A program made the translations under genes and the position numbers. The notes below the pieces were generated by a model that saw only the letters and a list, made by a program, of their open reading frames with translations, did no database searches and was not told the origin of the DNA. Below are positions 1 through 39,710 of a stretch of 39,710 nucleotides of DNA, in pieces; position 1 is the stretch's first letter, and each line of letters starts with the position of its first letter. The stretch is taken from positions 1-39,710 of IMG/VR virus record IMGVR_UViG_3300032240_000665, one strand, 5' to 3'. Origin of the DNA: a virus.

Positions 1-1729
1 CAACAATGTTTACAGCAGCAGAATTTGCAATAATTGATTCAGTATTTACTCTAAAATAAATTGCACGGATATTATTGAATGAAGCATATTTACCTGGTGC
101 ATCAGCAATCAGATTACCTGTGATGACTGTGTTACCAGAAATCAGTTTGATATTTGCTGAACTTGGATTTGATATTACTAAATCTTGTGCCGAGTTGACT
201 GTGAAAATTGTTTGGTCGGCAAACTGAATATTTGCTGTACCGTTTAGCGGTGAACTGTATGCACTAAACTCTACCCACTGATTTGATGAGTTAGAGTTGA
301 TGTACACATACTGAATACCAGATGACGAATCAATCCAGATGTCATCTACATTTGCGCCAGCAGGTGATGTTGCTTGTACATACGTTTGTGTCTTAACATT
401 TGCAGTGGCAAACGCAGCATTTGCTTGTATGAATGCAGAGTTGGCATATTGACCTGTAGCATTCTGTGATTGGTATGCCGCATTTGCTTGTGCATATGCC
501 GAGTTTGCTTGATAGAAAGCGGAGTTTGCATACGTAGCAGTAGCATTACCATAAGTGAACGCAGAGTTTGCTTGGAAGAATGCAGAGTTAGCGTATTGTC
601 CTGTAGCATTCTGACTCTGATAAGCAGAGTTCGCTTGTATGAATGCCGAGTTTGCATACTGACCTGTGGCATTTTGTGAAGTATAAGCAGCATTTGCTTG
701 TGCGTATGCCGAATTTGATTGTATAAACGCAGAGTTTGCTTGATTAAATGCCAAGTTTGCAGCAGTATATGCACCATTCGCATTAGCAAAAGCAGCATTT
801 GATTTGGCAAAAGCAGCATTAGCGTTTGCGTAAGCATTAGAACTATAGATGTATAAATCTACATTACCATTTGCTGCAAAAATATAGTTAGCAAAAATGG
901 CATTAGCACCAGTGATGCTACCATTTGAACCCGTTGTTGTTATTGTGTTTGATGTTACATTACCGACAAAGGTTACATCGCCAGTAACTTGACCACCAAC
1001 GTTTGCATTCAGTGAATTGTTAGCACGAAGGAATGCGGCATTCGCATATTGTCCTGTAGCATTTTGTGACTCATATGCCGAATTTGCTTTTATAAATGCT
1101 GAATTGGCATACTGTCCTGTAGCATTTTGTGACAAGTATGCGGCATTTGCTTGAGCATATGCAGAATTTGCTTGGAAGAATGCTGAATTGGCATACTGAC
1201 CTGTAGCATTTTGACTTTGATATGCAGCATTTGCTTGTGCAAAAGCGGAGTTAGCGTATTGACTTGTAGCATTCTGACTTTGATAAGCAGAGTTCGCTTG
1301 TATGAATGCTGAATTTCCAGTGTTACGAGCATACGTATCAACTGCTGAACCAGTGATGGCAGTATTAACGGCAGCAAATGCAGCATTGGCTTGAATGAAT
1401 GCGGAGTTTGCTTGATTGTAACTGAACTGTATTTGCGGTACAACATTAACACCCGCAACAACTGACGCACCATTTACCGTAAGAACAGCACTAGATTTAT
1501 TAAAAGTTAATCCAGAGTTTGATCCCAGTGAACCTGAGTCATTAAATTGGATTTCTTGGTTAAGACCTGCTGGACCCGGATAAGGGTAATGCGTTATGAT
1601 TGTACCGATAGGCGTTGCATAGAAAAACTTTCCATCACGATTGTTGATAGAAAGTTCACCGTTTGCTAACGATGTAGGTACATTACCACTTACGGTAGAA
1701 TGTTTAAGTTGTATTACTGTGTTTGCCAT
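1..1729 (-). CDS. Ala-Asn repeat tail fibre protein, partial (3' end outside window)
   Basis: The minus-strand frame opens with ATG at 1727-1729, sharing one base with the stop of the upstream 169-residue gene (TAATG), and stays open to base 1, giving 576 visible codons. It begins MANTVIQLKHS and continues PTSLANGELSIN, a version of the N-terminal anchor found in three other proteins here. A short linker leads into heptad repeats of the type A-N-S-A-F-x-Q and Y-x-S-Q-N-A-T-G-Q (about residues 105-235 and 295-455), separated by a segment with VGGQVTGDVTFVGN, a common phage fibre spacer. After the repeats comes a non-repetitive region with DDIWIDSSSGIQYVYIN. The repeats suggest an elongated homotrimeric fibre. 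The receptor-binding end is probably outside the window. Whether it ends in GGxF like its neighbours cannot be seen. Confidence 0.8.
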   Translation of the reverse strand, partial: MANTVIQLKHSTVSGNVPTSLANGELSINNRDGKFFYATPIGTIITHYPYPGPAGLNQEIQFNDSGSLGSNSGLTFNKSSAVLTVNGASVVAGVNVVPQIQFSYNQANSAFIQANAAFAAVNTAITGSAVDTYARNTGNSAFIQANSAYQSQNATSQYANSAFAQANAAYQSQNATGQYANSAFFQANSAYAQANAAYLSQNATGQYANSAFIKANSAYESQNATGQYANAAFLRANNSLNANVGGQVTGDVTFVGNVTSNTITTTGSNGSITGANAIFANYIFAANGNVDLYIYSSNAYANANAAFAKSNAAFANANGAYTAANLAFNQANSAFIQSNSAYAQANAAYTSQNATGQYANSAFIQANSAYQSQNATGQYANSAFFQANSAFTYGNATATYANSAFYQANSAYAQANAAYQSQNATGQYANSAFIQANAAFATANVKTQTYVQATSPAGANVDDIWIDSSSGIQYVYINSNSSNQWVEFSAYSSPLNGTANIQFADQTIFTVNSAQDLVISNPSSANIKLISGNTVITGNLIADAPGKYASFNNIRAIYFRVNTESIIANSAAVNIV

Positions 1730-2238
1730 TAAAATGTCCCGCCAGCCTCAACCTTTAGTTTATTGGTTTCAGTAGCAGAAATTTCAACAGGTAATTCTTC
1801 GATAGTTTTTACAGCAACTTTTTTAATAACTTTGGGTGCAGAAGGAACTAATTTTTCCAATTCAGAAATACGAGATTTCATTTCTTCTATTTCCTTTTCT
1901 TTTAACTCTAATGCACTCTTTGTTGTATTAAGTGTATCTTTTACTGCACCAAGTTCCCGCATAGTGTCATTTAAAGCAGATTGAATTCTAGTTTTTTCTT
2001 GAACTATTGCATCATTACTTTCTGCTTGCACTTTATAATGTTGTGTCTGACCAATTTGTTGTAATGCTTCTTGGTGCTTTGCTGTAAGATCATCAATTTT
2101 TACCTGCATTTCTGCACGAATGTCTGTTTCTTTTTCAAGCAGTTTTAACCGTGCTTGCATCATGAAGTTTTGCTTGATGATTACATCTAAATTCTCAAGC
2201 AAAACCTCTTGATAGGTATTTGAAAATTCCACACTCAT
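1729..2238 (-). CDS. Coiled-coil virion-associated protein (169 aa) ending in GGTF
   Basis: The 169-residue product opens MSVEFSNTYQEVLLENL and is charged and heptad-like from about residue 30 to 130, with regular Leu/Ile spacing and many Glu, Lys and Gln, so a long coiled coil is likely. A basic and Val-rich linker (VIKKVAVK) leads to the C-terminal GGTF. Proteins with this N-terminus occur beside fibre genes in T4-like phages of aquatic bacteria, where they are uncharacterised. The ATG is preceded by AAAGGAAA at suitable spacing. It lies between two Ala-Asn repeat fibre genes and is translationally coupled to the next by a TAATG overlap. Inference: a fibre-associated trimerisation or assembly factor. 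Confidence 0.75.
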   Translation of the reverse strand: MSVEFSNTYQEVLLENLDVIIKQNFMMQARLKLLEKETDIRAEMQVKIDDLTAKHQEALQQIGQTQHYKVQAESNDAIVQEKTRIQSALNDTMRELGAVKDTLNTTKSALELKEKEIEEMKSRISELEKLVPSAPKVIKKVAVKTIEELPVEISATETNKLKVEAGGTF

Positions 2239-2263
2239 AATATTTTCCTTTCATGACAATAAT

Positions 2264-5020
2264 TTAGAATGTTCCGCCCTGCAAGTATGTAAATGTTGGA
2301 ACACCAGAAGCGTTGATAGTTAATACATGTCCTTCAGTTGATGAAGATGCAGTAGTAAATGCGCTTGTTCCTTGACCCAACAAAACACCATTATTTGTAA
2401 ATGTAGTTGCACCAGAACCACCACGTCCTACAGGTAATGTACCTGAAGTAATCGCATCAGCAGAGATTGCAATTGCTGTATTATTGGCAGAAGTAATACG
2501 ACCATTCGCTTCAACTCTAAACGAAGCAACTGCACTAGCAGTACCATAATTTCCAGCACTGATTGATACATTTGTAAAGTCAGTATTGGCTTGATTAAAC
2601 GCAGCATTAGACTGTGCAAATGCTGCATTAGCCTGATAGAATGCTGCATTAGCCTGATAGAATGCAGAATTAGACTGATTCGATGCATACGTAATGTTAG
2701 TATTCTGTGTGTTATTAACTGCTACAGCACCGTTAGCAGCATTGAATGCAGCATTGGCAGTATTGTATGAAGAAGCAAGTGTTGGTACGACATTGATACC
2801 ACCAGCAGTGAATCCATTTGCGGTAATACCACCAGGTACAGATAACGAATTATTGGAGAATACAAATTCGTTTACTGCTGTGCCATTAGTACCAGTTTGA
2901 ATCTTGACTACATCGCCTCTATTTGATATCAGATTGGTTTCATTGTTTAGTGATAGTTTGTTTCCACCAAACGAACCACCGTAGATTCCTTGATATGATT
3001 CAATACCAGAAGCACCAAATTTAGTTTGTTGTCCAGCAACATCAATCGTTACTTGACCAGAATCACCTAAAGTAAGTTTTGATGAGCCAGCAGAAGATGC
3101 AAAACCAGTGTTTGCAACAACATAATCTGCAATAACGTTAGCAGTAACACCTACTGTACCTGAAACTGAACCACCAGAGTTCGCATTCAGTGAGTTATTG
3201 GCACGTGTATATGCAGCATTAGCAGTATTAAGTGCTACAATAATATTATTATTTTGTCTTACATTAACTGCTTCAGCATAGGTAATATAACTGTTAGCAT
3301 TAGCATACGCAGCATTAGCAGAATCAAATGCAGCATTAGCAGTATTTGTAAGTTGTCTAAACGATCCAACTGCGGCATCAGGCAATTTGAGGTCTTGAAC
3401 ACCACCAATTAATGCAGTATCAGTGCTATTGACTGAGGTGTTCTTAATTGTCAAACCACCAATATCGATAGTTCCCGAACCAACAAACAACGAATGCCAA
3501 CGATTAGTTGCAGAACCCAGGTTCCATGTAACATCAGATGTTGGTTTTAAAGAACCAGTAAAGTTGACGTTACCAGTAACTGTACCACCATTGTTTGCAT
3601 CTAACGAATTGTTAGCACGAAGGAATGCAGCATTAGCAGTATCGTATATGCCATTTGCATATGGAAGTAAATCAATGTTCTTGACACGAACAGATTGTGA
3701 TTTTAAATTAGCATTAACTGTTGCAATATGGAACGATGAATCGGATGGATCAATATTATTATTTGCACCAATTTCTGGAGTATAACCATCAAATACATAG
3801 AATTCTTTATTGGTTGAATCACGAATAATACCAGCATGTGCATTTGTACCATTATTGTAGTGACCAGCAAAACCAATATCTACGATATCAGATGTGTAAT
3901 TTCCAAGACCAAGAATAATTAACGAGTCATTGGCAACAATTTCTGTGGTGCTAATAGAAACAACATTACCAGTAACAATCAGGTTACCAGTAATAGAAAC
4001 GTCACCAGTAACTGTACCACCATTATTGGCAGACAACGAGTTATTGGCACGTGTATATGCAGCAGAAATTCTACTGTTCTGTGCTGCATTAACTGCTTCA
4101 TTATATGTGATGTAACTGTTTGCATTTGCATATGCAGCATTAGCAGTATCCGAAGCAAATGCAATAGAGTTATTCTGTGTTAGATTAACACCTGTGCTTA
4201 CATTAGCAGCAGCATACGCAGCGTTTGCTTGGTTGAAAGCAGACAATGCACTGTTCTGTGCATTTGTGATGTTAGTATTTTGTGTTACATTAACTGCTTC
4301 ATTGTATGTAATGTAACTATTAGCATTCGCATATGCAGCATTGGCAGTATTAAATGCAGCCGAAATGGAATTATTTTGTGTAAGATTAACTGCTACGGCA
4401 CCGTTAGCGGCAGCAAATGCAGCAGTTATGGAATTGTTTTGTGTAAGATTAACTGCCACTGTACCATTGGCAGTGCTGAATGCAGCATTCGCTTGATCAA
4501 ATGCGCCACTAGCATTGTACTGTGCCGCAATAGCAGCATTGTATGCATTACTAGCATCTGCCAAAGCACTTGTTGCATCACTCTGTGCATTACCCGCAGC
4601 AGTATAAGCAGAGTTTGCTTTGTCAAACGCAGCATTCGCATGATAGAATGCCGAGTTTGCTGTTCTACGAGCATAACCATCGGTTGCTGCACCACCAGTT
4701 AAAGTATTAACGGCAGCAAATGCACCGTTGGCATAGATGGCAGCAGAATTGGCAGTTGCAAAAGCAGCATTGGCTTGATTATATGCTCCTGCGCTTGATG
4801 ATCCACTATTGGCAGCAGCATAAGCAGCATTTGCGGTATCATAAATTGCTTGTTGTTGATCTAGATAAAACTTACCACCGATTGGAATGACACCAGTACC
4901 AGTAGGCGAACCAATAAAGAACGTATTACTGACATAAGAATATGCTGGCTCCGCAATATTTAACGAAGTTGGAGTAGCATTTACCTGCGAGTATTTTAGT
5001 TGAATAACGGTATTGGCCAT
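2264..5020 (-). CDS. Large Ala-Asn repeat tail fibre protein (918 aa)
   Basis: This protein starts with the shared anchor (MANTVIQLKYS, then SLNIAEPAYSYVSNTFFIG) at residues 1-45. Heptad repeats of the A-N-A-A-F/Y-x-x type fill about residues 55-345. Next come a VTGDVSITGNLIVTGN spacer, a domain with DIGFAGHYNNGTNAHAG and EFYVFDGYTP (about 370-440) seen in fibre-like proteins of marine T4-like phages, a WNLGSATNRWHSLFVG block, and more repeats. The C-terminal part holds a GTLPVGRGGSGATTF segment, the RGGTG-type motif common in phage fibres, and ends QGGTF. The ATG follows AAAAGGATAG and a CATAAATA late promoter motif. It is probably a trimeric side fibre; the exact receptor-binding part is unknown. 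Confidence 0.85.
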   Translation of the reverse strand: MANTVIQLKYSQVNATPTSLNIAEPAYSYVSNTFFIGSPTGTGVIPIGGKFYLDQQQAIYDTANAAYAAANSGSSSAGAYNQANAAFATANSAAIYANGAFAAVNTLTGGAATDGYARRTANSAFYHANAAFDKANSAYTAAGNAQSDATSALADASNAYNAAIAAQYNASGAFDQANAAFSTANGTVAVNLTQNNSITAAFAAANGAVAVNLTQNNSISAAFNTANAAYANANSYITYNEAVNVTQNTNITNAQNSALSAFNQANAAYAAANVSTGVNLTQNNSIAFASDTANAAYANANSYITYNEAVNAAQNSRISAAYTRANNSLSANNGGTVTGDVSITGNLIVTGNVVSISTTEIVANDSLIILGLGNYTSDIVDIGFAGHYNNGTNAHAGIIRDSTNKEFYVFDGYTPEIGANNNIDPSDSSFHIATVNANLKSQSVRVKNIDLLPYANGIYDTANAAFLRANNSLDANNGGTVTGNVNFTGSLKPTSDVTWNLGSATNRWHSLFVGSGTIDIGGLTIKNTSVNSTDTALIGGVQDLKLPDAAVGSFRQLTNTANAAFDSANAAYANANSYITYAEAVNVRQNNNIIVALNTANAAYTRANNSLNANSGGSVSGTVGVTANVIADYVVANTGFASSAGSSKLTLGDSGQVTIDVAGQQTKFGASGIESYQGIYGGSFGGNKLSLNNETNLISNRGDVVKIQTGTNGTAVNEFVFSNNSLSVPGGITANGFTAGGINVVPTLASSYNTANAAFNAANGAVAVNNTQNTNITYASNQSNSAFYQANAAFYQANAAFAQSNAAFNQANTDFTNVSISAGNYGTASAVASFRVEANGRITSANNTAIAISADAITSGTLPVGRGGSGATTFTNNGVLLGQGTSAFTTASSSTEGHVLTINASGVPTFTYLQGGTF
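2580..2690 (-). repeat. 21-bp tandem repeats encoding A-N-A-A-F-Y-Q heptads
   Basis: Within the 918-residue fibre gene the unit attagcctgatagaatgctgc is repeated head to tail with one or two changes per copy, each 21 bp encoding one heptad. Similar units recur along the Ala-Asn regions of four fibre genes. Such in-frame repeats allow length change by whole heptads through recombination or slippage. Confidence 0.8.
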
Positions 5021-5062
5021 TTTCTATCCTTTTAAGAAGGCTTTTAGGTTTAATTATTACTT

Positions 5063-5070
5063 TATTTATG
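5063..5070 (-). promoter_or_regulatory. Putative late promoter CATAAATA upstream of the 918-aa fibre gene
   Basis: The minus strand reads CATAAATA in the 61-bp gap between the 222-residue gene and the 918-residue fibre gene, about 43 bp before the start codon. It matches the T4 late promoter core TATAAATA except for the first base. The gap is unusually long for this tightly packed region, which supports a promoter here. Confidence 0.5.
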
Positions 5071-5081
5071 TATTTACTTCT

Positions 5082-5750
5082 TTAGAAACTACCACCGAAA
5101 ATCAATGTTGTGATTGCATTAGCAGCAATAAATGCCGCATTCGCTTGTGCATAAGCAGAATTTGCTTGAATGAAACCAGAGTTGGCATATTGGCCTGTAG
5201 CATTCTGACTTTGATACGAGGCATTCGCTTGTGCATAAGCAGAATTTGCTTGAATAAAACCAGAGTTGGCATACTGACCAGTTGCATTCTGTGATTCATA
5301 TGCCGAATTTGCTTTTATGAATGCTGAATTAGCATACTGACCCGTGGCATTCTGACTTAAATAAGCAGCATTCGCTTGTGCATATGCGGAGTTCGCTTGA
5401 ATAAGTCCAGAATTAGCATAACTGCCTGATGAATTTTGGCTTAAATAAGCAGCATTTGCTTGAGCAAAAGCAGAATTAGCATATTGACCTGTAGCATTCT
5501 GTGATTCATATGCCGAATTTGCTTTTATGAATGCTGAATTCGCTTGATTATATGCTACATTAGCAGTATCGAAAGCATATCCTAATTGAACAATATACTT
5601 ACTACCACCAATTTCAATAACACCGTTATTAGCAGTTGTGCCAATAAACAATGTATTACTTGAATACGAGTAACCTGGTTCTCCAATGTTTAAAGAAATT
5701 GGAGAGTTGTTTGCTAACGATCTTTTAAATTGTATTAAAGTATTATTCAC
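5082..5750 (-). CDS. Minimal Ala-Asn repeat fibre protein (222 aa) ending in GGSF
   Basis: The start is GTG at 5748-5750, ten bases after the previous stop; no better ATG precedes the anchor, which reads NNTLIQFKRS then SLNIGEPGYSYSSNTLFIG. Almost all the rest (about residues 60-210) is heptad repeat in longer units containing SQNATGQYANSAF. The protein ends FGGSF. There is no recognisable head domain: it is anchor, repeat shaft and tag only. It could be a short spacer fibre, an accessory shaft, or a remnant of a larger fibre. Its repeats are nearly identical in DNA to those of the gene at 1-1729. Confidence 0.75.
   Translation of the reverse strand: MNNTLIQFKRSLANNSPISLNIGEPGYSYSSNTLFIGTTANNGVIEIGGSKYIVQLGYAFDTANVAYNQANSAFIKANSAYESQNATGQYANSAFAQANAAYLSQNSSGSYANSGLIQANSAYAQANAAYLSQNATGQYANSAFIKANSAYESQNATGQYANSGFIQANSAYAQANASYQSQNATGQYANSGFIQANSAYAQANAAFIAANAITTLIFGGSF
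5101..5570 (-). repeat. Ala-Asn repeat block shared with the fibre gene at 1-1729
   Basis: Long stretches such as gaattagcatactgaccc and tgattcatatgccgaatttg recur several times here and again at about 1030-1300 and 420-720 with few changes. They encode SQNATGQYANSAF units. The DNA similarity between separate genes exceeds what the amino-acid pattern alone requires, which suggests recent exchange or duplication. Confidence 0.7.
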
Positions 5751-5760
5751 GGGTATCTAT

Positions 5761-6396
5761 TTAAAAAATCCCGCCGGCAATTGCTGTTGGACCAGTATTT
5801 GCTTGTTGAAATGCGGCATTAGCGGTGTTAAATGCAGCAACAAGTCTGTTGTTTGCAGCAGCAACACCAATCTCACCGATGTATCTGTAACCAGTAATAT
5901 AAATTACTTTCGCTGCTGTTAGCGTTGCTGGTATTGTACCGCCGATAAAGTTTAATACACCTGATTGATAGTCAAAGAACCATTCACCTACACCACCAAT
6001 ACCAGAGTCCGATAATGGTGTTCCTGTAGTTGGATTAGCATTACCTGAAGTTTCGGCATACACTTTAATAAAATATGTTGAACCAAATTCTGGTGTAATC
6101 CAATCAGTTAGATTTGTTTTCCATGATGGATAAACAGAACTTATTGGAGTTGTTGTGGTATCAGCAGTACATTGAACTCTAGCAGTTGTTTGATACAGTT
6201 GAACTATTGAAGTATTTGATCCTGGTGCTGTTGCAGGAATGTCTGCCGCTTGTGTCCAAACACGATCACCACGATTAATGGTTGGACTGGCAATAGATTC
6301 ATTGCTCGGACTTTTATTTGTTGCCGTATCTGTTTTAGCAACACCAAAAAGTTTTTTGTATAATAAGTCTACTTTTGACGAATCTGATATTGACAT
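5761..6396 (-). CDS. Conserved virion-associated protein (211 aa) ending in GGIF
   Basis: The product begins MSISDSSKVDLLYKKLFGVAKT and contains DIPATAPGSN, ITPEFGSTYFIKVY and a WFFDYQSGVLNF block. I recall related proteins next to fibre genes in T4-like cyanophages and other marine myophages. After a mixed globular domain (residues 1-175) it has two Ala-Asn heptads (AAFNTANAAFQQAN) and ends AIAGGIF, so it carries both hallmarks of this block. The ATG lies two bases after the preceding stop without a clear ribosome-binding site, indicating translational coupling. The function is not known; a connector between fibres or between fibre and baseplate is possible. Confidence 0.7.
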   Translation of the reverse strand: MSISDSSKVDLLYKKLFGVAKTDTATNKSPSNESIASPTINRGDRVWTQAADIPATAPGSNTSIVQLYQTTARVQCTADTTTTPISSVYPSWKTNLTDWITPEFGSTYFIKVYAETSGNANPTTGTPLSDSGIGGVGEWFFDYQSGVLNFIGGTIPATLTAAKVIYITGYRYIGEIGVAAANNRLVAAFNTANAAFQQANTGPTAIAGGIF

Positions 6397-6398
6397 AG

Positions 6399-9041
6399 TT
6401 AGTTACTTGCGGTTTGTAGGGATAACGCAGTCACAGTTTGACCGGTTGTAAGTTTAATCCTAACGTAAATCTCATTTAATGTAGTATCGGAACTTGATAC
6501 CGTACCAAACGTACAAGTTTTTCTATGTGCTGATACTAAACTATTTAGTGTGACTATACCACCTAACGCACAACCATTACTTCCATTTCCTAATACACCT
6601 GGTATACCTGATCCAGCATATGCCACACTCATGTCTAACCATCCACCAATAGTAGATTTCGAATCTATAATACTACCTGGAAGTGCAACCCATAGACCAG
6701 CAATTGTTCCAGAGAATTGAATATCAAATTTAGATACTGATGTACGAATAAATTTAAATGTAAAGTATTGTGAACCAGAACGACCTGTACTTAAATTTGG
6801 ACCTACTGGTAAATAACCTGTAGAGTAATTTGTTATATCATGTTTCAATACACCAGCAACAATAGTAGCATCAGTAACACGAAGTGGTCCATTTGTACTA
6901 TCAAATGCTGAAGCATTATTAGCATACGAAGGATTATCATTAGCAGTTCCTGAATCGGGATTTGCAACTCTAAATGCCAATCCAGAACCCACTCCAATAG
7001 CCGAACCAAATGTTAAAGTAGTTTCTTCCATTGCACTTGATGTGCCAGTTTTGTACTGAACGATTCCGCTAGGAGTAATTGCTGCTGATGTTGTAGAAAG
7101 ATAACTATTGTTTGTTGTTACTGTAGGACCAGAAGAACTATTGCCAAAACCTGTAGTAACAGCACATGTTAAATTTACCGTTGCATAACCACTTGTTACA
7201 TAAAGATTACGTGCAAGCGGTGTTGTAATACCTGCTTGTGTATATGTGACACCTGCATTAGATTGAAAAGCACCACCACTTGCTGCTGACACAAATGTAT
7301 CAGTTGTTGGATACGTATCACCACTTAATTTTGCAACATTGAATCCTACATTGAACAACGTAGATGAATTATAATGTGGTATGGTGCTTGAGTTGGCATA
7401 CGAAACAGTATTTGATACGATGCTTGTTGATGATATTACTGGTGCACCTGGTGCATTATCATCATAGTACCAGAAAGGAGTATTGGTTGTTGATGCTCCA
7501 GAATGTGTCAGATAGATTTCATTCCAACCATTTGATACTGTACCTGCTGCTGAAGAGTCAAAACTTCTCCAGAAACCTTGCGCTGTTCCAGGAACTTTTG
7601 AACCATAATCAACACTGTCCGAAATAACTATATCACCATATGTTCCATTTGCGGAAGCATTTGTAAAAGTGTATGCACTATTATTAGCACTATTTTTAAA
7701 TAATGTTAATGTACCACTATCACCTGGACCTTGATCTTGAATTGTTGATGTGCTATAAGAACTTGAACGACGAATGTTTGTAACAGTGGTACCACCAGCA
7801 ACATTTCTTGATGATGATGTACGATCTGTTTGAGTAAAGTTCGTCATTCTAAACGTCTGGACATTACTAATCGTAAGAGTATTTCCAGATGGAAATGCTG
7901 GTGGTCCAGGAGGTACAAGTTTACCTAACACTTGATTTAATTGCGCTATACTATTTGTCACTGATGTTGTTGTGGTAAGAGTTATTGCATTGCTTACTAA
8001 TTGACCTACACCATTTGCTCCTAATGAAATATTATTGCCAACAGGAGTACCAGTTGTATTCGCTTGTATGAATGCAGCATTGGCTTGGTTACGTGCCCAC
8101 GAATCAGTGGATGAACCACCAGCATTCGCAGCAGCAAACGCAGCATTCGCAGTATTGAATGCAGCAGTAATAGAATTGTTTTGTGATGCATCAACACCGA
8201 CTGAAACATTTGCTTGTGTGAATGCAGCATTAGCAGCAACAAACGCAGCATTTGCATACGATGCCGCAGAGTTAGCAACATATGATGGTGTATTCGCTTG
8301 TATAAATGCAGCATTCGCAGTATTGAATGCGGCAGTAATGGAATTATTTTGTGTAGAATTAATACCATCAATATTATTTGCTGAAGCAAACGCAGCATTA
8401 GCGGTATTCAGTGCTACAGTAATAGAATTGTTTTGTGTTGTATCGGTTGCAGTAGAAGCATTTGCAGCAGCAAAAGCAGCATTTGCAGTATTACGTGCAT
8501 ACGAATCAGTACCACTACCGCCAGCATTAGCGGCAGCAAACGCAGCATTTGCAGTATTGAATGCGGCAGTAATAGAATTGTTTTGTGTTAAGTTGGTTGC
8601 AGATGCGGTATTAGCAACAGCAAAAGCAGCATTCGCATATGATGCAGCAGAGTTGGCAACATAACTTGGAGTGTTTGCTTGTATGAATGCAGCATTGGCA
8701 GTATTACGAGCAGATTGATCTGTACCACTACCACCAGCATTTGCAGCAGCAAAAGCAGCATTTGCTTGAATGAATGCGGAATTTGATTGATTACGAGCGG
8801 CCTGATCTACATTTCCAGCAACAGCATTGTTAGCAGTAGTAAACGCAGCATTTACTGTGTTAAAAATTATTTGTTGTTGATCTAGATAAAACTTACCACC
8901 AACTGCAATAGAACCTGTACCAGCAGGTGAACCTATGAAGAATGTATTACTGGCATACGAATACGCTGGTTCTCCAATATTTAAACTATTTGGAGTATTG
9001 GTCGTTAATGACCGTTTTATTTGTATTATTAGATTGGCCAT
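6399..9041 (-). CDS. Large Ala-Asn repeat fibre protein with distinct C-terminal domain (880 aa)
   Basis: Residues 1-45 carry the anchor (MANLIIQIKRS, SLNIGEPAYSYASNTFFIG). Heptads of the A-A-F-x-x-A-N type fill about residues 55-330, often broken by TQNNSITAAFNTANAAF. The remaining 550 residues are non-repetitive and rich in Ser, Thr, Gly and Asn, with Trp/Phe-rich stretches such as FWRSFDSS, FWYYDDNAPGAP, FTFKFIRTS and GGWLDMSVAYAG. It ends LSLQTASN, the only complete protein of this block without GGxF. The large C-terminal region is a good candidate for receptor binding. ATGGCC follows the preceding stop after ten bases. Confidence 0.8.
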   Translation of the reverse strand: MANLIIQIKRSLTTNTPNSLNIGEPAYSYASNTFFIGSPAGTGSIAVGGKFYLDQQQIIFNTVNAAFTTANNAVAGNVDQAARNQSNSAFIQANAAFAAANAGGSGTDQSARNTANAAFIQANTPSYVANSAASYANAAFAVANTASATNLTQNNSITAAFNTANAAFAAANAGGSGTDSYARNTANAAFAAANASTATDTTQNNSITVALNTANAAFASANNIDGINSTQNNSITAAFNTANAAFIQANTPSYVANSAASYANAAFVAANAAFTQANVSVGVDASQNNSITAAFNTANAAFAAANAGGSSTDSWARNQANAAFIQANTTGTPVGNNISLGANGVGQLVSNAITLTTTTSVTNSIAQLNQVLGKLVPPGPPAFPSGNTLTISNVQTFRMTNFTQTDRTSSSRNVAGGTTVTNIRRSSSYSTSTIQDQGPGDSGTLTLFKNSANNSAYTFTNASANGTYGDIVISDSVDYGSKVPGTAQGFWRSFDSSAAGTVSNGWNEIYLTHSGASTTNTPFWYYDDNAPGAPVISSTSIVSNTVSYANSSTIPHYNSSTLFNVGFNVAKLSGDTYPTTDTFVSAASGGAFQSNAGVTYTQAGITTPLARNLYVTSGYATVNLTCAVTTGFGNSSSGPTVTTNNSYLSTTSAAITPSGIVQYKTGTSSAMEETTLTFGSAIGVGSGLAFRVANPDSGTANDNPSYANNASAFDSTNGPLRVTDATIVAGVLKHDITNYSTGYLPVGPNLSTGRSGSQYFTFKFIRTSVSKFDIQFSGTIAGLWVALPGSIIDSKSTIGGWLDMSVAYAGSGIPGVLGNGSNGCALGGIVTLNSLVSAHRKTCTFGTVSSSDTTLNEIYVRIKLTTGQTVTALSLQTASN
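8051..8850 (-). repeat. Heptad-encoding repeat region in the 880-aa fibre gene
   Basis: Units such as gcagcattcgcagtattgaa and gcggcagtaatagaattgtt alternate through this interval, encoding A-A-F-N-T-A-N-A-A-F and TQNNSIT elements. The same alternation is found at about 4060-4500 in the 918-residue gene. Confidence 0.7.
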
Positions 9042-9051
9042 TTATAGTTTT

Positions 9052-9282
9052 TTAGAAATAACCGCCATCAACTTGCGCTACTGTTACAGGAGTTATAATT
9101 GAAGTGCTTTTAGTTTCATATTTGTTATTTGCGGAACTATAAACAAGTATGTATCCGTCTTGAAGTCCTACTGTACTCACATCATTTATTTCTGCCATGG
9201 CTACATTAGGCTTGGCACGAAAATCATTTGATACAACCGTAGTTCTATTTGGTTGAAAAACTTTAACTGAAACTGAATCCAT
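9052..9282 (-). CDS. Small virion-associated protein (76 aa) ending in DGGYF
   Basis: A 76-residue protein beginning MDSVSVKVFQPNRTTVVSND. It contains LQDGYILVYSSANNKYETK, a pattern (D-G-x-x-L-V-Y followed by a lysine-rich turn) that I recall from short proteins beside fibre genes in marine T4-like phages. It ends QVDGGYF. The start follows AAGAAG and lies 11 bases after the 135-residue gene. The function is unknown. Its last residues match those of the upstream protein (VDGGTF), which suggests a common assembly role. Confidence 0.65.
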   Translation of the reverse strand: MDSVSVKVFQPNRTTVVSNDFRAKPNVAMAEINDVSTVGLQDGYILVYSSANNKYETKSTSIITPVTVAQVDGGYF

Positions 9283-9293
9283 ATTTATTCTTC

Positions 9294-9701
9294 TTAAAAA
9301 GTTCCGCCATCAACTTCCATATCTGATGATGGTGATGGTTCTGGCGGTGGTGAATATGAATTATAACTATTAGTAACTGCTGGAAGAATTACTGCTGTTC
9401 CTTCCACTACTCGCATCACAGAATTATTTAAAGAGTTGGTTATGTTTAAATCATAAACATATCGACCAGGATTAAGATTAGCAGTATTTGCTGCGGTCAT
9501 TGAAAGAGTAATTTGACCGTTTGCAATACCAGTTACTGTTGCGTTTAAAGGTGTATATGTTGAAGAATAATAAGATTTACGAAGTTGGGAAGCGGCAGTA
9601 TAAAATTGTAGATTTATTGGGTAACCACTATCGTCTGATACTGTAACATACGATGTTAGATTTGCTCCCTGCTCAATGGTTAATTCTGCATATGCCGCCA
9701 A
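9294..9701 (-). CDS. Immunoglobulin-like fibre adaptor protein (135 aa), TTG start
   Basis: The product contains LTIEQGANLTSYVTVSDDSG, then NGQITLSMTAANTANLNPG followed by RYVYDLNITNS and VVEGTAVILPAVT. This is the pattern of the small beta-sandwich proteins found near tail fibre genes in many phages, similar to the N-terminal domain of phage BppU-type proteins (recalled, not searched). After a Pro/Ser linker it ends MEVDGGTF. The start is taken as TTG at 9699-9701 because AAGGAG lies eight bases upstream and no ATG fits the conserved N-terminus. It is the first gene after the terminator and follows a CTAAATA motif. Confidence 0.65.
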   Translation of the reverse strand: MAAYAELTIEQGANLTSYVTVSDDSGYPINLQFYTAASQLRKSYYSSTYTPLNATVTGIANGQITLSMTAANTANLNPGRYVYDLNITNSLNNSVMRVVEGTAVILPAVTNSYNSYSPPPEPSPSSDMEVDGGTF

Positions 9702-9722
9702 GATTTTCTCCTTTTATTACCA

Positions 9723-9729
9723 TATTTAG
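9723..9729 (-). promoter_or_regulatory. Putative late promoter CTAAATA for the second fibre block
   Basis: The minus strand reads ACTAAATATGG between the terminator and the 135-residue gene, about 22 bp before its TTG start. CTAAATA is the variant late promoter core I recall from T4-like cyanophages. Its position right after the terminator makes a new transcription unit likely. Confidence 0.5.
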
Positions 9730-9745
9730 TCAATCTCATACTGCC

Positions 9746-9776
9746 AATAAAAAACCCTGCCGAAGCAGGGTTTCTT
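9746..9776 (-). terminator. Rho-independent terminator with UUCG loop
   Basis: On the minus strand AAACCCTGC, loop TTCG, GCAGGGTTT forms a nine-pair stem followed by a T-rich run. The UUCG tetraloop closed by C-G is the classical stable T4-type terminator. It lies 16 bases after the stop of the 122-residue gene. It is the only clear terminator seen in the window. Confidence 0.85.
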
Positions 9777-9791
9777 TAAAAAGAAAATAAC

Positions 9792-10160
9792 TTACACTGT
9801 AGTATTTTCTACCCACGATGTTGTTGCTTCATCCCAATGATAGAACTTACCTTCAGTTGTAGGCATTGGTGTAGGTGCGTCCCACGATGCGGTTGCGTTG
9901 TTAAGATGCCACGATGGGAATGGTTTCGGAGGAACGAAAGCATCCAAATCTGCATTATACGAATAACCAATACCAGCGTAACGAACACGCATACTATGAT
10001 TATATGATGTTTGTTTCCAGTTACCGCCAAACAGTCGTTGACAGAATGCTACTCCAAGTTCCTCACGTTCTTGACCATGTGCGTCAAGTAGTTCATTGTT
10101 ACCAACAACGATAACTTGGGTAACAACATTATGTTCATCAAGTTGTGCGAAATGTGCCAT
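9792..10160 (-). CDS. Conserved phage protein of 122 aa (MAHFAQLDEHNVV family)
   Basis: The protein opens MAHFAQLDEHNVVTQVIVV and contains FGGNWKQTSYN, AGIGYSYNADLDAFVPPKPF and SWHLNNATASWDAP. These match a family common in cyanophages and other marine phages and in many metagenomic contigs, always uncharacterised as far as I recall. It is rich in Trp, Tyr and His, unlike the surrounding low-complexity fibres. The ATG follows AGGAGAG. A perfect TATAAATA late promoter lies 41 bp upstream and the terminator follows, so it may be transcribed partly alone. Role unknown; some virion association is plausible from its neighbours. Confidence 0.75.
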   Translation of the reverse strand: MAHFAQLDEHNVVTQVIVVGNNELLDAHGQEREELGVAFCQRLFGGNWKQTSYNHSMRVRYAGIGYSYNADLDAFVPPKPFPSWHLNNATASWDAPTPMPTTEGKFYHWDEATTSWVENTTV

Positions 10161-10192
10161 TTAATACTCTCCTAAGTTAAAACAATTTAATC

Positions 10193-10208
10193 TATTTAGT
10201 TATTTATA
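10193..10208 (-). promoter_or_regulatory. Putative late promoter: TATAAATA plus CTAAATA
   Basis: The minus strand carries a perfect T4 late core TATAAATA (10201-10208) and, nine bases further, CTAAATA (10193-10199), just upstream of the 122-residue gene. It begins four bases after TAA 10212-10214, the stop of the read-through frame of the upstream gene. It is the best promoter match in the window. Confidence 0.65.
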
Positions 10209-10211
10209 TAG

Positions 10212-10568
10212 TTAAGTCCAAGACAGAATAACAATGCCTGAACCACCTTGCATACCAACAAAATCTCTTGCTCCACCACCACCACCTCCTGAACCTTGTG
10301 CTCCTGTATTTGCAGGATATGATGTTGGTGCGCCAGGTTGTCCACTACCTTTTCCACCACCACCAAGACCACCAGAAACCATACTTCCACCATTAGTTGT
10401 TCCACCACCCCCACCAGCATAGTATGTCGGTGTTCCGGAATATGATGATGTTAAACCATTTCCTCCCGCGCCACCACTTCCACCTCCGGAAGGACTACCA
10501 GCAGCACCCGCACCGCCGCCACCGCCACCGCCTAAATTTGAATCTGCTGAACCTCCAGCATTACCTTG
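10212..10568 (-). other. In-frame continuation of the glycine-rich gene beyond its TGA (118 codons)
   Basis: After TGA at 10569-10571 the same frame continues QGNAGGSADSNLGGGG and runs open to TAA at 10212-10214. It contains LTSSYSGTPTYYAGGGGG and ends GGSGIVILSWT. The intact paralogue at 16488-19793 has GTPGQGNAGG, LSSSYSGTPTFYAGGGGG and GSGIVILTWT at the same positions. The TGA therefore replaces a GGA glycine codon and this segment is the missing end of module four. It has no good start of its own. It is either lost coding sequence, read-through sequence, or an assembly error. Confidence 0.85.
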
Positions 10569-13481
10569 TCAAGGTGTTCCTGCACCACCCGCACTACTGT
10601 AACCACCACCGCCACCAGAACCACCTGAATTGCCTGGACCTTGAGGTGGTCCATTAAAACCGCCACCTCCGCCACCACCTACCGCAGTAAACGATGAAAA
10701 TATTGAATTTGTTCCATTTCCACCTTTACTATTCGGAGTATTTGGTCCTGATGTATAACCTCCTGCACTACCACCAGCACCAACCGTAATAGCATATGGC
10801 GTTCCTGGAGTTACTGAAAAACCTGTACCCGTCAAGAAACCACCACCACCGCCACCGCCACCAACATGTCCTCCACCACCACCACCACCTGCGACTACAA
10901 GATAGTTTACTGATGTTGTTCCCGCAGGAGGTGTCCATGAACCTGAACCATAAAACACTTGTCTATATGTGGCAGGTGTTGAAGAATGTTTTAATATCAA
11001 TATACCCGAAGCACCTGCTCCACCAACTCCAGGTGGTTGAGTCGCACCACCGCCACCACCGCCAGTTCCAAATGTTGCATTTGAACCATTATATGCGCCA
11101 GTGACGTTTATACCGCCTGTACCACCTCCACCTATACCACCTGCGCCAGCAACAGCGGGAGAATCAACTCCACCACCACCACCCCCCGCAAGATAAGTAA
11201 CTGTTCCTGTTAATGTAGTTGATTGTCCAGCACCACCATTACCTCCAGCCGGACCATCTTGACCAACCGCAGCAGCACCTCCGCCACCGCCACCCCTATA
11301 TGGAGCAGCAGGACCTGTACCAAAACCTCCATTATTACCTTGACCATATGTTCCTAATCCACCATTTGGATAAGCGGGACTACCACCACCGCCTCCACCA
11401 CCACCTGAACCGCCAGAGAAAGCATAATTACCATTATTGTCATAACCACCACCACCGCCACCGAATGATGTGAGTGTAGTAAATGTACTATTTGTACCAT
11501 TGCCGCCATTTGTGCCGGGTGCTATACCACCAACGCCACCAGCACCAATAATAATCGGATATGATGTACCTGGAACTACCGCTAATCCTGTACCTGATAA
11601 GTAACCACCCGCACCACCACCGCCACCACGACCATTTCCATTTGAACCGCCACCACCTCCAGCAACTAAAACATAATCAACAGAAGTGATTCCTGATGGT
11701 GGTGTAAATGAACCTGATGATGTAAAAATATATGTGTTGACTGAAGGTTGTGTAACAGGAATAGAAACAATAACGATACCTGAACCACCTGCTCCCCCAT
11801 TACCCTGTGGAGAATTAGAACCACCACCACCACCGCCACCAGTATTAGTGTTCGCAGAAGCACCTGCTTGCCCACCAGAAAAACCACCGTTGCCACCACC
11901 GAATGGTGTTCCTAACCAAGGTGATCCTGTTGAATATACAGCATAACCTCCACCACCCCAACCACCTCCAGCATTACCTAAATCAACTGCATTACCTCCT
12001 GCGCCGCCGCCAGCATATGCTACATTAGCACCAGAGATTGTTGAAAATATTCCTATACCGCCATTACCTCCACGTGCTGGAGTTCCTACTCCAGTTCCAC
12101 CACCACCGCCACCGCCAGTTGCGTATGGTCCAGCATATGTACCGCCAGCATATCCTTGTCCTGGTGTTCCAGCACCTGCTGCTGATCCAGGACCAGAACC
12201 AGCACCACCACCAGAACCTCCAGAATATCCAATTGCACCAGGACCGCCTGATGAACCACCTCCACGTGCAACTAATGTTCCAAATACTGAATTACTTCCA
12301 TTACTACCAAAATTCGGTGCGCCAGAACCGCCAGAACCACCAGCACCAACAACAACTGAAAGTATAGAACCTGGTCCTACAGGATAACCAGTGCCAGATA
12401 ATACACCACCAGCACCACCACCTCCTGCACGATCCCAACCACCACCGCCACCACCAGCAATAACAAGATAATCTACTTGCGAAACGCCAGCACCTACAAC
12501 GAATTGACCTGTGTTTGAAAATGTAAATATTGCAGAAGGAGGAGAAACATAATAACGAAGAATAACTATACCAGAACCTCCATTACCACCTTCAGATGCA
12601 CCAATATAACCACCACCTCCACCACCACCAGAACCAGTATTTAATAGGGCAGTTGCTGATGCTAATGGCGTTCCAGTGCTGTCACCAGTTCTACCATTTC
12701 CTGCTCCATAACCTCCAGTTCCTCCAGGCAAACCATATCTACCAGAAGCACCTCCGCCACCTCCACCAGCATAACCTATATTTGAACCTGTGAATGTTGA
12801 ATATAATGCAATTCCTCCATTACCACCCAAAGAAGATGCTCCTGCATCTTGACCTTTTCCACCAGCACCACCTCCACCTGCACCCGCTTCATTTACAGAA
12901 CTATTTCCACCAGCATTACCTTGTACTATAATAGTATTTGCTATACCTCCAGTAGGAGTTGCTCCGGGCATTGATGCTCCACCACCAGAACCTCCTGAAC
13001 CGCCAGTACCGCCAACACCGTATCCACCACCTAATCCACCACCCTCAGTATAAACATTATGAAAGGATGAATTTGATCCTTTATTTCCTGCTGCTCCTTG
13101 AGGTGCGCCCACTGAACCTGGACCACCAGCACCAACAATAACAGTATAATTTTGTCCAGCAGTAACAGGATAACCTGTTGCAGTTCGTAAACCACCACCG
13201 CCGCCACCACCTGCCCATGTATGCCCTCCACCGCCGCCGCCAGAAACAATAAAATAGTCAACTGTGGATACACCAGTAGGTGCTGTCCATGTGGATGAAG
13301 TTGTAAATACTTGAAAACCTTGAATTTGACCCGTACCAACTTCTTGTGGCCATATGCCAGCAAGTTTAGCAATCTGTGCCTCATTAATTGACCAGATACC
13401 GACAGCATTACCTTGACCTACACCACCACCAGTAGTCAGATTTCTACTACCAATAATACCGCCGTTAAAGCCCTTAGCCAT
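10569..13481 (-). CDS. Four-module glycine-rich adhesin-like protein, interrupted by TGA (970 aa)
   Basis: The start ATG overlaps the stop of the 127-residue gene (TAATG). After a 55-residue head (MAKGFNGGIIGSRNL) there are four modules of about 260 residues, starting near 57, 310, 575 and 830. Each opens with a strand like TWTAPTGVSTVDYFIVSGGGG, passes through poly-glycine loops and a GTPGQGYAGG turn, and closes with GSGIVILRY, GSGIVIVSIP or GILILKH. The fourth is cut by TGA at codon 971; with read-through the product is 1089 residues, close to the 1101-residue paralogue. The module type is the glycine-rich domain seen in phage and bacterial surface proteins. Packed polyglycine-II helices, as in the phage S16 gp38 adhesin, are a plausible fold but unproven. 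Confidence 0.8.
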   Translation of the reverse strand: MAKGFNGGIIGSRNLTTGGGVGQGNAVGIWSINEAQIAKLAGIWPQEVGTGQIQGFQVFTTSSTWTAPTGVSTVDYFIVSGGGGGGHTWAGGGGGGGLRTATGYPVTAGQNYTVIVGAGGPGSVGAPQGAAGNKGSNSSFHNVYTEGGGLGGGYGVGGTGGSGGSGGGASMPGATPTGGIANTIIVQGNAGGNSSVNEAGAGGGGAGGKGQDAGASSLGGNGGIALYSTFTGSNIGYAGGGGGGASGRYGLPGGTGGYGAGNGRTGDSTGTPLASATALLNTGSGGGGGGGYIGASEGGNGGSGIVILRYYVSPPSAIFTFSNTGQFVVGAGVSQVDYLVIAGGGGGGWDRAGGGGAGGVLSGTGYPVGPGSILSVVVGAGGSGGSGAPNFGSNGSNSVFGTLVARGGGSSGGPGAIGYSGGSGGGAGSGPGSAAGAGTPGQGYAGGTYAGPYATGGGGGGGTGVGTPARGGNGGIGIFSTISGANVAYAGGGAGGNAVDLGNAGGGWGGGGYAVYSTGSPWLGTPFGGGNGGFSGGQAGASANTNTGGGGGGGSNSPQGNGGAGGSGIVIVSIPVTQPSVNTYIFTSSGSFTPPSGITSVDYVLVAGGGGGSNGNGRGGGGGAGGYLSGTGLAVVPGTSYPIIIGAGGVGGIAPGTNGGNGTNSTFTTLTSFGGGGGGYDNNGNYAFSGGSGGGGGGGGSPAYPNGGLGTYGQGNNGGFGTGPAAPYRGGGGGGAAAVGQDGPAGGNGGAGQSTTLTGTVTYLAGGGGGGVDSPAVAGAGGIGGGGTGGINVTGAYNGSNATFGTGGGGGGATQPPGVGGAGASGILILKHSSTPATYRQVFYGSGSWTPPAGTTSVNYLVVAGGGGGGGHVGGGGGGGGFLTGTGFSVTPGTPYAITVGAGGSAGGYTSGPNTPNSKGGNGTNSIFSSFTAVGGGGGGGFNGPPQGPGNSGGSGGGGGYSSAGGAGTP

Positions 13482-13864
13482 TAACTTATCTCTTCAAACG
13501 ATGTGATGAGATGCAGACGATTGTTAGCATCTGATTTTGCTTTGAGTTGATCACCCTCTTCAAGATAGAGTGATTTACCTAGAATATCTAACGAAGATTT
13601 AGCAGGTACGGTCATCACATTTGCAAGAGCATATGTGGAATTACCCACACCCGTATTTACGTTCTGCGAACCAAACTTAAATAATTCTACAGATACGTTA
13701 CCAGCATTTGTACCGTCAACATTCGAAACAATAATTGTATTGATTTTTGTTACAATGTTCGAACCAACACTATTAACAATAACGGCTGTTGAGGTCGTAG
13801 TAAGGTTAGCGACATTTGACTTGCCACGAATGGTAGTTACTGCGACTATATTAGGTGCTGCCAT
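13481..13864 (-). CDS. Small beta-type virion protein (127 aa), fibre cassette 2
   Basis: The protein begins MAAPNIVAVTTIRGKSNVAN and alternates short hydrophobic strands with turns, including INTIIVSNVDGTNAG, SLDILGKSLYLEEGDQLKA and the end LITSFEEIS. The pattern matches the 108-residue protein at 22390, which also ends in S-x-x-E-I-S, and more loosely the 112-residue protein at 19796. Similar short beta proteins sit next to fibre genes in many T4-like phages. It directly precedes, and is coupled to, the 970-residue glycine-rich gene, just as the 112-residue protein precedes the 1101-residue one. ACGGAGAT precedes the ATG. Inference: an attachment or decoration partner of the adhesin. Confidence 0.65.
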   Translation of the reverse strand: MAAPNIVAVTTIRGKSNVANLTTTSTAVIVNSVGSNIVTKINTIIVSNVDGTNAGNVSVELFKFGSQNVNTGVGNSTYALANVMTVPAKSSLDILGKSLYLEEGDQLKAKSDANNRLHLITSFEEIS

Positions 13865-13884
13865 TTATTTTTATCTCCGTTAAA

Positions 13885-13891
13885 TATTTAG
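13885..13891 (-). promoter_or_regulatory. Putative late promoter CTAAATA containing the stop of the 340-aa gene
   Basis: The minus strand reads CTAAATA with its TAA being the stop codon of the 340-residue gene (13888-13890). It lies 21 bp before the ATG of the 127-residue gene, close for a promoter but leaving room for a short leader carrying GGAG. Confidence 0.4.
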
Positions 13892-14910
13892 AATGTGATT
13901 GAACCGCTGCCTAAAAAATGAAAAATATAATAACCACTTTGATAAGCATATAAAGGTCCACCAGTTGTGCTTGTTACATTATTATAAGATGCGTCGAATT
14001 TAATAAGTAAGGTGCCACCAGAACCAGAACCGCCTCCTGGACTTGGTGAAGGGTTTGCAGCACCACCGCCACCGCCTGATCCAGTATATGCACAAGCACT
14101 ATTCGCTGCTTTTGCAGCACCAGGACCACCGCCTCCATCACCACCAGTGTGAGGATATCCTCCCCAAGATGAACCTGAACCACCAAGTCCAGCAGGTTGA
14201 CTTCCATCTCTTTGTATACCGTTGCCACCACCACTACCTAAACGATAATCATTCCAATTTCCAAATGGTGCTGTCCAAGAACCACCACCAGTAATACCCT
14301 GTGCATTTAAATATGTTCTAACATCGGGCCACCCAAGATCAAAAATAGGAGATTTTCCATCTCCACCGTTTCTTGCATTATCATAAGGCTGACCAGGATT
14401 GGAATTACCATCTTGACCACCGCCATTGGCACCGCCACCTCCACCTGCTGCACCTTGAGGAGGACTGCCTCCTCTACCACCTTTATTACCTTGACCTGGT
14501 GTTCCTGCGCCATATGATGTTGGTGCAGAAGGTGCAGGAACATCTCTACCTGCACCACCGCCAGAACCACCCGCAGCACCTTGAAAATTAGAACCACTAT
14601 CACCACCATGACCACCACCAACGGCAGTAATAGTTGGTGTACCTGGTCCGCTTAATATAGAATCTCCACCATTACTTCCACCACCACCTCCACCACCAAC
14701 TTGAAAGGTTAGTGTCATACCGGGTGTAACAGAATAAGAACCAAACAATACACCGCCACCACCGCCACCACCGCCACCAGCAATACCGCCGCCACCACCA
14801 CCAGCAACCATAACATAATCAATAACAGGAGTTGTGATGCGTGGCATTCCTCCGGTTCGATCAGCACCAAATACTCTTAATGAATTGGCAATTGATCCTC
14901 TAATTGGCAT
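13888..14910 (-). CDS. Single-module glycine-rich protein (340 aa), fibre cassette 2
   Basis: The product begins MPIRGSIANSLRVFGADRTGG and then VIDYVMVAGGGGGG, the opening strand of the glycine-rich module. Long glycine runs alternate with GTPGQGNKGG and GGGSGSGGTLLIKF, the module end (about residue 300). A C-terminal tail of about 40 residues (YAYQSGYYIFHFLGSGSITF) follows. The 348-residue protein at 20176 has the same plan, with IEYLIIAGGGGG and a tail containing YKIYKWNGSGSW. Both follow a decapeptide-repeat fibre gene. The ATG overlaps the upstream stop (TAATG). Probably a surface-exposed adhesin or fibre tip; the partner is not known. Confidence 0.75.
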   Translation of the reverse strand: MPIRGSIANSLRVFGADRTGGMPRITTPVIDYVMVAGGGGGGIAGGGGGGGGGVLFGSYSVTPGMTLTFQVGGGGGGGSNGGDSILSGPGTPTITAVGGGHGGDSGSNFQGAAGGSGGGAGRDVPAPSAPTSYGAGTPGQGNKGGRGGSPPQGAAGGGGGANGGGQDGNSNPGQPYDNARNGGDGKSPIFDLGWPDVRTYLNAQGITGGGSWTAPFGNWNDYRLGSGGGNGIQRDGSQPAGLGGSGSSWGGYPHTGGDGGGGPGAAKAANSACAYTGSGGGGGAANPSPSPGGGSGSGGTLLIKFDASYNNVTSTTGGPLYAYQSGYYIFHFLGSGSITF

Positions 14911-16028
14911 TATTGTATAGGTCCAAATCCTGTGTTAATACTACTCATACCCTGACCATTCGCTTGACCAAATGGTGTGTTCGAAGCAAACACAGTGTAT
15001 TGATCATTTCCTATTTTGATGATACTAAAGTTGTATGCATCATAGGTCATTGATTGTGCACCTGCCGACAATACATATTGTGGTTGCGAGTTACCTGCCC
15101 AATACGCAGTTTGAAGTACACCATCAACATAAACGTTTGCACGATAACGTGTTGAACCTTGTTTCCATAACATTGCTACAGAAATAGATTGACCAATTCT
15201 AATCAAATCATTAGCACGACCAGTTGTACCTGTCGATGCTGCATCATTAGCAACAAAATTAAATGTTACGTTTGCTGAAGAGTTTGCTAAAAAATGATAA
15301 ACAGTAGTGTTGCCAACATGAACGTTATAGTTGCCTTGAACTGAAGTAGTTACAACATTAATTGTTTCTGCTATACGAGTAGTGGATATACTCAAATTTG
15401 ATGACAACACATTTGATGTGATGCCTCCACCAGCAAAGTTATTAGCAGACACCGCACCAATACCAATTTGATTACCTGATATAGCATATAAACCAATTTG
15501 ATTACCTGATATAGCACCAATATTAATTAGATTGCCAGTTATTGTATTAGTAACTATTAAATTACCTGATATAGCATTTAATCCAATTTGATTTCCAGAT
15601 ATTGCTCCTGTGCCAATCATGTTACCTGTAATTGGTTGAGCAAAGTTATTACCATTGATAGAATTGAGAGCAATCAAATTGCCTGTGATTTGTCCAGCAA
15701 CGATATTATTTGAACTGACAACATTGGAAGAAAGTTTAGCACCAGTAACAGAACCATCAGAAGGTACAGATGTTGTTGAACCATTACCCATGTGATGAAT
15801 AACAATATTATTTGTACCTAATGCTGGTGCTGAACCAAAAATGATTATGTCGCCATTTAATGTATAGTCAACACCTGGAGTTTTAAACACACCTGAAATA
15901 AACACAGCAATAGATGCAACAGATGCAGGAGCACGAGTTAGTTGCCCAAACACTGTTGCAGAACCTGTGCCACTAAATGTGTCTATAATGAAGGGTACTG
16001 ATGAAACTTGATTGCCAATGTATGCCAT
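14910..16028 (-). CDS. Decapeptide-repeat fibre protein (372 aa), fibre cassette 2
   Basis: Residues 1-85 (MAYIGNQVSSVPF to LGTNNIVIHHMGNG) form an N-terminal domain with VFISGVFKTPGVDYTLNG, a form seen at the N-terminus of many T7- and T4-like fibre proteins. Residues about 110-215 repeat a ten-residue unit such as AISGNQIGLN and TITGNLINIG. From SANNFAGGGITSNVLSSN onward the C-terminal domain closely matches the 388-residue paralogue (ISTTRIAETIN, QGSTRYRANVYVDGVLQTAYW, ending near ANGQGM). The repeats fit an elongated beta-structured shaft. AAGGAAAT precedes the ATG. Confidence 0.8.
   Translation of the reverse strand: MAYIGNQVSSVPFIIDTFSGTGSATVFGQLTRAPASVASIAVFISGVFKTPGVDYTLNGDIIIFGSAPALGTNNIVIHHMGNGSTTSVPSDGSVTGAKLSSNVVSSNNIVAGQITGNLIALNSINGNNFAQPITGNMIGTGAISGNQIGLNAISGNLIVTNTITGNLINIGAISGNQIGLYAISGNQIGIGAVSANNFAGGGITSNVLSSNLSISTTRIAETINVVTTSVQGNYNVHVGNTTVYHFLANSSANVTFNFVANDAASTGTTGRANDLIRIGQSISVAMLWKQGSTRYRANVYVDGVLQTAYWAGNSQPQYVLSAGAQSMTYDAYNFSIIKIGNDQYTVFASNTPFGQANGQGMSSINTGFGPIQ
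15460..15620 (-). repeat. 30-bp tandem repeats encoding AISGNQIGLx decapeptides
   Basis: The unit ccaatttgattacctgatat with ten further bases recurs in tandem at 15463 and 15493 and in diverged form to about 15620. Each 30 bp encodes one decapeptide of the fibre shaft. Confidence 0.75.
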
Positions 16029-16039
16029 TTATTTCCTTG

Positions 16040-16453
16040 TTATTCTGGTCTTACTGGTGCATCGCCTTCGGGTTTAGGATATTTATCATTAACTTCTTTG
16101 ATCATGTTATAGAACTTTGTTCCTTTGCCTGGAATCTCACTGTTATCCATTGCTTCCCACAATGAATTAATCAGAACGGTAATATCAGGATAGTTTGATG
16201 CACGATCTAAAAAGTATTGATGATGCTCAATAAACTTATTCTGATATTCCAACTCTTTCATAATTTCATCTTTAGTTGGTGCTTTTGTACCGGCATCATC
16301 TTCCCAACGTGTAAACTCAAAGTGTCCACCTGATGCAGACATATCGTACCGTGCCGTTGGACGTAATGCTTTAATTGCTGTATCAATGCCACAAACTAAT
16401 TTGTTGTTACTGCCAATTAGAAAATGTGCATATTCAATTTCTTTGTTATTCAT
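16040..16453 (-). CDS. Phage protein with YP-LW-YPKP C-terminal pattern (137 aa)
   Basis: The protein begins MNNKEIEYAHFLIGSNNKLV and is acidic and soluble-looking. Its second half contains DRASNYPDITVLINSLWEAMD and FYNMIKEVNDKYPKPEGD, a pattern I recall from short proteins next to tail fibre genes in many phages (Y-P ... L-W ... D ... K-Y-P-K-P). Its function is unknown. AGGGGTGAT precedes the ATG and a CATAAATA motif lies 32 bp upstream. It sits exactly at the junction of the two duplicated fibre cassettes and has no counterpart in the first, where a 108-residue beta protein holds the matching position. Confidence 0.65.
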   Translation of the reverse strand: MNNKEIEYAHFLIGSNNKLVCGIDTAIKALRPTARYDMSASGGHFEFTRWEDDAGTKAPTKDEIMKELEYQNKFIEHHQYFLDRASNYPDITVLINSLWEAMDNSEIPGKGTKFYNMIKEVNDKYPKPEGDAPVRPE

Positions 16454-16484
16454 TCAATCACCCCTATAAAAAAGTTGTACTCAC

Positions 16485-16492
16485 TATTTATG
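16485..16492 (-). promoter_or_regulatory. Putative late promoter CATAAATA containing the stop of the 1101-aa gene
   Basis: The minus strand reads ACATAAATAGTG, where TAA (16488-16490) is the stop codon of the glycine-rich gene. It lies 32 bp before the ATG of the 137-residue gene, a suitable leader length. Confidence 0.5.
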
Positions 16493-19400
16493 TCCATGTT
16501 AGGATCACAATTCCAGAACCACCTGCTCCTGCTTGTCCTGTTGTATTGTTATTTCTTCTTGCGCCGCCACCGCCGCCGCCAGTATTTGGTGTGCCAACAA
16601 TTCCAGGATTGTCACCATCACCACCTGCACCGCCACCACCAGTACCGCCAGTTCCTGCAGTTGTAGTGGCACCGCCACCACCGCCGCCAGCATAAAATGT
16701 TGGTGTTCCAGAATATGATGATGATAGTCCTGCACCACCATTTCCACCTGCACTTCCAGGAGTCGCAGATTGTCCAACCGCACCAGCACCACCGCCACCA
16801 CCTCCACCATAATTAGGAGCACCTTGTCCTGCACCACCAGCATTACCTTGACCAGGAGTTCCAGCACCACCTAAACCAGAACCTCCACCGCCACCGCCAG
16901 AACCGCCACTCATTCCGTTAGTTGCTGGAGAAGTACCAGCACTTGCAGCACCACCACCAATTGCAGTAAATGAAGAGAAAGATGAATTTGTTCCGTTTGA
17001 ACCAACTCCAATATAAGGTGGTGCTGGAGTACCTACGCCGGCAGCACCACCAGCACCAACTGTAATAGCATATTGTGATCCCGGTGTTACTGAAAATCCT
17101 GTGCCTGTAAGATAACCACCAGCACCGCCACCCGCACCACCACTACTACTACCAGCGCCACCACCTGCGACAACAAGGTAATTGACTGTAGTAGATTGTG
17201 CAGTGAATGTACCTGATGAATAGAATACTGCTCTTGTTGGTTGTGATGCTGAATGTTTGAGTATCAGTATGCCTGAACCACCAGCACCACCGACTATAGT
17301 TGTTGCGGATGGTTGAGCACCACCACCGCCTCCACCGCCAGTTCCTGTGGTACCATTTGCAGAAGCCTGTGCTGTTGGATTAGAAGCACCATAACCGCCA
17401 CCACCTTGACCGCCAGCACCACCGCCTCCAGTATCTTGTCCACCCCCGCCACCGCCACCTGCCAAATATGTTAATGTACCTGTGAGTGTAGTTGATAAAC
17501 CAGCACCGCCAGCACCACCAGCGGCACCGGGAGTTGCTGTAACTGTACTACCTACAGCACCAGCACCACCACCACCACCACCAGGAGCAAAACTTGAAGA
17601 AGGTGCTCCACCACCATTACTTCCTTGTCCTGGTGTTCCCGATCCACCAGTTGGAGTATTGGAATCTTTACCTGCGCCACCACCAGAACCACCAGACATA
17701 CCTTTATTAGGTTTTGCTCCACCACCGCCACCACCAAGTGATGTGAGTGATGAAAATGATGAATTTGTTCCGTTTGAACCAGCAATTCCTGGACTATTAA
17801 TTCCTCCGATACCACCTGCACCAATAGAGACAGAATATGTTTGTCCTGGTGCTACTGGATAACCTGTACCAGATAGATAACCTCCTGCTCCTCCACCTCC
17901 GCCATCACCACCATTACCTGAACCACCGCCACCACCGCCGCCGACTAGAACATAATCAACCGCAGTAATTCCTGGCGGTGCTGTCCATTGACCTGATGCT
18001 GTGTAAAGATATGTTGTTACTGATGGTTGTGTCGTAGGAATAGAAACAATAACGATACCAGAACCGCCAGTGCCTCCAGAACCATTACCTGGACTATTTC
18101 CACCACCACCACCGCCTCCACCAGTATTATTGTTTGCTGAATCTCCTGGACCACCGCCTGCTTTTCCACCACCAAAAGGTGTGCCTAACCAAGGCGATCC
18201 TGCCGAATAAAGTGCGTAACCACCGCCACCATAACCTTGAGAATTTGGAGTTCTAGCATTGTCTCCACCACCTCCGCCGCCGCCAGCATATGCTACGTTA
18301 GCACCAGAAATTGATGAAAATATTCCTATACCGCCGTTCCCAGATTTTGCTGCGGGAGGTCCAACAGCATTAGTTCCAGCACCACCGCCACCACCACCGC
18401 CACCCGCAGAAAAAGGATCACCATTAGGTGTACCTGGACCAGAACCTGCTCTGCCATTACCACCAGAATAACCTTGTCCCGGCGTTCCTGCTGCACCATA
18501 TTGATTTGCAGTTGGCCCTTCACCACCGCCACCGCCAGAACCTCCAACTTTTGCAGTAGCAATACCAGTACCACCACCGCCACCACCAACAGCATTTAAT
18601 GTGCCAAATACAGAGTTACTTCCGTTACTTCCACTAGTGGCTCCACCACCGGGTGAAATACCGCCAACACCACCAGAGCCAACAACAACTGAAATGACAC
18701 CATTTGAACCTACAGGATATCCAGATCCCAATAAAACACCACCGGCACCGCCGCCACCACCAACGGCACCACCACCTCCACCTCCACCAGCAACGACAAG
18801 ATAATCTACAGTCGATATACCTGTAGGTACGATAAATGTGCTTGTATTTAAAAATGTGAAGATAGCATTTGTTGCTGCTCCTTGTGTCCATTTAAGAATA
18901 ATAATACCAGAACCACCAGCACCGCCATTACCTGATGCTCCACCGCCACCGCCACCACCACCTAAATTCGTATTTGCAGATGAACCTGTACTTACTGAAC
19001 TGGGTGCTCCATTAGCACCACCATAAATTGGATTACCACCGCCGCCATAACCACCCGTTCCATTTACAGTAACACCGCCACCACCGCCGCCGCCATAAGC
19101 AACATTTGCTCCAGTAAATGTTGAAAATATTCCTATGCCGCCATTACCAGCAACTGCGGATGCTCCGGTGCTTCCTACACCACCAGCACCACCACCTCCA
19201 CCGCCAGTAGAATTTGTACTAAGGTCACTAGAACTTCCACCACCAGCAAAACCTTGACCTGGCGTTCCTGGACCACCATTTGTAGGAGTTGCTGATGGTG
19301 ATCCTGTTGAACCACCGCCGCCTGAACCGCCAGCATATCCTATACCACCTATAGTTGGTCCTGCTCTATCTCCACCACTTCCACCACCAATTGACCAATT

Positions 19401-19793
19401 AATTAATGCTGCGCCACTATTTGTATTAAATATTCCAGAATTAGAACCGTTACCACTTCTAACCCACGGACTATTAAGAGCACCAACACCACCAGAACCA
19501 ATCGCTACCGTATATGTTATTCCAGGAGTTACGTTTATACCTGTGCCCGTTTGATAACCACCAGCACCACCTCCGCCACCGCCATTTGCACCGCCACCAG
19601 CACCACCACCGAGAGCAAAATAATCTACTGACGATACACCAGTAGGAACTGTCCATGTTTGTGATGCTAAAAATACTTGATATGCAGTATATGATGTTGG
19701 TGCAGCAGGTCCAGGCGCAGCACCGCCACCAGTACCTGGCACGGTCATGCGTTTCAGTGAAACTTTGTTGAGCGTTATTCTATTAAGTGCCAT
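16488..19793 (-). CDS. Four-module glycine-rich adhesin-like protein (1101 aa), fibre cassette 1
   Basis: A 36-residue head (MALNRITLNKVSLKRMTVPG) is followed by four glycine-rich modules starting near residues 38, 305, 588 and 850. Each opens with a strand such as TFIVPTGISTVDYLVVAGGG and ends GSGIIILKW, GSGIVIVSIP, GSGILILKH or GSGIVILTWT. The order of module types matches the gene at 10569-13481: module two of both has SPWLGTPFGGG, and module four has SSYSGTPTFYAGGGG. This is the intact copy of the pair. No signal peptide or membrane segment is seen. Polyglycine-II packing is an inference from composition. The likely role is a large exposed adhesin. ATG lies two bases after the 112-residue gene. 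Confidence 0.8.
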   Translation of the reverse strand: MALNRITLNKVSLKRMTVPGTGGGAAPGPAAPTSYTAYQVFLASQTWTVPTGVSSVDYFALGGGAGGGANGGGGGGAGGYQTGTGINVTPGITYTVAIGSGGVGALNSPWVRSGNGSNSGIFNTNSGAALINWSIGGGSGGDRAGPTIGGIGYAGGSGGGGSTGSPSATPTNGGPGTPGQGFAGGGSSSDLSTNSTGGGGGGAGGVGSTGASAVAGNGGIGIFSTFTGANVAYGGGGGGGVTVNGTGGYGGGGNPIYGGANGAPSSVSTGSSANTNLGGGGGGGGASGNGGAGGSGIIILKWTQGAATNAIFTFLNTSTFIVPTGISTVDYLVVAGGGGGGGAVGGGGGAGGVLLGSGYPVGSNGVISVVVGSGGVGGISPGGGATSGSNGSNSVFGTLNAVGGGGGGTGIATAKVGGSGGGGGEGPTANQYGAAGTPGQGYSGGNGRAGSGPGTPNGDPFSAGGGGGGGGAGTNAVGPPAAKSGNGGIGIFSSISGANVAYAGGGGGGGDNARTPNSQGYGGGGYALYSAGSPWLGTPFGGGKAGGGPGDSANNNTGGGGGGGGNSPGNGSGGTGGSGIVIVSIPTTQPSVTTYLYTASGQWTAPPGITAVDYVLVGGGGGGGSGNGGDGGGGGAGGYLSGTGYPVAPGQTYSVSIGAGGIGGINSPGIAGSNGTNSSFSSLTSLGGGGGGAKPNKGMSGGSGGGAGKDSNTPTGGSGTPGQGSNGGGAPSSSFAPGGGGGGAGAVGSTVTATPGAAGGAGGAGLSTTLTGTLTYLAGGGGGGGQDTGGGGAGGQGGGGYGASNPTAQASANGTTGTGGGGGGGAQPSATTIVGGAGGSGILILKHSASQPTRAVFYSSGTFTAQSTTVNYLVVAGGGAGSSSGGAGGGAGGYLTGTGFSVTPGSQYAITVGAGGAAGVGTPAPPYIGVGSNGTNSSFSSFTAIGGGAASAGTSPATNGMSGGSGGGGGGSGLGGAGTPGQGNAGGAGQGAPNYGGGGGGGAGAVGQSATPGSAGGNGGAGLSSSYSGTPTFYAGGGGGGATTTAGTGGTGGGGAGGDGDNPGIVGTPNTGGGGGGARRNNNTTGQAGAGGSGIVILTWT

Positions 19794-19795
19794 GA

Positions 19796-20134
19796 TTAGT
19801 AGACTTCAGTACCAAAGGCTGAAAATGCTAAAAGAGATGAATTAGCATTTACTGATATCTGCGAACCAGCAGCAAGAGTAATACCAAGTGTCAAAGTAAT
19901 TGCATCACGACCTGGCACATTAATTCCATAAGCAAGATAGTTTCCATTAGCAATTGGAGAACCAGAAGTGTTTGCTGCAATTCTAAATGCTGCACCGTTT
20001 GCTGCATTCTCATCTAAATTAGCAATAGTAATTGATGAGATAATTGCAGAGTTACCTGCTGGTACGGTATACAAGTTCGTCAGAATGTTTGCTGTTGAAC
20101 TTTGTTGACCTAAAATTTTATATGCTCTTGCCAT
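19796..20134 (-). CDS. Small beta-type virion protein (112 aa), fibre cassette 1
   Basis: The product reads MARAYKILGQQSSTANILTN, then LYTVPAGNSAIISSITIANL, and later ITLTLGITLAAGSQISVNAN. The strand-turn pattern is that of small beta-sandwich phage proteins and is shared with the 108- and 127-residue proteins, although pairwise identity looks low. It precedes the 1101-residue glycine-rich gene by two bases. AAGAG stands before the ATG, and a CATAAATA motif lies about 40 bp upstream. Inference: structural partner of the glycine-rich adhesin. Confidence 0.65.
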   Translation of the reverse strand: MARAYKILGQQSSTANILTNLYTVPAGNSAIISSITIANLDENAANGAAFRIAANTSGSPIANGNYLAYGINVPGRDAITLTLGITLAAGSQISVNANSSLLAFSAFGTEVY

Positions 20135-20172
20135 TTTTTTCTCTTTTTATTTTAAAACTAAAAGGTTTATAT

Positions 20173-20180
20173 TATTTATG
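20173..20180 (-). promoter_or_regulatory. Putative late promoter CATAAATA containing the stop of the 348-aa gene
   Basis: The minus strand reads CCATAAATAATA; its TAA (20176-20178) ends the 348-residue gene. It is about 39 bp before the ATG of the 112-residue gene, within a 41-bp gap. Confidence 0.5.
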
Positions 20181-21222
20181 GTGCTGGATTAACACCAGGT
20201 GCTGCCCACGACCAACTTCCTGAACCATTCCATTTATAAATTTTGTATGTTCCATTATCCACATACGATGAAAGACCTGATGTAGTTGGAATAGGACAAT
20301 ATTCAGCGGGATAACGAACCCAAAATAAACCACTGCCACCACCCGCTGATGAGATAGCAGGATTTGCTCCTTGCCCTCCACCACCACCACCACGACCATT
20401 ACCACCAGAAGAACCAGATTCACCACCACCAAAAGGTTCATTTGCGGGATAGGGTGCAACAGGTCCACCGTTTCTACCTCCAAATGAACGAATACCCAAA
20501 TCACCACCGCCAGCACCACCGCCAGCAAATGCTTGGGGTGTTCCATCAAATGTAGTTGATAATCCCACTCCACCTAAACCACCATTACCCCAACCAGCAA
20601 CACCTGTAGCAAATGGTGCAGTGGGTTGTGGTGCTGGCCAAGCAGAACCATCACTTGGCCCTAAACCTTTACCTCCGCCTGCTCCAAAACCTCCACCGCC
20701 ACCACCATTACCTGCACCAGGTCCATTGCAACCAGCACCACCACCATTACCCTGACCAGGAGTTCCAGACCCACTACCACCATCACGTTGAGCACCGCCA
20801 CCACCTGAACCACCTGGACCACCGATACGTGAACCAGAAGGGTCTTCTGGAGCACCACCACCACCTCCTCCCCCACCTTGACCCCAAGTATTTTCACCCG
20901 AATCAACTGCAAAAAAACCAGTATTTGAACCTTGTATGCCTCTTGTTGAGGGTGCTGGTCCTGCTGGACCACCTCCACCAACTTGAACTGTGTATGTTCT
21001 ATTACCTTCTACACCATAACCCGTACCTTGTACAACTCCGCCAGCACCACCACCACCTCCTACGGAGTTTCCACCACCACCTGAACCACCACCACCGCCA
21101 CCAGCAATAATTAAATATTCTATTGTTGGTGGTACTGGAGCATAAGCAGGTTGATTGTATGGTTTTGTAGTTCTCGCACCAAATGCTGCTCTACCGATTG
21201 TGATAGGTGTTATTGCTGCCAT
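20176..21222 (-). CDS. Single-module glycine-rich protein (348 aa), fibre cassette 1
   Basis: It begins MAAITPITIGRAAFGARTTK, followed by TIEYLIIAGGGGGGSGGG, glycine runs, GTPGQGNGGG, and GGGSGLFWVRYPAEY at the module end (about residue 295). A tail of about 50 residues contains SYVDNGTYKIYKWNGSGSWSW. The layout is that of the 340-residue paralogue, but the tails differ in sequence. ATG follows the previous stop after one base, so translation is coupled to the decapeptide-repeat fibre gene. The exposed Tyr/Trp-rich tail could contact a ligand or the fibre; this is inference. Confidence 0.75.
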   Translation of the reverse strand: MAAITPITIGRAAFGARTTKPYNQPAYAPVPPTIEYLIIAGGGGGGSGGGGNSVGGGGGAGGVVQGTGYGVEGNRTYTVQVGGGGPAGPAPSTRGIQGSNTGFFAVDSGENTWGQGGGGGGGGAPEDPSGSRIGGPGGSGGGGAQRDGGSGSGTPGQGNGGGAGCNGPGAGNGGGGGGFGAGGGKGLGPSDGSAWPAPQPTAPFATGVAGWGNGGLGGVGLSTTFDGTPQAFAGGGAGGGDLGIRSFGGRNGGPVAPYPANEPFGGGESGSSGGNGRGGGGGGQGANPAISSAGGGSGLFWVRYPAEYCPIPTTSGLSSYVDNGTYKIYKWNGSGSWSWAAPGVNPAP

Positions 21223-21223
21223 A

Positions 21224-22390
21224 TTATTGACTTAATCCAGGACCCATACCCTGTCCATTGGCTTGTGCATATGCAGAGTTGGCGGCAAGAACAGTAAATG
21301 CTGAATCATTTGTTTTAATTACAGTAAAATTATATACATCTAAACTTTGACTTTGTGATGATGCTTGTGATGGTTGTGCATTACTTAACCAATACGCAGT
21401 TTGTAATACTCCATCAACTTGAACGTTTGCACGATAGCGTGTTGAACCCTGCTTCAATAAAATTACAACAGAAGCGGATTGTCCTGTTGAAATCAAATCA
21501 TTTAATTTACCTGTTGTTCCTGGTACAGTATTAGCAATTAAATTGAATGTTACGCTACCAGAAGTGTTGGACGTAAAATAATAAACTCCTGTATTGCCTA
21601 CATGAACAGCATAATTTCCAACAACCGAACTTGTTACCAGATTAATTGTTTCTGCAATACGAGTTGTAGAGATACTCAAATTTGATGACAACACATTTGA
21701 TGTAATACCACCACCAGCAAAGTTGTTGGCGGATACTGCACCCACACCAATTTGATTGCCAGAGATTGCATAGGAACCAATCATGTTACCTGTGATTGGA
21801 CCAGCAAAATTATTACCTGTGATTGCTCCTGTGCTAATTTGATTACCGGAGATTGCATAGGAACCAATCATATTGCCAGTGATTGGACCAGCAAAATTAT
21901 TACCAGTAATTGCTCCAAGACCAATTTGATTACCTGCTACCGCTTGTGATGCAATTAAATTTGTCGTTATGGCATTCAGAACAATACTATTTGATGATAT
22001 AACACCAGCAGTAAGTTTATCTCCAGTGATTGAACCTGCCGCTAATTTTGAATTGGTTACAGAACTTGGAGCTAATCCAGTAGATGTTATTGAGTTTGCC
22101 AGTATTTGTGATGATGAAATTTGATTATATGCAATCGTTGTACCTGTACGATAAATTACAACAATATTATTTGTGCCCAGTGCCGGAGGAGTATTAAAGG
22201 TAATTAAACCAGAAGTGACTGTGTACGCATCTGAAGGTGTTAGTATTACACCACCAACTGCAACTTCAATATAAGTTGGATCACTAATACTTCTAGTTAA
22301 AGTATATTGAGTACATGCACCAGAACCGTTAAACTTTTCAACTGAATTTACAAATGAATTTAATTCAGGTGAATTACCTAGATAAGACAT
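21224..22390 (-). CDS. Decapeptide-repeat fibre protein (388 aa), fibre cassette 1
   Basis: The N-terminal domain (residues 1-85) contains EKFNGSGACTQYTLTRSIS and TYIEVAVGGVILTPSDAYTV, then ALGTNNIVVIYRTG, parallel to the 372-residue paralogue. Residues about 90-235 are repeats such as NSKLAAGSITGDKLTAGVIS and AITGNNFAGPITGNMIGSY. The C-terminal domain from SANNFAGGGITSNVLSSNLS to ANGQGM is nearly the same as in the paralogue. The shaft contains an exact-length 87-bp tandem duplication. ATG overlaps the stop of the 108-residue gene (TAATG). Likely a trimeric fibre with a beta-rich shaft. Confidence 0.8.
   Translation of the reverse strand: MSYLGNSPELNSFVNSVEKFNGSGACTQYTLTRSISDPTYIEVAVGGVILTPSDAYTVTSGLITFNTPPALGTNNIVVIYRTGTTIAYNQISSSQILANSITSTGLAPSSVTNSKLAAGSITGDKLTAGVISSNSIVLNAITTNLIASQAVAGNQIGLGAITGNNFAGPITGNMIGSYAISGNQISTGAITGNNFAGPITGNMIGSYAISGNQIGVGAVSANNFAGGGITSNVLSSNLSISTTRIAETINLVTSSVVGNYAVHVGNTGVYYFTSNTSGSVTFNLIANTVPGTTGKLNDLISTGQSASVVILLKQGSTRYRANVQVDGVLQTAYWLSNAQPSQASSQSQSLDVYNFTVIKTNDSAFTVLAANSAYAQANGQGMGPGLSQ
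21714..21974 (-). repeat. Three 87-bp tandem repeats in the 388-aa fibre gene
   Basis: The segment beginning ccagcaaa recurs at 21714, 21801 and 21888, each exactly 87 bp apart. The middle copy and its neighbours share long identical stretches such as gattgcataggaaccaatca. Each unit encodes 29 residues of the shaft (three decapeptides minus one residue). Confidence 0.85.
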
Positions 22391-22716
22391 TAACTAATCT
22401 CCAGAGAAGAAAGAATAACGTCAGCCGAAGATGCAATAGAAGTATTTACCTGAACATAATCGCCAGGTTCCAATACAACTTTTTGATCACCACCAATAGG
22501 AACCAATGATCCACCAGGAGCAATCGTTGCATTCTTAATCATGTAGTAATCTACACCAGCAGATGTAAGAATTACATTTGCGGAAATAGGTGTGGTGATT
22601 AAATTGGCTATACTCATACCAATTACTGTTGCTGATATAATTGCACTCGGAGCATATACGTTTTGTGCTGTAGTTCCAACAGCCTTTAGAAAATTGTTTT
22701 TAAATGCGTTAGCCAT
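22390..22716 (-). CDS. Small beta-type virion protein (108 aa)
   Basis: The sequence MANAFKNNFLKAVGTTAQNV is followed by strands including IGMSIANLITTPISANVILT, SLVPIGGDQKVVLEPGDYVQ and the end ADVILSSLEIS. The LEPGDYVQV and S-x-x-E-I-S elements align with LEEGDQLKA and SFEEIS of the 127-residue protein. It is coupled by TAATG to the 388-residue fibre gene. AGAGGAT precedes the ATG. Probably the same fold and role as the 112- and 127-residue proteins: a fibre-linked structural protein. Confidence 0.65.
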   Translation of the reverse strand: MANAFKNNFLKAVGTTAQNVYAPSAIISATVIGMSIANLITTPISANVILTSAGVDYYMIKNATIAPGGSLVPIGGDQKVVLEPGDYVQVNTSIASSADVILSSLEIS

Positions 22717-22745
22717 TAAATCCTCTGATTAATTTGAGTTTCATG

Positions 22746-22753
22746 TATTTATT
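22746..22753 (-). promoter_or_regulatory. Possible late promoter AATAAATA
   Basis: The minus strand reads GAATAAATACATG in the 37-bp gap before the 108-residue gene, about 30 bp from its start. It differs from the T4 late core at the first base and stands at the head of the duplicated fibre region. Confidence 0.4.
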
Positions 22754-23113
22754 CTAACCGCCCAAGGCAATTGCAAATGCGATTGATGAATCAATTGCTG
22801 CGGTAATTGAACTGTAAATTGCTGTGTTTGGTGCACCCGTAAACGTACCTGTAATTGCTAGATTGCCTAGATAAGAATTTCCTGATACACTTGCGTTGGC
22901 AACGTTTGCGGTATTAGCATATAACTGATTGATGGCACCACTATTACGAACATTTAAACTAGAACGCACACCAGAAATATCAATCTGACTATTAGCAATA
23001 AACGGTGAACCATTAGCGCCGTCAGTAAGATTGTTGGCAACCGCTACCAAATAAGAAGTAGTTGTCACCCATTCCGAAAAAGTATTCGATGTGTTTATTT
23101 GATTAATTGCCAT
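22754..23113 (-). CDS. Short fibre-type virion protein (119 aa)
   Basis: The product starts MAINQINTSNTFSEWVTTTS followed by NNLTDGANGSPFIANSQIDI. The opening I-N-T-x-N-T-F-x-x-W with N-x-L-T-D-G resembles the N-terminus of long fibre-like proteins of marine T4-like phages, but here it ends after 119 residues in AFAIALGG. It may be a shortened fibre or only the anchor domain. It is the only gene in the window ending in TAG. Its ATG lies 11 bases inside the end of the 78-residue gene. Confidence 0.65.
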   Translation of the reverse strand: MAINQINTSNTFSEWVTTTSYLVAVANNLTDGANGSPFIANSQIDISGVRSSLNVRNSGAINQLYANTANVANASVSGNSYLGNLAITGTFTGAPNTAIYSSITAAIDSSIAFAIALGG

Positions 23114-23339
23114 TCGATGCTTTCATCTGTACGATTTCACGAAGCATATTTTTAATGTCCGTGATATCTTCTTCTAGTTTATTTACTTTAGTTTTCATTT
23201 CTTCTTGTTCAGCCAATCGTTGTTTTGCTAACTGACGTTGTGCCAAATAACTTTCCAAGCCCGCACGATCAGTATTTAGAATTGCTCTATTGGTCGTGTC
23301 ACGAACTAGATGTTTATCATCTTCTATGCGAACAAACAT
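23103..23339 (-). CDS. Small coiled-coil protein (78 aa)
   Basis: The N-terminal half (MFVRIEDDKHLVRDTTNRAI, then NTDRAGLESYLAQR) is conserved, as I recall it, in short proteins located between the large baseplate and fibre genes of many T4-like marine phages. The second half (about residues 35-70, QEEMKTKVNKLEEDITDIKN) is a strong coiled coil. A strong AAGGAG lies before the ATG, nine bases after the 2078-residue gene. Function unknown; perhaps a fibre attachment or chaperone-like element. Confidence 0.7.
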   Translation of the reverse strand: MFVRIEDDKHLVRDTTNRAILNTDRAGLESYLAQRQLAKQRLAEQEEMKTKVNKLEEDITDIKNMLREIVQMKASNGN

Positions 23340-23348
23340 TTATTCTCC

Positions 23349-26300
23349 TTATAAACCATCAGGTAAAGCAATTACACGCAAGTCTTTCATCTTTGGAACA
23401 TCGACTGTGCTATCACCTGTCATTACCACTTTAACTGCAAAAGTGGCAAAATCGGTAAATGTTTGTGTACCAGCAGCATTAGTATATGTAATTTGATTTG
23501 ACACAACACCACCGATACCAGGAGCGAATGTCAACTCACGATAATCACCCTCATCAGCGGACACAAAGTTGGTTGAATTAATCTGCGTCAGAAAATTCCA
23601 ATATTTGTCCTCAAATGGTTCTGAATCACCAGGCGATAAGAATTTGCCATACACATAGATGTTAGACAGTGCTGGTTTATATGCGAGTAGATAAACACGA
23701 AGATCGCCAGAAGTAAATCCTGGGGCTAACTGAACTTTACGAGTCAGATAACGAACTTTTGCGTTACCGCCTTCTTTTTTATCCTCACCATTAATAATAA
23801 TCGATGCTCCTGAACCACCAGTAGCACTTGCTAATGTACCGTAAGTCATTGGTCCAGTGTATCCAACAGTAGTTGTTGTAGATGCAAACAAGTTAATTGT
23901 TGGTGACGTTGTATAACCAGAACCAGGATTAGTTATCCACACACGACTTAATTTACCACCTACCACATTTGCAGTTGCGGTTGCGCCACTTCCTGCTCCA
24001 GTAGACGATAGATTTATTGACAATGAATAGAATCCATCAGTCATTCCTCCACCAACATTAGCAATAACAATGTCTGAATTCGATAATCCTAAAGTATTAA
24101 TCTTATTTTCAATAGACAACAAATTCAAACGAGTGATATCAATCATTGGAGTAATATCAGGATTACTACTTTGCATTGTAGTTCTCAAAATAAATGTAGT
24201 ATTGCCAGTTGTTGTGCTCAACACACGACGACCGTAACCATCTACCATCTTATAATCATTGTTTGGTATAATTGGTAAGAATGTATGCGTTGCGCCAGTT
24301 CCATCTTGTTGAGAGATAAAATTATACTCAATTGATGTATTGGAAAGAACAACATCCGTTGACATAACTTGCATTAAATCATATACAGCATTTGCTGTTT
24401 TACTTGACATATCTACTTCAAAATAAGCATATCCATAATTATTTGAATATACTTTCTTTTGGAGACTAAACATCATGTCAATGTTTTGATTTGCTGTCCA
24501 AGTTGATCCATTTTGAGATTCAAAGAATGAACCCGTGTATGCTTGTTTAGAAATCTTAGCGGAAGATGCTAGATTTGTTTGATCTTTTTCAGCAACAAAT
24601 GTTTCGTAACCAACACTATTAGATAGCAAAACTATTGAATGTTCACCAGGTAATAATAATACAGGTACATCAAATCTAAATTCGGTATACTTTGTCGAAT
24701 CTTCAATATTTGGTATTGTACATGTATTGACTTTATCTGGTGTCAATATCACATCAGCGTAAGGATACACCGTAGATGATGATGGATAACCATTAACTAC
24801 TGGACGAATCTGAAGTTGAACCGGAGCAGATATATCTTTAGTCTTAAAGCAAACACGAACACTCGACAGCATAAGTCCTTGCGGATATTGATCAGAATTA
24901 ACCAAAAATGTTTCTGCAAGAGGATCATGATACTTAACTGAAGTTTTTGAAGCAGTACGAATAGTTGATGATGATGTTGTTCTACTTTCCGAAACATCAC
25001 TTCTCACTACACCAGGAACAAATACAGAAACCGAAGTTTCTTGTTTGGTCTGGATTAATCCTTGTGAGAAGAATGATGCATCACCATTCGTAGTCGAACT
25101 TTCCACAGTGCCAGTAGAACTATCAATCAAACGGAAAAGTTTTTCGCCAACACGGAAAGTATCTGTTGGTGCTGCAAATATACCAGCAGTTGCGCCTTCA
25201 ATTGTTGTTGTCAATGTACCAATAGAATATGTTGATGTCGCATCTGGTGTTGTTGACCATGTACCAGTAATTTGAGCATAACGAGTGCTTGAATCGTAAG
25301 CAGAAATAACGGCTGATGTACCTGAACCTGTACCACCAATAATACGAATAGTTTGACCAACATAATCGGAAATATTAGAAGCACCGCCAGCATGATAATC
25401 AAGTTGAATATAACTTGAGTTAGCAGCAATAGCACGACCAGAATAATGATCTACAGTAGCAGTAATGTTAGTTTCACCGGATGTTGCTCCAACTACACGA
25501 ATACCGCTTGTAGCAGCAGACCATGAACCGTATGCCGAACGAGGAACAATATTGGTAAAGAAGGCATGATTATTTGCCGACAAAACTACTGTACCAGAAC
25601 CCATCAGTGAATTTGTAGCAGCATCATAGAATGCTACATCTTCAGGATCACTAATTGTGGTTATATAACCTAAATCATTGTTTGCAAATTTAATAATGTT
25701 AGCACGGTAAACATACTTGTCAACATTCGTATTATCAAAGAATGTGTATAGCGTTGTGGATGGTTTAAATCCAGTGCCAACAGCAAGAATGTTTATGTTT
25801 CGCATAAACTGAACAATCGTTACATCAACAACACGGTCACCTAATGATTTGGTAAGTTGTTGTGGTACAATTTGCGACAAAATTCCTGTGCGAGTTTCAT
25901 TTGTTGTCGTAGTTTCTAGGAAATCTTGCGTTGTGGTTGTTGTTTCCATTGCGTGTTTACGACCAGGATTTGAACTTCCTGGAACACGCACATTTGTTTT
26001 TGATGTTTTTGCAGCACCTAGAGCATGAGTGTCTACACCTGTCCATGTTGTTTGCCATGAACCCCATGATGTACTTTGAATTGATGACCATGCATCACGT
26101 GCCGCATCACCGCCAGTTAGATCAATATTCTGTGCTTCAATTCGAGTATCGGAAGTCCATACATCAGAAGCAGGATCAAGTTTAACTGAACCGACGTAGT
26201 TAATAACATTGAATGGATTAATATTAACGGACTTTGATGCTAGATTTTGTGTTAAGAATGTTTCTGTAGTGCCGTTCAAAGTCAACAATGGACCATTAAA

Positions 26301-29300
26301 CTCAACACCAGTATTTAAAACACTATTGTTTGAGAATATTTTTGTCGAATATAAATTGTAAGTATTACGAGCAAGATTATTAACAATATCAATAGAAGAA
26401 TTAAAATCACGGGCAGTAAAGTTTGCTACAGATTTATCTACAAATGAATCTACCATTATACCATTTTTATAACGAGGTAATCCAGTAGAATCTAACGTAG
26501 ATAAGTCTTGTTTAGATACGGTTGATTGCTCCAATAATGAAAGAGAAGTATAGTATTCCAGATTTTCAATGCGCTTTTCGAGAGCACCGATATCTTTCAT
26601 AGTGTAGCGTTTATTCTTGAATGTCTGGATGCTTGTTGATGCCGCATAACCGAGATATGCTGGATAACTCAACACATATAGAGTCATTGCCTCATCAGGC
26701 TGTAAAGGAGCAACAGGAGTTTTTGAAGGAACGCCTTGAATGACCTCAAATGTTCCAATTTTATTTAAAACAAGTCTATCAACACGTGGCAAATAATAAC
26801 TATAATCAACAAGAATTGGACTACCAACTAAAGGAAACTTTGGACCAGCGCCAGTTTCTTCAACATCAAATACAAAGTTATTTGCCGAATATGATTCTGT
26901 AGCATCTTTACGAACCGCACGAAAATCTAGGTAATCTCTTAACGCATAAGTTACACCATCTTCGGTAGAAAATAATGGAATGTCTGAATAAGAAAGATTG
27001 TTTGGTCCTAAACGAGTGTAAGAATCTACATCAAAATAACCAGTGCCAGATGATTTGAAACGATTGTAACGAATCAATAATGGTCCAGTTGGAGGTGTTT
27101 GACCTGCTTTCAAACGTATTGATGCATGATCATAATAAGAATCTTTTTGACCTGTAGATAAAACATAACGTGAAGTTACATTAACATAAGAGCCGGCATT
27201 ATAGTTTGCAGTGCTAATTGTTTGACCTTGGAAGTCAAAGATAGCATTTATGGAATGAACGTCCGAAACAAATAATGATTGTGAAACGCCTGGTGTTCTT
27301 ACCAACATTGTGTTGCTAGTAATTGCGGTCTGACCATCAAGTGCTGCAACATAAACGGCAGTATTACCAGCACCAAAAATATTGTTTGTACCACCGCCAG
27401 CAGGATCAACTAAAACTGTATTTGCTTTGATGAACGTTTTTGTTTTGGATGTAGGATTTGTACCACTAATTGTAGCATAAACATTTGCAGTTATTGATGC
27501 ACCCGCTGTACCAAGATTGATTTGACGAGTTGATGTGCTGATACCAGTTACACCAGTTGCTGGAACAATTGAACCTGTAGGATAAGTACCATTACCTGAA
27601 GTAACGACAATAGTATAATACTGCTGTATTGATGATGTTGTTGATGCTGCAAGTAATGATTCGCCAACACCAACAGATAATGATGTTGAAAGACCAGACG
27701 CATCGAATGAAACGCCTTGATATAAACGAGAATACGTATAATTAAAATCTGCTAATGTATTTGATGCAACATTATCTTCACCGATTTTAAATAACAAAGG
27801 TTCAGAACCAGATTCGGAAACAAATACTGGATAATGTAATACTCCACCAGCGGTTAATGTTTGACGTTTAGAATAAGGATGTACGTTTGCTGTTGCTACT
27901 CTTGTTCCTGTTCCAGTCAATAATCCACTATAAACTGCAAATGATTCAGTTTGTCCAATATCAAAATCAATAACGAATCTAGAATTTGATGGAAAATTAG
28001 TAGTTGTTGCCAATACATATGCAGCACTATTTGTTCCGATTGGCTGCGAGAAAGCACGATCAACCGTCACATTTTTTGTTGAACCTTCATAATACTTAAT
28101 TGTTCTAGCAGTGTCAAATGTACCATTACCTCCTACCATACGAATACGAGCACCCACATAACAATCGTTGAAAGTGGAGAAAAATGGAGGTAAAGTAAAT
28201 GTTGTTGTGTTGCCCGCAGTATTAATAAAATACCCGTTGGCACCACCAGCATCAGTTAAATTAATAATTGAACGAGTATTAATATCAGATAAGAATGTTT
28301 TATAAATGTATGTGTTAGAATCTAATGTATTCGCAGAAGAATCATAGTTGATTGTTCTAACTTTTGCGGTACCAATTTTTACATTTGAAAGATAAGCACT
28401 ATTACCAGAATAACTTGCTAATTGTCCAGTGTCAACGCAATAAATGTCCACATTAGCAATTTGATTCGTTGCGAAATTGCCATAGAAAGAGTTTGCATAA
28501 ACATAGTAACCATAATCTGCACTGATACGTTGATTGTTTACATTCGTTACAGTTCTTGGTTTTGGAATAACAATACTTGTTGGCGCTATGGTTGAAAATT
28601 CATAACCTTTAACATATGCTTTACCTGGACTTAATGTGACATTTGCATATGCTGTATTTGATGCATTATCAGTCATCGCAATGTCAAATGATTTTACAAT
28701 ATAATCACCAGATTCGTCGTATGTTCGACGAGCAAGTTCATCACCAAGAGGTCCATAGATTGGAGTTTGAATAACACTTTTTTGAATGCCATCCTGAAAT
28801 TCAGATAATTGAATAAACTGTGAGAGGTCTATGCTGTTTGTGGCACGTGTTGTTAAAGTTAAAGTAATCTTATAACGATCTGCACCAGGTGCTTGATAAT
28901 TTGATGCAGATTGTGCAGGATCAAGCAATGAAGTGTCTTGAGTATAATCAACAATACTTTCTGTTACTTGAAAACCAATTAAACCTGTTGAATTGGCACG
29001 ATCATATTTGGAAATAGCAACAGATTGAGGTTGATTTTTAACGAAGAAACCTTCGTAATAAAATACACCAGTGTTGATTGAAAATGCTTTTGAATTGCCA
29101 GTTGGATTACTGGATGCAGTATTTGCATAATAATTGATAGCATTTGTTGCAGTATTTGAGGTAATAATAGTTTCGCTGGCAGTAAAGTCTCCGCCATACA
29201 TCGGATTAATAATTAAAGTAATTGGATCACCAGTCGCAGCATCAGCAGAATATGCTTTTAAGACATATGCTTTTTTGGTTCCGGCTATATTAGTAATATA

Positions 29301-29585
29301 CTCTTGATCAAAATTGACAGCAGTAATATCACTGCCAGCATAAGTTGAAACTAAATTAAGATATGCGGTATTCTGAACAAAAATTTGACCGCCCGTAACT
29401 ATAGAACCAGACTTAAATACATGATCACCAAATTTTTTAATTTGATCCTGTAAGATTGTTTGTGATTGAGTTAATTCACGAGACTGAACCGCATATCCTG
29501 GTTTATACAAGATACGATGAAAATCTTTGTTGTCATCAAAATCATCGTAGTACGGATCAACATTAAAATTTGTGTTTAGTGCCAT
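23349..29585 (-). CDS. Giant DUF4815-type baseplate/fibre protein (2078 aa)
   Basis: The N-terminus MALNTNFNVDPYYDDFDDNK with YKPGYAVQSRELTQSQTILQ and FGDHVFKSGSIV is the hallmark of the DUF4815 family of large virion proteins in marine T4-like phages. A central RRYTM-type region, here KRYTMKDIGALEKRIENLEY, is also typical. Residues about 1845-1930 contain a glycine-rich insert with TNPGSGYTTSPTINLF, the same module seen in gp6, gp8-like and the 1356-residue proteins. The end FAVKVVMTGDSTVDVPKMKD resembles the end of the family. It follows the gp8-like gene, where T4 has gp9-gp12, so it may join fibres to the baseplate. AAAGG precedes the ATG. Confidence 0.8.
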   Translation of the reverse strand: MALNTNFNVDPYYDDFDDNKDFHRILYKPGYAVQSRELTQSQTILQDQIKKFGDHVFKSGSIVTGGQIFVQNTAYLNLVSTYAGSDITAVNFDQEYITNIAGTKKAYVLKAYSADAATGDPITLIINPMYGGDFTASETIITSNTATNAINYYANTASSNPTGNSKAFSINTGVFYYEGFFVKNQPQSVAISKYDRANSTGLIGFQVTESIVDYTQDTSLLDPAQSASNYQAPGADRYKITLTLTTRATNSIDLSQFIQLSEFQDGIQKSVIQTPIYGPLGDELARRTYDESGDYIVKSFDIAMTDNASNTAYANVTLSPGKAYVKGYEFSTIAPTSIVIPKPRTVTNVNNQRISADYGYYVYANSFYGNFATNQIANVDIYCVDTGQLASYSGNSAYLSNVKIGTAKVRTINYDSSANTLDSNTYIYKTFLSDINTRSIINLTDAGGANGYFINTAGNTTTFTLPPFFSTFNDCYVGARIRMVGGNGTFDTARTIKYYEGSTKNVTVDRAFSQPIGTNSAAYVLATTTNFPSNSRFVIDFDIGQTESFAVYSGLLTGTGTRVATANVHPYSKRQTLTAGGVLHYPVFVSESGSEPLLFKIGEDNVASNTLADFNYTYSRLYQGVSFDASGLSTSLSVGVGESLLAASTTSSIQQYYTIVVTSGNGTYPTGSIVPATGVTGISTSTRQINLGTAGASITANVYATISGTNPTSKTKTFIKANTVLVDPAGGGTNNIFGAGNTAVYVAALDGQTAITSNTMLVRTPGVSQSLFVSDVHSINAIFDFQGQTISTANYNAGSYVNVTSRYVLSTGQKDSYYDHASIRLKAGQTPPTGPLLIRYNRFKSSGTGYFDVDSYTRLGPNNLSYSDIPLFSTEDGVTYALRDYLDFRAVRKDATESYSANNFVFDVEETGAGPKFPLVGSPILVDYSYYLPRVDRLVLNKIGTFEVIQGVPSKTPVAPLQPDEAMTLYVLSYPAYLGYAASTSIQTFKNKRYTMKDIGALEKRIENLEYYTSLSLLEQSTVSKQDLSTLDSTGLPRYKNGIMVDSFVDKSVANFTARDFNSSIDIVNNLARNTYNLYSTKIFSNNSVLNTGVEFNGPLLTLNGTTETFLTQNLASKSVNINPFNVINYVGSVKLDPASDVWTSDTRIEAQNIDLTGGDAARDAWSSIQSTSWGSWQTTWTGVDTHALGAAKTSKTNVRVPGSSNPGRKHAMETTTTTQDFLETTTTNETRTGILSQIVPQQLTKSLGDRVVDVTIVQFMRNINILAVGTGFKPSTTLYTFFDNTNVDKYVYRANIIKFANNDLGYITTISDPEDVAFYDAATNSLMGSGTVVLSANNHAFFTNIVPRSAYGSWSAATSGIRVVGATSGETNITATVDHYSGRAIAANSSYIQLDYHAGGASNISDYVGQTIRIIGGTGSGTSAVISAYDSSTRYAQITGTWSTTPDATSTYSIGTLTTTIEGATAGIFAAPTDTFRVGEKLFRLIDSSTGTVESSTTNGDASFFSQGLIQTKQETSVSVFVPGVVRSDVSESRTTSSSTIRTASKTSVKYHDPLAETFLVNSDQYPQGLMLSSVRVCFKTKDISAPVQLQIRPVVNGYPSSSTVYPYADVILTPDKVNTCTIPNIEDSTKYTEFRFDVPVLLLPGEHSIVLLSNSVGYETFVAEKDQTNLASSAKISKQAYTGSFFESQNGSTWTANQNIDMMFSLQKKVYSNNYGYAYFEVDMSSKTANAVYDLMQVMSTDVVLSNTSIEYNFISQQDGTGATHTFLPIIPNNDYKMVDGYGRRVLSTTTGNTTFILRTTMQSSNPDITPMIDITRLNLLSIENKINTLGLSNSDIVIANVGGGMTDGFYSLSINLSSTGAGSGATATANVVGGKLSRVWITNPGSGYTTSPTINLFASTTTTVGYTGPMTYGTLASATGGSGASIIINGEDKKEGGNAKVRYLTRKVQLAPGFTSGDLRVYLLAYKPALSNIYVYGKFLSPGDSEPFEDKYWNFLTQINSTNFVSADEGDYRELTFAPGIGGVVSNQITYTNAAGTQTFTDFATFAVKVVMTGDSTVDVPKMKDLRVIALPDGL

Positions 29586-29595
29586 TTATTAACCT

Positions 29596-31152
29596 TTAGA
29601 ATCTAACAATAAGTCTGATGTTTTCTGCTTGACCATCTGCTCTGGTGGTCTTAACTACATTTTCGGTATAAAGAATATCACCTGAATATGGTTGAAACTC
29701 TGGACTTCCTGAGCCAATAATCAATCGACTTGTTCCAGAATTTGCTCCAACTAATGATGAACCAGTTGTAAATGAACCTTTAATATTAGTCAACTTAATT
29801 ATACTTGAACTTTGATCAACAACAAATCCATACGCACTTGCGGTTGATGGTGAGGTTCCTTGATAAACAAATTCATCTAATGTATACGTTGCACCAGTAT
29901 CCACCGAAATATCTGTAGTCAGTGAAACAACTGAATTGGCATTTGCTTGAGTTACCACATTAGCATCTGCATATTTATGGGGGTCTACAAAAATACCATA
30001 TTGTCTGAAAGTAGTATTAGCAGATATCTTTCCATTTTCCGATGAATCAATCTCACCGATTTTTACCGCAACCATTACGTTGTTTGCGCCAAGTTCTTTT
30101 GCTGGATTATATGCATGACCATATTTTGGATCAAGAATACAACGCAAAGCAGCATTACTTCCTGTGCCATAGATATATGCATTTGCGAATGAATAACCAC
30201 GTCCAATAGTGGACACTGTTACTTTAGTTACATAACCAGCAGTATTAATAACAGGAGTTGCTGATATACTTGTACCATCGCCATCAATATAAACTCGGGT
30301 AGTTAAAGACAATTGATTCGCTGCTGTTCCTCCACCACCTGCGGCAGTTGTGGAAGTAGATAGAGTAATTTTATTGTTAGGTATATCTATCGCAGAAATA
30401 TATGTTCCTGGAGTAATACCTGTTCCTGCAACAGACATATTCGCTGCAACGTTTGTAGTATTTGCTAGAGTTAAAGTTGTACAGCCTGATGAAAAATATA
30501 AAGTTGTAGAAACATTATTTTCATAGTAACCTGTACCAGAATTCGTAATGACGATTGTGGATAATTCACCATCAACAACACCGATAGAATTAACACCATA
30601 ATCAATCTGTGCGGTTGATGTGGGTGCTGGAATCCATGTATTTGTTAAGAATTTATTTGATGGTTTTACGTTAAACATATACTTCCAAATATAACCATCG
30701 GAAGTTGCAATGTTACCGTTTGAAGATGTATAATCGCCAGTTGGTTCTACTGTAGAATTTGCTGAAGCATTATTTGATAAGCATTTATAAACATTTCTTC
30801 CCGAAGTCATAATATACATCGGCTTAACATTCAAAGATGTATTACCAGTAAGTAAACTGGTAAAATCCACAACATTATCATATTGCTGATATTTTGTATT
30901 TGCAGTCCAACTCACTCTAGGAACAACAAACTCTACATCATTACCAGTAATTTTCTTGGCACCAATCATAGCATTCCAAGTAGATTTTTCTGTATCAATA
31001 GAATCTATGATAGATGGAGGATTATTTTCATTGGCATAAGGTAAATGATTGCCGATGAACACATAGCCAACAGTTGGAGATGGTTCATAGAACGATTCTT
31101 TAAACTGTACCGCTGCGGTATATGCTATTTTTTTAGAAGTTGCTGAAGTCAT
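29596..31152 (-). CDS. 8: gp8-like baseplate wedge protein (518 aa)
   Basis: It begins MTSATSKKIAYTAAVQFKES and contains GYVFIGNHLPYANENNPPSI, STWNAMIGAKKITGNDVEFV and VPRVSWTANTKYQQYDN, features of T4-like gp8 wedge proteins in marine phages. T4 gp8 is about 334 residues; the extra length here is mainly a Ser/Thr/Gly-rich central insert (about 195-340) with TNSGTGYYENN and VSTIGRGYSFANAYIYG. The C-terminal part with GDILYTENV and ENIRLIVRF closes the protein. It stands between the gp7-position gene and the DUF4815 gene, as expected of gp8. ATG has no obvious ribosome-binding site. Confidence 0.75.
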   Translation of the reverse strand: MTSATSKKIAYTAAVQFKESFYEPSPTVGYVFIGNHLPYANENNPPSIIDSIDTEKSTWNAMIGAKKITGNDVEFVVPRVSWTANTKYQQYDNVVDFTSLLTGNTSLNVKPMYIMTSGRNVYKCLSNNASANSTVEPTGDYTSSNGNIATSDGYIWKYMFNVKPSNKFLTNTWIPAPTSTAQIDYGVNSIGVVDGELSTIVITNSGTGYYENNVSTTLYFSSGCTTLTLANTTNVAANMSVAGTGITPGTYISAIDIPNNKITLSTSTTAAGGGGTAANQLSLTTRVYIDGDGTSISATPVINTAGYVTKVTVSTIGRGYSFANAYIYGTGSNAALRCILDPKYGHAYNPAKELGANNVMVAVKIGEIDSSENGKISANTTFRQYGIFVDPHKYADANVVTQANANSVVSLTTDISVDTGATYTLDEFVYQGTSPSTASAYGFVVDQSSSIIKLTNIKGSFTTGSSLVGANSGTSRLIIGSGSPEFQPYSGDILYTENVVKTTRADGQAENIRLIVRF

Positions 31153-31168
31153 AACTTGTATTTATTTG

Positions 31169-34100
31169 TTATTTCCATATAATCATTGATTGTCCATTTG
31201 CGGTTTGGCTAAATGTTCCTACACTATTGACATGTATAACTGCTCCTGTGCCACCAGTATTGGGTGTAACATTGGGAGTATAAAAATACTCACCAGGTGT
31301 ACTAATAATAACTTTACGAATTGCTCCATTGGATGGATATACTTCAATGGCACTTTGTGCTGCCGTATTTGTTCCAGTAAAACCAACATTAATTATTGCA
31401 ACAGTTTGTGTATTCGATACACCAGACATCGTAAATATCGCATTTGTTACAGAGTTGCTATTGGCGGTAACTGTTACATTCGCTGTATAGAATGCATTAG
31501 CAGATGTGGTAACAATTAAATTTGCAATATTCGTTGTATTTGCATTATACGAAATACGGAATGTAGCAGGAATAGTTGGGCTTTGTGCCAATCCAGTAGC
31601 AGGATTAAGAACGCTAGACACTGTAATGTTGTTACCATTTGCATACAAACCTATGTTATTTATGACGGTTCTAACAATAGCACCTGATCCATTCACAACT
31701 GCCGAAACGTTAGCAATCGAGTTAGCACCACCACCAGTAAATATAATATAACCATTGGCATAACCAGAACCACCATCAGTGGCAAAAACTTCAGTAATCG
31801 AAGTTGGTACAACATTTGTAGTAACATTTGGTAAAGTGCGATATAGACCGACATTCGTGATTGTAATTCTACGAATAACGCCATTTGCGGCATGAACTTC
31901 ATATGTTCCAACAGCATCAGAAATAGCACCGCCTCCAATAAATACTAGATTACCATTAGCAAGAGCCGCACCATTATATGTAACACTATTTGCTGCGATA
32001 GATGCAACGGAAATTGGTGTAGTGTTTAAAGTAGCAGTTGGTGTTGATGAATATAAACCAGAATCAAGGATTGTATATTTGCGAACTGCACCATTTGACG
32101 AATAAACTTCAACTGCAACTTGTGCTGATCGATTGGCTGTACCACCACCTGAGAATATAATTATACCATTTGAGTGTGCACCACCAACATTAACTAATGC
32201 TGAAAATACATTAGATACCACAACATTAGCACTCGAATTTGGTGATGCCGCAGTTGGATTACTTGCATACAATCCAGAGTCATTAACTGTAAGTGACTGA
32301 ATTGCACCATTTGACGGATAAACTTTTACCGAAACATTCGCTGGACGAATTGGCGCACCTCCAGTAAAACTCAAAAATCCATTAGAATAGCCAGCACCAG
32401 GATTAGTAATACTGATAGAATTAGCATAAAGAACTATGTGTGGTGAACTTGCCGGTAATGCAATCGGCGTATTTGAATATAAACCACCACTAACTAATGT
32501 TACACTTTGTAAACAACCATTTGCATTTGCAACTACAGTAGCAACTGCAGGTATTGCTTCATCGGCATTTGATAATACAACAGTGCCACTTGTATAACCT
32601 GAACCGGATGTAAAGATACTTAAACTTGTAATTCTACCACCACCACCACTGAATATCAAATTACCATTAGAATAACCTGACCCAGAATTTGCAATCCAAA
32701 TATTATTTACATTTGAGGATACTAATAAAGATGTATTGCTTACTACAGAATTGACGGTACGAATTTCTCCATTTACTGCAACTCTTGAGCCAACAGTTAA
32801 TGCGCCACGTGAAACCGCAGCATTAAATTTCGTATTCGTACCAGTAACAAGAATACTACCATTACCGACATTTACTCTGCCTGAAATTGTTAAAAATTGC
32901 GGATCGGTAGCAACGTTAATTGTGGATACACTTACGTCAGTTAAATCTATTGTATTTGATAGATTAAATGTTGCATACTTTACAAATCCAACAGGATGTA
33001 ATAATTCTTTTAATATCTGTTTATAACGATAAAATTCAACTTGTGAAGAAATAACATATGAATAATTTACGTAGTAATCACGGCCAGCAAGATTTCTTTC
33101 GGTTGAAGAAATAATAGAATCGGATGTTGTCCAACGACCAGGTGAAGTTAAATAAGATCGCTCAATGTCCGCATTTGCTGTTGCACCAGTTCCTGTTCCA
33201 CTTGAGATTGTTACGGTAGGTATATACTCATAACCCGAACCTGTATTCAAAACTTGAATCGAAAGAATTTGACCAGGTTGTCCTGTACCTGTTGCAAGCA
33301 ATGATTCTCCATCCGAAACTACTGAATCAATTTCAATATTTGCACCTACTCCAGCAACTGAAGATATGGTTACAGATGGAAAATTATCTTGTGTATAACT
33401 ATGACCACCTAAAGGATTGCGTCCAAAAACACCTATTTTTTTGCCTGACGCTGAATTTGTAAATGGTGAAGTGACTGATAAAGTTAGATCATCAGAGATT
33501 GTAGAGACAATTCTCGATTCATTATTGATATCAATTTTATCGCCAACACGCAAATCAGTTAAAAATTTAGTTCCTGTTCCACCAACTGCGGCCGACGATC
33601 CAGTAATTGTTGCGGTTCCTTGAATTCGTGTATTTGCCATTCCAATAGTAACAACACCACCTGTTCCATTAATTGCCTGAACTGTAGCGGCAGCATATTG
33701 ACCATATGTTCCAGGTGGATTAACTCCAAATACAACCTCATCACCAACAACATAACCAGAACCAGCATTATTAATTTTAATACGACCAATCGATCTTAAA
33801 CTTTTTGGCGAACGAAGTGTTCCTAAAGAACCATAAGGTGCGCCAAAAGCATCAAGTGATGGAGTTGTTGGTGTGGCACCAGAAGTCAATAAAACTTTAA
33901 CATTCGTGATTGGTCCAACTGACAATGTTTGAAATCCAAGAACATCAACGATTCGAGTGTTTAGATTTGGACTTGTGACAGTCGTTGAGTTTGCAAATTG
34001 ATAGTTGGCAGAACTTAATACTGTATTTGCAGCATTACTACTTCCGTTAAAATTAGAAATAATATCACTAACGACAATGAAACTATTTGCCGCATTTACA

Positions 34101-35239
34101 CCAGATTGATCAATACCATCAACAGTAATTGTTAAAGTGACTGCTCCATTACCAGATACTGAAACTGGAGAAAGATTTGCAAATACTGCACCACCACGTA
34201 AAACTCCAACAGATTGAATTGCGCCTTGAAAAATAGAAGCAATTGTTCCAATCGCATTTACTGACGCATTACCGCCAGCAACAATAACAGAATCACCTAC
34301 TTGATAGTTTTGTCCACCTGTGACTATATTGAACTGTTTGACAATCGAAAATGTTGACGCTTGAATATTAATCGTATTTCCATAAGGATCATCTGGATTA
34401 ATAATAGGTATCGTTACATATTCACCATTTAAAAAATTACCATCTAATGAATTCGTATTGATAAGTAACTCAACTGGCAAACCCAAGTTCAACGTATCTG
34501 AAATAATACGACGATTTGCTTGTTCAATGATCGCACTGGCACCAGATTTAATACCAATGACTTTACGATTATTTAAAAGATTGGTGTTAAAATTATTATA
34601 AACAACACGAATAATTGAGTTGTTTGCTGGTGCTGTTTTAAAATTTAATTGACGATATTCTTTGTTAATAAAAAATGATGTAGTCTGAAGAACTCCACTT
34701 ACAAATACACTTATATCGCTAGAGCCAACTATTTGTGCTAAAGTAAAAGTTTTTGTTATCCCATCACCAGTATAAACCGAAGCAATGTCTTGATTAATAC
34801 GAAGTTTATTATCAACTTGCCATTTACTGCTTGATGATTTTAAAACATTATTTTGTGGTAGAATAACATCAATATCTACACCGAAAATAAGACGAAATAA
34901 CAATTTGAATGATGCATCATTACCTTTTGTTTTATATAAAGGTACAAGATGTTTGAACAAAAGTGCTTTATCTGCTTGAACATCGAGAGGTATTAGTGAT
35001 GCATATGTATTGTAAAAGTTTGTTTGAAATGCATCCAAAGAAGCATCAATATCACGTATATCACGAAGAGTTTTTGCAGTTGTTACAAGTGTGTTTGCTG
35101 ACGTTCCAGTATTAGCGGTGCCTTCAAGAAACTGATAATATGCTTCTAAAAAATTAACAAATACAGGATACTCATCCCGAACAAATTCCGGGACTTGACG
35201 ATTAACAAGTAATGATGTTTTTAAATCTACTGTTGACAT
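31169..35239 (-). CDS. Large baseplate wedge protein in the gp7 position (1356 aa)
   Basis: The N-terminus MSTVDLKTSLLVNRQVPEFV, with RDEYPVFVNFLEAYYQFLEG and KHLVPLYKTKGNDASFKLLF, is a conserved start of large structural proteins located between gp6 and gp8 in T4-like marine phages. Its place suggests the gp7 role, although I see no convincing T4 gp7 sequence match. Residues about 850-1205 are a series of modules of about 75 residues with NPGAGYSNGFLSFTGG, a strand ending SSNGAVRKYTI and a DSGLYS turn. Earlier copies (LNTGSGYEYIPTVTISSG) lie near 670-690. The ATG overlaps the gp6 stop (TAATG). Confidence 0.75.
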   Translation of the reverse strand: MSTVDLKTSLLVNRQVPEFVRDEYPVFVNFLEAYYQFLEGTANTGTSANTLVTTAKTLRDIRDIDASLDAFQTNFYNTYASLIPLDVQADKALLFKHLVPLYKTKGNDASFKLLFRLIFGVDIDVILPQNNVLKSSSSKWQVDNKLRINQDIASVYTGDGITKTFTLAQIVGSSDISVFVSGVLQTTSFFINKEYRQLNFKTAPANNSIIRVVYNNFNTNLLNNRKVIGIKSGASAIIEQANRRIISDTLNLGLPVELLINTNSLDGNFLNGEYVTIPIINPDDPYGNTINIQASTFSIVKQFNIVTGGQNYQVGDSVIVAGGNASVNAIGTIASIFQGAIQSVGVLRGGAVFANLSPVSVSGNGAVTLTITVDGIDQSGVNAANSFIVVSDIISNFNGSSNAANTVLSSANYQFANSTTVTSPNLNTRIVDVLGFQTLSVGPITNVKVLLTSGATPTTPSLDAFGAPYGSLGTLRSPKSLRSIGRIKINNAGSGYVVGDEVVFGVNPPGTYGQYAAATVQAINGTGGVVTIGMANTRIQGTATITGSSAAVGGTGTKFLTDLRVGDKIDINNESRIVSTISDDLTLSVTSPFTNSASGKKIGVFGRNPLGGHSYTQDNFPSVTISSVAGVGANIEIDSVVSDGESLLATGTGQPGQILSIQVLNTGSGYEYIPTVTISSGTGTGATANADIERSYLTSPGRWTTSDSIISSTERNLAGRDYYVNYSYVISSQVEFYRYKQILKELLHPVGFVKYATFNLSNTIDLTDVSVSTINVATDPQFLTISGRVNVGNGSILVTGTNTKFNAAVSRGALTVGSRVAVNGEIRTVNSVVSNTSLLVSSNVNNIWIANSGSGYSNGNLIFSGGGGRITSLSIFTSGSGYTSGTVVLSNADEAIPAVATVVANANGCLQSVTLVSGGLYSNTPIALPASSPHIVLYANSISITNPGAGYSNGFLSFTGGAPIRPANVSVKVYPSNGAIQSLTVNDSGLYASNPTAASPNSSANVVVSNVFSALVNVGGAHSNGIIIFSGGGTANRSAQVAVEVYSSNGAVRKYTILDSGLYSSTPTATLNTTPISVASIAANSVTYNGAALANGNLVFIGGGAISDAVGTYEVHAANGVIRRITITNVGLYRTLPNVTTNVVPTSITEVFATDGGSGYANGYIIFTGGGANSIANVSAVVNGSGAIVRTVINNIGLYANGNNITVSSVLNPATGLAQSPTIPATFRISYNANTTNIANLIVTTSANAFYTANVTVTANSNSVTNAIFTMSGVSNTQTVAIINVGFTGTNTAAQSAIEVYPSNGAIRKVIISTPGEYFYTPNVTPNTGGTGAVIHVNSVGTFSQTANGQSMIIWK
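31630..32680 (-). repeat. GSGYxNG modules of about 75 residues in the gp7-position protein
   Basis: About five successive units carry G-x-G-Y-S-N-G-x-x-x-F-x-G-G-G, then S-N-G-x-I-x-x-x-T-I, then G-L-Y. The corresponding DNA is diverged but shows short shared strings such as accatttgacg and aatccattagaata. The units probably form repeated beta structures. Confidence 0.65.
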
Positions 35240-37296
35240 TATACAGTTTCTAGTGTTGTGCTAATTGCTGTTGGATCATCCACATCCAACGTAACGATTG
35301 TATTTTTAGTTGTGCTGATAATACCTTTTTCCGATTCTACAGATAAACGAATATAACCATCAGTTGAAGATACTGATTTTATGTAAATATCACTGATTGT
35401 AACTATTCCTGCATCATAATTAATAGTACCTGCCGTAGCATTAACGATCTGACGTTGTGCATTTGTATCATAATAAACTGTTCTTATTTCACCTGTTCGT
35501 GCATCAATAACTGCTTCGGCTTGTGCACCATATCCACCACCACCCGAAATGGTTACAGTGGCACGGGTATAATCAATACCTCGATTAGTTACTTCAATGT
35601 TTTGAATTTTACCATTGACGATTGTTGCGGCAGCATTTGCTCCAGTACCATCACCAGAGATAGTGATTGTTGGTGCGCTAGTAAAACCTTGACCAGGATT
35701 CAAAACAGTAATTGATGATACACCAGAAAATGATTGAGGTATTTCATCAAACTGAACAACTTGATCCATTCCACTAGAATCAACTACAGTAAAAAATGTA
35801 GAACTTAATTTATTACTGATTGTGCCTCGACGAAGAGGAACATTAAAATAAACGGTGTATGGTTTAGATTGATTTGTTGATGGTTTAAATCTTTTTTGCA
35901 CACGAACTGATATCTTTGATCCTATAATTGAATTTGCATCAGTTGCATCAACAGCATCTTGAACTTTTGAGAGAATAAATTTTGAATCAAACTTATCCAG
36001 ATACGTTGCTTTATATGTTAAAATAGAATTACGAATACCAGTTTTTAATTGATCCGCAGTTAAAACGGTTTTCTTTGCATCATATGATACTGTTGGAGAA
36101 ATTATTAGATACAGATATTCTGGATCACGGATAATTGTTTGAACTGTAACAATTGCTTTAGGTTTAATGATCTCATCAATTATTCTTTGTTTCTCAACAT
36201 CCGACAGATAATAATTTTGTTTTGGTTTCATAGCAATATAAACACGACCATACGTTGGCGGTGTCTCATCTTCGCCACCCCATACGGACACAGAATCTAC
36301 AGCAGGATAATTTTTCTTAATAAACGACTCATAGTCCTTGAATGTGACTAAACGATTTTGTGTATTGAACTGAAGAGGTGCGGAAAATTTAACTTCATCT
36401 ACAGATTCTCGCTCAGATCCACCTGCTGCCGCACTTACTGGATTAATTGTGAAACCAGTTATGCTATTTCCTAAAGAATCAGATAGTGCTGATGTTGCAA
36501 TAAAATTATTTGCTTTATTTGCGATGTCGCCATTTGTTACCAAATATGTGATAGTAACTATTGCTCCATCTGGAATACTTTTACCGATTATATCATTTCC
36601 AAAATAAATGTCATATCGTTGATTTTTATTTTCTTGTAAATAAAAAACTGAAGAAGTTGTTGTCTCTTCCGATGCATCTGTCGCTAAAGTATAGACCGTC
36701 GAATCTGTATTTGTTGATGATACCTGAACCGAAATTGTAATTGTTGATGTATCTACTCCATCATCAGGAATAGAAAATATTTGTTTAGGATTTGTTGCTT
36801 GATCGTGAACATAATTATATGTAACAAGTTGACCTTCATGAATCGGAAGATTTAAAAACGAAAAACTTGTGTTTGATTTTGTCACAATAATTTGATCCAG
36901 TGTAACAAAACCATAACTTACTCCATCAATCTCCTCAGATAAAAAACGATATCCTTTAGGAATAGTTAAAGTTGCCGAAGTATTTGAACTTGAATTTGCA
37001 GTGAAGTTAATTGTTGCAAGAGGTGCTTTGCGTGAATATGGAACATATCCAAGAACTTTGGCATGAGATATAACAGAATCACGAAGCAGCGCAGTATCTA
37101 AAAAAGCCTCATTTGCTACCATATTCAGATAATAGGCTTGATAGTGAGTATTATAAGCCAAAATATCCAATAGGACACTTAAACCAGAACCTTCAAAATC
37201 ATAATCCGTGAATTCGGATTGTTGATTTAAGAATGTTTTTAAATTTTGCTTGATTGCATCAAAATCAAGTTCTGTGACTCTTAAACGATCTGCCAT
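35239..37296 (-). CDS. 6: Baseplate wedge subunit gp6 (baseplate J-like, 685 aa)
   Basis: The start MADRLRVTELDFDAIKQNLK, with DFEGSGLSVLLDILAYNTHY and ANEAFLDTALLRDSVISHAK, is diagnostic of T4-type gp6. The length is close to T4 gp6 (660 residues). A baseplate J-like core with FVTLDQI, the ERESVDEVKFSAPLQFNTQN block and a KNYPAVDSVSVWGGEDETPP block follows. Residues about 515-600 hold a glycine-rich insert (NPGQGFTSAPTITISGDG) of the kind repeated in the next protein. In T4, gp6 dimers form the wedge ring around the hub. The gene follows gp25 by one base and is coupled to the 1356-residue gene. Confidence 0.92.
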   Translation of the reverse strand: MADRLRVTELDFDAIKQNLKTFLNQQSEFTDYDFEGSGLSVLLDILAYNTHYQAYYLNMVANEAFLDTALLRDSVISHAKVLGYVPYSRKAPLATINFTANSSSNTSATLTIPKGYRFLSEEIDGVSYGFVTLDQIIVTKSNTSFSFLNLPIHEGQLVTYNYVHDQATNPKQIFSIPDDGVDTSTITISVQVSSTNTDSTVYTLATDASEETTTSSVFYLQENKNQRYDIYFGNDIIGKSIPDGAIVTITYLVTNGDIANKANNFIATSALSDSLGNSITGFTINPVSAAAGGSERESVDEVKFSAPLQFNTQNRLVTFKDYESFIKKNYPAVDSVSVWGGEDETPPTYGRVYIAMKPKQNYYLSDVEKQRIIDEIIKPKAIVTVQTIIRDPEYLYLIISPTVSYDAKKTVLTADQLKTGIRNSILTYKATYLDKFDSKFILSKVQDAVDATDANSIIGSKISVRVQKRFKPSTNQSKPYTVYFNVPLRRGTISNKLSSTFFTVVDSSGMDQVVQFDEIPQSFSGVSSITVLNPGQGFTSAPTITISGDGTGANAAATIVNGKIQNIEVTNRGIDYTRATVTISGGGGYGAQAEAVIDARTGEIRTVYYDTNAQRQIVNATAGTINYDAGIVTISDIYIKSVSSTDGYIRLSVESEKGIISTTKNTIVTLDVDDPTAISTTLETV

Positions 37297-37297
37297 T

Positions 37298-37720
37298 TTA
37301 TCTAATTCTCTCTAGGAAGAAATTTATGGTAATTGGATTAGGACTGTTAATAATAAAAAAAGTTAATGTTACACTGTACCGATTCTCATCTGGTGCGGCC
37401 ACAGCAACAATACTAGAGACACTGACTCTAGGCTCATAGTTCGAAATTGTTTCCTGAATTGCTCTTTCTAATTGTGCCGCAATAACTGGATCAACATTTT
37501 CAAAAAGGAGATTACGAACACCTGAACCAATCTCTGGACGAAATGGTCGTTCATAATAATTTGTTGACACCAAATTCTTTACAGAATTAATTACCGCATA
37601 TTCATTTAATTGTTTTGATATATCTTTTTTGATAGGATGAATTGTAAAATTCAAGTCCAAATCTTTATAACTTCTTTCGGAAGTTATTTTAGGATTATTT
37701 GAGGTAATTGTTGTTGACAT
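37298..37720 (-). CDS. 25: Baseplate wedge subunit gp25 (140 aa)
   Basis: The product contains ERSYKDLDLNFTIHPIKKDI, YYERPFRPEIGSGVRNLLFE and NYEPRV (the E-P-R signature at residues 96-98), characteristic of the gp25-like family. Length matches T4 gp25 (132 residues). In T4 it starts wedge core assembly with gp6 and links to the tail tube and sheath. It directly precedes gp6, an order also known in marine T4-like phages. The family is sometimes called lysozyme-like in old annotations, but it is structural. The ATG is preceded by AAAAG. Confidence 0.93.
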   Translation of the reverse strand: MSTTITSNNPKITSERSYKDLDLNFTIHPIKKDISKQLNEYAVINSVKNLVSTNYYERPFRPEIGSGVRNLLFENVDPVIAAQLERAIQETISNYEPRVSVSSIVAVAAPDENRYSVTLTFFIINSPNPITINFFLERIR

Positions 37721-37734
37721 CTTTTATTTATTCG
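37721..37734 (-). other. Short AT-rich gap between spike and gp25 genes
   Basis: This 14-bp gap contains AATAAATA on the minus strand but only about five bases before the gp25 ATG, so a promoter for gp25 would leave almost no leader. I list it as a gap without firm function. Confidence 0.3.
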
Positions 37735-38640
37735 TTAATTTGGAGGGCCTGTATTACCACCTTGTGCATCAGGATGAGTATGTGATGCTAAAGTTGCACC
37801 AGAATCGGTGATCGTTCCTGTGGCAGTTATTGAACCTGTTACTGCCACATCTCCAGTTAAATTAAATTTGGCTGCTGTAGCATTTACTACACCATCAACA
37901 AATATATTAACTTGACCTTGGACATAGATTGAATCATCGCCCACAACTACGGTAAATTTATTACGTTGTATTCTTTCAGCACGATCACCTAATGGACCAT
38001 ACTCAACATAAGAACCTGACCTATGATACAAATGAATTCGTTCGGCATCTTTAGTATCATCGAACTCCAGTGCATGTCCAGATTCCGATTCATAGACATT
38101 ATTGTAAGGATACTTGGCAGCATAGTATGAATCTGGTTCCACTTTGCTGGCCTTTTTTGCTTTCTTTGCTACATTGATTGCTGATGGATAGTCAGAATCA
38201 TTTCTTGCCAAACGTGATGTTGTCGGCTCATCCAACTTACGTGGATATAAAGTGGCACTTTCTGATGGTTTAACCGGTGCTGATGCCAACTGTGATGCTG
38301 TCCGTGAATCGCTAAACGGTTCTTGAGCATTTCCTGCCTTTAAAGGAATACTTGGAAATGATCCTAATATCACAGGTTCTTGAGCATTCTCTCCGTCAAC
38401 AAAAAAACCAAATACCATGTCGCCCTCTTTAGAAGGATAGACATTAGACATGTTTGTAGGTATGCTTGGCATTGCCCACGGTAACATGTTTGTAGGTAAT
38501 TGCATTTTGTTTGTTGAATGCCATCCAATACAACGAACACGACAACGGCCCAGTTTTAATGGATCTTGGCGATCTTCTATTGTGCCTATCCACCAAACAA
38601 ATCCATGTTTTCCTGCAAAATCTTTATTTTCAGGATTCAT
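37735..38640 (-). CDS. 5: gp5-like baseplate spike protein without lysozyme domain (301 aa)
   Basis: Residues 1-100 (HGFVWWIGTIEDRQDPLKLG, RCRVRCIGWHS, EGDMVFGFFVDGENAQEPVI) form the OB-fold domain shared by T4 gp5 and VgrG. A linker with YPYNNVYESESGHALEFDDT (about 175-195) leads to the beta-helix start (HLYHRSGSYVEYGP). The C-terminus has short strand repeats (VAVTGSITATGTITDSG) and ends with SHTHPDAQGGNTGPPN. The H-x-H at 287-289 recalls the iron-binding tip of P2 gpV. T4 gp5 has 575 residues and a lysozyme domain, absent here. It is coupled by TAATG to the upstream hub gene. Confidence 0.85.
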   Translation of the reverse strand: MNPENKDFAGKHGFVWWIGTIEDRQDPLKLGRCRVRCIGWHSTNKMQLPTNMLPWAMPSIPTNMSNVYPSKEGDMVFGFFVDGENAQEPVILGSFPSIPLKAGNAQEPFSDSRTASQLASAPVKPSESATLYPRKLDEPTTSRLARNDSDYPSAINVAKKAKKASKVEPDSYYAAKYPYNNVYESESGHALEFDDTKDAERIHLYHRSGSYVEYGPLGDRAERIQRNKFTVVVGDDSIYVQGQVNIFVDGVVNATAAKFNLTGDVAVTGSITATGTITDSGATLASHTHPDAQGGNTGPPN

Positions 38641-39710
38641 TATGTGTATGCTTTCAACACTTGATTTTGTTTAGGACTGCTCACTTTGGTTGTGCGTATA
38701 TTAGATGAATCAGTAACAACTTCAATTACCGTTTCGTGTTTATTGTTGGTTATAATGTGACGAGTAGCAACAATCAAATGTTTACCGCTAATTGATTCAT
38801 CATCAAGATCGTTGCCCTTGTTCTTCAAATTAAAACCTGGTGAAATAAAATCTACATTAAATCCTGAAGTCAATTGAAAATTTCCTGGCATAACTATTTT
38901 CATTCTTTTTGCCATGAGATTTTTCAAAATGGCACGCCTTTGGAATGCAAAGTTTTCTTGTGTCTCAACTTTTGAAATTGATTCTGGATCTTTATTCTTA
39001 ATGTAGTTACTATTCTTTCTAGTTTGACCAAATATGCTTACCACTTTTCTTGAATCATTGGTCGTCAAAGTTGAGGTATTATCTCTATTAAATATTTCGG
39101 TAACATTTGGCGTTTTATTTCCATGATCCATTGCAGAATAAACATCACCGAAACCGATTTGTTTTTCTCCAAAAGTTCGAGTTACTGGATCAAATCCTAT
39201 AAAAGTACCAGCATTTACACCTGAACGAGTTTTGTCTATAATGTCATTCTGAATAATAATCTCGAAACTTTTTGCACTACTGATTTCTTTTAACGCATCT
39301 TTACTTGATAAGTTTTTTGAATCAAAGTTAATATTCAATATAGAATCTTTTTTCAATAAAGTCGATAGAGAAATGAAATTGAAACCTAAATTGTTTCGGA
39401 AGAACATGTAATTTGGCGAGTTCTTTCCATCAGTTGAACGCTTAGTGCACCAATCAATAGCATCCAATGGACGCAAATTTGGTATCACAACTTTCTTTAT
39501 TCCAGATGTTGATTCCAAAAGTCCACGATTTGCCTGCTCAACTTTAAGATAATTTGTTAAAATTTTATCCACTATATTGGAATATGTTGTTTCATAACCC
39601 TGAGTAATTCTTTGTTGATCAGAAAAGAAGAACTCATCCGAGACAAAATTTAAAATATATCTTTCGCTAGTTTGATTTATATTTCTTCTATCAGTTTGTT
39701 TATAGATACG
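38640..39710 (-). CDS. gp27-like baseplate hub protein, partial (5' end outside window)
   Basis: The frame is open from TAA at 38640-38642 to base 39710, giving 356 visible codons; a GTG at 39570-39572 is an internal valine because the frame continues upstream with YILNFVSDEFFFSDQQRITQ. Features such as KILTNYL, VIPNLRPLDAIDWCTKRSTD and NYMFFRNNLGFNFISLSTLL fit the gp27-like hub fold, in which a second tube-like domain contains a P-x-x-A-I-x-W-x-x-x-R-S segment. In T4, trimeric gp27 forms the cylinder that holds the gp5 spike, and here the next gene is the gp5-like spike. The identity as gp27 is by motif and context only. Confidence 0.65.
   Translation of the reverse strand, partial: RIYKQTDRRNINQTSERYILNFVSDEFFFSDQQRITQGYETTYSNIVDKILTNYLKVEQANRGLLESTSGIKKVVIPNLRPLDAIDWCTKRSTDGKNSPNYMFFRNNLGFNFISLSTLLKKDSILNINFDSKNLSSKDALKEISSAKSFEIIIQNDIIDKTRSGVNAGTFIGFDPVTRTFGEKQIGFGDVYSAMDHGNKTPNVTEIFNRDNTSTLTTNDSRKVVSIFGQTRKNSNYIKNKDPESISKVETQENFAFQRRAILKNLMAKRMKIVMPGNFQLTSGFNVDFISPGFNLKNKGNDLDDESISGKHLIVATRHIITNNKHETVIEVVTDSSNIRTTKVSSPKQNQVLKAYT

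Follow-up and report, generated by a model that had tools for sequence, protein, structure and literature searches.

The long tail fibre of phage T4 is a head-to-tail chain of gp34, gp35, gp36 and gp37, which are encoded in their physical order; we know of no C-terminal tag shared by these proteins. In Bordetella phage BPP-1, the receptor-binding protein Mtd is located at the distal end (tip) of the fibres (PMC3567102). Its N-terminal domain, Mtd_N (PF18454), is presumed to mount the receptor-binding protein on the tail fibre, the attachment being assigned to the N-terminal beta-prism of Mtd (PMC10743442). Among the receptor-binding proteins of Klebsiella Przondovirus phages (KP32), modular assemblies arise by docking of fibre or spike proteins on each other through a short conserved peptide (PMC13082707; PMC13073335). 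There the peptide is N-terminal on the distal protein, while the receiving T4gp10-like branching domain resides in the proximal one.

We analysed a 39.7-kb viral fragment (the window) whose genes are read on the minus strand, the strand of all fibre-region features located below. Baseplate wedge and hub genes (phrog_219, 438, 261, and 430) adjoin the fibre genes, as expected for a T4-like contractile-tailed phage, and the source is an aquatic T4-like phage. Six ORFs of the window end in Gly-Gly-X-Phe (GGxF): those at 1729 (EAGGTF), 2264 (LQGGTF), 5082 (IFGGSF), 5761 (IAGGIF), 9052 (VDGGYF), and 9294 (VDGGTF). Scanning with a degenerate DNA pattern has found exactly these six GGxF ends, and the reversed-pattern control gave none. 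With the internal GG.F rate as background, the probability of at least 6 of the 28 genes ending in GGxF is about 1.4e-15. The original prediction, which had named these six ends, is thus borne out, as is its statement that GGC is the codon of the first glycine in five of them. It had also called the six proteins successive, which does not hold, since they belong to a run of seven genes with one untagged member. This member is the 880-residue fibre (6399-9041), correctly listed as lacking the tag: it ends in LQTASN.

We consider it likely that GGxF is the plug of a head-to-tail joint and docks on an N-terminal socket of the fibre subunit encoded next. The free C-terminal peptide of the proximal subunit ([DN]GG[TS]F-type) would insert into the socket of the distal subunit, in direct contact with it and presumably with trimeric stoichiometry. 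Gene order would then mirror the physical order of the subunits, as it does in the gp34-gp37 chain of T4, and the tag would be kept on proteins carrying the next joint and be absent from chain ends. The new element is the link between the tag and the N-terminal domain of the protein encoded next: neither GGxF nor the DxGxL tag considered below was found described in the open-access papers searched, the subscription literature being outside the scope. In comparison with the Klebsiella system the polarity is reversed, as the peptide is the extreme C-terminus of the upstream protein, and no T4gp10-like domain is present among the Pfam and PHROG matches of the window. The socket resembles Mtd_N of BPP-1 in its presumed mounting role. 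In BPP-1, however, bbp9, located directly upstream of mtd, codes for a protein with a sister tag (ADLGGIA), which is not described in the BPP-1 papers found, whereas the sockets of the window fibres are divergent, give no Mtd_N match in Pfam and take GGxF rather than DxGxL.

To follow the tag beyond the window, we used a related-loci set of 169 sequences, which included the window, copies of its parts, relatives of two window proteins and two isolate regions. GG.F ends 140 of the 1862 distinct ORFs in this set, while the counts at 15 other offsets from the C-terminus are 0-2 each. A separate cyanophage set, collected by means of one protein each from P-HM1 and DSL-LC02, has 72 such ends among 606 ORFs and none at offsets 1-7. 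In whole virus records GGxF clusters in the fibre locus; in one 146-kb record all five matches lie within 6.4 kb. By definition the tag has F at position -1; T or S predominates at -2, N, Q or D is frequent at -5, and -6 usually holds an aliphatic residue. Free variation of these C-termini among homologues, which would speak against a function, is not seen in the families of the 918-, 222-, 169-, 211-, and 76-residue proteins, where the tag is typical. The Ig-like protein family is different, being mostly untagged: only 2 of its 45 distinct homologues carry the tag, both in the window's own clade. The docking-type peptide proposed in the original prediction is supported by conservation at the protein level in the related loci.

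The socket is an N-terminal domain of about 55 residues, and socket proteins start with 'MANTVIQLK.S...P.SLN..EPAYSY.SN..FIG'. Among 104 distinct pairs of a socket gene and its upstream neighbour, the neighbour ends in GGxF in 86, in a near variant (DGSSF, NGFF or VGFF) in 14 and in neither in four. In other (non-socket) gene pairs, GGxF is present on the first protein in 44 of 1310. Even with GGxF alone counted, the association has a Fisher p of 1e-85, although the sequence sets are phylogenetically correlated and such p-values overstate independence. Nearly all GGxF genes without a following socket represent the fibre-to-coiled-coil step; the coiled coil in turn carries a tag and has a socket gene downstream. 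The cyanophage set contains 26 GGxF-socket pairs and only two untagged socket neighbours, and isolates P-HM1, Melnitz-1 and DSL-LC02 show the same arrangement. The tagged families (the 76-residue protein, the 211-residue protein, the coiled coil, the fibre and links of 78-83 residues) are non-homologous and have only the tag in common. Apart from socket, helix and tag, the minimal 78-83-residue proteins contain hardly anything, as expected of chain links.

The 211-residue base protein and the 76-residue adaptor occur in two forms: as tagged proteins of their own, with socket fibres encoded next, or directly joined to long fibre shafts in one chain. Nearly all fused forms have neither a tag nor a downstream socket gene. 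Tag and socket together thus replace a peptide bond. In the base-protein family (phrog_9417), 11 members combine GGxF with a following socket, one has GGxF without a socket, 18 have neither, and no untagged member precedes a socket; the untagged ones are longer, fused proteins. There are exceptions: two fused base proteins (loci L028 and L151) do end in GGTF, and the phiCbK base protein is tagged, yet no recognised socket is located downstream.

In the window, the fibre genes could form two chains. The gene preceding them codes for a 135-residue Ig-like protein (9294..9701; phrog_3304 'L-shaped tail fiber protein assembly' / phrog_1084) with a GGTF tag (9297..9308) restricted to the window's clade. 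It is tagged though the next gene is that of the 76-residue adaptor, which counts against the pairing rule. Chain one would consist of this adaptor (9052..9282; phrog_13853 family), which ends in GGYF (9055..9066) and is directly fused to long fibres in some phages, and of the 880-residue fibre (phrog_8578), whose divergent Mtd_N-like socket (8877..9041) would receive this tag. GGxF is present in 35 of 38 distinct homologues of the adaptor, and 28 of the 30 with a neighbour precede a socket gene. All 50 distinct homologues of the 880-residue fibre are untagged, and none of the 41 with a neighbour has a socket next. The lack of a tag on this fibre can be explained by its position at the chain end, as the gene after it codes for a protein lacking the socket.

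Chain two would start with the 211-residue globular base protein (5761..6396), whose family has the tag in separate proteins and mostly lacks it in fusions with a fibre. Its GGIF tag (5764..5775) would enter the socket (5586..5750) of the 222-residue link protein (5082..5750), which carries both socket and tag (GGSF, 5085..5096). The latter would be received by the socket (4856..5020) of the 918-residue fibre (2264..5020; GGTF tag at 2267..2278), followed by the 169-residue coiled-coil protein (1729..2238; GGTF tag at 1732..1743) and the last, truncated fibre, which has a socket of subtype 'LANGELSINNRDGKFFY' (1565..1729) and whose gene is cut off at base 2, at the window edge. Since it is the coiled-coil gene, not a socket, that comes next in 31 of 40 tagged homologues of the 918-residue fibre, one has to assume an intermediate or a skip at this step. 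The coiled-coil family of 35 distinct members has 23 GGxF ends and 12 variants, and all 33 members with a neighbour precede a socket. In the closest relative, the last fibre ends in DIFMGY and no Mtd_N gene follows, in agreement with the prediction of the code. The end of the coiled-coil protein located between two fibres varies (GGTF, DGSSF, DDF), and this protein may be a hinge-like part.

The GGxF socket is probably a divergent Mtd_N domain, judging from Pfam matches and from the Mtd and Mtd_N matches of a structural model. PF18454 is matched by 17 of 75 divergent-socket relatives at E<=0.1, the best value being 1.3e-5. All structure predictions were made for single chains. The AlphaFold2 model of an 83-residue link, built from a 75-row alignment, has a four-stranded domain and a helix with a mean pLDDT of 87. 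Mtd structures make up five of its top seven PDB matches, weak ones with E>=1 each, and comparison with viral models returns many matches named Mtd_N (probability, 1.0; E as low as 3e-4). The tag is flexible in this single-chain model, so the model provides no evidence for or against contact in trans. A 78-residue link predicted by AlphaFold without an alignment reached a pLDDT of only 44. Alignment of the divergent socket to canonical members by hhalign gave a P of 0.001 with a probability of only 21%. The divergent profile found only chance beta-propeller matches among sequences of solved structures, and tblastn of the window's own socket against isolates found no match at E 1e-3.

Another tag akin to GGxF, D[YFLW]G[TS][LIV], occurs in the same loci and would serve canonical Mtd_N sockets. 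A protein ending in D[YFL]G.[LIV](x) precedes canonical Mtd_N in 21 of 22 distinct pairs (the exception ends in DLGAFS), and no crossover between the GGxF/divergent and DxGxL/canonical combinations was found. In a further set, selected on Mtd_N, the sister tag stands before canonical Mtd_N in 35 of 41 cases, again without crossover. When the C-termini are aligned, [DN]-G-G-[TS]-F matches D-[YFL]-G-[TS]-[LIV], W being also met at the second position of the sister tag. The sockets following DxGxL belong to the Mtd_N family, as 11 of 11 members match PF18454, and the canonical-socket profile matches the solved Mtd-P1 at 1.1e-25. Proteins with this kind of end are encoded before Mtd_N-type proteins in CRP-3 (gp31, DFGSI), S-TIP37 (S-TIP37_39, DFGTL), Minorna (DLGEL), phiB1_1 (DFGAL), Vibrio 1.021 (DYGSVA), a Syntrophomonadaceae phage (DWGSLT), and Vibrio D69 (DDGGLS). 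In Vibrio phages phiV141 ('DYGTI-AAGAH-LQLRRDT') and qdvp001 ('DYGAV-VGDGLV-VKHRRGT') the tag is internal and Mtd_N begins five or six residues further on; a search with phiV141 confirmed no further fused examples. Canonical Mtd_N genes without a DxGxL neighbour are present in S-SSM7, S-CAM1 and Vibrio K385.

Two more arrangements were observed near Mtd_N genes. In S-SSM7, S-CAM1, Sf-FS3, and S-SCSM2R (L268, L270, L278, and L282) the protein before the Mtd_N gene ends in R[TV][YF]..I[IV], possibly a third tag. In Escherichia phage Minorna (L274, 3240-4792) the DLGEL anchor is followed by an Mtd_N-type protein ending in DLGVIT and then by another Mtd_N-type protein.

We lean towards the broader view that matched C-terminal tags and N-terminal Mtd_N-type sockets (GGxF with divergent, DxGxL with canonical and perhaps more) constitute an orthogonal mix-and-match assembly code of tailed phages, which would include the Bbp9-Mtd joint of BPP-1. 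If so, the succession of proteins in multi-protein tail fibres would be determined by the code, and receptor-binding modules could be exchanged between unrelated phages. It would provide a testable function for a motif and for a widespread N-terminal domain of phage adhesins, predict the joint mounting Mtd on BPP-1 and explain the ordering of split fibres, so that the fibre order of uncultured marine and freshwater phages could be deduced from their sequence.

The original prediction suggested that the tag docks on a single chaperone, connector or capping protein shared by the fibre proteins, and the identical ends of several non-homologous proteins can indeed be expected in this case. Such a common partner is nevertheless improbable, because two tags pair with two socket families without crossover. 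The tag depends on the N-terminal domain encoded by the next gene and is mostly lost on fusion, while the untagged fibres encoded in these loci have to fold as well. We also doubt that the pairing is a co-inheritance artefact, in which fixed blocks of genes with tags and sockets are inherited together and the tag does something else, e.g., caps the trimer end. The loci are related and their gene order is conserved, but the upstream families are unrelated, adjacency of tag and Mtd_N recurs in podoviral BPP-1, in S-TIP37 and in Vibrio and gut phages, and tag and socket can be fused in one chain.

An RNA-level role of GGCGG before the stop codon was another suggestion of the original prediction. 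A ribosome-binding or coupling element of this kind could account for the over-use of GGC at the first glycine of the tag (40% vs 14% at internal glycines), and some gene joints do overlap (TAATG). However, GGT, GGC, GGA and GGG are all used for the first glycine, the codons of the second one vary likewise and the choice differs between clades. The distance from a tagged gene to the next one ranges from -1 to >60 nt with the peptide kept throughout, and the position of Phe and stop is fixed at the protein level. As the glycine codons vary freely, the tag acts as a peptide; the codon and spacing tests led us to reject an RNA-level function, to which we assign hardly any probability.

Some features outside the fibre chains deserve mention. 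The IALG C-terminus is present on 46 distinct ORFs (in the window, 22754-23113; in many loci, e.g., L044, L058 and L064), usually just upstream of the gene for a 108-residue 'MANxFKN' protein or of a 'MAKPTTR..F..YCLR' gene. At 10569, a Gly-rich ORF of the window (10196-13481, minus strand) is terminated by TGA in frame, a stop codon used by no other assigned gene of the window. The frame stays open for >100 codons beyond this TGA and ends in 'GGSGIVILSWT', resembling the paralogue at 16488-19793. This TGA may represent a nonsense change, a sequencing error or a readthrough site.
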